This document shows positions 1 through 57,249 of a DNA stretch of 57,249 nucleotides, in pieces. The first letter of the stretch is position 1; each line of letters begins with the position of its first letter. Below the pieces are notes generated by a model. That model saw only the letters and a program-made list of their open reading frames with translations, did not search any database and was not told where the DNA came from. The position numbers were made by a program, and so were the translations under genes. Origin of the DNA: Flavobacteriales bacterium (GTDB lineage Bacteria; Bacteroidota; Bacteroidia; Flavobacteriales; BACL11); NCBI GenBank assembly GCA_014239655.1, contig JAAZYM010000051.1, positions 1 to 57,249 of the forward strand, written 5' to 3'.

Positions 1-915
1 CTGTGATGGTGGAGAATAGTTAGATTCTGTACCTCCACAATAGAAGGCTTTCATCTTATACTCATAAGTAGTTCCAGAGGTTAGGTTCTGTAAGGTTTTA
101 GTAGTCGTATTTAAACCAAAGTTACATAGACCATTACCAACACCAGCTGACTTGGTAGTCCAGGATGGAGCGCCTACCTCTCTATATCTGACATAGTACT
201 TCCAAACCATATTACAAGAGTCATTCATATTATCCCAAGAAATTTGTGCTTTAGAATCAGTAACCCAATCAGTTGTTAAAACAGCTGGTTCAGCATTTGG
301 AGGGTTACAATAATAACACGATGAATCATCAACAGTAGCTAAAGAGTCATAATTGAAAGCTAGAGAATCTGTACATCCAGAAACTGGTGGGATCCATGCA
401 GCAATAGCATTATCTAATTGACTTTCAATAGTAGAGTATGAACTTGTTGTAACACAATATGCAGGACATAGTGTGGTATAAGATCTATCTGGATATACCA
501 CAAAATAACTTGGAGTATAATATAACTGATAATTTATACCAACAGGAGAGACATCATCTGCAATAGGAAATGTCACTCCATATGTAGACATAAAATTTGC
601 AATATCAGTGCTATCTGTAGAAGAATTAACTTCTAAACCTAAAAACCGAGCAACATTTGTTCCATTAGGACCATTTGTTTGGTATGAATTTTCAGTTCCA
701 GGAGCATAAGCAATACAATGACCACAAGTAACACTTAAAAGCTCTAAAACCATTACATATCCACTATCTAAATAATTATATAATGTATGTGATGTTCCAT
801 TAATATCTGTTACAGTAAAATTTGGAGCATATCCAGTTCCATTTAACATACCTGTTTGAGAGAAGCTAGAAAAACTACAACATATTACTAGCAATAATAA
901 ATATATTCTTTTCAT
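1..915 (-). CDS. Secreted thioredoxin-fold (TlpA-like) protein with FN3 domain, 3' truncated by window edge
   Basis: This gene is not in the ORF track because it runs off the left edge; 305 codons are visible with no stop. It starts at ATG 915-913 with a signal peptide (about residues 1-20, ending SFSQ). Residues 28-170 look like a redoxin domain: APNFTVTDINGT at its start, a CGHC active site at 64-67 and a cis-proline segment YYTPSYFVV near 135, so a thiol-disulfide reaction outside the cytoplasm is likely. It is followed by GCTDSLAFNYDSLATVDDSSC (about 180-200), a cysteine-bracketed motif common in secreted proteins of marine Bacteroidota, and then by an FN3-like domain. A C-terminal T9SS sorting domain would be expected beyond the edge (inference). 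A promoter element lies at 937-944, divergent from dapD. Confidence 0.8.
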   Translation of the reverse strand, partial: MKRIYLLLLVICCSFSSFSQTGMLNGTGYAPNFTVTDINGTSHTLYNYLDSGYVMVLELLSVTCGHCIAYAPGTENSYQTNGPNGTNVARFLGLEVNSSTDSTDIANFMSTYGVTFPIADDVSPVGINYQLYYTPSYFVVYPDRSYTTLCPAYCVTTSSYSTIESQLDNAIAAWIPPVSGCTDSLAFNYDSLATVDDSSCYYCNPPNAEPAVLTTDWVTDSKAQISWDNMNDSCNMVWKYYVRYREVGAPSWTTKSAGVGNGLCNFGLNTTTKTLQNLTSGTTYEYKMKAFYCGGTESNYSPPSQ

Positions 916-936
916 AATATCAACTTTGATTTACTA

Positions 937-944
937 CAAATATA
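937..944 (-). promoter_or_regulatory. Putative -7 element (TATATTTG) of the secreted redoxin gene
   Basis: The minus strand reads TATATTTG, a perfect match to the Bacteroidota -7 consensus TAnnTTTG, 21 bases before the start codon at 915. No clear -33 TTG was seen at the right distance. It is back to back with the dapD element at 988-995. Confidence 0.4.
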
Positions 945-987
945 GTAAAAAAAGTAAAAAAAATAAAGCATAAATACTAGATTAAAG

Positions 988-995
988 TATATTTG
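988..995 (+). promoter_or_regulatory. Putative -7 element (TATATTTG) of dapD
   Basis: TATATTTG matches TAnnTTTG and ends only 5 bases before the dapD ATG at 1001, so the transcript would start at or within a few bases of the start codon. No -33 TTG is obvious. This is the first gene of the plus-strand run that continues to miaA. Confidence 0.45.
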
Positions 996-1000
996 CTTTT

Positions 1001-1819
1001 ATGAAAAAGCAATGGATAGAAGATATAGAAAAAGCTTGGCAAGACAGAGCACTTCTAAGTAATAAAAACACTCAAGAAACAATACGTGAGATTATTGAAG
1101 AAGTAGATAAAGGAAGGATCCGTGTTGCTACTCAATCAAATGATCAATGGCAAGTTAATGATTGGGTTAAAAAAGCTATTATACTTTATTTTCCAATCCA
1201 AAAGATGAAAACTATTGAGGTAGGTCCTTTAGAATTTTATGATAAGATGAAATTAAAATCAAATTATAAAGAACTAGGAGTTCGTGTAGTCCCTCATGCA
1301 ATAGCTAGATATGGAGCATTCCTGGCTAGTGGTGTTATTATGATGCCATCATATGTAAATATTGGTGCATATGTTGATTCAGGAACTATGGTTGATACAT
1401 GGGCTACAGTTGGTTCTTGTGCTCAGATTGGAAAGAATGTACATCTCTCGGGTGGTGTAGGGATTGGTGGTGTTCTTGAGCCAATTCAAGCTTCCCCAGT
1501 AATAATAGAGGATGATGCCTTTATAGGTTCAAGATCAATCATTGTTGAAGGAGTAAGAATAGAGAAAGAAGCAGTACTTGGAGCTAATGTTGTTATAACA
1601 TCATCTACAAAAATCATAGATGTCAGTGGTAAAAAGCCAATAGAACATAAAGGGATAGTTCCTTCTAGATCTGTGGTCATTCCCGGTACAACAAAAAAAG
1701 ATTTTCCAGCTGGAGAATATGAGGTTCCTTGTGCATTAATAATTGGAAAAAGAAAAGAAAGCACCAATAAGAAAACTTCTCTTAACGATGCCTTAAGAAC
1801 ATTTAATGTAGCTGTATAG
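1001..1819 (+). CDS. dapD: 2,3,4,5-tetrahydropyridine-2,6-dicarboxylate N-succinyltransferase
   Basis: Transfers succinyl from succinyl-CoA to tetrahydrodipicolinate in the cytoplasmic diaminopimelate/lysine pathway that feeds peptidoglycan. The 272 residues are the usual length of DapD. After a helical N-terminal domain, the centre (about 100-225) is a left-handed beta-helix of hexapeptide repeats, with the DapD stretch DSGTMVDTWATVGSCAQIG followed by HLSGGVGIGGVLEP. The stop TAG is immediately followed by the ATG of the glycosyltransferase, so the two are translationally linked. The ATG at 1001 is the only start with the full N-terminal helix and sits directly behind a promoter element. Confidence 0.96.
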   Translation: MKKQWIEDIEKAWQDRALLSNKNTQETIREIIEEVDKGRIRVATQSNDQWQVNDWVKKAIILYFPIQKMKTIEVGPLEFYDKMKLKSNYKELGVRVVPHAIARYGAFLASGVIMMPSYVNIGAYVDSGTMVDTWATVGSCAQIGKNVHLSGGVGIGGVLEPIQASPVIIEDDAFIGSRSIIVEGVRIEKEAVLGANVVITSSTKIIDVSGKKPIEHKGIVPSRSVVIPGTTKKDFPAGEYEVPCALIIGKRKESTNKKTSLNDALRTFNVAV

Positions 1820-2941
1820 ATGCGTATTGGATTTGATGCAAAAAGAGCGTTTACAAACAACACAGGATTAGGCAACTATTCTAGAGACACAATAAGAATA
1901 CTTAGCAAATCTTTTAAAGAAGATTTCTATTTATATACTCCCAAAAAATCAGATAATCAGAGATTAAACTTTACAAAAGATAGACTAAATATACATATAA
2001 GAACTCCAAAAAATATATTTAATAGGCTATTAAGCTCCTATTGGAGAAGCAAAACTATTCTAAAAGACTTGATAAAAGATAAAATTGATATTTATCATGG
2101 ACTGAGTCATGAAATACCAATTGGAATTGAGCAAACAAATATCAAATCTGTTGTTACCATTCATGATCTTATCTACCTTAGATATCCAAAACTTTTCTCA
2201 TCAATTGACAGAAAGATCTATGATAAAAAATTCAGATCAGCTTGTATAAGAGCAAACAGTATAATTGCTGTTAGTGAACAAACAAAGCAAGATATTATTA
2301 GTTTCTTTAAGATCCCAGAAGAAAAAATACAGGTTATATATCAAGGATGCAGTACAATCTTCCAACAAGAGATAGACAAGCAAGAGATCCATAAAGTAAA
2401 TGAGAAATACAATGTGTTTAACAACTTTCTTATATATGTGGGGACTATAGAAGAAAGAAAGAATCTTTTAACCTTATTACAGTCATTAAAACAACTTCCT
2501 CGACATAATTTAATAATAATTGGAGATGGAAAAAAATACAAACAAGAATGCATGCGATATATTAAAGAAAATAATCTTGAACAAAGAATAAATGTACTGT
2601 CTGGATTAACTCTGCATGAGATGGCATGCATGTATCAACAGGCCCAAATTCTTATTTATCCATCTCTCTTTGAAGGATTTGGTATCCCTATTATTGAAGC
2701 ATTATTTAGCAAAACTCCTGTTATTACTAGTAAAGGAGGCTGCTTTCATGAAGCAGGAGGTCCTGACTCAATTTATATTGACCCTAAATCAAGCGAAGAA
2801 ATTGTTACCGCGATTAAAAATATAGATAAGGATAAAGATCTTAGAGAAAAGATGATAAACAATGGACATAACTATGTGCAAAAATTTACCGACGAAAAGA
2901 TTGCAACTAACTTAATGAAATTTTACAAATCATTAATATGA
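1820..2941 (+). CDS. Glycosyltransferase, GT4 family (GT-B fold)
   Basis: Predicted retaining, nucleotide-sugar dependent glycosyltransferase, probably acting on a surface polysaccharide or glycolipid; donor and acceptor cannot be told from sequence. The N-terminal half carries the acceptor-domain signature DAKRAFTNNTGLGNYSRD. The C-terminal half has the donor-binding domain with YVGTIEERKNLLTLL (about 206) and the E-x7-E motif in EGFGIPIIEALF (about 285). The 373 residues fit the family. It abuts dapD and overlaps the next gene by 4 bases (ATGA), so it is co-transcribed with lysine and tRNA genes rather than sitting in a polysaccharide cluster. Confidence 0.9.
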   Translation: MRIGFDAKRAFTNNTGLGNYSRDTIRILSKSFKEDFYLYTPKKSDNQRLNFTKDRLNIHIRTPKNIFNRLLSSYWRSKTILKDLIKDKIDIYHGLSHEIPIGIEQTNIKSVVTIHDLIYLRYPKLFSSIDRKIYDKKFRSACIRANSIIAVSEQTKQDIISFFKIPEEKIQVIYQGCSTIFQQEIDKQEIHKVNEKYNVFNNFLIYVGTIEERKNLLTLLQSLKQLPRHNLIIIGDGKKYKQECMRYIKENNLEQRINVLSGLTLHEMACMYQQAQILIYPSLFEGFGIPIIEALFSKTPVITSKGGCFHEAGGPDSIYIDPKSSEEIVTAIKNIDKDKDLREKMINNGHNYVQKFTDEKIATNLMKFYKSLI

Positions 2942-3495
2942 TAGAACAAGAAGTAGAAAATTCATTAAAAATACTACAAAAAGGAGGTGTTATCTTATAT
3001 CCTACTGATACAATATGGGGTATCGGCTGTGATGCTACTAACAAAGCAGCCGTCAAGAAGATATACCAATTAAAAAAAAGAGCAAAAAACAAAGCACTAA
3101 TTATCCTAATTGCCGAATACACAAATATATATAAGCTAGTAGATCAAGTATCCCCAAATGCATATAAACAGATGCATCAGAACAAGCCAACAACAGTAAT
3201 TTTTGATAATGTAAAGAATATCGCTCAAGAAATATTAGCAGATGACAAAAGTGCTGCAATAAGATTAGCCAATGATGAGTTTTGTCAGAAATTAATTATA
3301 AAACTGGGCCAGCCATTAGTATCAACATCTGCAAATATAAGTGGTGGAGATAATCCTAAAAGATTCTCAGACATTAATAAAGAACTAATAGAAAATGTAG
3401 ATTATATAGTAAATTTACGCCACGATGAAATAATGGATACTCCATCATCAATAATAAAATTAAAAGAAGATGGAAGTATAGTAAAATTAAGATAA
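2938..3495 (+). CDS. L-threonylcarbamoyladenylate synthase, YrdC/Sua5 family
   Basis: Makes threonylcarbamoyl-AMP from threonine, bicarbonate and ATP, the first step of t6A37 modification of ANN-decoding tRNAs. The 185 residues are a single YrdC domain with the signature GGVILYPTDTIWGIGCDAT near the N-terminus, KKRAKNKALIILI, and STSANISGGDNP near residue 133. It lacks the C-terminal Sua5 domain, so it is of the short TsaC-like type. It overlaps the glycosyltransferase by 4 bases and the CCA enzyme by 1 base (TAATG). Together with cca and miaA it makes this operon a tRNA-maturation unit. Confidence 0.93.
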   Translation: MIEQEVENSLKILQKGGVILYPTDTIWGIGCDATNKAAVKKIYQLKKRAKNKALIILIAEYTNIYKLVDQVSPNAYKQMHQNKPTTVIFDNVKNIAQEILADDKSAAIRLANDEFCQKLIIKLGQPLVSTSANISGGDNPKRFSDINKELIENVDYIVNLRHDEIMDTPSSIIKLKEDGSIVKLR

Positions 3496-4922
3496 TGAAT
3501 TATAAAGACTCATTACATAACCCTATCTTTTCAACTATCTCAAAGATAGCTGATCAACTGAATTACCCAACATATGTAGTGGGTGGATGGGTTAGAGATT
3601 TGCTATTAGATAGAAAGAGAAAAATAGAAGATATTGATTTTGTATGCATAGGCAGTGGAATAACACTTGCTAAAAAAATATCAGAAGAACTAGGTGAGAA
3701 AGCAGTCTTAAAAGTCTTTAAAAATTTTGGGACAGCAATGATATCCTATAAAGGAGAAAATTATGAGTTTGTTGGAGCAAGAAAAGAATCATACAGAAGA
3801 GATTCTAGGAAACCTATTGTTGAAGATGGAACTCTTGAGGATGATCAAAACAGAAGAGACTTTACTGTAAATGCAATGGCATTACAACTTAATAGTAAAG
3901 AATATGGTGACTTCCTAGATCCATTTAATGGTAAAGATGATTTGAAAAAGAAAATAATCAAAACACCATTAAACCCAAATACTACCTTTGATGATGATCC
4001 TTTAAGAATGATGCGTGCAATAAGATTTACTACTCAGTTAAATTTTACAATTGATCAAGAAACATTAGATGCAATAAAAAAGAATGCAGAAAGACTAGAG
4101 ATAATATCACAAGAGAGAATAACTGATGAGCTTAACAAAATTATCCTAACAACAAAACCATCTATTGGCTTTAACCTACTATTTGACACTAATCTTCTTC
4201 ACCAATTCTTTCCCGAAATGTGTAACCTACAAGGAGTTGAAAAAATAAATAATCACCTACACAAAGATAATTTCTATCATACATTAGAAGTATTAGATAA
4301 CATCTCATTAAATACAGATGATATTTGGTTAAGATGGGCAGCAATTCTTCATGACATTGCTAAACCACAAACAAAAAAATACGAAGAAGGTATTGGATGG
4401 ACATTTCATGCTCATGAGTATATTGGAAGTAAAATGGTTAAAGGAATATTTAAAAGATTAAAACTTCCATTAAACCACAAAATGGAGTTTGTAAAAAAGA
4501 TGGTTGCACTACATCTTAGGCCAATAGTTCTCGCCCAAGACATTGTATCAGACTCGGCAATAAGAAGACTATTGTTTGATGCTGGTGATGATATTGACCA
4601 TCTAATGATACTATGTGATGCTGATATAACCTCTAAGAATCCTAATAAAGTAAAAAAATATCTAGACAACTTTCAGCTTGTAAGAAAAAAACTAAAAATA
4701 GTTGAAGAAAAAGATAGAATTAGAAATTTCCAACCTCCTATTAATGGAAATGAAATCATGCAAATATTTAACATCTCTTCTGGAAAAGAAATTGGTCAGC
4801 TAAAAAAATTAATTAAAGATGCAATCCTTGATGGTGTAGTAGAAAACAATAAAGAGGATGCATTAACTTTCTTAACTGATAAAGCAAAAGAACTCAATAT
4901 AAAAAAGAGAAATGAAATATAG
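3495..4922 (+). CDS. cca: CCA-adding tRNA nucleotidyltransferase with HD domain
   Basis: Adds or repairs the 3' CCA end of tRNAs. The nucleotidyltransferase head shows GGWVRDLLL and the metal-binding DxD in IEDIDFVCIG (about residue 46), then RRDFTVNAMAL and DDPLRMMRAIRFTTQL. An HD phosphohydrolase domain follows (HTLEVLDNI, LHDIAKP near 285, HAHEYIG). The 475 residues and domain order match the Bacteroidota class II enzyme with HD domain; a poly(A) polymerase is less likely because the context is tRNA processing. It overlaps its neighbours by 1 base upstream and 11 bases downstream. Confidence 0.94.
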   Translation: MNYKDSLHNPIFSTISKIADQLNYPTYVVGGWVRDLLLDRKRKIEDIDFVCIGSGITLAKKISEELGEKAVLKVFKNFGTAMISYKGENYEFVGARKESYRRDSRKPIVEDGTLEDDQNRRDFTVNAMALQLNSKEYGDFLDPFNGKDDLKKKIIKTPLNPNTTFDDDPLRMMRAIRFTTQLNFTIDQETLDAIKKNAERLEIISQERITDELNKIILTTKPSIGFNLLFDTNLLHQFFPEMCNLQGVEKINNHLHKDNFYHTLEVLDNISLNTDDIWLRWAAILHDIAKPQTKKYEEGIGWTFHAHEYIGSKMVKGIFKRLKLPLNHKMEFVKKMVALHLRPIVLAQDIVSDSAIRRLLFDAGDDIDHLMILCDADITSKNPNKVKKYLDNFQLVRKKLKIVEEKDRIRNFQPPINGNEIMQIFNISSGKEIGQLKKLIKDAILDGVVENNKEDALTFLTDKAKELNIKKRNEI

Positions 4923-5388
4923 TATTAGTGTCTTTTTAGAATCAAAGGATGATGTAATAAGAAAAATAGAAATTGATTCTAAATGCTCATTATTTGAATT
5001 ACATAATTTCATTATAGAATGTTTTGATCTTCAAAAAAATGAACTTGCTTCATTCTATATTACCGACCAAGAACTTGAAATTATAGAGGAGATTCCATTG
5101 TTTTCTTTTGAAGAAAACAACAATAGAAATATGGAAGACACAGAATTAGAATCAATACTTAATTCTAACAATAATAAATTAATATATGTATACGATTATA
5201 TGTTGATGTGGAGATTTCTAGTTGAATTGACTAATGATGTAGGAGAAATTAAAGAAAAGAAATGTATATCAAGTATTGGTGTAATGCCAAAAGATGCTCC
5301 TGAAGTAAATTTCACTGCTAATACAGAGGATAAGTATAATGAAGATTCTTATGAGGATGAATACAATCAAGATGACGAATCCTATTAA
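4912..5388 (+). CDS. pRiA4b ORF-3-like domain protein
   Basis: Function unknown. The 158 residues resemble the plasmid pRiA4b ORF-3 family: a first strand pair with an R-K-I-E-I-D segment, a helix FELHNFIIECFDLQKNELASFYI, and the late motif YVYDYMLMWRFLVEL, corresponding to the YxYDFGDxWxH core of that family. Its usual aspartate/histidine pattern is only partly kept, so any activity is uncertain. The tail (about 130-158) is acidic and probably disordered. The ORF starts 11 bases inside cca and overlaps miaA, which shows co-expression with tRNA genes. This type of protein commonly neighbours miaA in the phylum (recollection, not checked). Confidence 0.75.
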   Translation: MKYSISVFLESKDDVIRKIEIDSKCSLFELHNFIIECFDLQKNELASFYITDQELEIIEEIPLFSFEENNNRNMEDTELESILNSNNNKLIYVYDYMLMWRFLVELTNDVGEIKEKKCISSIGVMPKDAPEVNFTANTEDKYNEDSYEDEYNQDDESY

Positions 5389-6277
5389 AAAAAAACTTAT
5401 TGTTATCCTTGGTCCCACTGCTAGTGGAAAAACATCCTTAGGTGTTAAAATTGCTAAAAAACTAAATACTGAAATTTTATCAAGTGATTCAAGACAATTC
5501 TATAGAGAACTTATAATTGGAACGGCAACCCCATCACAAGCAGAACTAAAGTCAATTAATCACCACTTCATAAATCATATTTCAATAAAAGACACATACA
5601 ATATTGGAGAGTATGAGAAAGATTCTATCACAAAAATAGAGTCATTATTCAAAGATTATGATAACCTACTACTTGTTGGTGGTTCAGGGCTATATATTGA
5701 TGCTATTTGTAAAGGAATTGATATTCTTCCTAATATTCCAAAAGAAATTAGAGAAGATATAAATAACAACTTTTTAGAGAAAGGATTAAACTGGCTACAA
5801 AATAAAACTAAAGTAATTGATCCAGATTATTACAAATATGTAGACACTAAAAATCCACAAAGACTTAAAAGGTGTTTAGAAATCTTTACAGCAACAGGCA
5901 ATAAAATTTCCAGTCTACATAATAAAAAATCTAAAAAAAGAAATTTTGATATAATTAAAATTGGCATAAAAACAGAACGAGAAATATTATATAATAGGAT
6001 TAATAATAGAGTGGATCAAATGATAAATGATGATTTAATTGAAGAAGCTAAAAAATTATTAAAATATCGTAACTACAATGCATTAAACACAGTTGGATAC
6101 AAAGAGCTTTTTGACTATTTTGATGGAAAAGAAAGCTTAAAAAATACAATAGAAAATATAAAACAAAATACTAGAAGATTAGCAAAACGTCAATTAACAT
6201 GGTTTAAGAGAGATAAACAAATAAAATGGTTTACTACTGAAGAATATGAGGGTATTCTAAAAACTATCTTAAAATAG
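5372..6277 (+). CDS. miaA: tRNA dimethylallyltransferase
   Basis: Transfers dimethylallyl from DMAPP to N6 of A37 in tRNAs reading UNN codons. The P-loop is GPTASGKTS close to the N-terminus, followed by the DSRQFYRELIIGTATPS motif and GGSGLYIDAIC; NPQRLKRCLEIF and the tail RQLTWFKRD are also typical. I prefer the ATG at 5372 (MTNPIKKK, 301 aa, 17-base overlap with the upstream gene) over the ORF-track start at 5339, which would add 11 residues not expected before the P-loop and deepen the overlap to 50 bases. Codons 6-8 form a run of nine A. The 3' end overlaps the convergent giant secreted protein by 14 bases. Confidence 0.95.
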   Translation: MTNPIKKKLIVILGPTASGKTSLGVKIAKKLNTEILSSDSRQFYRELIIGTATPSQAELKSINHHFINHISIKDTYNIGEYEKDSITKIESLFKDYDNLLLVGGSGLYIDAICKGIDILPNIPKEIREDINNNFLEKGLNWLQNKTKVIDPDYYKYVDTKNPQRLKRCLEIFTATGNKISSLHNKKSKKRNFDIIKIGIKTEREILYNRINNRVDQMINDDLIEEAKKLLKYRNYNALNTVGYKELFDYFDGKESLKNTIENIKQNTRRLAKRQLTWFKRDKQIKWFTTEEYEGILKTILK

Positions 6278-9200
6278 TAACTGTTCCTTTTATTGGAGAA
6301 TATCCATGACCTAATTCAATATGATAAAAGTACACCCCATCAGGAACATCATTTCCTTTTTCTGTTTTACCATCCCATGGATTTTCATATCCAATAGATT
6401 CAAAAACTTTTCTTCCAAAGCGACCATAGACCTTAATTTCTGTATCAGCATATAAGTATGCTTGCTCAAGATTCCAAAAATCATTAACCTGATCATTATT
6501 AGGAGTAAATACATTAGGAACACATTCTTCTGTCATAGCAGTAATTGTAAAGAGAGTATCCAAAGCACAAGCATTATTATCCATAACAGTCACAGATAAA
6601 GGACCTGGGGACAAAGCTAAATTTGTAATACTATCTGTATCCCCATTAGACCATAAATAAGTATATGGATCTGTTCCTCCATTTACAGAAATGGATAACT
6701 CAACATCTAGATTTTCCAGATCACATTCTATTAACTCATTCGCTGGATCTAAATCAAGTAAAATAGGGTCAATTGTAAAGAAAGTATCAATTGTACATCC
6801 ATCCTTATCTGTAACTTCTAACCAATGATCTCCTGGACAAATATTTGCTTGCTGAGTAGATATTCCACTGGAAGGACCCCATAGATAAGTATATGGTCCA
6901 AATCCCCATAAATTGGAATCTGGTAATACAGTAGTTATCTCTAAATTAACTATAACATCTAAAAGATAAAAATCAACAACTAAAGTATCTTCAACATAAC
7001 ATCCATTACTTTGATCTGTTGTTCTAACAACATAAGTGCCCTCGCATAAGTTAATAACATCAGAACCTATAGCAACTACATTGTTTAGATCATATATATA
7101 GAACCATTCATAATTAAAATTCGTTCCAGAAGACAGAGGATCTACAACCACTTTAGAAAGGTGATTTGAATCATTATATGAAACAGTAGTGATTAATTCA
7201 TATGGAATTAAATTAAATCCAACAGAATCAGTGTTTCCACATGAATCTGTTGCAATAACCCAACAACTCTCTACCATAATATTACTTATAGATTGCGTGG
7301 TCTCTCCAGTACTCCACAAATATGTTATTGGTAGAGTACCCCCGCTAGTTTGAATACTTGCAGATCCACCATCAGAACAGAGCGGATTATTTGATGTAGA
7401 GTCCGAAATAAAGAACTCATCAGGCTGAGTAATTTCAATGTTATTTGAAATAGCACATCCATTATTATCAGTAACATCACAAGACCATAAACCAGCACCA
7501 ACAACTGTCTGAGATGAAGTAGACATATTACTCCACGATATATCAAAAGGTCCAGTTCCACCAGAAATTAAAGCTGATATAGAGGTTAATCCTCCATAAC
7601 AAGGAAGAGGATTTATATAATTATCAAAATCAAGTGTTAATGAATCAGGCTGATTTAACGTTATTGTTATACTATAGTCACATAAATTATCATCAGTAAT
7701 ATTTAGCGTGTAATCCCCTATCGATAATCCAAATAATGAATCACTTATACCTGTTCCATTTGACCAACTTAGATTATATGGAGCTTGACCTCCATTAACA
7801 TCTACATGAATAACACCATCACTATATCCATAACAAGAAGGTGAGCTTAAAGTGCTATTTACAGAGATAGGGTCATTCTGATCTACATCAAAATAAAAAT
7901 ACTGAGCACATCCAATTGAATCCTCAATCAATAAAAAGTAACTTCCCGCATATAGACTATCTGCTAAAGTATTCTGACCTATATTTCCACCCCACTGAAA
8001 ATCATATGGAGTATTACCACCAAAGATACTGTCAATCACAATAGACCCTGTAGGCTCTCCATAACAATCAGCATCATTAATTGTCTCATTTATAAAAAGT
8101 TCAAAATCTGCTTCGCAATGAACAGATATTGTATCTCCACATCCATATAATGTATCTTGAACAACAATATCATAATCACCCTCCCCAACAAGTAGAGAAT
8201 CAGACATTGAACTAGATTCTAACCAATAATAATTCTGTGTTCCTTGTCCTCCAGAAACACTATCAATAAAAAACCAAATACTATCTGTAATACATAGAAG
8301 AGGAGTTAACTCAGTAGTAAATACCTCATAAGGGGCAGGTTCAGTAATACTAAATACTGTATCTATAAGACAACCTACACTATCCATAACAGTGATATTA
8401 TACGTTCCCATAACTAAATTATCAAATCGTATACTATCAATAACTAATGAAGAATCACTTAACATCGCAAGCTGAGAAAAATTATTGGAGACGACCAGTT
8501 CATCACTTCGATATATGGTGTCATTATTACTATTCAAAATATAGTAAGAATAGTTTCTTGTTGAATGAAATTTTCTTCCACCATTAATTGTGATTTTTAC
8601 ACTTCCATCCTGACCTTCAAAACAACTCACATTTGTAATTTGAAGGGTGTCAATCATTATTGGATATGGATTGTTGATTCTTCTATAACCTAAAGTGTCT
8701 GTACATCCTATTGCATCTGTAACAACAATGTTATAAAAGCCTGCTGATACATTACTTAAAGTATTAGTAGAATCACCTATTTGAACTTGATTTGCTCCTA
8801 ATAAATTACTTGAATTAAACCATTGATAAGTATAGAACTCATCTCCAGTTGTATCATTTGGTGAATAGAAACCTAATGAATCAATAGTACTTGAATCTGG
8901 ATCAAAAATTATACCCCCATAAGTAGGAGCAATCAATATACCTGAAGAATCACCAAAACATTGTATTTTTTTTTCCTGACCAAGACCTACTGTAACAGGA
9001 CAAGGGATGAAAAAAACATAATCAATAAATTCAAATGAAGATTGATCAAATACCGTAACCCTATGCTTACCACATTGAGTTGAGAAGATTGTATCATTTG
9101 TAGAATTAATAGCATATAAACTTGTGTCTAAAAAATACCATGACGTATCATCATAAGGTTGAAATTGCCACTCATCTTGTTCTAAGATATAAGAACTACT

Positions 9201-9329
9201 TGATAAATCTATCTTTATAAAAGCAGTATCATTATAACAATCTATCCCTTGTATAGATACTGAATCAATCTGCGCATTACTTTCTAAAAAAAATAGAACA
9301 CTAAAAACAATTAGAAAGATTTTTTTCAT
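6264..9329 (-). CDS. Large secreted repeat protein with SprB-like repeats and T9SS type B (gliding-motility-associated C-terminal) sorting domain
   Basis: A 1021-residue extracellular protein exported by Sec and then type IX secretion. A signal peptide (MKKIFLIVFSVLFFLESNAQ) is followed by at least seven repeats of about 80-100 residues, each with a pattern like CYG-x-x-x-G-x-I-x-GG-x-x-PYxxxWSxG and a closing YxxxVxDxxGC; examples start at PSCYGYSDG, ADCYGEPTG and VSCFEGQDG. The last ~85 residues (CVPNVFTPNNDQVNDFW through KVYGRFGRKVFES, PWDGK, PDGVYFYHIE) form the CHU_C/type B sorting domain. The role is probably adhesion or surface structure; the ligand is unknown. The gene is monocistronic behind its own promoter element, and its 3' end overlaps miaA. 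Confidence 0.9.
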   Translation of the reverse strand: MKKIFLIVFSVLFFLESNAQIDSVSIQGIDCYNDTAFIKIDLSSSSYILEQDEWQFQPYDDTSWYFLDTSLYAINSTNDTIFSTQCGKHRVTVFDQSSFEFIDYVFFIPCPVTVGLGQEKKIQCFGDSSGILIAPTYGGIIFDPDSSTIDSLGFYSPNDTTGDEFYTYQWFNSSNLLGANQVQIGDSTNTLSNVSAGFYNIVVTDAIGCTDTLGYRRINNPYPIMIDTLQITNVSCFEGQDGSVKITINGGRKFHSTRNYSYYILNSNNDTIYRSDELVVSNNFSQLAMLSDSSLVIDSIRFDNLVMGTYNITVMDSVGCLIDTVFSITEPAPYEVFTTELTPLLCITDSIWFFIDSVSGGQGTQNYYWLESSSMSDSLLVGEGDYDIVVQDTLYGCGDTISVHCEADFELFINETINDADCYGEPTGSIVIDSIFGGNTPYDFQWGGNIGQNTLADSLYAGSYFLLIEDSIGCAQYFYFDVDQNDPISVNSTLSSPSCYGYSDGVIHVDVNGGQAPYNLSWSNGTGISDSLFGLSIGDYTLNITDDNLCDYSITITLNQPDSLTLDFDNYINPLPCYGGLTSISALISGGTGPFDISWSNMSTSSQTVVGAGLWSCDVTDNNGCAISNNIEITQPDEFFISDSTSNNPLCSDGGSASIQTSGGTLPITYLWSTGETTQSISNIMVESCWVIATDSCGNTDSVGFNLIPYELITTVSYNDSNHLSKVVVDPLSSGTNFNYEWFYIYDLNNVVAIGSDVINLCEGTYVVRTTDQSNGCYVEDTLVVDFYLLDVIVNLEITTVLPDSNLWGFGPYTYLWGPSSGISTQQANICPGDHWLEVTDKDGCTIDTFFTIDPILLDLDPANELIECDLENLDVELSISVNGGTDPYTYLWSNGDTDSITNLALSPGPLSVTVMDNNACALDTLFTITAMTEECVPNVFTPNNDQVNDFWNLEQAYLYADTEIKVYGRFGRKVFESIGYENPWDGKTEKGNDVPDGVYFYHIELGHGYSPIKGTVTILR

Positions 9330-9346
9330 TTTATAAATTTTAGTAG

Positions 9347-9354
9347 CAAATATA
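9347..9354 (-). promoter_or_regulatory. Putative -7 element (TATATTTG) of the SprB-repeat protein gene
   Basis: The minus strand reads TATATTTG 17 bases before the start codon at 9329. It lies in the 44-base gap after rnz, so the giant gene can be expressed apart from the pyr operon. No -33 TTG at standard distance. Confidence 0.4.
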
Positions 9355-9373
9355 CCTAAATATTCTTTGTTTT

Positions 9374-10294
9374 CTAAATAAGATCAAAATCTAATATGTC
9401 ACCTTCATGAGCTAAGAAAGTGTTGCTAAATATCTCTCTAGACTCTGAAAGCAATATGTTTAAATCTAAATATCTCTTAGAATAATGCCCTATTATTAAC
9501 CTATTAACATTTGCTTCTTTTGCAATTGTTGCTGCATCCTTTGCTGTAGAATGCCCCCTTTCAAATGCTCTTGCTTTTAAATCATGAGAATAAGTAGCCT
9601 CATGATACAACACATCCACATTCTTTATTTTTGGTATAATATCTAAACAGAATCTAGTATCTGAGCAATAAGCATATGTTCTTGCTTTTACATTACTATT
9701 AGTTAAAATATCATTAGCTATTATCTCATCCTCCTCATTAATAAAATCAATCCCATTTCTTAAATCTGATATTCTATCATACGGAACTTTATACTCTTCT
9801 ATTTTTTCTTTTATAATCCTTCTCTGATACTTTTTTTCTCTAAACAAGAAGCCTGAGCAACTAATACTGTGATCTAAAATAACATTAGTAACCTCTATAT
9901 CCTCATCATCATATAAGATTACTTGATCATCATCAGGTATTACATGAAAAAACAATGGAAAATTTAAATCAATCTTAGCTGCAGACAATTGAGTATTAAT
10001 AATATCTTTCAAAGGTGCATGAGCATAGATATATAATTCTTTCTTCCTTCCGAGTAAATGCATACTAGTTATTAATCCTATTAATCCATAATAATGATCT
10101 CCATGAAGATGACTTATAAAAACATGATGAATTCTTTGAAAACTAAGTTGATATTTTCTTAATTGAACCTGAGTATTTTCTCCACAGTCTATTAAGAAAA
10201 ACCGCTCATTTACATTTAATAACTGAGCGGTTTGTTGTTTATTAACTGTAGGAACTGCAGAATGACATCCTAAAATTGTTAATTTTAAAGACAT
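9374..10294 (-). CDS. rnz: Ribonuclease Z (tRNA 3' endonuclease)
   Basis: Cuts the 3' trailer from tRNA precursors. It is a metallo-beta-lactamase fold protein with the zinc motif HLHGDH (about residues 63-68), preceded by FLIDCGENTQVQLRKY as in RNase Z, and with later ligands in YHEATYSHD (near 232), ERGHSTAKDAA and IGHYSKRY. The 306 residues match the short bacterial enzyme. It shares one base with the secreted protein upstream (TAATG), so it is the last gene of the operon that starts with pyrR. Confidence 0.95.
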   Translation of the reverse strand: MSLKLTILGCHSAVPTVNKQQTAQLLNVNERFFLIDCGENTQVQLRKYQLSFQRIHHVFISHLHGDHYYGLIGLITSMHLLGRKKELYIYAHAPLKDIINTQLSAAKIDLNFPLFFHVIPDDDQVILYDDEDIEVTNVILDHSISCSGFLFREKKYQRRIIKEKIEEYKVPYDRISDLRNGIDFINEEDEIIANDILTNSNVKARTYAYCSDTRFCLDIIPKIKNVDVLYHEATYSHDLKARAFERGHSTAKDAATIAKEANVNRLIIGHYSKRYLDLNILLSESREIFSNTFLAHEGDILDFDLI

Positions 10295-11061
10295 TAGGGA
10301 TTGGACACAAAAATCTTCTTTGAAAGAAAACTATTACTAGAGAAAATTGAATAAGTATACAAAGAAGATGAATAGCTAGACATGTCAATATCAAATCTAT
10401 TCACACCTCTATTTGCATAAATAACTCTCTGATCAACCATCTTACCTAAACAATCATATAAGATAAAATTAACTTTTTCATTCTTACCAATTACAAACTG
10501 GAAATTTGCTATTCCATTTACAGGATTAGGATATACATCCATTAATTCAAACGTTAAACTATTAACCTGCTCTAAGGAAGCTGTAGAATTTGAAATATCA
10601 ATATAAAAATAATCTATTGTATCAAGCTGTGTTAAAGATCCGATAAGAGGAACATTAAGTGCTAGAGTTGAAGTTGTCATCACTAGTGGATAGTATCCCA
10701 CATCTGAAGAAGATGGGTTAACAGTAGAAACTATTTCAGCACAAGCATATGAGCCTCCAGGAAAAGAACAACTAGGTGGATTACATGAATATGAAAAATT
10801 ATTTGGCAAACCTAAAACACTTGTCAGGTCAATATTAGCAATTGTAACAGGGACTGTTAGTCCACCAACTGAAACTGATGTGTCTAGAGGACACAAAACA
10901 TCAATTTGAGTTACATAAGGCTGCCCCACAAAAGCTTCATCTAAATTAGTTATCTCATCTGGAAAAATACCTGGTGATGTTATTGAAGTATTTGGCGAAC
11001 ACTGCGCATTTAATGTAACATAAAAGAAAACGCTTATTAAAGTTGATAAAAGTAATTTCAT
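10294..11061 (-). CDS. Secreted protein with T9SS type A sorting domain
   Basis: Signal peptide at 1-19 (MKLLLSTLISVFFYVTLNA), then about 140 residues with paired cysteines (CSPN, CPLD, SCNPPSCSFPGGSYAC) that I cannot assign to a family, then a C-terminal Por secretion tail: MDVYPNPVNGIANFQFVI, NFILYDCLGKMVDQ, and a basic end FLSKKIFVSNP. The protein should be carried across the outer membrane by type IX secretion and be processed or anchored there. Function unknown. It lies between a STAS-like gene and rnz with 15- and -1-base spacing, an odd place for an exported protein. Confidence 0.85.
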   Translation of the reverse strand: MKLLLSTLISVFFYVTLNAQCSPNTSITSPGIFPDEITNLDEAFVGQPYVTQIDVLCPLDTSVSVGGLTVPVTIANIDLTSVLGLPNNFSYSCNPPSCSFPGGSYACAEIVSTVNPSSSDVGYYPLVMTTSTLALNVPLIGSLTQLDTIDYFYIDISNSTASLEQVNSLTFELMDVYPNPVNGIANFQFVIGKNEKVNFILYDCLGKMVDQRVIYANRGVNRFDIDMSSYSSSLYTYSIFSSNSFLSKKIFVSNP

Positions 11062-11076
11062 TATTAATTAATTTAG

Positions 11077-11370
11077 TTAAATATCTAATTGTCTTTCAAT
11101 CTCTTCCATATCAATAAAATCATATGCTTCCTGTAAGGTAGGTACAATATTTAAAGTTTCATCGAAATCGATGTCACTCACAATAACAAAAGATCCTTTA
11201 TTAGCACATACAATTTCTCCAAATTTAATAAATTTATCTATTAACAGATTATGTTTACCTTTTTCTAATCCAGATAAATTTGCAATAAAATTTAGCACAT
11301 CTGTATTAGACTGTAATTTTGAGAAATCATTCTGATCTGTTATCCGAAAAACTAAAGTATTATTATTCAT
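11077..11370 (-). CDS. Conserved small protein, possibly STAS-like
   Basis: 97 residues from the preferred ATG at 11370 (MNNNTLVFRITD); the ORF-track start at 11421 would add 17 residues deep inside pyrB. The C-terminal half (KGSFVIVSDIDFDETLNIVPTLQEAYDFIDMEEIERQLD) resembles the end of small STAS-domain-like proteins found beside rnz in Bacteroidota; the N-terminal half is weak. Such proteins are often anti-anti-sigma-like, but the usual phosphorylatable Asp-Ser motif is not visible here, so a signalling role is only a guess. It overlaps pyrB by 8 bases. Confidence 0.65.
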   Translation of the reverse strand: MNNNTLVFRITDQNDFSKLQSNTDVLNFIANLSGLEKGKHNLLIDKFIKFGEIVCANKGSFVIVSDIDFDETLNIVPTLQEAYDFIDMEEIERQLDI

Positions 11371-12295
11371 TTGATTTATTAGATAATAAATATAAAACTG
11401 CCATCCTAATTGCAACTCCATTCTCTACTTGATCAAGTATAAGTGAGTGATGAGAATCAGCAACTTCAGAAGTTAACTCGACTCCTCTATTAATTGGACC
11501 TGGATGCATAATTGTAATTTCTTTTGTTAAACTTTCTAGAATAGTCGAGTTTATCCCATATACATTTGTATATTCTCTTAATGAAGGAAACAACTGCACA
11601 TCTTGCCTTTCAAGCTGAATTCTTAAAACATTCGCTATATCACACCAATTTAAAGCTTCCTTAAGATCTGAGAAATAACTAACACCCAAATCATCAAGAT
11701 ACTTTGGTATTAATGTTAATGGACCGCATACAGCCACCTTAGCTCCTAGCATCTTTAAGCAAAAGATATTTGATAATGCAACTCTAGAATGCAAAATATC
11801 TCCAATAATAACTACTTTCTTTGATGCTACCTGTCCAAATCTTTCTCTAATAGAATATGCATCTAATAATGCTTGTGTAGGGTGCTCATGGGTACCATCT
11901 CCAGCATTTATAATACTTGCATTAATATTTCTAGACAAGAAAATAGATGCACCTGGATTAGGATGGCGCATAACAACAATATCAACCTTCATTGCAAGAA
12001 TATTATTCACTGTATCTAATAATGATTCTCCTTTCTTAACCGAAGAAGCAGCAGATGCAAAATTTATAATATCTGCTGACAATCTTTTTTCTGCTATCTC
12101 AAATGACAACTTAGTTCTGGTAGAATTTTCAAAAAATAAATTAGCAATTGTGACATCTCTTAATGATGGTACTTTTTTAATAGGCTGATTAATAATCTTT
12201 TTAAAATTATCTGCCGTATTAAAAATAATATCTATATCTTTCTTATTTAGATATTTTATCCCAAGCAAATGATTAACTGATAAATGATCCATCAT
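11363..12295 (-). CDS. pyrB: Aspartate carbamoyltransferase catalytic subunit
   Basis: Joins carbamoyl phosphate and aspartate, the committed step of pyrimidine synthesis. Motifs: FFENSTRTKLSFE (carbamoyl-phosphate loop, about residue 50), MRHPNPGAS, HPTQALLDAYSI, and HPGPINRGVEL near 265. The 310 residues are standard. The ORF track starts at a TTG (12298); I take the ATG at 12295, which overlaps the pyrR stop as TGATG (one base). No pyrI regulatory subunit gene is nearby, so this may be an unregulated or dihydroorotase-associated type (inference). Confidence 0.95.
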   Translation of the reverse strand: MMDHLSVNHLLGIKYLNKKDIDIIFNTADNFKKIINQPIKKVPSLRDVTIANLFFENSTRTKLSFEIAEKRLSADIINFASAASSVKKGESLLDTVNNILAMKVDIVVMRHPNPGASIFLSRNINASIINAGDGTHEHPTQALLDAYSIRERFGQVASKKVVIIGDILHSRVALSNIFCLKMLGAKVAVCGPLTLIPKYLDDLGVSYFSDLKEALNWCDIANVLRIQLERQDVQLFPSLREYTNVYGINSTILESLTKEITIMHPGPINRGVELTSEVADSHHSLILDQVENGVAIRMAVLYLLSNKSNE

Positions 12296-12831
12296 CAAGA
12301 TTTCAGGATTAAGATATTATCATCACCATCATTTGTAATGTTAACCACAACCTTCTCAGAGTCAATTGAATCAACAATTTTCCCTACATAATCTGGTTGA
12401 ATTGGTAAGTGCCTACTTAATCTTCTATCAACAAAAACTAATAACTCAATAGATTTAGGTCTCCCAAAAGGCATTAATGCATCAATAGCAGAACGAACTG
12501 ATCTTCCAGTATATAAAACATCGTCAATGATAACCACATGCTTCTCATCAACTGAAACATTCATTTCCATTTTATGTGGAATAATCGGTTCTGAATGCCT
12601 TCTTAAATCATCCCTATAAAAAGAAATATCTAGTTCTCCATAATTAATTTTATACTCAAGAATTTGCTCTAATCTATTCACAATCCTTCTCGCAACATGT
12701 TTTCCTCTAGGAAGTAAAGAAACAATAACAGTATCTGAAAAATCATTATGATTTTCTATTAATTCATGACATAACCTTTTAATAATTATATTAATTTGCT
12801 TCTTATTTAATATTTTTCTCTTATTACTCAT
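12295..12831 (-). CDS. pyrR: PyrR-family phosphoribosyltransferase
   Basis: PyrR proteins have uracil phosphoribosyltransferase activity and in some Firmicutes also act as mRNA-binding attenuators of pyr operons. The PRPP motif is VVIIDDVLYTGRSVRSAIDAL (about residue 98); VSLLPRGKHVARRI and ELDISFYRDDL also fit. I use the ATG at 12831 (MSNKRK); the ORF-track start at 12840 is a GTG three codons earlier that lies on the promoter element. It heads the pyrR-pyrB operon. Its transcript has almost no 5' leader, so attenuation in front of this operon looks impossible (see findings). Confidence 0.93.
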   Translation of the reverse strand: MSNKRKILNKKQINIIIKRLCHELIENHNDFSDTVIVSLLPRGKHVARRIVNRLEQILEYKINYGELDISFYRDDLRRHSEPIIPHKMEMNVSVDEKHVVIIDDVLYTGRSVRSAIDALMPFGRPKSIELLVFVDRRLSRHLPIQPDYVGKIVDSIDSEKVVVNITNDGDDNILILKS

Positions 12832-12839
12832 AGATACCA

Positions 12840-12847
12840 CAAATATA
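12840..12847 (-). promoter_or_regulatory. Putative -7 element (TATATTTG) of pyrR
   Basis: TATATTTG on the minus strand ends 8 bases before the pyrR ATG, so transcription would begin within a few bases of the start codon. The rpsA terminator hairpin lies directly upstream and occupies the place where a -33 element would be. Confidence 0.4.
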
Positions 12848-12849
12848 TC

Positions 12850-12874
12850 TAAAAAAAAACCCCGAAAACGGGGT
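12850..12874 (-). terminator. Rho-independent terminator of rpsA
   Basis: On the minus strand ACCCCG-TTTT-CGGGGT is followed by nine T residues, starting 7 bases after the rpsA stop codon. This GC-rich six-pair stem stands out in this AT-rich sequence. It separates rpsA from pyrR. Confidence 0.9.
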
Positions 12875-12880
12875 CTTTAA

Positions 12881-14845
12881 TTATTTTTCATCTTTTTCTA
12901 AATCATCCTTTAAAGCGGTTAAACTATCAAGATCCCCTAAGGTTGATTGCTGCTGTGAATCTTGAATCTCCTTAACAGCATTTTTTGTCTTGGTAACTTT
13001 CTTTTTCTCTTCTTTAACCATCTCATCTTTAAATAAAACTGTATGAGAAACTAAAATTTTCTTACTTTCCTTAGAAAAATCTATAACTCTAAATTTCAAA
13101 GACTCATCTAATCTAGCTTTGGAACCATCCTCCTTCTCTAAATGACGCTTTGGAGAAAACGCCTCTATATCATTATTCAATTTCACTAAGGATCCCTTGT
13201 CGTATTCTTCAATAACAACACCATCAAAATCATTACCTACCAAATATATTTTTGCATATTTGTCCCATGGATTCTCTTCAGTCTGCTTATGTCCCAAACT
13301 AATTTTTCTGTTATTTTTATCAATATCCAAAACAATAACATCTAAATTAGCATCAACATTAGTAAACTCTGCAGGATGTTTAATTTTCTTATGCCAAGAA
13401 AGATCTGAAATATGTACTAGCCCATCAACTCCTTCTTCTAACTCAACAAAAATCCCGAAATTAGTAAAATTACGAACCTTTACAGTTAATTTAGAATTAA
13501 GCGGATATTTAGTCTCAATATCTCCCCATGGATCTGGTAACATTTGTTTAAGTCCTAATGACATTTTTCTTTGTTCTCTATCTAATGTTAAGATCTTAGC
13601 CTCTACTTCATCTCCTTTACTAAAGAAATCATTTGCACTTCTAAGATGTGTTGACCATGACATTTCTGAAACATGTAATAAAGCCTCTACACCTGCCTGT
13701 AATTCAACAAAGACTCCATAATCTGCTACTACTACTACTTTACCTTTTACTATATCACCAACATCTATTTTCTCATCAAGATCCTGCCATGGATGAGACC
13801 CTAATTGTTTAAGTCCTAACTGTATCCTGCTCTTACCTTCATCGAAATCTAGAATAACAACATTGATTGTTTCATCTAATGAAACAATCTCCTCAGGATG
13901 TGATACTCTTCCCCATGATAAATCAGTAATGTGAATTAATCCATCAATACCACCTAAATCAACAAAAACACCGTAAGAAGTAATGTTTTTAACTGTACCT
14001 TCAATTACCTGTCCCTTTTCTAATTTAGACATTATCTCTTTAGTTTGAATAGCTAAATCTGCTTCAATTAATGCCTTATGAGAAACAACAACATTTCTAA
14101 ATGACTCATTAACTTTTACAATCTTAAATTCCATCTTTCTTCCAACATACTCATCATAATCACGAATTGGTTTAACATCTATTTGAGAACCAGGTAAAAA
14201 GCATTCTATTCCAAATACATCGACAATCATTCCTCCTTTTGTTCTACTCTTGATTTGTCCATTAACAACCTCTCCTGTTTCTAAAGCAACATTAACCTTT
14301 TCCCAAGCACGTAACACCCTTGCTCTTCTATGGGAGAGAATAAGTTGGCCGTTTTTATCTTCTTGTTTCTCAACTAATACCTCAACAATATCGCCAACCT
14401 TTAAATCATCTTTATACTTAAACTCTGAACTAGAGATAACACCATCTGATTTGAAATTTATATCTACAATAATCTCCCTATCAGAAACATAAACAACAGT
14501 ACCATCAATAACTTGTTTAGATTCAACTACTGGCAATGTAGCTGAATACGTATCCATTAGATCTTTTCTTTCTTTATCACTATAGATCTCATTTTTAGTG
14601 ATATCATCCCAATTGAATTCTTCAGTTATTACTTCTTTAACCTCTTCAACTACTTCAGGTGTTGATTCTTTAACCTCTTCAACTACTTCAAGTGTTGATT
14701 CTTTAACCTCTTCAACTACTTCAGGTGTTAATTCTTTAACTCTATTCTTTGGTGATTTTTTCTTTGATTCTACAGAAGATTTCTGTTTAGAAGCTATCTT
14801 TTTTTCTGTAGCCTCTTCTTTATCTGATTCTTGTTTTTTAGACAT
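12881..14845 (-). CDS. rpsA: 30S ribosomal protein S1
   Basis: The 654-residue protein recruits mRNA to the 30S subunit. After a charged N-terminal extension of about 95 residues, six S1 (OB-fold) domains follow, starting near 105, 190, 278, 365, 450 and 540; domains 3-5 are the most canonical, for example EGTVKNITSYGVFVDLGGIDGLIHITDLSW. The extension carries three near-identical 11-residue units (PEVVEEVKEST), encoded by 33-base repeats. The C-terminal ~40 residues are lysine-rich. It has its own promoter, a 5' leader with an upstream ORF, and a strong terminator. Confidence 0.96.
   Translation of the reverse strand: MSKKQESDKEEATEKKIASKQKSSVESKKKSPKNRVKELTPEVVEEVKESTLEVVEEVKESTPEVVEEVKEVITEEFNWDDITKNEIYSDKERKDLMDTYSATLPVVESKQVIDGTVVYVSDREIIVDINFKSDGVISSSEFKYKDDLKVGDIVEVLVEKQEDKNGQLILSHRRARVLRAWEKVNVALETGEVVNGQIKSRTKGGMIVDVFGIECFLPGSQIDVKPIRDYDEYVGRKMEFKIVKVNESFRNVVVSHKALIEADLAIQTKEIMSKLEKGQVIEGTVKNITSYGVFVDLGGIDGLIHITDLSWGRVSHPEEIVSLDETINVVILDFDEGKSRIQLGLKQLGSHPWQDLDEKIDVGDIVKGKVVVVADYGVFVELQAGVEALLHVSEMSWSTHLRSANDFFSKGDEVEAKILTLDREQRKMSLGLKQMLPDPWGDIETKYPLNSKLTVKVRNFTNFGIFVELEEGVDGLVHISDLSWHKKIKHPAEFTNVDANLDVIVLDIDKNNRKISLGHKQTEENPWDKYAKIYLVGNDFDGVVIEEYDKGSLVKLNNDIEAFSPKRHLEKEDGSKARLDESLKFRVIDFSKESKKILVSHTVLFKDEMVKEEKKKVTKTKNAVKEIQDSQQQSTLGDLDSLTALKDDLEKDEK
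14640..14738. repeat. Three tandem 33-base repeats inside rpsA
   Basis: Three head-to-tail copies start at 14640, 14673 and 14706, each like ACCTCTTCAACTACTTCAGG followed by TGTTGATTCTTTA, differing at only one or two bases. They encode 11-residue acidic units in the linker before the first S1 domain. The near identity suggests recent expansion and possible copy-number variation between strains. Confidence 0.95.
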
Positions 14846-14864
14846 TTCAAGAAAATAATTTGTA

Positions 14865-14906
14865 TCTTCAATCTACCGTTAAGACTTAGATGTCAATAGA
14901 CGAAGA
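14865..14906 (-). promoter_or_regulatory. Hairpin in the rpsA 5' leader
   Basis: On the minus strand TCTTC-G-TCTA pairs with TAGA-TT-GAAGA around a 21-base loop (nine pairs with a 1x2 internal loop). It lies 20 bases before the rpsA start codon and overlaps the stop of the upstream ORF. A control site for rpsA translation is possible; this is inference from position. Confidence 0.4.
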
Positions 14907-14929
14907 GTATTTCTATTTGTTTTTCTCAT
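14879..14929 (-). CDS. Possible 16-codon upstream ORF (leader peptide) of rpsA
   Basis: ATG at 14929-14927 opens MRKTNRNTLRLLTSKS, ending at TAA 14881-14879, in the leader between the rpsA promoter and the rpsA start. It is basic and too short to be judged by composition. Its stop codon falls in the loop of the 14865-14906 hairpin, so ribosomes on it would unfold the hairpin. It could equally be chance; no database support was available. Confidence 0.25.
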   Translation of the reverse strand: MRKTNRNTLRLLTSKS

Positions 14930-14963
14930 TTAATTGTCTCAACACACATCATTAAATGGGCGG

Positions 14964-14996
14964 CAAATATACATTATTATTTCCATATAAATACAA
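14964..14996 (-). promoter_or_regulatory. Putative rpsA promoter
   Basis: The minus strand has TTG (14996-14994), 22 bases, then TATATTTG (14971-14964), followed by CCGCCC. The -7 element is perfect; the spacing is slightly longer than the usual 19-21. The sequence TTTGCCGCCC recurs exactly at the rpsF promoter. It predicts an rpsA leader of about 110 bases. Confidence 0.5.
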
Positions 14997-15005
14997 GGAA
15001 TTTCA

Positions 15006-15878
15006 TCAGTACCTGTTTATATGTGTAGCAACATTATTCATTAACCATCTTGGAGTAGAAGTTGCTCCACAAATACCAACAGTTACAGCATCCTTAAACC
15101 AATCTTTATTTATATCTCTAACATCTGATATAAAGTAAGAATATTTATTTTGATCTTTACAAGATGTAAAAAGCATCTTCCCATTTGAACTTTTAGTTCC
15201 ACTTACAAAGATAATAACATCATTTTCGCTAGCAAACTGCTTTAATTGAGGTTCTCTTCCTGAAACTTGTCTACATAATGTGTCGTGTACTACAAATTTC
15301 AAATCATCATTTCTTCCTAAAGCAGATAGATTATCCTTAATCTCATCTATAATCGATTGAAATGCTTTTGGGCTTTTTGTAGTCTGAGAATAAATATAAA
15401 TTGGTTTTTTATAATCTATCTTATACAAATCTTCTTTCGTTGTAACAATGATTGCTTCTCCATTTGTTTGCCCAACAAGACCTATCACTTCAGCATGTCC
15501 TTCTTTCCCATAAATAATTATCTGCCCATCAACCTCGCCTGCTTTCTCATAGCCTTCTTTAATCTGATGTTGAAGCTTTAAAACCACAGGACATGAGGCA
15601 TCAAGTAGCTCAATATTATTCCTTAAAGCAACCTCATAAGTAGATGGAGGCTCCCCATGAGCCCTTATTAACACCCTACAATTTGAAAGACTATTTAACC
15701 TTTTATGATCAATTATTTCGAGGCCAAGACGATTCAATCTGTCAATCTCTTTATTATTATGCACTATATCCCCAAGACAATAAAGTTTTTCTTCATTCTC
15801 CAATATATTTTCTGCCATTTCAATTGCATAAACTACACCAAAACAAAAACCAGAATTCTCGTCAATTGTTATTTTCAT
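15006..15878 (-). CDS. ispH: 4-hydroxy-3-methylbut-2-enyl diphosphate reductase
   Basis: Last enzyme of the MEP isoprenoid pathway; reduces HMBPP to IPP and DMAPP with a [4Fe-4S] cluster. Cluster cysteines are visible at C12 (NSGFCFGVV), in LDASCPVV (about 96) and VGICGATSTP (about 270), and the proton-donor Glu in GKEGHAEVIG (about 127). The 290 residues are typical. It overlaps cmk by 17 bases, so porQ, cmk and ispH form one transcriptional unit. The same three-gene order is known from Porphyromonas gingivalis. DMAPP made here is the substrate of MiaA encoded at 5372. Confidence 0.95.
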   Translation of the reverse strand: MKITIDENSGFCFGVVYAIEMAENILENEEKLYCLGDIVHNNKEIDRLNRLGLEIIDHKRLNSLSNCRVLIRAHGEPPSTYEVALRNNIELLDASCPVVLKLQHQIKEGYEKAGEVDGQIIIYGKEGHAEVIGLVGQTNGEAIIVTTKEDLYKIDYKKPIYIYSQTTKSPKAFQSIIDEIKDNLSALGRNDDLKFVVHDTLCRQVSGREPQLKQFASENDVIIFVSGTKSSNGKMLFTSCKDQNKYSYFISDVRDINKDWFKDAVTVGICGATSTPRWLMNNVATHINRY

Positions 15879-16566
15879 CTTGTTTCTGTTTTATTAAACT
15901 AAATATTAACTGATTCTGCTGCAAATAACTAAGTGATGTATTATCAATTACTATAGCATCATCTGATTTAACTAGTGGATTAATTTCTCTTTCAGTATCA
16001 TCAGTATCTCTTTTATTTAAATTAATTAAGATCTGATCAAATGTAATTAAATTATTATGCTTTATTAACTCATCAAAACGCCTCCTTGCTCTAGTATCTA
16101 TCTCTGCTGTAATAAAAAATTTTATATCAGCATCTGGCATAACCTTAGTTCCAATATCTCTTCCGTCCATAACAACATTCTTACTAGAACACATCCTTCT
16201 CTGAAAAGAAATTAATTTATCTCTTACTTCTTTTATTTGACTTATATTACTTACCTGATTAGAAACATTATTATCTCTAATTAGATGCTCAACATTTTTT
16301 CCATTTAATAACGTCTCAGTAATATTTAAGTCTATGTTATAATAAAAGTCAATATCTATATCATCTATAGATCTTAATAATTTATCATAATTTATCTTTG
16401 AATTTGATATAATCTTATGATTCATAAAAAACAATGTCACTGCTCTATACATTGCTCCAGAATCTACATATTTCATGTTAAATTCTTTAGATACACTCTT
16501 AGCTATAGAGCTCTTTCCACATGATGAATATCCATCAATAGCAATATTAATTAATTTATTTTTCAT
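15862..16566 (-). CDS. cmk: Cytidylate kinase
   Basis: Phosphorylates CMP and dCMP. The P-loop is IAIDGYSSCGKSS near the N-terminus, followed by VDSGAMYRAVTL; the CMP/lid region has VVMDGRDIGTKVMPDADIKFFITA (about 137) and ARRRFDEL. The 234 residues fit the family. Start ATG at 16566 overlaps the porQ stop as ATGA, and the 3' end overlaps ispH. Confidence 0.94.
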   Translation of the reverse strand: MKNKLINIAIDGYSSCGKSSIAKSVSKEFNMKYVDSGAMYRAVTLFFMNHKIISNSKINYDKLLRSIDDIDIDFYYNIDLNITETLLNGKNVEHLIRDNNVSNQVSNISQIKEVRDKLISFQRRMCSSKNVVMDGRDIGTKVMPDADIKFFITAEIDTRARRRFDELIKHNNLITFDQILINLNKRDTDDTEREINPLVKSDDAIVIDNTSLSYLQQNQLIFSLIKQKQDENNN

Positions 16567-17588
16567 AGACCAAATGTACTTAGATTTGTAGTAATATTAA
16601 AAGTATTAACCTTGCCAGATAAATGGAAAGCAGATCTACTATAATTAAATCTAATCTTTGAAACATTCATCCCAACACCAAATGAAAAACCAACCATACC
16701 GGCAAATGAATCAATTATCATATCAAATCTTTTCTGAAAGTTAAAACCTCCTTGAATAAAAAGATTATTTTTAAATAAATCTAATTCTCCAGAAAGAATA
16801 ACATGACGTAACATTGTCTTTGCTATACTTTCTTTTCTGTATTCTATCTCACCCGTTTCATTATTAGTAAAACTATTCAATGAATAGTCATTACTAATAT
16901 CAAATTTATTCAAATGACGCAATACTATAGAATATCTTAATGGTAAATGATCTAGTTTTTTACTTAATCCAAGTTGCACCTCAAATGGAACTATCTCCTC
17001 TATTGACGTATATGATTTTATTTGCTTACCAATATTTTTCAACAGCAAGGTAGTAGTTAAAGATTTTTCCTTATTAAAATAAGTCGATGAAACATTAGAT
17101 AAGATTGCCAGAGCTTGATAACTCTCATAATTTGAATTTAACAACCTTATATTTACACCCAAACTTATTTTATCATTAAGAGGTCTCCCATATCCAAAAG
17201 CATATGTTTGATCACTAGCATTAAAAGTTAAATCTTGGTTACCTGTCTCGTCAGTAGAGATAAAGTCTCCATAACTACAGGAATTAAAACTAATTGTAAA
17301 ACATCCATTCTTCTCTAATGACTTAGAATAAAGAAAAGAACCCATATTTATATCAGAGAAATAATCTACAAAACTAAACCCTAAATATTTATCCATTCTG
17401 TTGTTTAAAATAGAAGGAACTGATTGGGCCATAAAAATATCATTATCATATATAGAGATAAGATTACCTCCCATAGCTAATGATCGTGCAGAAAAATCTA
17501 GATTAACAAAAGAAAATGAATTATTTCCATTTTGTGAACAAACAACAAAAGGGGTCAATAAAAATATAAGAAACAATCTTATGTTCAT
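16563..17588 (-). CDS. porQ: Type IX secretion system protein PorQ
   Basis: An outer-membrane beta-barrel component of type IX secretion; in the known system PorQ works with PorU, PorV and PorZ in cargo maturation and anchoring. A signal peptide (MNIRLFLIFLLTPFVVCSQ) is followed by FVNLDFSARSLAMGGNLISIYDNDI, the FadL/PorV-like start, and then by alternating barrel strands to the last residue. The 341 residues match PorQ, as does the location upstream of cmk and ispH. It supplies the machinery side for the two T9SS cargo genes at 6264 and 10294. Confidence 0.88.
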   Translation of the reverse strand: MNIRLFLIFLLTPFVVCSQNGNNSFSFVNLDFSARSLAMGGNLISIYDNDIFMAQSVPSILNNRMDKYLGFSFVDYFSDINMGSFLYSKSLEKNGCFTISFNSCSYGDFISTDETGNQDLTFNASDQTYAFGYGRPLNDKISLGVNIRLLNSNYESYQALAILSNVSSTYFNKEKSLTTTLLLKNIGKQIKSYTSIEEIVPFEVQLGLSKKLDHLPLRYSIVLRHLNKFDISNDYSLNSFTNNETGEIEYRKESIAKTMLRHVILSGELDLFKNNLFIQGGFNFQKRFDMIIDSFAGMVGFSFGVGMNVSKIRFNYSRSAFHLSGKVNTFNITTNLSTFGL

Positions 17589-17622
17589 TAATCTATTTTT
17601 TAGATTAAAATTACCTAATATT

Positions 17623-20037
17623 CTAAATCAAAGCAATATCAATAACTTCATGCATACTATCAACATAATGAAACGTCATGTTTTCTAAATATTGTTCATT
17701 AATGACAGCAACATCTTTTTTATTTTGTGAAGATAAGATTATCTCATTTATCCCGGATCTCTTAGCAGCAAGTAATTTTTCTTTAATCCCACCTACAGGA
17801 AGAACCTTACCGCGCAATGTAATCTCTCCAGTCATTGCTATTTTAGCTTTTACTAACCTTTTTGTAAAAATAGAAACTAATGAAGTAAACATTGTAATTC
17901 CTGCTGACGGACCATCTTTTGGGGTAGCACCTTCAGGAACATGAATATGAACATTAGTGTTCTGAAAGACACTACTATCGATACCATATCTTTCAGAATT
18001 TGATTTTAAAAATTCAAGTGACAATATTGCAGATTCTTTCATTATTTTACCAATATTACCAGTAATAGATAATTCACCTTTACCCTTACTTATGCTGCTT
18101 TCTATAAATAGAATATCACCGCCAACGCTTGTCCATGCTAATCCAGTAACAACCCCTGGATTAGTATTATCAAGAAATCTTTCTCTATCATACTTAGGAG
18201 GACCTAAAACTAACTCAACAATATTGTTATCTACATCTTTTTTATAACCTTCATCCATAGCAATCGATTTTGCAGCATATCTAATCATCTTACTAATCAT
18301 CTTCTCTAATCCTCTAACACCTGACTCTCTTGTATATTGATCAACAATCTTCTCTAATACAGTATCTGTTAAAGTCAATTTATCCTTAGTAAGGCCATGA
18401 GCCTCTAATTGTCTAGGGAATAAATGTTTCTGAGCAATTTTTACCTTTTCTTCTATTGTATATCCACTAATTTCTATTATTTCCATTCTATCTCGCAAAG
18501 CAGGCTGTATTGAAGATAAAGAATTGGCAGTAGCAACAAATAAAACCTTAGAAAGATCATATTCAAGTTCAAGATAATTATCATGGAATTGTTCATTTTG
18601 TTCAGGATCAAGCACCTCTAAAAGAGCTGAAGAAGGGTCTCCATGCGAATCTCGAGTCACTTTATCTATTTCATCTAACACAAATACTGGATTAGAAGAT
18701 TCTGCCTTTTTAATTGCTTTAATTATCCTTCCTGGCATAGCACCAATATATGTTTTACGATGACCTCTAATCTCTGCCTCATCCCTAAGTCCTCCTAAAG
18801 AAACACGTTGATACTTTCTCCCTAATGCTTCAGCTATAGACCTACCTAATGAAGTCTTACCAACGCCAGGAGGTCCATATAAACATATTATTGGAGATTT
18901 CATATTACCTTTTAACTTTAAAACAGCTAAATGTTCAATTATCCTTTTCTTAACTTCTTCTAAACCAAAATGATCTCGATTCAATATCTTATTTGCTTTC
19001 TTAAGATTAAAATTGTCATTTGTATATTCATCCCATGGCAAATCTAGAATAAGCTCTAAGTAGCTTCTTTGTACTGAATAATCAGACATAGAAGGATTCA
19101 TTCTTTGAAGTTTCTTTAATTCTTTTTCAAAAGATTCCTTCACAGATGAAGACCATTTCTTTTTTAATGCTTGCGCCTTCATCTCTTCTATCTCCTTACC
19201 TGAACCAGCGCCTCCTAATTCTTCTTGTATTGCTTTCATCTGTTGATGAAGAAAGTACTCCCTTTGCTGTTGATCTAAATCTGTTTTTACTTTAGATTGG
19301 ATTTCATTCTTCATCTCAAGCATTTGAAGCTCTTTTGTTAGTAACTCTAATACTCTAATAGCTCGTTTCTTAAGATCAACTTCTTCTAATAAAGCTTGTT
19401 TGTTTATCATACTAATACTCATATTAGATGAAACAAAATTTATAACAAACGAGGGGCTCTTGATATTCTTTATTGCAATAGATGCTTCATTTGGGATATT
19501 TGGTGACTCAGCGATTATTCTTAAAGCCATATCTTTGATTGATTCAACTATAGCATCAAATTCTTTATCCGAATAAGGTTTAAGCTCAATATAGTCTTTT
19601 ATCTTAGCCTTATAATAAGGATCCTCCTCTATAATCTCTTCTATTTCAAACCTTTTTCTTCCCTGAATTACAGCAGTAATATTTCCATCTGGCATTTTTA
19701 AAACCTTTAAAATTTGTGCTACTGTACCAATTTCATTTAAGTCTTCAACTTCTGGTAATTCTATTTTAGAATCTTTTTGGGCAATAACACCAATAATCTT
19801 ATCTTCTTTTTCTGCTTCCTTTATAAGTTTTATTGAACGATCTCTAGTTATAGTAATAGGTATAATTACTCCAGGAAACAGCACAGTATTTCTTAAAGGA
19901 AGAATTGCCAAAATATCTGGATTTTTTTCTTTATCTATCTTTTGCTCATCCTCATCACTCAACAAAGGAAAGAACTCACTCTCTTCATTAATCGAATCAG
20001 ACAGAAACAAATTATTAAATTGATTTTTTTTATTCAT
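17623..20037 (-). CDS. lon: Lon ATP-dependent protease
   Basis: Cytoplasmic AAA+ serine protease that degrades misfolded and regulatory proteins. The N-terminal substrate domain begins at ILPLRNTVLFPGVIIPI (about residue 45). The ATPase has Walker A GPPGVGKTS (about 388) and Walker B VFVLDEIDKV. The C-terminal protease has the catalytic Ser in PKDGPSAGITM (about 710) and Lys in PVGGIKEKLLAAKR (about 755). The 804 residues are normal for LonA. The gene is preceded by a sigma-54-like promoter and lies 34 bases upstream of porQ on the same strand. Confidence 0.97.
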   Translation of the reverse strand: MNKKNQFNNLFLSDSINEESEFFPLLSDEDEQKIDKEKNPDILAILPLRNTVLFPGVIIPITITRDRSIKLIKEAEKEDKIIGVIAQKDSKIELPEVEDLNEIGTVAQILKVLKMPDGNITAVIQGRKRFEIEEIIEEDPYYKAKIKDYIELKPYSDKEFDAIVESIKDMALRIIAESPNIPNEASIAIKNIKSPSFVINFVSSNMSISMINKQALLEEVDLKKRAIRVLELLTKELQMLEMKNEIQSKVKTDLDQQQREYFLHQQMKAIQEELGGAGSGKEIEEMKAQALKKKWSSSVKESFEKELKKLQRMNPSMSDYSVQRSYLELILDLPWDEYTNDNFNLKKANKILNRDHFGLEEVKKRIIEHLAVLKLKGNMKSPIICLYGPPGVGKTSLGRSIAEALGRKYQRVSLGGLRDEAEIRGHRKTYIGAMPGRIIKAIKKAESSNPVFVLDEIDKVTRDSHGDPSSALLEVLDPEQNEQFHDNYLELEYDLSKVLFVATANSLSSIQPALRDRMEIIEISGYTIEEKVKIAQKHLFPRQLEAHGLTKDKLTLTDTVLEKIVDQYTRESGVRGLEKMISKMIRYAAKSIAMDEGYKKDVDNNIVELVLGPPKYDRERFLDNTNPGVVTGLAWTSVGGDILFIESSISKGKGELSITGNIGKIMKESAILSLEFLKSNSERYGIDSSVFQNTNVHIHVPEGATPKDGPSAGITMFTSLVSIFTKRLVKAKIAMTGEITLRGKVLPVGGIKEKLLAAKRSGINEIILSSQNKKDVAVINEQYLENMTFHYVDSMHEVIDIALI

Positions 20038-20067
20038 AAAAATAATATCTTATAATACTCTATAATA

Positions 20068-20084
20068 ATCAATAAGTATGCCAA
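20068..20084 (-). promoter_or_regulatory. Sigma-54-like promoter of lon
   Basis: The minus strand reads TTGGCATACTTATTGAT, matching the sigma-54 pattern yTGGCAC-N5-TTGCw at all fixed bases except in the spacer edge and a final A for C (GG-N10-GA instead of GC). The predicted start lies about 20 bases before the lon ATG, and no TAnnTTTG element competes in the 72-base gap. No activator gene is seen in the window. Confidence 0.4.
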
Positions 20085-20109
20085 CAAAAAATAAATGTCT
20101 TTATGTCAG

Positions 20110-21297
20110 TTATTTTTCGTTACGATAACGTTTTGTCAGATCATAAACAAAAGACAGAATCTGCTTATCTAAATCAGAAAGAATAACATCTCTCCGTTGT
20201 AAAACTTTCTCCACAGTAGAAAAAAACTTATTTTTTTTATGAATAGTAAAACCTGAAGCTCCTCCCCAGCTATATGAAGGAATAAAATTTCTTGGGAAAC
20301 CTGATCCAAAGATATTTGAACCTACCCCAACAATTGTACCTGTATTAAACATAGTATTTATACCACATTTAGAATGATCTCCCATGATCAAACCACAAAA
20401 TTGAAGTCCCGTATCTTTAAAAGACTCTAGTTTATAATTCCATAATTTAACATTCTCATAATTATTCTTAAGATTAGAATTATTTGTATCTGCACCTAAA
20501 TTACACCACTCACCAATTACAGAGTTTCCTAAAAAACCATCATGTGCCTTAGACGAATACCCAAAAAATACAGAATTATTTATCTCTCCCCCAACTTTAC
20601 AATAAGGACCAATTGTAGTAGCCTCATAAATCTTAGTTCCCATTTTCACAACAGAATTATTACATATTGCAAAAGGACCTCTTATCATAGAGCCTTCCAT
20701 AATCTCTGCATCTTTACCAATATAAATTGGCCCATCAGTAGTATTTAATATACAATGCTGTAATTTAGCTCCTTCCTCAATATAAATAGAATTCTTTCCA
20801 ATCTTTACATTAGATTTCTTAATCTCTTCCAATTTATTTAAATCTCCTTTCCATTCTAAATCTTTTTCAGAAAACATACGATTAAAATCATTCTTTATCT
20901 CTTCTCCATTTAAGGAAAAAATATCAGTAAGATTTGCAATAAAATTATAAGATGTATTTGAGTGAACCTCGTTTAATTTATTATATGCAAATTCAGAATT
21001 TCTAAAAGCTAATAACGAAGAACCCTTTTTTAAACTTTCTCCAATACGCAAATTCTTTATTTCAGTAACAATATCATCTGAAGGCAATAACTTAGCATTT
21101 ACCCAAATGTTATCTTTTTGAATATTTACTGGAAATCTATCTAACAAATAATCTTCTGATAAAACAGAAACAGATGTAAAATAAACTTCCCATTTCTCTT
21201 TAATTGTCAATATACCTATCCTAAAATAGGAAATTGGCCTAGTCAATGAAAGAGGATAAAGATCAGCTCTATCTGTATCAAATAAGATAATATTCAT
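20110..21297 (-). CDS. GlmU-like family protein (putative sugar-phosphate nucleotidyltransferase with beta-helix)
   Basis: The 395-residue protein belongs to the Bacteroidota GlmU-like family, thought to be a UDP-GlcNAc diphosphorylase/acetyltransferase-like enzyme, but its activity is not established. The N-terminal ~170 residues (LYPLSLTRPISYFRIGILTIKEKW) lack the canonical GxGTRM nucleotide loop. From about 175 on there is a left-handed beta-helix of hexapeptide repeats (IGKNSIYIEEGAKL, YIGKDAEIMEGSMIRGP, VVKMGTKIYEATTIGP), consistent with acyltransfer. It lies just downstream of the L31 gene, a pairing common in the phylum (recollection). Confidence 0.8.
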   Translation of the reverse strand: MNIILFDTDRADLYPLSLTRPISYFRIGILTIKEKWEVYFTSVSVLSEDYLLDRFPVNIQKDNIWVNAKLLPSDDIVTEIKNLRIGESLKKGSSLLAFRNSEFAYNKLNEVHSNTSYNFIANLTDIFSLNGEEIKNDFNRMFSEKDLEWKGDLNKLEEIKKSNVKIGKNSIYIEEGAKLQHCILNTTDGPIYIGKDAEIMEGSMIRGPFAICNNSVVKMGTKIYEATTIGPYCKVGGEINNSVFFGYSSKAHDGFLGNSVIGEWCNLGADTNNSNLKNNYENVKLWNYKLESFKDTGLQFCGLIMGDHSKCGINTMFNTGTIVGVGSNIFGSGFPRNFIPSYSWGGASGFTIHKKNKFFSTVEKVLQRRDVILSDLDKQILSFVYDLTKRYRNEK

Positions 21298-21320
21298 AAA
21301 AGAAATTTAAACAAAATTAA

Positions 21321-21350
21321 ATAAAAAACCACATACAATTGCATGAGGTT
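21321..21350 (-). terminator. Rho-independent terminator after the L31 gene
   Basis: On the minus strand AACC-T-CATGC-AATT-GTATG-T-GGTT is followed by TTTTTTAT. The stem has nine pairs (one G-U) and one T-T mismatch, and the wobble makes it stronger on the minus strand. It lies 21 bases after the L31 stop codon. Confidence 0.75.
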
Positions 21351-21370
21351 AATTGATTGGAGAATAAAAT

Positions 21371-21625
21371 CTATTTTTTAAGCTTACTATATTTACTCTT
21401 AAACTTATCAATACGACCAGCCGTATCAATTAATTTTGATTTACCGGTATAGAAAGGATGAGAATCTGAAGATATCTCCATCTTTATTAATGGATATTCT
21501 TTTCCATCCTCCCATTTTATTGTTTCACTAGAATCTACACATGATTTTGTAAGAATTGCATAATCAGTTGACATGTCCTTAAAAACACATAATCTATAAT
21601 TCTCTGGATGGATACCTTTTCTCAT
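21371..21625 (-). CDS. rpmE2: 50S ribosomal protein L31 type B
   Basis: An 84-residue L31 of the zinc-independent type: it starts [17 protein letters not shown], continues [29 protein letters not shown] and ends in a short lysine-rich tail. The four cysteines of the zinc-binding type A form are missing. It has a well-formed promoter 20 bases upstream and a terminator downstream, so it is a monocistronic unit; the GlmU-like gene follows. Confidence 0.96.
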
Positions 21626-21645
21626 AATACATAAAATTTGGATTG

Positions 21646-21675
21646 CAAAAATAAAAAGTTTTGTTAAAACTACAA
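21646..21675 (-). promoter_or_regulatory. Promoter of the L31 gene
   Basis: TTG (21675-21673), 19 bases, then TATTTTTG (21653-21646) on the minus strand: a full match to the Bacteroidota TTG-N19-TAnnTTTG promoter, 20 bases before the start codon. It is the best-formed promoter in the window. The short leader leaves no room for a complex L31-type control RNA. Confidence 0.65.
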
Positions 21676-21693
21676 GTAGATCTTAAATTTTAT

Positions 21694-22629
21694 CTAAATT
21701 TTTAAATCTGATAAAAGATCATTTGTTTTCTTAACAGCATCAGCTGAATCCTTTAAAGCCACTAATTCAGATTCATCTAAATCAATTTCAACAATACGCT
21801 CTATACCAGAACTTCCTAGAACTACAGGCACACCAATACATAAATCATTTAAACCATATTCACCATCTAAATAAGATGAACATGGGAAAATCTTTTTCTG
21901 ATCACAAGCAATTGCATGTACCAACGCTGAAACAGCAGCACCCGGAGCATACCATGCCGAAGTACCCAACATAGAAGTTAGTGTAGCTCCACCAACTTTT
22001 GTGTCATTTAAAACCTGTGACAACCTATCTTCTGATAAAAAATCTGAAACTCTAATACTATTTCTAGTTGCAAGTCGTGTTAATGGAATCATACCCTTAT
22101 CAGAATGACCACCAATAACCATTCCATCAATATCAGAGATAGGGCATTCTAAAGCCTCTGCTAACCTATATTTAAAACGAGCACTATCAAGTGCACCGCC
22201 CATCCCAATAATCCTGTTTTTTGGAATCCCAGTAATTTTATGAGTTAAGAATGTCATAGTATCCATAGGATTACTAACAATTATTAAAATTACATCTGGA
22301 GAATATTTTAATAATTGTTGAGAAACTGATTTAACAATTCCAGCATTAATTCCAATTAATTCTTCTCTTGTCATTCCAGGCTTTCTAGGAATTCCACTTG
22401 TAATAACAGCAATATCACTATTAGCTGTCTTCTCATAATCATTAGTACTGCCTGAAATCTTCGTATCAAAACTATTTAATGATGATGTTTGCATTAGATC
22501 CATTGCTTTACCTTCTGCAAAATTCTCTTTAATATCTAATATAACAACCTCTGAAACAAAATTCTTTATAGCAATATATTCTGCGCAACTCGCTCCTACT
22601 GCACCTGCTCCTACAACTGTAACTTTCAT
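21694..22629 (-). CDS. mdh: Malate dehydrogenase
   Basis: NAD-dependent oxidation of malate to oxaloacetate in the TCA cycle. The N-terminal Rossmann motif is VVGAGAVGASCAEYIA with ILDIKEN for the nucleotide ribose; the substrate loop is SGIPRKPGMTREELIGIN (about 85) and the catalytic His is in VIGGHSDKGMIPL (about 173). The arginine in the loop (PRKPGMTR) supports malate over lactate. The 311 residues fit the LDH-like MDH class. The gene lies 24 bases downstream of gyrB. Confidence 0.95.
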   Translation of the reverse strand: MKVTVVGAGAVGASCAEYIAIKNFVSEVVILDIKENFAEGKAMDLMQTSSLNSFDTKISGSTNDYEKTANSDIAVITSGIPRKPGMTREELIGINAGIVKSVSQQLLKYSPDVILIIVSNPMDTMTFLTHKITGIPKNRIIGMGGALDSARFKYRLAEALECPISDIDGMVIGGHSDKGMIPLTRLATRNSIRVSDFLSEDRLSQVLNDTKVGGATLTSMLGTSAWYAPGAAVSALVHAIACDQKKIFPCSSYLDGEYGLNDLCIGVPVVLGSSGIERIVEIDLDESELVALKDSADAVKKTNDLLSDLKI

Positions 22630-22653
22630 ATTCTTGTTTTTTAAGTAATCAAT

Positions 22654-24642
<1,989 letters not shown>

Positions 24643-24691
24643 TTATCCATTCTTTAATAAGGGTTTTTTTTACAAGAAATTTAATCTGTTT

Positions 24692-24712
24692 TTTTCAACA
24701 AAAGTTGATAAC
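24692..24712. repeat. Copy 1 of a 21-base motif flanking the barrel/TPR gene pair
   Basis: TTTTCAACAAAAGTTGATAAC, 18 of 21 bases identical to 29467-29487. Within it TCAAC-AAAA-GTTGA is an inverted repeat. It lies between the stop codon of the barrel gene and the gyrB promoter, about 53 bases upstream of the -7 element. Both TTTTCAACA and the reverse TTATCAACT differ from the DnaA-box TTATCCACA at two bases. Confidence 0.5.
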
Positions 24713-24715
24713 TTT

Positions 24716-26392
24716 TTAGAACAAAAAATTTAAACCAAAATTAAGATTCATTCCCAATTGCTGGTAACCTAACCATAATTCTTTTTGAGAATTTAATATG
24801 TTATTTAGATTAAAATAAAACCCGAATTTTTTTGAATAGTTATAGTTAACACTAAAATTAAGCAGAAACTGCTCATCAAGCTCAATAGTTTCTCGTTCTG
24901 GTGGTTCAATAAACAATCCAGTCATCTGAGTAGCCTTTCTTTTTCCTATATATTCAAATGAGGGGGTACATTCGATCTTATCTCTTACAGACACTGGAAA
25001 AGACAAAGATGCATGTAGATCTGCTTTATGTGGAACAACTTTATTCCAATAAAAATAATCAACATCTAAATTTAATGACAATAAATTATTTAACTTTCGA
25101 TTATAGTTGCTATTTATTTTTAATTGCCAGACATCAATATAATCAACACTAAACCTATTATAATCCATATAGTGTGTTAAGTCAAAATAATGAAGTTTTG
25201 ACACCTTGCCATAAGCAATATCAAAACTTAGAAACTCATCATCTGAGAGCTTATTATCAAGATTAAAATAAAGCTCATAAATATCTGTAGTCTCTAATGT
25301 ATGTGAAGAATCAATAATCTCATTTACACTACTATTTAAGCCAAGTGAATGAATGTAAGGGTTTTCTCTTGACAAAGAAGCAAGAGTGTTCCTATCATCA
25401 TATCTATCAATACCAAATGAAATATTCAATACATTCTTAACTAATTCTTTGCGTATGTTTAAAAGCGGAAAAATATCAGCCGTATTTTCTGAGTTATTAT
25501 TTTCAATACCCAAATTAAATCCAAAATCAATATCAAAACCAAATTTATTCACATGGAAATTTGGTGTAATGTCAATTATTTTGACATCTAATTTCTCTCT
25601 CTGAAGAACATGAATATCATTCGGATTATTATAATTTAGATAATTATTAAATTCAACAAATAGATTATAAGGAGTCGAATTAATTGTACTTGAAATATCT
25701 GAAGATAATACTATATGATTTTCTGTCTGTGAATTAAAATCACTAAACGAAAAAGTTGTTTTATGGCTTGTACGTTGATTCTCAGAAGATCTTGAACTTA
25801 TAAAACAAGCTAATTGAGAATATGTAAATGTGTTTTTATTATCACTACCATTAGCATTGCTAAAATCATGCTGTGCAACTATATTATCATAATTAAAGGA
25901 TGATCCTATTATACTTTTTGACAAAACACTTCTAGTAAATAAAGAAAGAGATTGGTCTTTATTAGACACATCATATTCTGCAGGAATTGTAGTCTTATAC
26001 TTATTAGCTGTTGAGGTCAATCGCAAACCATAAGAAAATGATTTCTTGTATTTACTATTATAACTTACATCTCCATATTTATATGAATAATTACCCAAGG
26101 CAAGTTTAATATTTGTTGAATTAACATCATATTTATTCTTGCTCTTAACTTTAGCTGCTACTAATGGTCTTGTAATAAAGTTAGAATAAAATGCTTTATT
26201 GATGAAAAAATATTTCTGAGTTTTATCAATCTTCGAAGTATCCTGAAAACTTGCCTTAATATTCAACTTAACCGCGTCAGGAACAGACATGTCTAATCCT
26301 TCAACAACATTAATCTCTGTTATTTTTAAATCTTGCGAAAAGACAAACAAACAATTAAAAGATAAAAACCAAACAATCAAATATCTTTTCAT
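24716..26392 (-). CDS. Outer-membrane beta-barrel protein of unknown function
   Basis: 558 residues from the preferred ATG at 26392 (MKRYLIVWFLSFNCLFVFSQ, a clean signal peptide); the ORF-track start at 26410 adds six residues inside the TPR gene. From about residue 65 the sequence alternates polar and hydrophobic residues in strands with aromatic girdles, ending GMNLNFGLNFLF, the terminal-Phe outer-membrane signature. It resembles the barrel half of TonB-dependent receptors but has no plug or TonB box. It starts one base after the TPR gene stop, so the two products probably work together at the outer membrane (inference). Confidence 0.75.
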   Translation of the reverse strand: MKRYLIVWFLSFNCLFVFSQDLKITEINVVEGLDMSVPDAVKLNIKASFQDTSKIDKTQKYFFINKAFYSNFITRPLVAAKVKSKNKYDVNSTNIKLALGNYSYKYGDVSYNSKYKKSFSYGLRLTSTANKYKTTIPAEYDVSNKDQSLSLFTRSVLSKSIIGSSFNYDNIVAQHDFSNANGSDNKNTFTYSQLACFISSRSSENQRTSHKTTFSFSDFNSQTENHIVLSSDISSTINSTPYNLFVEFNNYLNYNNPNDIHVLQREKLDVKIIDITPNFHVNKFGFDIDFGFNLGIENNNSENTADIFPLLNIRKELVKNVLNISFGIDRYDDRNTLASLSRENPYIHSLGLNSSVNEIIDSSHTLETTDIYELYFNLDNKLSDDEFLSFDIAYGKVSKLHYFDLTHYMDYNRFSVDYIDVWQLKINSNYNRKLNNLLSLNLDVDYFYWNKVVPHKADLHASLSFPVSVRDKIECTPSFEYIGKRKATQMTGLFIEPPERETIELDEQFLLNFSVNYNYSKKFGFYFNLNNILNSQKELWLGYQQLGMNLNFGLNFLF

Positions 26393-26393
26393 A

Positions 26394-29300
26394 TCAATCG
26401 ATAGTATCATTATTAATCTGTATTAATTCATATTCTACCTCATCTTCAAAAATATCAATATAACTAATTTCCATTTTCTTGCTATCAACAACTATTCCTG
26501 ATTCAAGTATTTTCTCTCTCTTCTTCTGAGCTATAAGCTTTAATTCTTTACCATTATAGTTTTCAATAATACTCTCTAATGTAGCTTTTGCTTGAAAAAC
26601 ATTGTCTCTTGACACATATATATCCGACAATAAAATAAATGCTTTAGCTATATAATAATCATCTGAAAAGCTCTCAGGCATCTCAAAAATCATTTTTTCA
26701 GCTAAATCTAAACTATCATCTAAATAGGTTAAATAAATTAACATGTACATTGCTTCTGCCCCATCAGTGTTATTGTCAATACTTACAATTTCTCTAAATA
26801 TCTTCTTTGCCTTATTATAATTTCCATTATCAAAATCTAATCTTGAAATAATAATATTTGCTTTTGAAATTAACCAATTATCAATCTTTTCCATTTGTAA
26901 GACTTCTTTTGCATATTTAACTGATTTTTCAATATCTATCAATTCATAACCATACATTAATCTAATAATAACCTCTCTTTTAATACTATTACTTGAAGCA
27001 ATAGACTCTAGTTGATCGTAAAAATTATTTGAAGAAAGAAAATCCTCTTGACTATAAAAAATTCGTGCTAAATGAATAAGAGCTCTCTCAAGATATTGAG
27101 AGACATTATTATCAACGATATACTGAAAACACTGATTTGTTTCTATAGAATCGCCTAAATTATTGTTAGAGAGTGCAAGATAAAAATAAGCATCATCAAC
27201 AAATATCCCATCTGAAAACTGATTAACATACTTCTTAAATGCAATCTTAGATATTTGATAATCTTGTTCTGAAAACTTAATAAACGCAGCATTATATGAG
27301 AGAGAATCTTGTTCAGATTCAGTGATTTTATATTGTGGAAGGCTATTAACATAAGTAATATACTCATCAACCTTAGCAATCCCTACATAAATTGACTGTA
27401 ACCCCAGTAATGCCTCTTTAAAATATGACCCTTTCTGAAAAGTATTTATAACCAATTTATATGTATTAATAGATTCTGAAATTTTATCATCATTATAATA
27501 AATCATTGCTTTACTCAGATATGATCTTGCCTTAAGATCAAAATCATTTGAAAGAACTAAAACACTATCATAGAGCATTAGAGATTTAGAGTAGTTATTA
27601 GTATTTTTATAATAGTCAGCTAAATCAAATAAAGCATTATCTAGATATATTGAATTGCGATAATCTTTAACAATCTGATCTAAGACCTTTACTTTCTTAA
27701 CTTTATTATTAATTAACCCTAAACATTTTGATCTTTGATATAAAGAATAATCTAGATCAAACAAATCAAATTTAGTTGACTGCTCATAAAACTGCTCAGC
27801 AAGAGCAAATTCTTTTAACATGTAGAAATTGTCTGCAACCCTAAGCAAAGCATCGTTCAAAAACATAGAGTCATTACTTGATTTGATAAATTTCCTAAAA
27901 ATATTAGATGATTTTTCATATTCGCCTAATTTAAAAAACGTATATCCAAGGTTATACATCCCTAAATTATCTAAAACATTGTCAGAGATCTTAGCTATAT
28001 TACTGTAAATCTCTTGTGCAGATATAAAATCTCCTAATTGATAATAAGCATCTGCCAACCAAAATTCAGTAGCATTTAGAATATTCTTGTTTGACGGATA
28101 AGACCTAGACTCACTAAAATACAAAATTGCTGTGTCAAAATTTTGAGCGTTAAACTCTTTAACACCAAGAAAAAAAGCTAACTCTTGAAGCATCTCCTTT
28201 TCAGAAACAGACAATATACCTTTATTAGTTAACGAATTATATGCTTGCAAATAATTACTCGTTCCTTTCAATAAAGAAACCATTAAAGAATTAATATGCT
28301 CTTCTTTTTCTTTAGACTCAAATCTATCATTAAACTTCTGAAAAATTGATAATGCATTTTCAAAAGGAAGATCTAACTCATATGCAAGTTTAGCATAATT
28401 AAAGAACGATTCTTCTTTAATCTTTAAATCATAATCTAGTGAAGAAGCTCTCTTAAAGGATTGTAAAGCAAAATTATTTTTATTAAGCCTCAAGTAACTA
28501 GCCCCCATATAATAAGATGTGAGCTGATCTAATAAGTCCTCAGAAGTATTTATCTGATTAAAATATCTAACTGCAGTAGAATAATCAGCAATTTGATAAT
28601 ATGAGAATGCAATCATAAAATAATCATTCTGATCAACATTCTCAGCTATTGAATGATATATCTCAAAATATTTTATTGCATTATGATAGTCTTTCAATCT
28701 ATAAAAAGACTCCCCTAACAATCTATTTACTTCCGATTCCCTAGATTCAACAACTTCTTCAACAATTGGCTCAAGATAATTTATTAACTCTTGATATTCT
28801 TGAAGGAAGTAATAAATCTGAGAAATATAATACGGGATAATGTTTTTAAATTTAGAATCATTCCTCAATTCTTTAAAATATTTTAAGGAAGATTGGTAAT
28901 CCTCAGATTTATATGAGATATGTGCAAAATAGTATTTAGATGCTGACTGGTATTCTGAATCAATTAATAATAATTTCGAGAACAAATACTTCGCTCGCTC
29001 TAAAGAATCAATTTGAAAATAAGAATATGCAAAATTAAATGCTTGATTAGTAGAATTCGGCTCTTCAACAAGCCTATAATAATCTATTGCTAGAGCGTAT
29101 TCTTTTTCATTAAAATAAATGTCTGCTAAAGATAAACATGCATCACTAACAAAATTTGAATATGGATATTCATTAATTAATTTCTGAAACAATTCCTTTG
29201 TGTCATCAGCAGACAATTCTTTAGAGCATTTAGCATTATATAAAAGCGCTTTTGGAGAATCAATATTCTGTAAAATTGATTGAGCTAAAACATATTGTTT

Positions 29301-29411
29301 TTGCTTATAGAATCCTAACGCAGACTCTATCTCATTCTCTTGAGCCAAAGAGAAAACAACAAAAGAAAAACTAAAAAAAAGAGTAAAAAATACTTTTAAA
29401 AATATCTTCAT
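26394..29411 (-). CDS. Large periplasmic TPR-repeat protein
   Basis: A 1005-residue exported protein: signal peptide (MKIFLKVFFTLFFSFSFVVFSLAQ) followed by tandem tetratricopeptide-type helix pairs nearly to the end, for example FYKQKQYVLAQSILQNI, YFNEKEYALAIDYYRLVEEP, YFLQEYQELINYLEP, YYQLGDFISAQEIYSNIAK. At least 15 repeats can be counted by eye. Such solenoids bind proteins; the partner is probably the barrel encoded immediately downstream. No enzymatic motif was seen. Its 5' end faces the ftsE operon across a 131-base divergent gap. Confidence 0.85.
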   Translation of the reverse strand: MKIFLKVFFTLFFSFSFVVFSLAQENEIESALGFYKQKQYVLAQSILQNIDSPKALLYNAKCSKELSADDTKELFQKLINEYPYSNFVSDACLSLADIYFNEKEYALAIDYYRLVEEPNSTNQAFNFAYSYFQIDSLERAKYLFSKLLLIDSEYQSASKYYFAHISYKSEDYQSSLKYFKELRNDSKFKNIIPYYISQIYYFLQEYQELINYLEPIVEEVVESRESEVNRLLGESFYRLKDYHNAIKYFEIYHSIAENVDQNDYFMIAFSYYQIADYSTAVRYFNQINTSEDLLDQLTSYYMGASYLRLNKNNFALQSFKRASSLDYDLKIKEESFFNYAKLAYELDLPFENALSIFQKFNDRFESKEKEEHINSLMVSLLKGTSNYLQAYNSLTNKGILSVSEKEMLQELAFFLGVKEFNAQNFDTAILYFSESRSYPSNKNILNATEFWLADAYYQLGDFISAQEIYSNIAKISDNVLDNLGMYNLGYTFFKLGEYEKSSNIFRKFIKSSNDSMFLNDALLRVADNFYMLKEFALAEQFYEQSTKFDLFDLDYSLYQRSKCLGLINNKVKKVKVLDQIVKDYRNSIYLDNALFDLADYYKNTNNYSKSLMLYDSVLVLSNDFDLKARSYLSKAMIYYNDDKISESINTYKLVINTFQKGSYFKEALLGLQSIYVGIAKVDEYITYVNSLPQYKITESEQDSLSYNAAFIKFSEQDYQISKIAFKKYVNQFSDGIFVDDAYFYLALSNNNLGDSIETNQCFQYIVDNNVSQYLERALIHLARIFYSQEDFLSSNNFYDQLESIASSNSIKREVIIRLMYGYELIDIEKSVKYAKEVLQMEKIDNWLISKANIIISRLDFDNGNYNKAKKIFREIVSIDNNTDGAEAMYMLIYLTYLDDSLDLAEKMIFEMPESFSDDYYIAKAFILLSDIYVSRDNVFQAKATLESIIENYNGKELKLIAQKKREKILESGIVVDSKKMEISYIDIFEDEVEYELIQINNDTID

Positions 29412-29466
29412 AAACAGAAATAAAATTATACAATATCGATATTAACTATCAAGACCTGCCTTTAAG

Positions 29467-29487
29467 TTTTCAACAAAGTTTTATAAC
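29467..29487. repeat. Copy 2 of the 21-base motif flanking the barrel/TPR gene pair
   Basis: TTTTCAACAAAGTTTTATAAC, 18 of 21 identical to 24692-24712 in the same orientation. It lies in the divergent gap between the TPR gene and the small-protein/ftsE operon, about 55 bases from the TPR start codon. The rest of the gap is AT-rich without other recognisable structure. Confidence 0.5.
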
Positions 29488-29542
29488 AATTTAAAAAATG
29501 ATATTCCGTTAAATAAATAATATATTTTTTTAATTTGCAATT

Positions 29543-29755
29543 GTGTTTTACATTCTCAAAATAAAAGGAACTAAAATTATACCTGACTTTATCCAAATTA
29601 GAGATGAAAAGATGACATTAAGAGCATACTTTAGAGTAAGTCAAAAAGAAAGAGGCTTAAAGAAAAATAATCTTGAAAAACACGCTAAAGAAATAATTGA
29701 AATAATTGAAATAATACCTTTTGGTAAAATCCATAAATTTATTCCAAAAAAATGA
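29543..29755 (+). CDS. Conserved small protein upstream of ftsE
   Basis: A 70-residue basic protein read from a GTG (MFYILKIKGTKIIPDFIQIRDEKMTLRAYFRVSQKERGLKKNN). It ends IIPFGKIHKFIPKK and overlaps ftsE by 4 bases (ATGA), which argues that it is really translated. I recall similar small proteins in front of ftsE in other Flavobacteriales but know no function. No signal peptide, membrane segment or known domain is visible. A TTAATTTG near-match to the -7 promoter element lies at 29530-29537. Confidence 0.7.
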   Translation: MFYILKIKGTKIIPDFIQIRDEKMTLRAYFRVSQKERGLKKNNLEKHAKEIIEIIEIIPFGKIHKFIPKK

Positions 29756-30435
29756 ACAAAAATATAATATCACTTGAAGGAGTGAGCCTGAACCAAGAGG
29801 AACGTTTAATCTTTGACAACATTAACCTTTCTATTAAAGAAGGGGACTTTGTCTATCTTGTTGGAGAAACAGGAAGTGGAAAAAGTAGTTTAGTAAAATC
29901 ATTATATGCAGAAATCAAAGTTTCAGCTGGCAACATCTCTGTATCAGACTATAATCTTAATAAAATTCAACACCGTGAAATCCCTAGTCTAAGAAGAAAA
30001 TTAGGAATAGTCTTTCAAGATTTTCAATTACTTCAGGACAGAACAGTCTATGAAAACCTTGCATTTGTACTAAATGCTACTGGGTGGAATAACAAAACAG
30101 AAATATCAAATAGAATAAGTGAAGTGTTAGAAAGTGTTCATCTAGAGGGATTTGATCAAAAGATGCCATATGAACTTTCTGGAGGAGAACAACAAAGAGC
30201 GGCAATTGCTAGGGCACTATTAAATAAACCAGAAGTTATACTTGCTGATGAACCAACTGGCAATCTTGACCCTAGAAAATCAGAAAAAATCGTTGAGTTA
30301 CTAAAAGAGATAAATGACTTAGGAACTACAATTGTAATTGCTACTCATGATTATGAAATTATTAAAAAATTCAACTCTCGTATCATAAAGTGTGCAAATA
30401 AAAAAATAGAGGAGATAACTATAGCTGAATTATGA
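29752..30435 (+). CDS. ftsE: Cell-division ATP-binding protein FtsE-like ABC ATPase
   Basis: 227 residues with Walker A GETGSGKSS (about 40), Q-loop FQDFQLLQD, ABC signature LSGGEQQRAAIARAL (about 143), Walker B VILADEPTGNLDP and H-loop ATHDYE. With FtsX, FtsE couples ATP hydrolysis to peptidoglycan hydrolase activation at the septum. Length and the DEPTGNLD motif fit FtsE and also LolD; the Bacteroidota context favours FtsE. No ftsX is adjacent. It overlaps both the small gene upstream and murB downstream (ATGA). Confidence 0.85.
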   Translation: MNKNIISLEGVSLNQEERLIFDNINLSIKEGDFVYLVGETGSGKSSLVKSLYAEIKVSAGNISVSDYNLNKIQHREIPSLRRKLGIVFQDFQLLQDRTVYENLAFVLNATGWNNKTEISNRISEVLESVHLEGFDQKMPYELSGGEQQRAAIARALLNKPEVILADEPTGNLDPRKSEKIVELLKEINDLGTTIVIATHDYEIIKKFNSRIIKCANKKIEEITIAEL

Positions 30436-31451
30436 AATTATCTTTTCATAAAAACTACCCGTTAGAACAACTTAACACCTTTCGTATCTCTGCTAAAGCA
30501 AAATTATTCTATGAATTTGAAGATGAGAAATCATTAATCAAAACTCTAAAAAGTGATGTTCTGAAAAAAGAAAAACTACTCATATTAGGTGGTGGATCAA
30601 ATATTTTAATCACTAAAGATTTTGATGGGGTCGTTTTGAAAAACAGCATAAAAGGAATAAATATTATTACTGAAAACAAAGATAGAGCACAAATAGAGGT
30701 AGGAAGTGGTGTTAACTGGCATGACTTTGTTATGTGGAGTGTTAATAAAAATCTTTCAGGAATTGAAAATCTAGCTCTAATACCCGGCCTTGTTGGTGCA
30801 GCACCAATACAAAACATCGGAGCATATGGAGTGGAAGTCAAAGACTCTATCCTTGATGTTCACTATATTGATATTCAGAACAAAACAAAAAATACTATCT
30901 CAAATAATGAATGTAATTTTAGCTATAGAAATTCTATTTTTAAATGTGAATTAAAAAACAAAGTAATTATTACAAAAGTCATCTTCCAGCTAAGTAAAAA
31001 AGATCTTAATCAAATATCCTATGGAGCTATAAAATCTGAATTAGAATTGCTTAAAGAGGAGCCATCATGTAAAACAATCTGTAAAGCAGTAATAAATATA
31101 AGAACAAAGAAACTCCCTAATCCAAATGTTTTAGGAAATAGTGGTAGTTTCTTCAAGAACCCTATTATATCAAATGATCTTTTTAATAATCTTAAAATTG
31201 AGTATCCAGAAATTATTGGATATAAACACTCAGCATCACATACAAAGGTAGCAGCTGGGTGGTTGATCGATAAAGCTGGATGGAAAGGATATAAAGAAAA
31301 GAATGTTGGTGTATATAAAAAACAAGCGCTAGTTCTAGTAAATCATGGAGGAGCAAATGGTCAAGAAATTTTAGATCTAGCAAATAAAATAAGCGAATCT
31401 ATTTTTAATAAGTTTAAAATTAATATACACCCAGAAGTTAATATTATCTAA
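30432..31451 (+). CDS. murB: UDP-N-acetylmuramate dehydrogenase
   Basis: FAD enzyme that reduces UDP-GlcNAc-enolpyruvate to UDP-MurNAc with NADPH. FAD-binding motifs: LLILGGGSNILIT and GLVGAAPIQNIGAYGVEVKDSI; catalytic residues lie in LGNSGSFFKNP (Ser proton donor, about 238) and the C-terminal HPEVN (Glu). YRNSIFK and the 339-residue length indicate the type I (E. coli-like) enzyme. It overlaps ftsE by 4 bases; both serve the cell wall. Confidence 0.95.
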   Translation: MKLSFHKNYPLEQLNTFRISAKAKLFYEFEDEKSLIKTLKSDVLKKEKLLILGGGSNILITKDFDGVVLKNSIKGINIITENKDRAQIEVGSGVNWHDFVMWSVNKNLSGIENLALIPGLVGAAPIQNIGAYGVEVKDSILDVHYIDIQNKTKNTISNNECNFSYRNSIFKCELKNKVIITKVIFQLSKKDLNQISYGAIKSELELLKEEPSCKTICKAVINIRTKKLPNPNVLGNSGSFFKNPIISNDLFNNLKIEYPEIIGYKHSASHTKVAAGWLIDKAGWKGYKEKNVGVYKKQALVLVNHGGANGQEILDLANKISESIFNKFKINIHPEVNII

Positions 31452-31452
31452 G

Positions 31453-32856
31453 TTGAAAAAAGACATTCTACTAAAAAGACTTAATTCTAATTTTAATCAC
31501 AAACCTACCAAAGAGCAAACTGATCTTTTTTCAGAATTAAATGATTATATCACAACATTAGGAAACAAAAACATCTTCATCCTTAAAGGATATGCTGGAA
31601 CAGGAAAAACAACATTAATCTCATCTCTAGTAAAATCACTTCCCAGTATTGGTAAACGTTCAGTTTTACTTGCTCCCACTGGAAGGGCAGCAAAAGTACT
31701 TGCAAAATACTCAAATAAAAAATCCTCAACAATACACAAGAAAATATATTGGATAAGAACCAATAAAAATGGCAACACATATATTACTTTGAAAGAAAAC
31801 ATGCATTCTAATACACTCTTTATTGTTGATGAAGCTTCAATGATTCCTGAAGATTCAATAAATAATTTTGGAAATAGATCTCTTTTAAAAGATTTAATCG
31901 AATATATCTATGAAGGAATTGATTGCAAACTCATTTTAATTGGTGACACAGCACAACTACCACCAATCAATCTAGAAATTAGCCCTGCACTAGATGAAGA
32001 AATAATAGAATCTCATTACAGTAAACATGTAATATCAAGAGAATTAACAACAGTAGTTAGACAAGCAAAAGATTCAATGATTTTAAAAAACGCTACTAAT
32101 ATTAGAAATCAGATACTAAACAAAAACTTCACCTACCCAATATTTAATCTTAATGAAGATGTTATAAAAATTAACTCTGGAGAAGAATTACAGGAACACA
32201 TTGAAAATGCATATAGCAAATCTGGTGTAGAAAACACAACCATAATCTGTAGATCAAATAAAAGAGCAAATCAATATAATGCCAGAATTAGGAGTGAAAT
32301 TAGATGGCAAGAAAACTCAATTTCTTCAGGAGATATTCTCATGATAGTTAGAAACAATTACTTCTGGCTTGACGAAGACAGTGAGGCAGGATTCCTTGCA
32401 AATGGTGATATTGTAGAAGCAACTAGAATTACTGAGATTATTGAACGATATGGATTTAGATTTGCAAAAGCAAGTCTTAAACTACTAGATTACCCAAATG
32501 AAAAAGAATTAGAAACAATCCTGCTTCTGGACACAATTGAATCAGAAACATCATCGTTATCTTTCGATGATTATCAAAACCTATATAAAGAAATAGGAAA
32601 AGATTATAAAGGAAAAAAAGATATTAATAAAAAAATAAAAGAAAATAAATTCTTTAATGCAATACAAATAAAATTTGCTTATTCAATTACTTGTCATAAA
32701 TCTCAAGGAGGTCAATGGGAGGAAGTCTTTATTGATTTAGGATATTTTAAAGAAGACATGCTTAATAAAAGTTACTTGAGGTGGCTATATACTGCCTTTA
32801 CAAGAGCTACAAAGAAACTATACCTAATTAATTTTAATAAAAACTTCTTTAAATAA
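31453..32856 (+). CDS. RecD-like superfamily 1B DNA helicase
   Basis: 467 residues with Walker A LKGYAGTGKTTLISSL (about 45), motif Ia LLAPTGRAAKVL, Walker B TLFIVDEASMIP, motif III LILIGDTAQLPPI, and late motifs YSITCHKSQGGQWEEVFID and WLYTAFTRATKKLYLI. It resembles the phylum's RecD2/Dda-like 5'-3' helicases, with no RecB or RecC nearby. It opens with a TTG codon one base after the murB stop; no ATG exists upstream in frame and the N-terminal spacing to KPTKEQ matches relatives. Probable role in repair or restart (inference). Confidence 0.88.
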   Translation: MKKDILLKRLNSNFNHKPTKEQTDLFSELNDYITTLGNKNIFILKGYAGTGKTTLISSLVKSLPSIGKRSVLLAPTGRAAKVLAKYSNKKSSTIHKKIYWIRTNKNGNTYITLKENMHSNTLFIVDEASMIPEDSINNFGNRSLLKDLIEYIYEGIDCKLILIGDTAQLPPINLEISPALDEEIIESHYSKHVISRELTTVVRQAKDSMILKNATNIRNQILNKNFTYPIFNLNEDVIKINSGEELQEHIENAYSKSGVENTTIICRSNKRANQYNARIRSEIRWQENSISSGDILMIVRNNYFWLDEDSEAGFLANGDIVEATRITEIIERYGFRFAKASLKLLDYPNEKELETILLLDTIESETSSLSFDDYQNLYKEIGKDYKGKKDINKKIKENKFFNAIQIKFAYSITCHKSQGGQWEEVFIDLGYFKEDMLNKSYLRWLYTAFTRATKKLYLINFNKNFFK

Positions 32857-32871
32857 ACACTAGAAAAAAAA

Positions 32872-35100
<2,229 letters not shown>

Positions 35101-35121
35101 TCAAAGGCTCTTCTTAAATTC

Positions 35122-38049
35122 TTAGTATCCAAAAACATCTTCTAAAGTTAAAATAGTTACCTCTCCATACTGCTCTAGCAATTCCACATCTATTTCATCA
35201 GTACTTCCTAAAACCATATATGTATAGCTATCATTATTAATATGCGAATTATGAAACTCTTTCAGATCTTCCATAGTAAAATCTTTTACATCTCTAAATA
35301 GATCGCTTCTCTTATCGTAATCAAGATTTGTCTTTCTAGCAGCCTCAAAATACTCTAAAACTTTAAATTTAGTAATCCTTTCTGTTCTTATCTTTTGCAA
35401 CACCCCTTCTCTAGCATTTTCCATATTTGAATTAGCTTCAGGCATTTGAGTTAAAAGACCTAACATTCCTGCCATTGCATCGTCTAATTTATCAGCTTGT
35501 GTCCCAACATATGAAAACTGATAATGCGAATTATCTATTTCTTTAGGAATTGTATATGTACTATATACTGAGTATGCTAATGCCTTTGACTCTCTCATTT
35601 CTTGAAAAACAATTGAGCTCATTCCTCCACCAAAATACTCATTATGAAACATAATAATAGAAAATTCATCCTTATTTAATTTAGATCCCTTTGCATACAT
35701 AACTACTTCAGCTTGTTTCATATCATAATCAACAACATAAACTTTATTATTATTCATTTCCTCTTCTATATTTAAGTTTATTTTCTCTACAGGGACTAAA
35801 TCAGTGGTATTATGCAAATCAACTATTAATTTCTTAACAGCAGAAATATTATCAGGTCCATAATATAATATTCTATGATCATTCTTTGTTAAATTATGTA
35901 TTATATCAAGCAAATCACTAGATTTTACAGAATCTAATTCTTGCTTTGACAGTTGATTAGTAAATGAAGAGTTTTTACCGTATCTAGCATAACTTCTCAT
36001 AGCAGAAAATAAAATAGTTTGCTTATTCAGCTTAGCATCTCTCTTTTGTTTTTCGTATGTAGACTTTAAACTATTTAATGCATCCTCATCTGCAACAACA
36101 TTAGAAAGCATCTTTTCTAATAACTTCACAGATTCTGTAAAATTACTTGAAAGACCTGTTAAACTAACCTTAGTTGATTTAACATTTGTTACTATAGACA
36201 AATCACATCCAAGCTTATAAAACTCCTCTAACTTCTGGCTCGATGAAATATCCTCTGTTCCCAAAAATTTAAAATAATCAACTGCTAATTTTAATTTTTT
36301 ATCATGATCTGTACCCATATCTAGAACATAATTCAATTGAAACCTCTCGTTTTCACTATTTTCCTTATATAAAAGAGGGACTGAATTTACCATGTCTTGC
36401 TTTAGATCTTTTGAAAAATCAATAAACTTAGGTTCTACCTCTTTTACCTCCTCTTCAAGTATAGCTGTTAAAAATTCTGACTTATCATCTCTATTAACAG
36501 ACACTGGAGTTATTTGAGGTTTAGTAACTTTAATAGCATTAGGGTCCTCACCTAGCCTTTTATAAACCACAATATAATTATCACTATAATTTGCATTAAC
36601 AAAATCTATAATATCTTGCTTAGTGATCTTTGACAATTCATCTAAAAATTTCTGATGTTTTTCCCAATCCTTATTTAGAATGAATGCATCAATAAATTCA
36701 TCAGCTCTACCATTATTAGATTCGTATTTTTTAATCTGATCAAGTTTAAGATCAGAAATAATTGCCTTTAATATCCAATCAGAAAAATTACCTCTTTTTA
36801 TTTCATCCAACTGAGATAATAAAAGTCCTTTTACTTCTTCGAGACTTTGACCAGTCATAGGGCTTCCATAAAACCCGTGAATAGAATAATCATTCAAAAT
36901 ATATGGAAAACAACCACCACCAGTTATTTTTTGCGCTTGATTAAGATTAATGTCAATCAATCCTGCCGAAGTATTGCTTAAAACCATATCAACCATTCTT
37001 AAAAGATTAGCATCAGAAGAACCAGCTCCTTTTAATCTAAACCCAACATATAGCCTCTCAGCTTCAGGGCCATAAACATTTATAATCTTGGAAGAATTAA
37101 TTTCATCTTCTTCTATTACTTCAAAAGACGGATCTTCTTTTCGCTCAAAACTTCCAAAATATTTATCTACTAATCGTATAACCTTATCGTAATCGAAATC
37201 TCCTGACATACAAATCGCCATATTATTAGGAACATAATACTTATTAAAATACTTTCTTATCTCAGTTAAGGATGGATTCTTCAAATGATTAATAGTACCA
37301 ATAGTTGTTTGTGTTCCATACTGGTGATTTGGGAACAATCCTGACATTAATCCCTCAAACATTTTACTACCATCACTATCAAGAGATCTGTTTTTTTCTT
37401 CATAAACTGCTTCTAACTCTGTGTGAAACAATCTGAAAACTGGCATTCTAAAACGCTCCGACTCAATCTTCAACCATTTTTCAATTTGATTTGAAGGAAT
37501 ATCATTAACATATACCGTCCGTTCATTAGATGTATAAGCATTTGTTCCTTTTGCACCTATACCACTTAACATCTTGTCATATTCATTAGCGATACATAAT
37601 TTTGCCGCCTCACCAGAAACTGAATCAATCTGACGCCAAATCCTATTTCTTTCATCTTCATCTGACATATTAATAGATCTATACTCCTCATACAAACTTT
37701 CTATTTTATCTAACAATGGTTGCTCTTTTTCATAATCTAAAGAACCATATCTATCAGTGCCCTTAAACAACATATGTTCTAAATAGTGAGCTAATCCGGT
37801 TGCATCTGCCGGATCATTTTTACTCCCTGCTCTAACAGCTATATTAGTTTGCACTCTTGGAGCATCATCATATGATGAGAGATAAACCTTCAATCCGTTA
37901 TCAAGTGTATAGATTCTAGCTTTTAATGGGTCATCTACTACTGATTCATAATTATTTTCAATCATCTTTTGTTGTTTTTTTGCATTAATAATTAAATATA
38001 CTCCAGCAGCAACTAAAAGTATTATTGTTAAAATGTTTTTTGTTGACAT
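35122..38049 (-). CDS. M16 (insulinase/pitrilysin) family zinc metallopeptidase
   Basis: 975 residues with an N-terminal membrane anchor or uncleaved signal (ILTIILLVAAGVYLIINA), so the protease faces the periplasm. The inverted zinc motif HYLEH is at 88-92 (GLAHYLEHMLFKGT), with the third Glu in LEAVYEEKNRSLD (about 208). Four M16 modules can be inferred from the length; the second active half lacks HxxEH, as is usual. GSPMTGQS and YSVYSTYTIP are typical of the later modules. It likely degrades peptides, perhaps signal peptides or imported oligopeptides. It lies between dnaX and icd on the same strand. Confidence 0.93.
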   Translation of the reverse strand: MSTKNILTIILLVAAGVYLIINAKKQQKMIENNYESVVDDPLKARIYTLDNGLKVYLSSYDDAPRVQTNIAVRAGSKNDPADATGLAHYLEHMLFKGTDRYGSLDYEKEQPLLDKIESLYEEYRSINMSDEDERNRIWRQIDSVSGEAAKLCIANEYDKMLSGIGAKGTNAYTSNERTVYVNDIPSNQIEKWLKIESERFRMPVFRLFHTELEAVYEEKNRSLDSDGSKMFEGLMSGLFPNHQYGTQTTIGTINHLKNPSLTEIRKYFNKYYVPNNMAICMSGDFDYDKVIRLVDKYFGSFERKEDPSFEVIEEDEINSSKIINVYGPEAERLYVGFRLKGAGSSDANLLRMVDMVLSNTSAGLIDINLNQAQKITGGGCFPYILNDYSIHGFYGSPMTGQSLEEVKGLLLSQLDEIKRGNFSDWILKAIISDLKLDQIKKYESNNGRADEFIDAFILNKDWEKHQKFLDELSKITKQDIIDFVNANYSDNYIVVYKRLGEDPNAIKVTKPQITPVSVNRDDKSEFLTAILEEEVKEVEPKFIDFSKDLKQDMVNSVPLLYKENSENERFQLNYVLDMGTDHDKKLKLAVDYFKFLGTEDISSSQKLEEFYKLGCDLSIVTNVKSTKVSLTGLSSNFTESVKLLEKMLSNVVADEDALNSLKSTYEKQKRDAKLNKQTILFSAMRSYARYGKNSSFTNQLSKQELDSVKSSDLLDIIHNLTKNDHRILYYGPDNISAVKKLIVDLHNTTDLVPVEKINLNIEEEMNNNKVYVVDYDMKQAEVVMYAKGSKLNKDEFSIIMFHNEYFGGGMSSIVFQEMRESKALAYSVYSTYTIPKEIDNSHYQFSYVGTQADKLDDAMAGMLGLLTQMPEANSNMENAREGVLQKIRTERITKFKVLEYFEAARKTNLDYDKRSDLFRDVKDFTMEDLKEFHNSHINNDSYTYMVLGSTDEIDVELLEQYGEVTILTLEDVFGY

Positions 38050-38063
38050 AATTTTTATTTTAA

Positions 38064-39812
38064 TTAATAGTCTGGATCAAGACCAAGTTTTTGACCCAAT
38101 TTTGCTAAATATTTATTGTCCTCATACATTCTTTTATACTTATCTGAATTAGTATATGGAGTGTTGTCTTTCTTTAGCTCTGCAACTTTAGTATTTAAAT
38201 CTATTAAATCATTATTTAATTCATTCTTTAAGAAAATTAAAATATCTTGTTTTTCTTGATTTATTAATTCAACCTGTGAAGAGTTGCTTAGTTCAATCTC
38301 TATCTTAAAATCATCCAATAACACAGGTTTATTTATCCCTAAAGCTAATGCTAGGTTTGATTTTTCATTCTCTTTAAAACTCTCTATCATTTTCTTCCAT
38401 TTTTCATAAAAAATCTCCTGAGAAAAATCATCTGACCTAAGTGCTATAATTTTCTCTAAAGATTCATTCTTGTTTTTCTCTTGATTTAAAGAATCTAATA
38501 TAGATATGGTCTTAGCTCTTATATTATTCTCTAAATCATCAACACCTTCATGCTTATCTACAGTTTGTTCATTAGGAGTTTCATCAATTTTCTTTTCACT
38601 CTTATATGTATTAACATCTTCATGACTCTTATTGTCTTTATTAACAACATCTACTTTCTTATTGTTATTTAAAGGATTAGAAACTATGAATTTTTTATCT
38701 TTTTTTTTTACATCATCTTCATGACCAATGGAAGAAACTTGCATTAAACAAATCTCTACTAACAGTCTTTTATTATTACTTAGTTTGTACTGAAGATCAC
38801 ATTCGTTTGTTAACTTAAGTGCTCTAACTAATAATTTGGCCTCTGTCTTCTTGGCTTGATCAAGATACCTCTGTTTTAGGGATTCATTTTTTGAAAGCAA
38901 AGAAACTGTCTGTTCATCTTGACATAAAAGTAAATTACGTAGATGATCAGAAAGACCATTAATAAAGTTTTGGCCATCAAAACCATTATTAATAATTTCA
39001 TCAAACGTTACTATTAAACTACTTATATCATTCAATATTAATTGATTGGTGATTTTAAAATAATAATCATAATCTAAAATATTTAGATGATCTATGACAT
39101 GATTATACAACAACTTGTCATCAGAGACACTCACCAATCTATCAAAAAGAGATAATGAATCTCTCATTGCTCCATCAGATTTTTCAGCAATCAGAAACAA
39201 TGCATCGTCTTCTACTGATACATTCTCATTATCAGCAACATATTTTAAATTCTTCACTATGTCCTCATTACTTACTCTCTTAAAATCAAATATCTGACAT
39301 CTTGATAATATCGTTGGAATAATTTTATGTTTTTCAGTAGTAGCTAATATAAATTTTGCGTGAGATGGAGGTTCCTCTAGAGTTTTAAGGAAAGCGTTAA
39401 ATGCTGATTGCGATAACATATGTACCTCATCTATTATATAAATATTAAATTTCCCTACCTGTGGTGCAAAACGTACTTGATCAACTAAATTACGAATATC
39501 ATCAACTGAATTATTAGAGGCAGCATCTAATTCATGTACATTAAAAGAACTATTTTCATTAAAAGATTTACAGGAAACACACTTATCACAAGCATTGATT
39601 TCAGCATCAATATTCTCACAATTAACTGTTTTTGCAAGTATTCGAGCTAACGATGTTTTTCCAACTCCACGAGGACCACAAAACAAAAAAGATTGCGCCA
39701 ATTGATTTTGTTTGATTGCACTCTTAAGAGTCAGAGAAATAGCGTCTTGCCCTATTACTCGATCAAATGTTTTTGGCCTATATTTTCTTGCTGAAACTAA
39801 AAAATCACTCAT
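38064..39812 (-). CDS. dnaX: DNA polymerase III subunit gamma/tau
   Basis: Clamp-loader ATPase. It opens with ARKYRPKTFDRVIGQD; Walker A GPRGVGKTS (46-54), zinc module with cysteines at 65, 75, 78 and 81, Walker B IYIIDEVHMLS, and sensor LATTEKHKI. Domain III ends near residue 360 (EICLMQVSS); a lysine/asparagine-rich linker follows, then a tau-type C-terminal domain ending AKLGQKLGLDPDY. The full length is 582 residues. At codons 368-371 there is a run of ten A residues, flanked by stops in both alternative frames, which could produce a gamma-like short form of about 372 residues (see findings). Confidence 0.95.
   Translation of the reverse strand: MSDFLVSARKYRPKTFDRVIGQDAISLTLKSAIKQNQLAQSFLFCGPRGVGKTSLARILAKTVNCENIDAEINACDKCVSCKSFNENSSFNVHELDAASNNSVDDIRNLVDQVRFAPQVGKFNIYIIDEVHMLSQSAFNAFLKTLEEPPSHAKFILATTEKHKIIPTILSRCQIFDFKRVSNEDIVKNLKYVADNENVSVEDDALFLIAEKSDGAMRDSLSLFDRLVSVSDDKLLYNHVIDHLNILDYDYYFKITNQLILNDISSLIVTFDEIINNGFDGQNFINGLSDHLRNLLLCQDEQTVSLLSKNESLKQRYLDQAKKTEAKLLVRALKLTNECDLQYKLSNNKRLLVEICLMQVSSIGHEDDVKKKDKKFIVSNPLNNNKKVDVVNKDNKSHEDVNTYKSEKKIDETPNEQTVDKHEGVDDLENNIRAKTISILDSLNQEKNKNESLEKIIALRSDDFSQEIFYEKWKKMIESFKENEKSNLALALGINKPVLLDDFKIEIELSNSSQVELINQEKQDILIFLKNELNNDLIDLNTKVAELKKDNTPYTNSDKYKRMYEDNKYLAKLGQKLGLDPDY
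38700..38709 (-). promoter_or_regulatory. Candidate slippage site (A10) in dnaX
   Basis: On the coding strand GTA AAA AAA AAA GAT gives ten consecutive A. A -1 shift or one extra A leads to AGA TAA (Arg, stop); a +1 shift or one missing A leads to ATA AAA AAT TCA TAG (stop after four codons). The position, just behind domain III, is where a gamma subunit would end. Homopolymer slippage in dnaX is known in Thermus thermophilus. Confidence 0.55.
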
Positions 39813-39837
39813 ATTTTTAGATACTAAAAATGGATTA

Positions 39838-39845
39838 CAAAATTA
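39838..39845 (-). promoter_or_regulatory. Putative -7 element (TAATTTTG) of dnaX
   Basis: TAATTTTG on the minus strand, 25 bases before the dnaX start codon, matching TAnnTTTG. It diverges from the rpsF promoter. No clear -33 TTG. Confidence 0.35.
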
Positions 39846-39901
39846 ACATTTCTAACAAAATAACTAATGAAATATAACCCAAATTAAAAAACAACGCTTA
39901 T

Positions 39902-39932
39902 TTGGTTATTCTATATAGTTTTTCTACATTTG
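39902..39932 (+). promoter_or_regulatory. Promoter of the rpsF-rpsR-rplI operon
   Basis: TTG (39902-39904), 20 bases, then TACATTTG (39925-39932), a full match to the Bacteroidota consensus, followed by CCGCCC as at the rpsA promoter. The leader to the rpsF ATG at 39966 is about 30 bases, with GAAGG directly before the start codon. Confidence 0.6.
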
Positions 39933-39965
39933 CCGCCCTAAAATAATTAATTAAAAAAACGAAGG

Positions 39966-40313
39966 ATGAATAATTACGAAACCGTTTTCATAATGAATCC
40001 CGTCTTATCTGATGATCAGGTAAGGGAAACGGTAAAAAAATTTATCACTTACCTGAAAGGTAAGAAAGCAAAAATATCTCATGAAGAGAATTGGGGCTTA
40101 AAAAAGCTCAAATATGTAATCCAAAAGAAAAAAACTGGATTTTATTACCTAATAGAGTTTCAAGCTGAAGGATCTGTAATAAATAATTTTGAAGTGGAAT
40201 TTCAAAGAGATGAAAGAGTTATTAGATGGCAAACAATTAGATTAGATAAGTTTGCGATGGAATATGCAGAAAGAAGGAGAAAGAAATTAAATGAAAAAGT
40301 TAAATCAGAATAA
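39966..40313 (+). CDS. rpsF: 30S ribosomal protein S6
   Basis: 115 residues beginning [26 protein letters not shown], the classic S6 start, with [25 protein letters not shown] and a basic tail. S6 pairs with S18 on the 30S platform, and the two genes are adjacent here (2-base gap). First gene of the S6-S18-L9 operon, with a GAAGG sequence 1 base before the ATG. Confidence 0.97.
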
Positions 40314-40315
40314 TT

Positions 40316-40585
40316 ATGAGTAATAAAACAGAAATCAGATACCTATCTCCTGTAGATATTGAAAAAAGACAACAAAATAAGTATTGCCGATTTAAAAAGA
40401 TGGGAATACAATATATTGATTACAAAGATCCTGAATTCTTAATGAGATTCTTAAATGAACAAGGAAAGATTCTTCCAAGAAGAATCACTGGTAATTCAAT
40501 GAAATTCCAAAGAAGATTAGCTGTAGCTGTAAAAAGAGCAAGACAAATAGCTCTCCTTCCATTTGTAGGGGATAATCTAAAATAA
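40316..40585 (+). CDS. rpsR: 30S ribosomal protein S18
   Basis: 89 residues with [38 protein letters not shown] and [21 protein letters not shown], the S18 core that binds 16S rRNA next to S6. Only one cysteine remains, so it is the zinc-free form. It lies 2 bases after rpsF and 15 before rplI. Confidence 0.97.
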
Positions 40586-40600
40586 TCAAAAGAAATAAAA

Positions 40601-41044
40601 ATGGAAATTATTTTATTAGAAAACGTTGAAAAACTTGGTTTCAAAAATGAGATTGTTAAAGTGAAAAATGGGTATGGAAGAAACTTTCTTATCCCAACAG
40701 GAAAAGCAATTTTAGCAACTGACTCAGCAATCAAAATTCTTAATGAGAATCTTAGACAACAGGAACAAAAAGACTCAAAAATAATAGCAAAACTTAATAA
40801 AACTGCTGAAGAATTACCAACATTAGATATCAAAATAAAAGCAAAAGTTGCTGAAGGAGGGACAAAATTATTTGGATCAATTACTTCTTCACAATTTACT
40901 GAAACTTTAGCAGAACTAGGATATGAAATTGACAAACGTTTTATTAAACTATCAACAATAAAAGAACTTGGAAAATATGAAGCTGAAATAAGATTACACA
41001 GATCAGTTAAAATAAATGTTCCATTTAGTGTTATTGCTGAGTAA
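40601..41044 (+). CDS. rplI: 50S ribosomal protein L9
   Basis: 147 residues: MEIILLENVEKLGFKNEIVKVKNGYGRNFLIPTGKAI is the L9 N-terminal domain; a long helix (NENLRQQEQKDSKIIAKL) leads to the C-terminal RNA-binding domain (GGTKLFGSITSSQFTETL). Last gene of the operon, followed by a strong terminator 26 bases after the stop. Confidence 0.97.
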   Translation: MEIILLENVEKLGFKNEIVKVKNGYGRNFLIPTGKAILATDSAIKILNENLRQQEQKDSKIIAKLNKTAEELPTLDIKIKAKVAEGGTKLFGSITSSQFTETLAELGYEIDKRFIKLSTIKELGKYEAEIRLHRSVKINVPFSVIAE

Positions 41045-41070
41045 TTCTTAATACAAAACAACATCTATAC

Positions 41071-41099
41071 AACCGAACTTAATAGTTCGGTTTTTTTAT
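41071..41099 (+). terminator. Rho-independent terminator of the rpsF-rpsR-rplI operon
   Basis: AACCGAACT-TAAT-AGTTCGGTT, a perfect nine-pair stem with a four-base loop, followed by TTTTTT. It stands in the 129-base gap before the aconitase gene. Confidence 0.92.
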
Positions 41100-41138
41100 T
41101 TTACTAGTTATTACACATAGAGAGAAAATTAAAATCTG

Positions 41139-41146
41139 TATATTTG
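41139..41146 (+). promoter_or_regulatory. Putative -7 element (TATATTTG) of the aconitase gene
   Basis: TATATTTG followed by CACGG, 27 bases before the ATG at 41174 and behind the rplI terminator. No -33 TTG at the right spacing. Confidence 0.45.
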
Positions 41147-41173
41147 CACGGAATTTAAAAAATCACAAAAACC

Positions 41174-43444
41174 ATGGCTTTTGACATTAATATGATTAAA
41201 AAATTATATGAAAGCTATCCTAATTCTATAAAAAAAACTCGTGCAATTATAAATAAGAACCTTACACTTTCTGAAAAAATTCTATATACTCATCTTTGGA
41301 ATAAAAATTCTAGTAAAGAATTCAAAAGAGGAAACGATTATGTAGATTTTGCTCCAGATCGTGTTGCGATGCAAGATGCAACTGCACAAATGGCTTTACT
41401 TCAATTCATGCAAGCTGGAAAAGAAAAAGTTGCCGTACCATCTACCACTCATGCTGATCATCTAATTCAAGCAAAGCTTGGTGCATCAAAAGATTTACAG
41501 GAAGCATTAAACACAAATAACGAGGTTTTCCAATTTCTAAGCTCAGTATGTAACAAATATGGTATTGGTTTTTGGAAACCTGGCGCTGGAATAATACATC
41601 AAGTTGTTCTAGAAAACTATGCTTTTCCAGGTGGTATGATGATTGGAACTGATTCACACACTGTAAATGCTGGTGGATTAGGAATGGTTGCAATTGGGGT
41701 AGGAGGTGCAGATGCTGTTGATGTTATGGCTGGGATGCCTTGGGAGCTAAAATTCCCAAAACTAATTGGCATTAAACTTACAGGAAAATTAAATGGCTGG
41801 ACATCAGCAAAAGATATTATCTTAAAAGTAGCTGGCATACTTACAGTTAAAGGAGGAACAGGTTGTATTGTAGAATATTTTGGTGATGGCGCTACTTCAT
41901 TATCAGCTACTGGAAAAGGAACAATATGTAACATGGGGGCAGAAATTGGAGCAACAACCTCAACATTTGGATATGATAATAGCATGGAGAGATATCTAAG
42001 AGCAACGGATAGAAATGATGTTGCTGATGAAGCCAACAAAATAAAGAAGCATTTAACAGGTGATAAAGAAGTTTATGAAAATCCTGAAAAATATTTTGAT
42101 CAAGTAATTGAAATTAACCTCTCAGAACTTACTCCTCATTTAAATGGGCCATTTACACCTGATCTTGCAACTCCAGTTTCACAAATGAAAGAGAAAGCCA
42201 AACAAAATAATTGGCCGCTAGATATAGAATGGGCATTAATTGGTTCATGTACAAACTCATCTTATGAAGATCTTACTAGAGCAGCATCAATTGTAGAAGA
42301 TGCGCTTAATAAAAAATTAATTCCAAAAGCTACATTAGGTATTAATCCCGGATCTGAACAAGTTAGATTTACAGCTGAAAGAGATGGCCTTATTGAAACA
42401 TTTGAAAAATTTAAGAATACCAAGATTTTTACAAATGCCTGTGGACCTTGTATTGGACAATGGTCAAGAAAAGGAGCTGAAAAACAGGAAAAAAATTCTA
42501 TCGTACACTCATTTAATAGGAATTTTGCAAAAAGAGCAGATGGTAATCCTAATACACATGCCTTTGTTGGTTCTCCAGAAATGGTAGCTGCCATTGCAAT
42601 CTCTGGTAGATTAGATTTTAATCCAATAACAGACTATCTGCAAAATCAGAATGGCGACAAAGTCAAACTTAATGAGCCAACAGGACTTGAACTTCCTCCA
42701 CTTGGATTTGATGTTGGTGATAATGGATATCAAGAACCTTCTAAAAATGGAAATAGCATTAAAGTAAATGTTAATTCTGAATCAGATAGACTTCAATTAC
42801 TAACCCCTTTTAAAAAATGGAATGGCAAAAATATAACTCATGCAAAACTCTTAATTAAAGCAAAAGGAAAATGTACAACTGACCATATTTCTATGGCAGG
42901 TCCATGGCTTAAATACCGCGGACATCTTGACAATATCTCTAACAATTGTCTTATAGGTGCTGTTAACGCTTTTGGTGAAAAAACAAATGCTGTTATAAAT
43001 CAAATTAGTGGAAATATCGATGAAGTTCCAAATGTAGCAAGAGCATACAAAAAAGCAGGAGTTCCATCAATTGTAGTAGGAGACCATAATTATGGTGAAG
43101 GCTCTTCTAGAGAACATGCCGCAATGGAACCAAGACATTTAGGTGTAGTCGCTGTAATTGTAAAATCATTTGCAAGAATTCATGAAACAAATCTCAAGAA
43201 ACAGGGAATGCTTGGATTAACATTTAATAATGAGTCTGATTATGATTTAATTAAAGAAGATGACACATTTAATTTCATAAATCTTGAAAGCTTTTCTCCT
43301 TCAACTCAGATTGAGCTAGAAATCTTACATAAAGATGGAAGTAAAGATGTCATTCTTCTCAATCACACTTACAACGAAGCTCAGATTGATTGGTTTAAAG
43401 CAGGCTCAGCACTAAACCTTATTAGAAAAGAAAACTCAAAATAA
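41174..43444 (+). CDS. acn: Aconitate hydratase
   Basis: Isomerises citrate to isocitrate through aconitate with a [4Fe-4S] cluster. Cluster cysteines are in [12 protein letters not shown] (about 359) and [11 protein letters not shown] (two, near 422 and 425). Substrate motifs include [20 protein letters not shown] and, in the swivelling domain, [22 protein letters not shown] (about 640). The 756 residues match the mitochondrial-type enzyme rather than AcnA/IRP1 (~890) or AcnB. It is a single-gene unit, convergent with the restriction-fold gene (8-base gap). It feeds the monomeric Icd encoded at 32872. Confidence 0.96.
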
Positions 43445-43452
43445 TTCAACCT

Positions 43453-43905
43453 CTATTTCTTTGTAATATATTCTGGAATATCATCAAAATATTGTGTCTC
43501 ATTAGTAGTGTAATCTATCTTGCAACAATAATGTTTTAATCCATTAGTAACAAAAAGATATTTTGCACGTAAATTAAAATTATATTTTGCGATTTGATCA
43601 AAAACATTCTTTCTAATAGAGACTGTTGGCGCTTTACATTCCACTAAGATAATAGGCTCTAAAGATCTGTCATTAACCACAATATCAGCTCTAGTATTAA
43701 GATTATTATACTTAACCATTTTCTCAACTTGCATTAATCCAATAGGGTATCTTTTATAATTAATTAAATAATGAATAACGTGCTGCCTCACCCATTCTTC
43801 TGGTGTTAACACAAAATAATCTTTTCTTACTATATCAAAAATTTGTGTACTATTATTAACTACTTTACTTTTGAGTTCTATTTTTGGAAAATTAAGCTCT
43901 TGCAT
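43453..43905 (-). CDS. HsdR N-terminal-like (PD-(D/E)XK fold) protein
   Basis: 150 residues resembling the type I restriction enzyme R-protein N-terminal domain as a stand-alone protein. VLTPEEWVRQHVIHYLINYKRYP is followed by the nuclease-like core RADIVVND-...-EPIILVECKAP (Asp, then Glu-x-Lys) and a final strand YLFVTNG. Whether it cuts DNA is unknown; there is no HsdM or HsdS nearby, and this protein often stands beside holA in Bacteroidota (recollection), which suggests a housekeeping role. I take the second ATG (43905, MQELNFP) over 43911. Confidence 0.75.
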   Translation of the reverse strand: MQELNFPKIELKSKVVNNSTQIFDIVRKDYFVLTPEEWVRQHVIHYLINYKRYPIGLMQVEKMVKYNNLNTRADIVVNDRSLEPIILVECKAPTVSIRKNVFDQIAKYNFNLRAKYLFVTNGLKHYCCKIDYTTNETQYFDDIPEYITKK

Positions 43906-43916
43906 AAACATATAAA

Positions 43917-43924
43917 CAAATTTA
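43917..43924 (-). promoter_or_regulatory. Putative -7 element (TAAATTTG) of the HsdR-like gene
   Basis: TAAATTTG on the minus strand matches TAnnTTTG and lies 11 bases before the preferred ATG at 43905, inside the tiny gap to the divergent holA. It leaves little room for a separate holA promoter, so holA control is unclear. Confidence 0.35.
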
Positions 43925-43925
43925 A

Positions 43926-44927
43926 GTGAAATATAATGAGATTATAGCATCAATCGATAATAAAGAATATAGAAACATATACTTTTTATCAGGCAATGAA
44001 AGTTATTATATTGATAAAATATCAAAATATATATCGACAAACATTCTAACAGAAGAAGAGAGGTCTTTTAATCAGGTAACTCTCTATGGAAAAGAAACTA
44101 ATACACAAGAAATTATTGCTGAATCCAAGCAATATCCATTTGGAGCAAATAATAGGGTTGTTATTATTAAAGAGGCTCAACATGTGAAAAACATAGAGTC
44201 AATTATGGATTACATAAATAGTCCTCTCTCCACAACAATTCTTGTTATCTGTTATAAAGAAAAGAAAATTGATAAAAGAAAAGGATTCTTTAAAACCATT
44301 CAAAAAGAACATCTTCTTTTTGAGAGCAATAAATTATATGAAAACCAAATTTCTAAATGGATAAAAGATTATTGTAACGAGCAAAACCTCTCAATTACTC
44401 ATGAATCTTGCGCTATACTTGTTGAACATCTTGGAACTGATTTAACAAGAATAACTAATGAATTAGATAAATTACTAATAAATTTAAACCAAGAAAAAGA
44501 AATTACTCCCTCAGTCATTGAACAACATATAGGGATAAACAAAGACTTTAATGTCTTTGAATTGCAAAACTCACTAGGAAAGAAAAATGTCTTAAAGTCC
44601 AACAAAATAGCAAAATACTTAAGCTCAAATTCTAAACATCATCCATTCGTTCTAACTATAAGTTCCATTTTTTCGTTTTTCAAAAAGGTATTAATATTTA
44701 AGCAAATTCAAAATCTCGATAAAGCTACTATCGCAGCAACATTAAAGATAAATCCATTTTTTATCTCTCAATATCAAGTTGCTTCAAGAAACTACACTAC
44801 TGTCCAACTTAACTTTATCTTTAAATATCTACGAGACTACGAATTAAGATCAAAAGGAATAGATAACAAAAACACATCTACAGAATCTCTATTACAAGAA
44901 TTAATATTTAAAATACTTCACACATAA
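43926..44927 (+). CDS. holA: DNA polymerase III subunit delta
   Basis: Clamp-loader subunit that opens the beta clamp; partner of DnaX encoded at 38064. 333 residues: IYFLSGNESYYIDKISKYI at the start, FGANNRVVIIKEAQHV, an AAA-like core without a functional Walker motif, and the domain III stretch FELQNSLGKKNVLKSNKIAKYL. Translation begins at GTG 43926; no in-frame ATG precedes the conserved N-terminus. The gene diverges from the HsdR-like gene with a 20-base gap. Confidence 0.92.
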   Translation: MKYNEIIASIDNKEYRNIYFLSGNESYYIDKISKYISTNILTEEERSFNQVTLYGKETNTQEIIAESKQYPFGANNRVVIIKEAQHVKNIESIMDYINSPLSTTILVICYKEKKIDKRKGFFKTIQKEHLLFESNKLYENQISKWIKDYCNEQNLSITHESCAILVEHLGTDLTRITNELDKLLINLNQEKEITPSVIEQHIGINKDFNVFELQNSLGKKNVLKSNKIAKYLSSNSKHHPFVLTISSIFSFFKKVLIFKQIQNLDKATIAATLKINPFFISQYQVASRNYTTVQLNFIFKYLRDYELRSKGIDNKNTSTESLLQELIFKILHT

Positions 44928-44946
44928 AAAATAAGTCTTTATTTTT

Positions 44947-44954
44947 TATATTTG
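44947..44954 (+). promoter_or_regulatory. Putative -7 element (TATATTTG) of the TonB-dependent receptor gene
   Basis: TATATTTG followed by CGCTCA, 17 bases before the ATG at 44972. It lies in the 44-base gap after holA and indicates separate transcription of the receptor. Confidence 0.45.
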
Positions 44955-44971
44955 CGCTCATTCAAATCGGC

Positions 44972-47227
44972 ATGCAAAGATTTATTAAAATCATTCTACT
45001 CATTTTTATTTTCTCAAGCAGTTATGCTCAAAATGGCACAATAAGAGGTTTTGTATATGACAAATCATCAGGTGAACCTGTGATGTTTTGTAATGTTTTT
45101 CTTAAAGGAACAACTATTGGAGCTCCTACTGATGTGAATGGAATGTATAATATCTCTAAAGTTAATTATGGAACATATCAATTAGTAGCAACCTATATTG
45201 GCTATGACACATCACAAGTAGAAATAACTCTAGCTGAAAATCAAATTCTTACTAAGAATTTAGAAATCTCCGAATCAAGTATTAAACTAAATGAAGTAAA
45301 AATATCTGCCGAGAGAGAAGCAATGAGAACAGAGGTAAATGCTGCAGCAATAAAGATAACAAAAAAAGAACTTGAGATGGTGCCAACCATCGGTGGAGAC
45401 CCAGATCTAGCACAATACATACAAATTATTCCTGGGGTTGTCTTTACTGGTGACCAAGGTGGTCAATTATATATTAGAGGTGGTTCACCAATCCAAAATA
45501 AAGTGCTCTTAGATGGAATGACAATATACAGCCCATTTCATTCAATAGGATTATTTTCTGTTTTTGACACAGATATAATTAGAAATACAGATGTTTTTAC
45601 TGGAGGTTTCAATGCTGAATATGGTGGAAGAATATCATCAATAATGGATATTAAGACAAAAAATGGAAACAAAAAGAGATTTGGAGGAAAAATAACATCT
45701 AACACATTTGGATCAAAACTTCTTTTAGAAGGACCATTAAGTAAAAACCAAAAATCATCCTTTGTGTTTTCTGGAAAAACATCATATCTAGATAAATCAT
45801 CTGAATTATTTTATAAAGAACCTCTATTCTCATTTGGCGAAAATGGTCTCCCATATAGTTATACTGATCTTTATGGAAAAATTTCTCTTCATGGTAATAA
45901 TGGAAGCAAATTCAACCTATTTGGCTTTAATTTCCAAGATCTAGTAGATTATCAAAACATATCTAAGCTTAGTTGGACATCTAATGGTATTGGAAGTGAA
46001 TTTATTTTAATTCCTGGTAATTCCCCAGTTTTAATTGAAGGTAATTTTGCGTATTCTTCTTACAAAATCAGTCTAGACGAGGCAGCGTCTCCTTTAAGAG
46101 AGAGTGGTATTTCTGGTTTTAGTATGGGGTTTGATTTTACATACTTTAAACCAAAAGGTAAAATTAAATATGGTTTTGACATACATGGATATGCCACAGA
46201 CTTTTTAACATATAATTCTGTAAATACACCCATAACTCAGAATGAAAATACATCTGAGTTCTCTGGATATGTCAATTATCAATATACATCAACAAGATTA
46301 ATTATTGAACCTGGATTTCGTATTCAGAAATATACACTCGGACTATCACCTGAACCACGACTAGGAATAAAATACATAGTAAATGAAAAAACACGCCTCA
46401 AGGTTGCAAGTGGATTTTATTCTCAAAACATACTTAGCACATCATCTGACAGAGATGTAGTTAATCTCTTTTCAGGAATTATATCCTCACCAGAGGAAGT
46501 ACCTACACAGCCAAATGGAGAAGAATATAACAGTAAAATCCAGAAAGCAAAACATATTATTACAGGTATTGAATATGATGTTAACAACAAAATAGATTTC
46601 CAAATAGAAGCATATATTAAGGATTTTGATCAGCTAACCAACATCAATAGAAACATGACCAGTAATGATGATGAGACATTCATTATCGAAACAGGAATTG
46701 CACGAGGTATTGATGCGCTAATTAAGTATAATAGTAAAAAATTATATGTTTGGCTTGTATATTCCTTGGGTCAAGTAAAAAGAGATGATGGGGTTAGAGA
46801 ATACTCTCCTCATTTTGACAGAAGACATAATATTAATTTTGTTACATCATATAAATTTGGAAAAGATCATGAATGGAAATTTGATACTCGTTGGAACTTA
46901 GGATCTGGATTCCCATTTACACAAACCCAAGGTTTTTATGAAAATATTACTTTTTCAGAAGGAATTAATACAGACTACACAACAACCAATGGAGAGCTAG
47001 GCATCGAATATGCTGAACTAAACAATGGTCGACTTCCTTATTACCACAGATTAGATCTATCAATTGCAAGAAACATTAAGCTTAATAATAATGCTAATCT
47101 AAATATCACTGCATCTGTAACTAATGCATATAATCGTGAAAATATATTTTACTTCAACAGAGTAAAACATGAAAGGGTAAATCAACTTCCTTTAATGCCA
47201 AGTCTTGGTATGAACCTAACCTTTTAA
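44972..47227 (+). CDS. TonB-dependent receptor with carboxypeptidase-regulatory-like N-terminal domain
   Basis: 751 residues. Signal peptide (MQRFIKIILLIFIFSSSYAQ), then a CarboxypepD_reg-like domain (GTIRGFVYDKSSGEPVMFCNVFLKGTTIGAPTDVNGMY, about 22-100), then the plug (PTIGGDPDLAQYIQIIPGVVFTGDQGGQLYIRGGSPIQNKVLLDGMTIY, about 135-230), and a 22-strand-type barrel ending LPLMPSLGMNLTF with terminal Phe. It transports a substrate across the outer membrane using TonB energy. The ligand is unknown; no SusD partner is adjacent, so a polysaccharide utilisation locus is unlikely. Confidence 0.9.
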   Translation: MQRFIKIILLIFIFSSSYAQNGTIRGFVYDKSSGEPVMFCNVFLKGTTIGAPTDVNGMYNISKVNYGTYQLVATYIGYDTSQVEITLAENQILTKNLEISESSIKLNEVKISAEREAMRTEVNAAAIKITKKELEMVPTIGGDPDLAQYIQIIPGVVFTGDQGGQLYIRGGSPIQNKVLLDGMTIYSPFHSIGLFSVFDTDIIRNTDVFTGGFNAEYGGRISSIMDIKTKNGNKKRFGGKITSNTFGSKLLLEGPLSKNQKSSFVFSGKTSYLDKSSELFYKEPLFSFGENGLPYSYTDLYGKISLHGNNGSKFNLFGFNFQDLVDYQNISKLSWTSNGIGSEFILIPGNSPVLIEGNFAYSSYKISLDEAASPLRESGISGFSMGFDFTYFKPKGKIKYGFDIHGYATDFLTYNSVNTPITQNENTSEFSGYVNYQYTSTRLIIEPGFRIQKYTLGLSPEPRLGIKYIVNEKTRLKVASGFYSQNILSTSSDRDVVNLFSGIISSPEEVPTQPNGEEYNSKIQKAKHIITGIEYDVNNKIDFQIEAYIKDFDQLTNINRNMTSNDDETFIIETGIARGIDALIKYNSKKLYVWLVYSLGQVKRDDGVREYSPHFDRRHNINFVTSYKFGKDHEWKFDTRWNLGSGFPFTQTQGFYENITFSEGINTDYTTTNGELGIEYAELNNGRLPYYHRLDLSIARNIKLNNNANLNITASVTNAYNRENIFYFNRVKHERVNQLPLMPSLGMNLTF

Positions 47228-47278
47228 ACAAGTTCTTAATTTATTTCAATAATTAAATTAAGGCAGCACAATATATGA

Positions 47279-48922
<1,644 letters not shown>

Positions 48923-48924
48923 TA

Positions 48925-50766
48925 ATGAAAAATTACGATAAAAATTCTCTTACAGGCTTTGTATTAATGTTTTTAATACTTGTCATCTTTAATTTCTTCT
49001 TTTTACCTCAAAACGAAGAATCCATAACGGAGAATGATATCATAATAGAAAATAAAGAAATAAATAATTCTGAAACAAAAAACAACAATAACCAAAGAAC
49101 TAATAACACCACCTCTGAAACAAATTCAAGAGAAATTATTTCAGAATATGGAATTTTCTCTAAATCATTAAATACTGAAAAACAAAATTATTTTCTAGAA
49201 AACGAGAAAATAAAAATAACCATATCTAACAAAGGAGGTAGAATAACTTCCGCAATTATTAAAGAAGGCCCAAATAAAAAAAAATACAAGACATATGAAG
49301 GTGAAGATTTAGAAATTTTTAATGCTGACTCATCTGATTTTAACCTTAATTTTTCCACAGGAATCAGCATAAATACAAATGAGCTCTTCTTTAAAGCAAT
49401 TAATCAAAGCTCCAATAGTCTAACCATGCGACTAGAAGCTGATGAAAATCGCTATATAGACTTTAATTACCAAATAAAAAATGACTACCTAGTTGATTAC
49501 AGTATTGATTTAGTTGGAATGAATAATATAATTCCAAAAGAATTAAACTATATGAATCTTGAATGGCAGATGAAAACTCCTCAAACAGAGAAAAGCAAAT
49601 CTAACCAAGATATGTATACGGGTATTTATTACCAATTCTTAGCTGATAAGAATGATATAGACTACTTAGGCTATACAACAGCAGAAGACAATGAGGAAAT
49701 ATCAAACAAATTATCATGGGTTGCATTTCAACAACAATTCTTCAGCACAATATTTATTGCTAAAGATGGATTACAGAACGCATCATTATCTAGCTTAAAA
49801 GAAGAAGGCTCAGAATATATTAAAGATTTATCTGCAAAATTTGAATTGCCATATAATCATAATACAAATGAAAAAATAGATTTTCAATTTTATTTTGGCC
49901 CTAATCATTATAAACAACTACAATCATACAACCATAATTTCGAAGAAATAATTCCTCTAGGATGGGGAATCTTTGGATGGGTAAATAAATATATTATCAT
50001 TAATCTTTTTGATTTCTTAAGCAAATTCTTATCTAATTATGGAATAATTATATTAATTCTTACTATCATAATTAAACTTGCTCTAGCGCCTTTTACATAT
50101 AAAGCATATTTATCTCAAGCTAAGATGAAAGTTCTTAAGCCTGAAATTGAGAAAATAACTGAAAAAAATAAATCTAAAGATCCTATGAAAGTTCAGCAAG
50201 AAACAATGAGCTTGTACAGGAAAGCTGGAGTAAACCCTATGGGAGGCTGCTTGCCAATGTTATTCCAATTCCCAATATTAATAGCAATGTTTAGATTTTT
50301 TCCAGCTTCAATTGAATTGAGGCAAGAAGCTTTCTTATGGGCAGATGACTTATCAGCATATGACTCTATATATAACCTTGGTTTCGAGATTCCTTTTTAT
50401 GGTGATCATGTTAGTTTATTCACCCTACTTATGACTATTTCAACTCTTCTATATACTAGAATGAATAGTCAAATGGCAGGAGGGCAAATGGCACAAATGA
50501 AATGGATGATGTATCTTATGCCAATTATGTTCTTAGGGTTCTTTAATAATTATGCTGCTGGCCTTAGCTATTATTATTTTCTTGCAAATATGTTTACTTT
50601 CAGCCAACAGTTTTTTATGAAGAGATTTATAGATGAAGATGCTATACTCAGACAACTAGAAGAAAACAAAAAGAAACCAAAAAAGAAATCTAATTTCCAA
50701 AAAAAGTTAGAAGAAATGCAAAAAAGACAAGAGCAAAAACTAAAGAAAAAAACAAGAGATAATTAA
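48925..50766 (+). CDS. yidC: Membrane protein insertase YidC
   Basis: Inserts and folds inner-membrane proteins, alone or with Sec. 613 residues: one N-terminal membrane helix (TGFVLMFLILVIFNFFFL), an N/T/E-rich linker, the periplasmic beta-sandwich domain (about 90-340), then five C-terminal helices beginning near 370 with KLALAPFTYKAYLSQAKMKVLKPEI, GGCLPMLFQFPILIAMFRFFP and MPIMFLGFFNNYAAGLSYYYFLAN. The tail is lysine-rich, as in YidC that contacts ribosomes. It is 2 bases from pyrG and overlaps the lipoprotein gene by one base. Confidence 0.96.
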   Translation: MKNYDKNSLTGFVLMFLILVIFNFFFLPQNEESITENDIIIENKEINNSETKNNNNQRTNNTTSETNSREIISEYGIFSKSLNTEKQNYFLENEKIKITISNKGGRITSAIIKEGPNKKKYKTYEGEDLEIFNADSSDFNLNFSTGISINTNELFFKAINQSSNSLTMRLEADENRYIDFNYQIKNDYLVDYSIDLVGMNNIIPKELNYMNLEWQMKTPQTEKSKSNQDMYTGIYYQFLADKNDIDYLGYTTAEDNEEISNKLSWVAFQQQFFSTIFIAKDGLQNASLSSLKEEGSEYIKDLSAKFELPYNHNTNEKIDFQFYFGPNHYKQLQSYNHNFEEIIPLGWGIFGWVNKYIIINLFDFLSKFLSNYGIIILILTIIIKLALAPFTYKAYLSQAKMKVLKPEIEKITEKNKSKDPMKVQQETMSLYRKAGVNPMGGCLPMLFQFPILIAMFRFFPASIELRQEAFLWADDLSAYDSIYNLGFEIPFYGDHVSLFTLLMTISTLLYTRMNSQMAGGQMAQMKWMMYLMPIMFLGFFNNYAAGLSYYYFLANMFTFSQQFFMKRFIDEDAILRQLEENKKKPKKKSNFQKKLEEMQKRQEQKLKKKTRDN

Positions 50767-51206
50767 TGAAATATATAACTTTCTTATTAATATTTCTTGT
50801 CAGCTCATGTTCTAAGTTATACAAAGACGCAACAAAAAACCAAAAAGAACTAATAATATCTCTAGAGAAAACCGCCTGTTTTGGAACCTGTCCTGTATAT
50901 AAAATAAAAATATATAATTCAGGAAAAGCAACTTATGAAGGGTTAAGACATGTAAAAAAAACTGGCCTTCATTATCTTACAATTAGCGAGAGCGAAAAAA
51001 ACAAAATCTTAATAAAAGCAAAGAAGATAGGTTTTAACAACATGAAAAAAGAATATACAGAGAGAATAACTGATCTTCCTACAACCTATATAACGATCCG
51101 AAAAAAGATGATTAAAGATTATTATGGCGCTCCAACTGAGCTTAAAGAATTAGAGAGTAATATTGAAGAACTATTTCTAAATAAACTTGGAGTTAATTCT
51201 TTCTAA
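50766..51206 (+). CDS. DUF6438 lipoprotein
   Basis: 146 residues with a lipoprotein signal: MKYITFLLIFLVSSC places the lipobox cysteine at 15. The mature part has ISLEKTACFGTCPVYKIKIYNSGKATYEG, the DUF6438 hallmark with CFGTCP, a short beta-rich domain of unknown function. It begins in the yidC stop (TAATG), so it is expressed with yidC, and its last 30 bases overlap mqnA on the other strand. Confidence 0.82.
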   Translation: MKYITFLLIFLVSSCSKLYKDATKNQKELIISLEKTACFGTCPVYKIKIYNSGKATYEGLRHVKKTGLHYLTISESEKNKILIKAKKIGFNNMKKEYTERITDLPTTYITIRKKMIKDYYGAPTELKELESNIEELFLNKLGVNSF

Positions 51207-51923
51207 AAACATCTTCATCGCTCTCTTCTTCATATCATCATAAGTATATGATATCTTTTTATTTAGATAATCCTCATAATTAATTTGATTATCTTGTAAT
51301 GCTTCAGATTGAATTGCTTGTGATATATTAGCCACTCCATTTTTTAAAGCTTCATTAAATTCAAAAATAATCCGATTAGGAAGCTTTCTAGTAGATATCC
51401 AGCAAGCAAAAACAAAAGGAAGCTTAGTCATCTTATTCCAAATCTCTGCCAAATCATACACATAAGGATACTTTCCTTTTAACACAAATGATCTATCGCC
51501 TATAACTAGAGCAGCGCTCCTTCCCTTTATCTTAAAATCTTCATCAGAATCTAATATATTTAATTTAGGATTAAGCTTCCAATAATCTTTTAATAATAAT
51601 TTTAATAATTCGACAGATGTTCTAGATTGATAATCTAAATAGATAGTATCAATCTTATCAACAGGAACAAAAGAATATAAACAAACACTATCTACTGATG
51701 ATTCTGCACCAATACAGTAATCAGAAATTATCTCATAATTCTTTAATTGATTCAACACAACAACAGGAACAAGTGCTATATCAGCGGTATTATCAATTAC
51801 TCTCTCAGCAATTTTTGAAGGATATTCAATAGACAAAGAAATCTCTTGAAACAAATTACTTTGTTTTAGACCATATACAAAAGGTAATGAATTTAAATAT
51901 GAGATTACTGCAACCTTAATCAT
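51177..51923 (-). CDS. mqnA: Chorismate dehydratase (menaquinone synthesis, futalosine pathway)
   Basis: First step of the futalosine route to menaquinone: chorismate to 3-enolpyruvylbenzoate. 248 residues in a periplasmic-binding-protein fold: KVAVISYLNSLPFVYGL at the start, DIALVPVVVL, YLDYQSRTSVELLKLLL, and AALVIGDRSFVL. The ATG at 51923 (MIKVAV) overlaps the DUF456 stop by 4 bases and is preferred over 51947, whose extra residues (MALFKLYL) are not expected in the family. No mqnB, C or D is in the window. Confidence 0.88.
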   Translation of the reverse strand: MIKVAVISYLNSLPFVYGLKQSNLFQEISLSIEYPSKIAERVIDNTADIALVPVVVLNQLKNYEIISDYCIGAESSVDSVCLYSFVPVDKIDTIYLDYQSRTSVELLKLLLKDYWKLNPKLNILDSDEDFKIKGRSAALVIGDRSFVLKGKYPYVYDLAEIWNKMTKLPFVFACWISTRKLPNRIIFEFNEALKNGVANISQAIQSEALQDNQINYEDYLNKKISYTYDDMKKRAMKMFLERINSKFI

Positions 51924-52396
51924 AAGATATAACTTAAATAATGCCATATTGCAAAAATTGAATACATTAATTTCAAAATAGCTCCTCCCATAAATCCAAG
52001 TAAAGAACCAAAAGCAATTTTAAAAGATTTCATTAGATCAAAATCTGTCTCAATTATCGCACCAATATACGCACCTAAAAAAGGCCCAATTATAACTCCA
52101 AAAGGTGGAATAAAAATCCCAATTATAATTCCAAAAACAATACCAATTGTAGAGGCTCTACCTCCCCCAAAAAACCTAACTGAATATATCTGCAGCCAAT
52201 AATCTAAAAATGTAATTACAACTGCAGTTAATCCAAATAATATTAACACATCATTATTCATATTATATGGAGTGAAAAAGTGAAGAAATAAGATGCCAAT
52301 AAAGGAAAGTGATGGTCCTGGAACAATTGGAAAAAATGAGCCTATAATTCCTAGAATTAATAATAAAACTGAGACTATAATTATTAGAACAGACAC
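51920..52396 (-). CDS. DUF456 membrane protein
   Basis: 158 residues, with several hydrophobic segments and glycine zipper-like stretches (GIIIGIFIPPFGVIIGPFLGAYIGAIIETD). It begins with GTG (VLIIIVSVLLLILGIIGSFFPIVPGPSLSFIGI), the DUF456 start. Function unknown; an inner-membrane location is clear from the hydrophobicity. It overlaps mqnA (ATGA), so the two are co-expressed. It diverges from purB across an 81-base gap. Confidence 0.85.
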   Translation of the reverse strand: MSVLIIIVSVLLLILGIIGSFFPIVPGPSLSFIGILFLHFFTPYNMNNDVLILFGLTAVVITFLDYWLQIYSVRFFGGGRASTIGIVFGIIIGIFIPPFGVIIGPFLGAYIGAIIETDFDLMKSFKIAFGSLLGFMGGAILKLMYSIFAIWHYLSYIL

Positions 52397-52459
52397 TTAA
52401 CAAAGGTAATCAAAATTGAAACTAAATTATAAAACTAAAAAGCTTATTATTAATTTCCG

Positions 52460-52467
52460 TAATTTTG
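52460..52467 (+). promoter_or_regulatory. Putative -7 element (TAATTTTG) of purB
   Basis: TAATTTTG matches TAnnTTTG and ends 10 bases before the purB ATG, giving a very short leader. No -33 TTG in position. Confidence 0.4.
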
Positions 52468-52477
52468 CAAAAAAAAC

Positions 52478-53821
52478 ATGAAACTTTCTCCGTTAAATGC
52501 AATAAGTCCTATTGATGGAAGATACAATCTTAAAACAATAGAATTACAAAAATATTTTTCAGAATCTTCCTTAATAAAATTTCGTGTTCAGGTTGAAATA
52601 GAATATTTCATAGCTCTATGTAATAGTTCTATTCTACAACTAAATCATTTTCCTGCTGAGAAATTTAGTGAACTAAGAGATATCTACAAAAATTTCTCTG
52701 AAAAAGATGCTCAAAAAATTAAAGATATTGAATCAGTTACAAATCATGATGTTAAAGCAGTAGAATACTATATTAAAGAACAGTTTAATAAACTATCACT
52801 AGAAGATTTTAATGAATTTATTCACTTTGGATTAACCTCACAAGATATTAATAATACAGCTGTTCCATATTCAATAAAAAAAGCTGTTGAAGAAGTGATT
52901 CTTCCTGAGCTTAATGATTTACTAAATCTTTTAGAAAAAAATGCAATAAAATGGAATAATGTTTCAATGTTAGCTAGAACACATGGACAAGCAGCATCAC
53001 CTACGAGAATGGGTAAAGAAATGATGGTTTTTATCGAAAGAATAAAGAATCAATTACAATTAATGATTGAAATACCATATACTGCAAAATTCGGAGGAGC
53101 AACAGGAAACTTTAATGCTCACCATGTTGCATTTCCTGAAGTTAATTGGGTTGATTTTGCAAATGAATTTATCGATAATGCTTTAGGAATATCAAGACAA
53201 CAAACAACTACACAAATTGAGCACTATGACAATCTAGCTGCATTAATGAATAATATATCTAGAATAAATACTATTCTACTAGACTATTCAAAAGATATAT
53301 GGGCATATATATCAATGGACTACTTTAAACAAAAAATAGAAAAAAATGAAGTTGGATCTTCTGCAATGCCACATAAAGTAAACCCTATAGATTTTGAAAA
53401 TGCAGAAGGAAACCTTGGAATCGCTAATAGTATATTTAGTTTTATGGCCAACAAACTACCTGTCTCAAGGCTTCAAAGAGACCTAACTGATAGCACAGTC
53501 CTTAGAAATATTGGAGTTCCTTTCTCTCATACATTAATAGCAATAAAATCACTTAAAAAGGGAGTAAATAAACTAGTGATAAACAAAGAGAAAATAACAA
53601 ACGATCTTAATGAAAATTGGGCAGTTGTTGCTGAAGCTATTCAGACGATATTAAGAAGAGAAGGTTATCCTAACCCATATGAGACACTCAAAAAATTAAC
53701 TAGATCTAACGCTAAAATTACTAGTGATACAATTAATGATTTTATCAATAACTTAGAGGTTGATAAAATTATCAAAGATGAGCTCAGGAAAATAAATCCA
53801 AGTAATTATACTGGAATCTAA
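52478..53821 (+). CDS. purB: Adenylosuccinate lyase
   Basis: Catalyses two fumarate-releasing steps of purine synthesis (SAICAR to AICAR, adenylosuccinate to AMP). 447 residues: AISPIDGRYN at the start, FIHFGLTSQDINNTAVP, ARTHGQAASPTRMGKEM, and the superfamily signature GSSAMPHKVNPIDFENAEGN (about 289). The length and ARTHGQ...SPTR fit the E. coli-type enzyme. It is a single-gene unit whose last four bases overlap the convergent unknown gene. Confidence 0.96.
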   Translation: MKLSPLNAISPIDGRYNLKTIELQKYFSESSLIKFRVQVEIEYFIALCNSSILQLNHFPAEKFSELRDIYKNFSEKDAQKIKDIESVTNHDVKAVEYYIKEQFNKLSLEDFNEFIHFGLTSQDINNTAVPYSIKKAVEEVILPELNDLLNLLEKNAIKWNNVSMLARTHGQAASPTRMGKEMMVFIERIKNQLQLMIEIPYTAKFGGATGNFNAHHVAFPEVNWVDFANEFIDNALGISRQQTTTQIEHYDNLAALMNNISRINTILLDYSKDIWAYISMDYFKQKIEKNEVGSSAMPHKVNPIDFENAEGNLGIANSIFSFMANKLPVSRLQRDLTDSTVLRNIGVPFSHTLIAIKSLKKGVNKLVINKEKITNDLNENWAVVAEAIQTILRREGYPNPYETLKKLTRSNAKITSDTINDFINNLEVDKIIKDELRKINPSNYTGI

Positions 53822-54375
53822 AATTGCAACTTATTCTTTTGCAAATATTCTTCCCAATTCCAGATAAAATGTTTTAATAGATTCTTCATCTCACTTATAA
53901 AGATTGGATTTGGCTTGTTTTTTCGTTTAAAAAGTGTGCCTTGGAATTCATTAATATTATATTTCTCAAAAATAGCAAAAGCCATAGCATCAATCTCTGA
54001 TCCAAATTCATTTATGAGGTCAATAAAATAGCCCTCATATTGCAAGAAATTTTCAAGAGCATATATTCTTTCATGTTCATCTAAATTACTAAAAAATTTA
54101 TCAATTATTAAATTTCTAAGCTGGAGAACCTCATCTTCTTCAAAATGCGACTTTAGGCTATTTATATTACCTAAATAAATTATTATTCTAAACCAATTAA
54201 CATCATCTTCCTTTAGATTAGGGTTTTGTTCAAGATTATTGTTGTTGTTTATAAAATCCTTTATTTCAACAAATCCCTCTGAGATCACATTATCAATCGT
54301 ATTACAATAAACAGCTACCAGAGATTCTAATTGAATCTTTTTCTTCTTAGATAATAAACCAAAAAACTTAATCAT
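53818..54375 (-). CDS. Hypothetical protein, unknown
   Basis: 185 residues, not recognised. The composition is acidic and helix-rich (QLESLVAVYCNTIDNVISEGFVEIKDFI; EDEVLQLRNLIIDKFFSNLDEHERIYALENFLQ). There is no signal peptide, membrane segment or nucleotide motif, so a soluble cytoplasmic protein is likely. It overlaps lhgO by 8 bases and purB by 4 bases in convergent orientation. The 5' overlap with lhgO supports real translation and co-expression with 2-hydroxyglutarate oxidation. Confidence 0.7.
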   Translation of the reverse strand: MIKFFGLLSKKKKIQLESLVAVYCNTIDNVISEGFVEIKDFINNNNNLEQNPNLKEDDVNWFRIIIYLGNINSLKSHFEEDEVLQLRNLIIDKFFSNLDEHERIYALENFLQYEGYFIDLINEFGSEIDAMAFAIFEKYNINEFQGTLFKRKNKPNPIFISEMKNLLKHFIWNWEEYLQKNKLQF

Positions 54376-55588
54376 AATTTTTATTTAATCTAAACTCATC
54401 TACAGCTGTTCTAACAATATTATCGGCAATTGCTAAACATGCTGTAGCTGCAGGAGAAGGAGCATTTAACACATGTATGTTGTTATTCTTCTTAATAATC
54501 TTAAAATCATCAATCACCTCCCCATCAATTCCTAAAGCCATAGCTCTTACTCCGCTTTTAGCACGAATAATATCATTTATTCTTAATGACGGGACCATTC
54601 TTTGTAAGTCTCTCAAAAATAATCTTTTTGAAAAAGACCTTTTATATTCATTTAAACCAAATTTCCAATGATTTATGAACAATCGTATTGTTCCCAAAAA
54701 GAACAATGACTCTAATGTGTCTTTCAAACTAAATGAAAACCTCTTATATCCTTCTCGTTTAAATGTATATACAGCATTAGGACCACATTCAATAGAGCCA
54801 TCAGTCATTCTAGTAAAATGCACACCAAGAAAAGGGAATTCAGGATTAGGAACTGGATAAATCAAGTTATTTATCTTGTTTTTTGCTTTTTCAGTTAATT
54901 TAAAATAATCTCCTCTAAATCCTACAATTTTCATGTCTAATTTAAGATTGTCTTTTTTAGCTAACCTATCAGAAAAAAGCCCTGCACAAAATATATTATG
55001 ATTAACATAAATCTTACCTTGATTAGTAATTATATATTCATTAGTATAGTCGAGAACTTTACAAGAACATAGTATTTTACTATTAGGATTAATAGTTATA
55101 ATCTTTTCTGCAAATTTCTGGGTAGTCTGTTTATAATCAATTATTCCTGATTCAGGAACCCATAATGCAGATACTCCAACAGCATTTGGTTCAATTCTCT
55201 GAATTTCTCTTGGATTAAGAATTTTCAAATCTTTAAGACCGTTTTTTTCGCCATTATCCTTAAGTTCCAGCAAGTATTCAGCTTCAGATAAATTAACGGC
55301 CAAGACAATCTTTCCGCAAACATCATAATCAATCAAATTTTCTTTAGCAAAATCAACTAACTGCTTGCGCCCATTAACACAATTCTTTGCTCTAAAACTA
55401 CCCGGCTTATAATATAAGCCTGAATGAATTACTCCTGAATTCCTGCCAGTCTGATGAAAAGCAAGAGCAGCCTCTTTCTCAATAACAATGATTTTTAATG
55501 AAGGAAATTTAAGCTGCAACTTATAAGCAGTAGCAAGACCTACTATTCCTCCTCCAATTATTGCTACATCATATCTGTTCCTATCCAT
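54368..55588 (-). CDS. lhgO: L-2-hydroxyglutarate oxidase
   Basis: FAD-dependent oxidation of L-2-hydroxyglutarate to 2-oxoglutarate, passing electrons to the quinone pool. 406 residues: FAD dinucleotide motif DVAIIGGGIVGLATAYKL (about 7-24), then HQTGRNSGVIHSGLYYKPGSFRAKNCVNGRKQL, the LhgO signature, and the late SPAATACLAIAD FAD segment. Family relatives include glycerol-3-phosphate and amino-acid oxidases, but HSGLYY and the length favour LhgO. It returns 2-oxoglutarate to the TCA pool served by icd. Confidence 0.9.
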   Translation of the reverse strand: MDRNRYDVAIIGGGIVGLATAYKLQLKFPSLKIIVIEKEAALAFHQTGRNSGVIHSGLYYKPGSFRAKNCVNGRKQLVDFAKENLIDYDVCGKIVLAVNLSEAEYLLELKDNGEKNGLKDLKILNPREIQRIEPNAVGVSALWVPESGIIDYKQTTQKFAEKIITINPNSKILCSCKVLDYTNEYIITNQGKIYVNHNIFCAGLFSDRLAKKDNLKLDMKIVGFRGDYFKLTEKAKNKINNLIYPVPNPEFPFLGVHFTRMTDGSIECGPNAVYTFKREGYKRFSFSLKDTLESLFFLGTIRLFINHWKFGLNEYKRSFSKRLFLRDLQRMVPSLRINDIIRAKSGVRAMALGIDGEVIDDFKIIKKNNNIHVLNAPSPAATACLAIADNIVRTAVDEFRLNKNYD

Positions 55589-55597
55589 AAATAAGCA

Positions 55598-56458
55598 TTA
55601 CTCTATTAATGTGAAAACTCTTGAAATATTGAACCCAAAATAAACACTTCCCTCACTCCAAGTGTCATAAGTCTCATGTATAAAGGCTCTATCTATCATA
55701 AAAGCAGAATTACTTAAATGGAACTGAAAGACATGTCCTCCAGTTTGAACATCAACACCAATTGAAAATGGATTAATCTTATTTTCAGAATTAAACTGAC
55801 TATATGTTTCTAAATTTAATGACACTCTATTAGAGATCTTATACCTAGCCCCATAACCTAATGAATAAAGATCATTTTCTAGTTGATCTATTGGTAAAAG
55901 ATTGTAATGAATTAGTGTTGGACTTAATTGAATTGAAAAATCTCTATTAAATTTTCTAGCAATTAGTATCTTATGACTATATGAAAACTGATCTAATAAT
56001 CTGAAATTTTCATTATCAGACATTGAACTCACATATTGCTTAAAGACAATAGATGAATTTAAGCAAATAGTTACTGGAAATGTATTTTCTCCATTACTTT
56101 GACGTGTTATCTTATATTTTAAATTTGAATCTATTGCTTTTAATGATGAACTTCTTCCAATACATAAAGACAAATTATCTCTTAAACCATAATCCAAACT
56201 CATTCTTACTTGAGAATTATCTAATCCGTACAAATTATAGAAACCTGAATTTAAAGTTCCAAATCTGTGTTGTATCATAAATTGTAAGATCCCTTTAGCT
56301 GGCATTTCTACTGATTCAGAATTAACAATCTTTGTTCCTTTAAATGTATATTCTACTTGTTGAGTTGACTTGTTGTCCAATAAGGATAATAGAGATTCTT
56401 GCGAAAACCCACAAATACTTAAAAGTAAAAAAACTACTAATAAACTATTTTGTTTCAT
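55598..56458 (-). CDS. DUF5777 family beta-barrel protein
   Basis: 286 residues with a signal peptide (MKQNSLLVVFLLLSICGFSQ). The mature part starts with a strand-rich region (TFKGTKIVNSESVEMPAKGILQFMIQHRFG) and holds the DUF5777 motif VQTGGHVFQFHLSNSAFMIDRAFI near residue 235, then barrel strands ending YFGFNISRVFTLIE. An outer-membrane barrel is likely; function unknown. It overlaps the YceI gene by 4 bases and forms a unit with YceI and the cytochrome, an order seen elsewhere in the phylum (recollection). Confidence 0.82.
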   Translation of the reverse strand: MKQNSLLVVFLLLSICGFSQESLLSLLDNKSTQQVEYTFKGTKIVNSESVEMPAKGILQFMIQHRFGTLNSGFYNLYGLDNSQVRMSLDYGLRDNLSLCIGRSSSLKAIDSNLKYKITRQSNGENTFPVTICLNSSIVFKQYVSSMSDNENFRLLDQFSYSHKILIARKFNRDFSIQLSPTLIHYNLLPIDQLENDLYSLGYGARYKISNRVSLNLETYSQFNSENKINPFSIGVDVQTGGHVFQFHLSNSAFMIDRAFIHETYDTWSEGSVYFGFNISRVFTLIE

Positions 56459-56976
56459 TTAGTTAGTTTTAATTCGATATCAATATTAACTAAAATTACT
56501 TCAGCAATTTTATACATGACAATTTTAGGGATTAAAATATTAAAATCATCTAATTTTATTTTAAATTCTGATAGTATATTTACAACGTCTTTCTTTTTAA
56601 TTAATGTTCCTGAAACTTCAATTTCCTTTGTAACACCATGAATAGACAACACTCCTTGTACTTTAGCATTACCTTCTTTTAGCTCAGTAACTTTTCCCAC
56701 AAACGTAGATTTTGGATATTTATCTGATTCTAAATAATTCTCATTAAAATGTGTCTGCATTAATTTCTTTCTAAAATTAAAATCTGATATATATAATTGA
56801 AAAACTATCTCATTTGTAGAAAAATTATAAACAGCACTAACTTTCTTGTTTTCTGCCTTAATATCTTCAATAGGGGCATATGAAAAGAAAGTAATTTTTC
56901 CATTATTTGAAATATATTGTTGAGAGAAACAATTAAAACTAAGAAAACATAATATTGATATAAAAAACCTAGTCAT
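56455..56976 (-). CDS. YceI family protein
   Basis: 173 residues with a signal peptide (MTRFFISILCFLSFNCFSQ) and the YceI lipocalin-like barrel: ISNNGKITFFSYAPIEDIKAENKK, FQLYISDFNFRKKLMQTHFNENYLESDKYPKSTFVGKV and GVLSIHGVTKEIEVSGTL. YceI proteins bind isoprenoids or quinones in the periplasm. It sits between DUF5777 and a c-type cytochrome gene that it overlaps by 8 bases, pointing to a redox-related envelope function (inference). Confidence 0.9.
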   Translation of the reverse strand: MTRFFISILCFLSFNCFSQQYISNNGKITFFSYAPIEDIKAENKKVSAVYNFSTNEIVFQLYISDFNFRKKLMQTHFNENYLESDKYPKSTFVGKVTELKEGNAKVQGVLSIHGVTKEIEVSGTLIKKKDVVNILSEFKIKLDDFNILIPKIVMYKIAEVILVNIDIELKLTK

Positions 56977-57249
56977 TTAACGCCCCATTTGACACCCATT
57001 TTTCTATAAGATAAATCTCTAAATCAGATAGCTTATTTCCCTGCGGCATTAGTAGTGGATTATTCTGCTCTAAATTAATTCTACTCAAAACATCACCATT
57101 TATAACTGCTTCATATATTTGATCATAGTCTTGTAATTGTAATCCGCCACTAGCATTTCCATACTGATGACAAGCAACACATGATTCAGTAAAGATTTGC
57201 TGAATACATAGAGTGTAACTTGGGTCCTCATCTAAAATTGTACATTCAA
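56969..57249 (-). CDS. c-type cytochrome, 5' truncated by window edge
   Basis: Not in the ORF track because it enters from the right edge. The frame from the edge reads through 93 codons to TAG at 56971-56969. It contains a single haem-binding CVACH motif (SCVACHQYGNASGGLQLQDYDQIYEAV) and a likely axial Met in NPLLMPQGNKLSDLEIYLIEKWVSNGA, the pattern of small haem-c domains with a closing helix W-x3-G. The stop overlaps the YceI start (ATGACTAG). It probably transfers electrons in the periplasm; total length and signal peptide lie outside the window. Confidence 0.8.
   Translation of the reverse strand, partial: ECTILDEDPSYTLCIQQIFTESCVACHQYGNASGGLQLQDYDQIYEAVINGDVLSRINLEQNNPLLMPQGNKLSDLEIYLIEKWVSNGALND

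Follow-up and report, generated by a model that had tools for sequence, protein, structure and literature searches.

The leader of rpsA, the gene encoding ribosomal protein bS1, is most likely a previously undescribed leader controlling bS1 synthesis in the Flavobacteriales bacterium analyzed here (a 57,249-nucleotide stretch of contig JAAZYM010000051.1, referred to as the window), and covariation among its relatives indicates that this leader is a conserved RNA structure. The element lies consistently in the 5′ untranslated region of rpsA, once per genome, across Flavobacteriales. It comprises two hairpins, P1 and P2, whose loops are predicted to pair with each other through two crossing helices, A and B, and it ends in an AUACAAA box; control is probably exerted by bS1 itself. 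Translation in Bacteroidota initiates without Shine-Dalgarno pairing, and a contact of bS1 with the A-rich region upstream of the start has been proposed (PMC6847099). With its box beside that proposed contact, a conserved leader of bS1's own gene offers a natural substrate for testing both the recognition by bS1 and the setting of its level. It would also extend the range of predicted bS1 leaders beyond the gamma-proteobacteria; its doubly kissing fold is unusual and escapes single-sequence folding.

Architecture and covariation of the leader

The rpsA AUG is located at 14845-14843 on the minus strand, and all parts of the leader lie on that strand (Table 1). The AUACAAA box ends 13 nt before the AUG, and a Shine-Dalgarno element, which is not expected in Bacteroidota (PMC6847099), is absent before the gene (AAUUAUUUUCUUGAAAUG in the window). 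Aligned leaders from the same family and from other families of the order share one plan, namely, the -7 element, P1, the A/U-rich linker, P2, and the AUACAAA box, and the -7 element is found directly 5′ of P1, in the equivalent place, in nearly all of them. In Flavobacterium johnsoniae, transcription starts 4 to 5 nt downstream of the -7 element (PMC6847099); therefore, the predicted 5′ end of the RNA falls at approximately 14959-14958, at or one base before P1. The P1 arms are often CCUUUU and AAAAGG among the relatives (CAUUUAAU and AUUAAAUG in the window), and the linker is 81% A/U, versus 64% for the remaining leader (68 leaders). In L008, L010, and L012 (family f1, genus g15), a second in-frame ATG occurs 9 bases after the first in rpsA, and the true start is uncertain there.

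Table 1. Features of the rpsA leader and its surroundings, in window coordinates
Feature	Position	Strand	Partner or basis
rpsA (bS1, 654 aa), controlled gene	12881..14845	-	ORF
Conserved leader RNA element, whole	14859..14963	-	Covariance-model R2 match
-7 promoter element, TATATTTG	14964..14971	-	Fits TAHHTTTG consensus of F. johnsoniae (PMC6847099)
P1 5′ arm, CAUUUAAU	14951..14958	-	Partner 14934-14927
A strand GAUGU, P1 loop	14946..14950	-	Partner ACAUC 14893-14889
B strand UUGAGAC, P1 loop	14936..14942	-	Partner GUCUUAA 14885-14879
P1 3′ arm, AUUAAAUG; ends in the ATG of the reported upstream ORF	14927..14934	-	
A/U-rich single-stranded linker, P1 to P2	14907..14926	-	
P2 5′ arm, UCUUCGUCUA	14897..14906	-	
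A′ strand ACAUC, P2 loop	14889..14893	-	
B′ strand GUCUUAA, P2 loop; contains the upstream ORF stop codon 14881-14879	14879..14885	-	
P2 3′ arm, UAGAUUGAAGA, bulged U14871	14865..14875	-	
AUACAAA box, -20 to -14 relative to the start codon of rpsA	14859..14865	-	AUACAA invariant in aligned leaders
Reported 16-codon upstream ORF; judged a chance ORF, outside the element	14879..14929	-	Unconserved in genus

The first-pass annotation of this DNA had placed a nine-pair hairpin 20 bases before the rpsA start codon. That hairpin is P2; it is present, and its base does lie 20 nt 5′ of the first base of the start codon, although it has 10 pairs (one of them G-U) rather than nine: UCUUCG (14906-14901) pairs with UGAAGA (14870-14865) and UCUA (14900-14897) pairs with UAGA (14875-14872), with U14871 bulged. 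The annotation contained neither P1 nor the loop-loop helices A and B, all of which are present in the leader.

Approximately 110 rpsA leaders were compared. MAFFT alignments misplaced the P1 3′ arm, which was remedied with a six-sequence seed model and realignment. A covariance model (R1) built from six leaders, with the window excluded, recovered most of the other leaders, including that of the window (E = 7.8e-5, model E values being rough). In a 49-leader alignment fitted to P1 and P2 and not to A and B, 90.3% of the P1 and P2 cells were paired, 14 of the 18 pairs had changes on both sides, and 182 cells were changed on both sides, against 56 expected from shuffles; none of 500 shuffles reached any of the pairing or covariation measures, and sliding by 1 to 3 columns reduced the pairing to 36 to 56%. 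In this alignment, P1 cells were 88% paired, with six of nine pairs changed on both sides, and the outer five pairs of P2 were 99.6% paired, with compensatory change in four of them. The first-pass annotation held that a lack of base pairing in relatives would count against its proposal; on this check, the P2 hairpin comes through strongly. When the A and B columns were added, 82.0% of the cells were paired and 266 double changes were counted.

Folded alone by single-sequence energy minimization, the window leader is no more stable than its shuffles (z = +0.39), a result that is uninformative because much of the fold consists of loop-loop pairing, which is invisible to such programs. P1 and P2 of the window together evaluate to no more than -10.0 kcal/mol, whereas the computed energy of a nested fold containing additional pairs is more favorable (-18.4 kcal/mol). 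Since P1, P2, and B are A/U-rich in the window and weak on their own, the case depends on the relatives.

The arrangement of P1, loop-loop pairing, and P2 was found in nearly every leader searched. Helix B, UUGAGAC:GUCUUAA in the window, has seven pairs (one G-U), or nine with an extension, and its sequence varies widely while remaining complementary: UUAAGGC:GCCUUAA in L005, GUAAGAU:AUCUUAC in L004, ACAGGCU:AGCCUGU in L006, CAGAUUU:AAAUCUG in L102, GGUUUGA:UCAAACC in L108, and UUUUGCAGGC:GCCUGCAAAA in L088. Helix A is shorter (GAUGU:ACAUC in the window; AUGG:CCAU in L021, GCGC:GCGC in L090, AACGA:UCGUU in L105, and GCGGAU:AUCCGC in L081) and occurs in most lineages; in each of the two loops its strand precedes that of B, and the resulting order, A, B, A′, B′, means that the two helices cross.

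Both helices were assessed by a swap test on 108 leaders, in which fixed regions were used and the partner region was exchanged between families. The best loop-loop duplex scored 16.35, versus 13.30 with swapped partners (p = 3e-31), and helix A scored 10.55, versus 7.99 (p = 2e-22); both p values overstate the certainty, as the leaders are related and not independent. Three alternatives (the segments 3′ of B and of B′ paired with each other, and the two nested arrangements) gave no excess over swapped partners in the 108 leaders, and nested positions for helix A were therefore rejected. By family, the swap test gave no clear excess for helix A in f7, f14, and f2.

Distribution and relation to known leaders

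Relatives of rpsA are present in almost every sampled genome of the order and the class. In the genome from which the window derives, a whole-genome search with model R2, whose alignment included the window and whose E values are also rough, matched only the rpsA leader (E = 5.3e-7; next, 0.41), and no further copies were detected; the R1 match is independent of the window. Matches at E ≤ 0.1 occurred in 25 of 40 genomes of the order, one in each, and those for which the position of rpsA was known or fetched all lay upstream of rpsA, including three that were otherwise unplaced. The element was also found in independently fetched loci of Aquimarina, Winogradskyella, Mesonia, Aequorivita, and Subsaximicrobium, where A and B were changed yet complementary.

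Some lineages gave no match. The element was absent from the Prevotella and Hallella loci searched, and four reduced genomes of family f15 (G065, G076, G084, and G092; 0.3 to 0.6 Mb) had no leader-model match, though they encode rpsA. Four genomes of genus g17 (family f3) fell below the model threshold; in this genus P2, B, and the box can be made out by eye. A class-wide whole-genome model search was too coarse, scoring 20 candidates per genome and missing known positives, and breadth was therefore judged from the regions upstream of rpsA. In other orders of the class, a P2-type hairpin followed by the box was present in 15 of 40 rpsA leaders, and in the majority of these 15 the box lies 17 to 21 nt upstream of the AUG. 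The loops of these other-order leaders pair with an upstream stretch (14.4, versus 10.2 when swapped; p = 2e-6), as in L153, where AUUCGACA:UGUCGAAU lies inside GCUUG...CAAGC. Because P2, the box, and loop-loop pairing recur outside the order, this core is older than Flavobacteriales; the second helix, A, may be an elaboration on it. Eight leaders from other orders (L129, L139, L142, L143, L146, L151, L152, and L153) have a simple form with a single kissing loop and a shorter P1.

Rfam 15 covariance models yielded only subthreshold chance matches in the window and eight relatives, and no S1 leader in Bacteroidota was found in the open-licence PMC papers searched. Eckert and Weinberg (PMC7247131) predicted leaders for S4, S15, S16, and L13 in Bacteroidia/Flavobacteria and none for S1; like the element described here, these are covarying RNAs consistently upstream of a ribosomal protein gene in the same phylum. 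A transcriptome study of Flavobacterium psychrophilum reported 64 structured 5′ regions, and its text does not name rpsA (PMC9723704). The gamma-proteobacterial (Escherichia coli type) rpsA leader is likewise a structured region that lacks a Shine-Dalgarno element and whose product is bS1 (PMC10931766); the fold described by Boni and co-workers is a specific one, whose A/U-rich single strands are bound cooperatively by bS1 (PMC10931766). In contrast to that description, the present leader, as read from sequence comparison, links its two hairpins through loop-loop helices and has the AUACAAA box downstream of them. The autoregulation of bS21 (rpsU) in Flavobacteriales also links feedback on a ribosomal protein gene to Shine-Dalgarno-independent initiation, but there the mechanism relies on an extended Shine-Dalgarno sequence and on ribosomes without bS21 instead of on a folded leader (PMC9976891).

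Possible modes of control

We think it rather likely that this structured RNA acts in cis as a ribosomal protein leader that controls bS1 synthesis and through whose closed knot free bS1 represses its own gene. The protein prefers A/U-rich single strands and is a rather unspecific single-strand binder with little known sequence specificity; it might not recognize a knot, and another factor could be the ligand. It can be envisioned that, when bS1 is in excess of 30S subunits, the free protein would bind the folded leader, the A/U-rich linker, and the AUACAAA box and would hold the knot closed, so that 30S subunits have no access to the start site; with little bS1 in the cell, that site would be free and rpsA would be translated. 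Negative feedback by free bS1 is proposed by analogy with the rpsA leader of gamma-proteobacteria, where bS1 is an autogenous repressor that competes with 30S subunits (PMC10931766). Alternatively, the knot, being just upstream of the start, could be opened by 30S subunits that carry bS1; a block of loading by a bS1-clamped knot is preferred because it gives the right direction of feedback. In Bacteroidetes, bS1, domain 4 of which is located near -12 to -15, has been proposed to contact the A-rich stretch around -12/-13, and the AUACAAA box overlaps the edge of this region, the putative contact of 30S-bound bS1 (PMC6847099). With F. johnsoniae ribosomes, bS1 raised initiation about twofold on mRNA without a Shine-Dalgarno sequence (PMC9976891). 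It is quite possible, although we hold this broader reading only tentatively, that across the class Bacteroidia the two-hairpin knot with its two crossing loop-loop helices serves as an RNA sensor of bS1 that couples the supply of this protein to Shine-Dalgarno-independent initiation, with AUACAAA as the docking site of bS1.

We consider it unlikely, but worth weighing, that the same cis-regulatory RNA responds to a different ligand, such as another ribosomal protein (e.g., uS2, bS18, or bS21), the 30S subunit, or a small molecule. The conservation of a knotted fold points to a specific partner, bS1 has little known sequence specificity, and Bacteroidota regulate bS21 through ribosomes that lack it (PMC9976891); however, the element occurs on rpsA only, and the ligand of a ribosomal protein leader is usually taken to be the product of the regulated gene (PMC7247131). 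It is quite improbable that the structure is constitutive, acting as a 5′ hairpin clamp against decay of the rpsA mRNA, as a platform presenting AUACAAA for strong Shine-Dalgarno-independent initiation, or as both. The start of P1 coincides with the probable 5′ end or is no more than one nucleotide away from it, the box adjoins the putative mRNA contact of 30S-bound bS1, and rpsA is presumably highly expressed; nevertheless, stability alone would not require two crossing, freely covarying loop-loop helices on one gene only, and initiation generally suffers from structure close to the start (PMC6847099). The pairing is scarcely credible as a chance property of AT-rich leaders: the failure of single-sequence folding to exceed shuffles would fit such a view, whereas the covariation, the swap and slide controls, the single occurrence at rpsA, and the independently fetched named genera all stand against it.

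A switch in which translation of a 16-codon upstream ORF opens the hairpin, as the first-pass annotation had envisaged, is very improbable. The ORF does exist (MRKTNRNTLRLLTSKS, from the ATG at 14929-14927 through the TAA at 14881-14879), starting within the P1 3′ arm and stopping within strand B′, and the sequence agrees with the reported position of its stop codon inside the loop of the hairpin. The annotation held that lack of a conserved ATG and stop in relatives would count against the ORF, and neither is kept within the genus: among the same-genus leaders, whose RpsA proteins are 84 to 86% identical, L003 has no ATG ORF, L004 has only a one-codon ORF at that place, and L005 has a stop two codons after the equivalent ATG. 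Closed ATG ORFs of at least 10 codons were present in only 15 of 75 leaders, with unrelated lengths and positions, and 22% of dinucleotide shuffles of the window leader contained one of at least 16 codons. A leader peptide was rejected on this lack of conservation in genus and family and on the chance level; attenuation was ruled out as well, as no terminator-like site (intrinsic terminator) was found in 14000-17500. Judged from these comparisons, the ORF is accidental, and no peptide would be involved. Of the control switch for S1 that had been suggested, control by a structured leader is thus supported by the conservation, whereas the leader peptide and the opening of the hairpin by ribosomes translating it fall with the unconserved ORF.

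The rpsA locus and its neighbors

The element is linked to rpsA itself and not to the adjoining genes, since in many genomes ispH, the upstream gene, was not detected beside rpsA, and no pyrR match was found within 2.5 kb downstream of rpsA in L199 and L235, both of which have the element. The position of pyrR behind rpsA raised the possibility of a PyrR-binding leader, which was rejected on the evidence of the latter two loci. In the window, pyrR-like and pyrB-like genes are situated closely behind rpsA on the same strand (11363-12840, with a 40-bp gap), and pyrR was downstream of rpsA in 81 of the 111 loci tested. In the 5′ part of rpsA itself, a 33-bp unit is repeated in tandem three and one-third times (14633-14740), with copies that are 96% alike; it encodes an acidic VVEEVKEST repeat in a poorly conserved N-terminal extension of RpsA.
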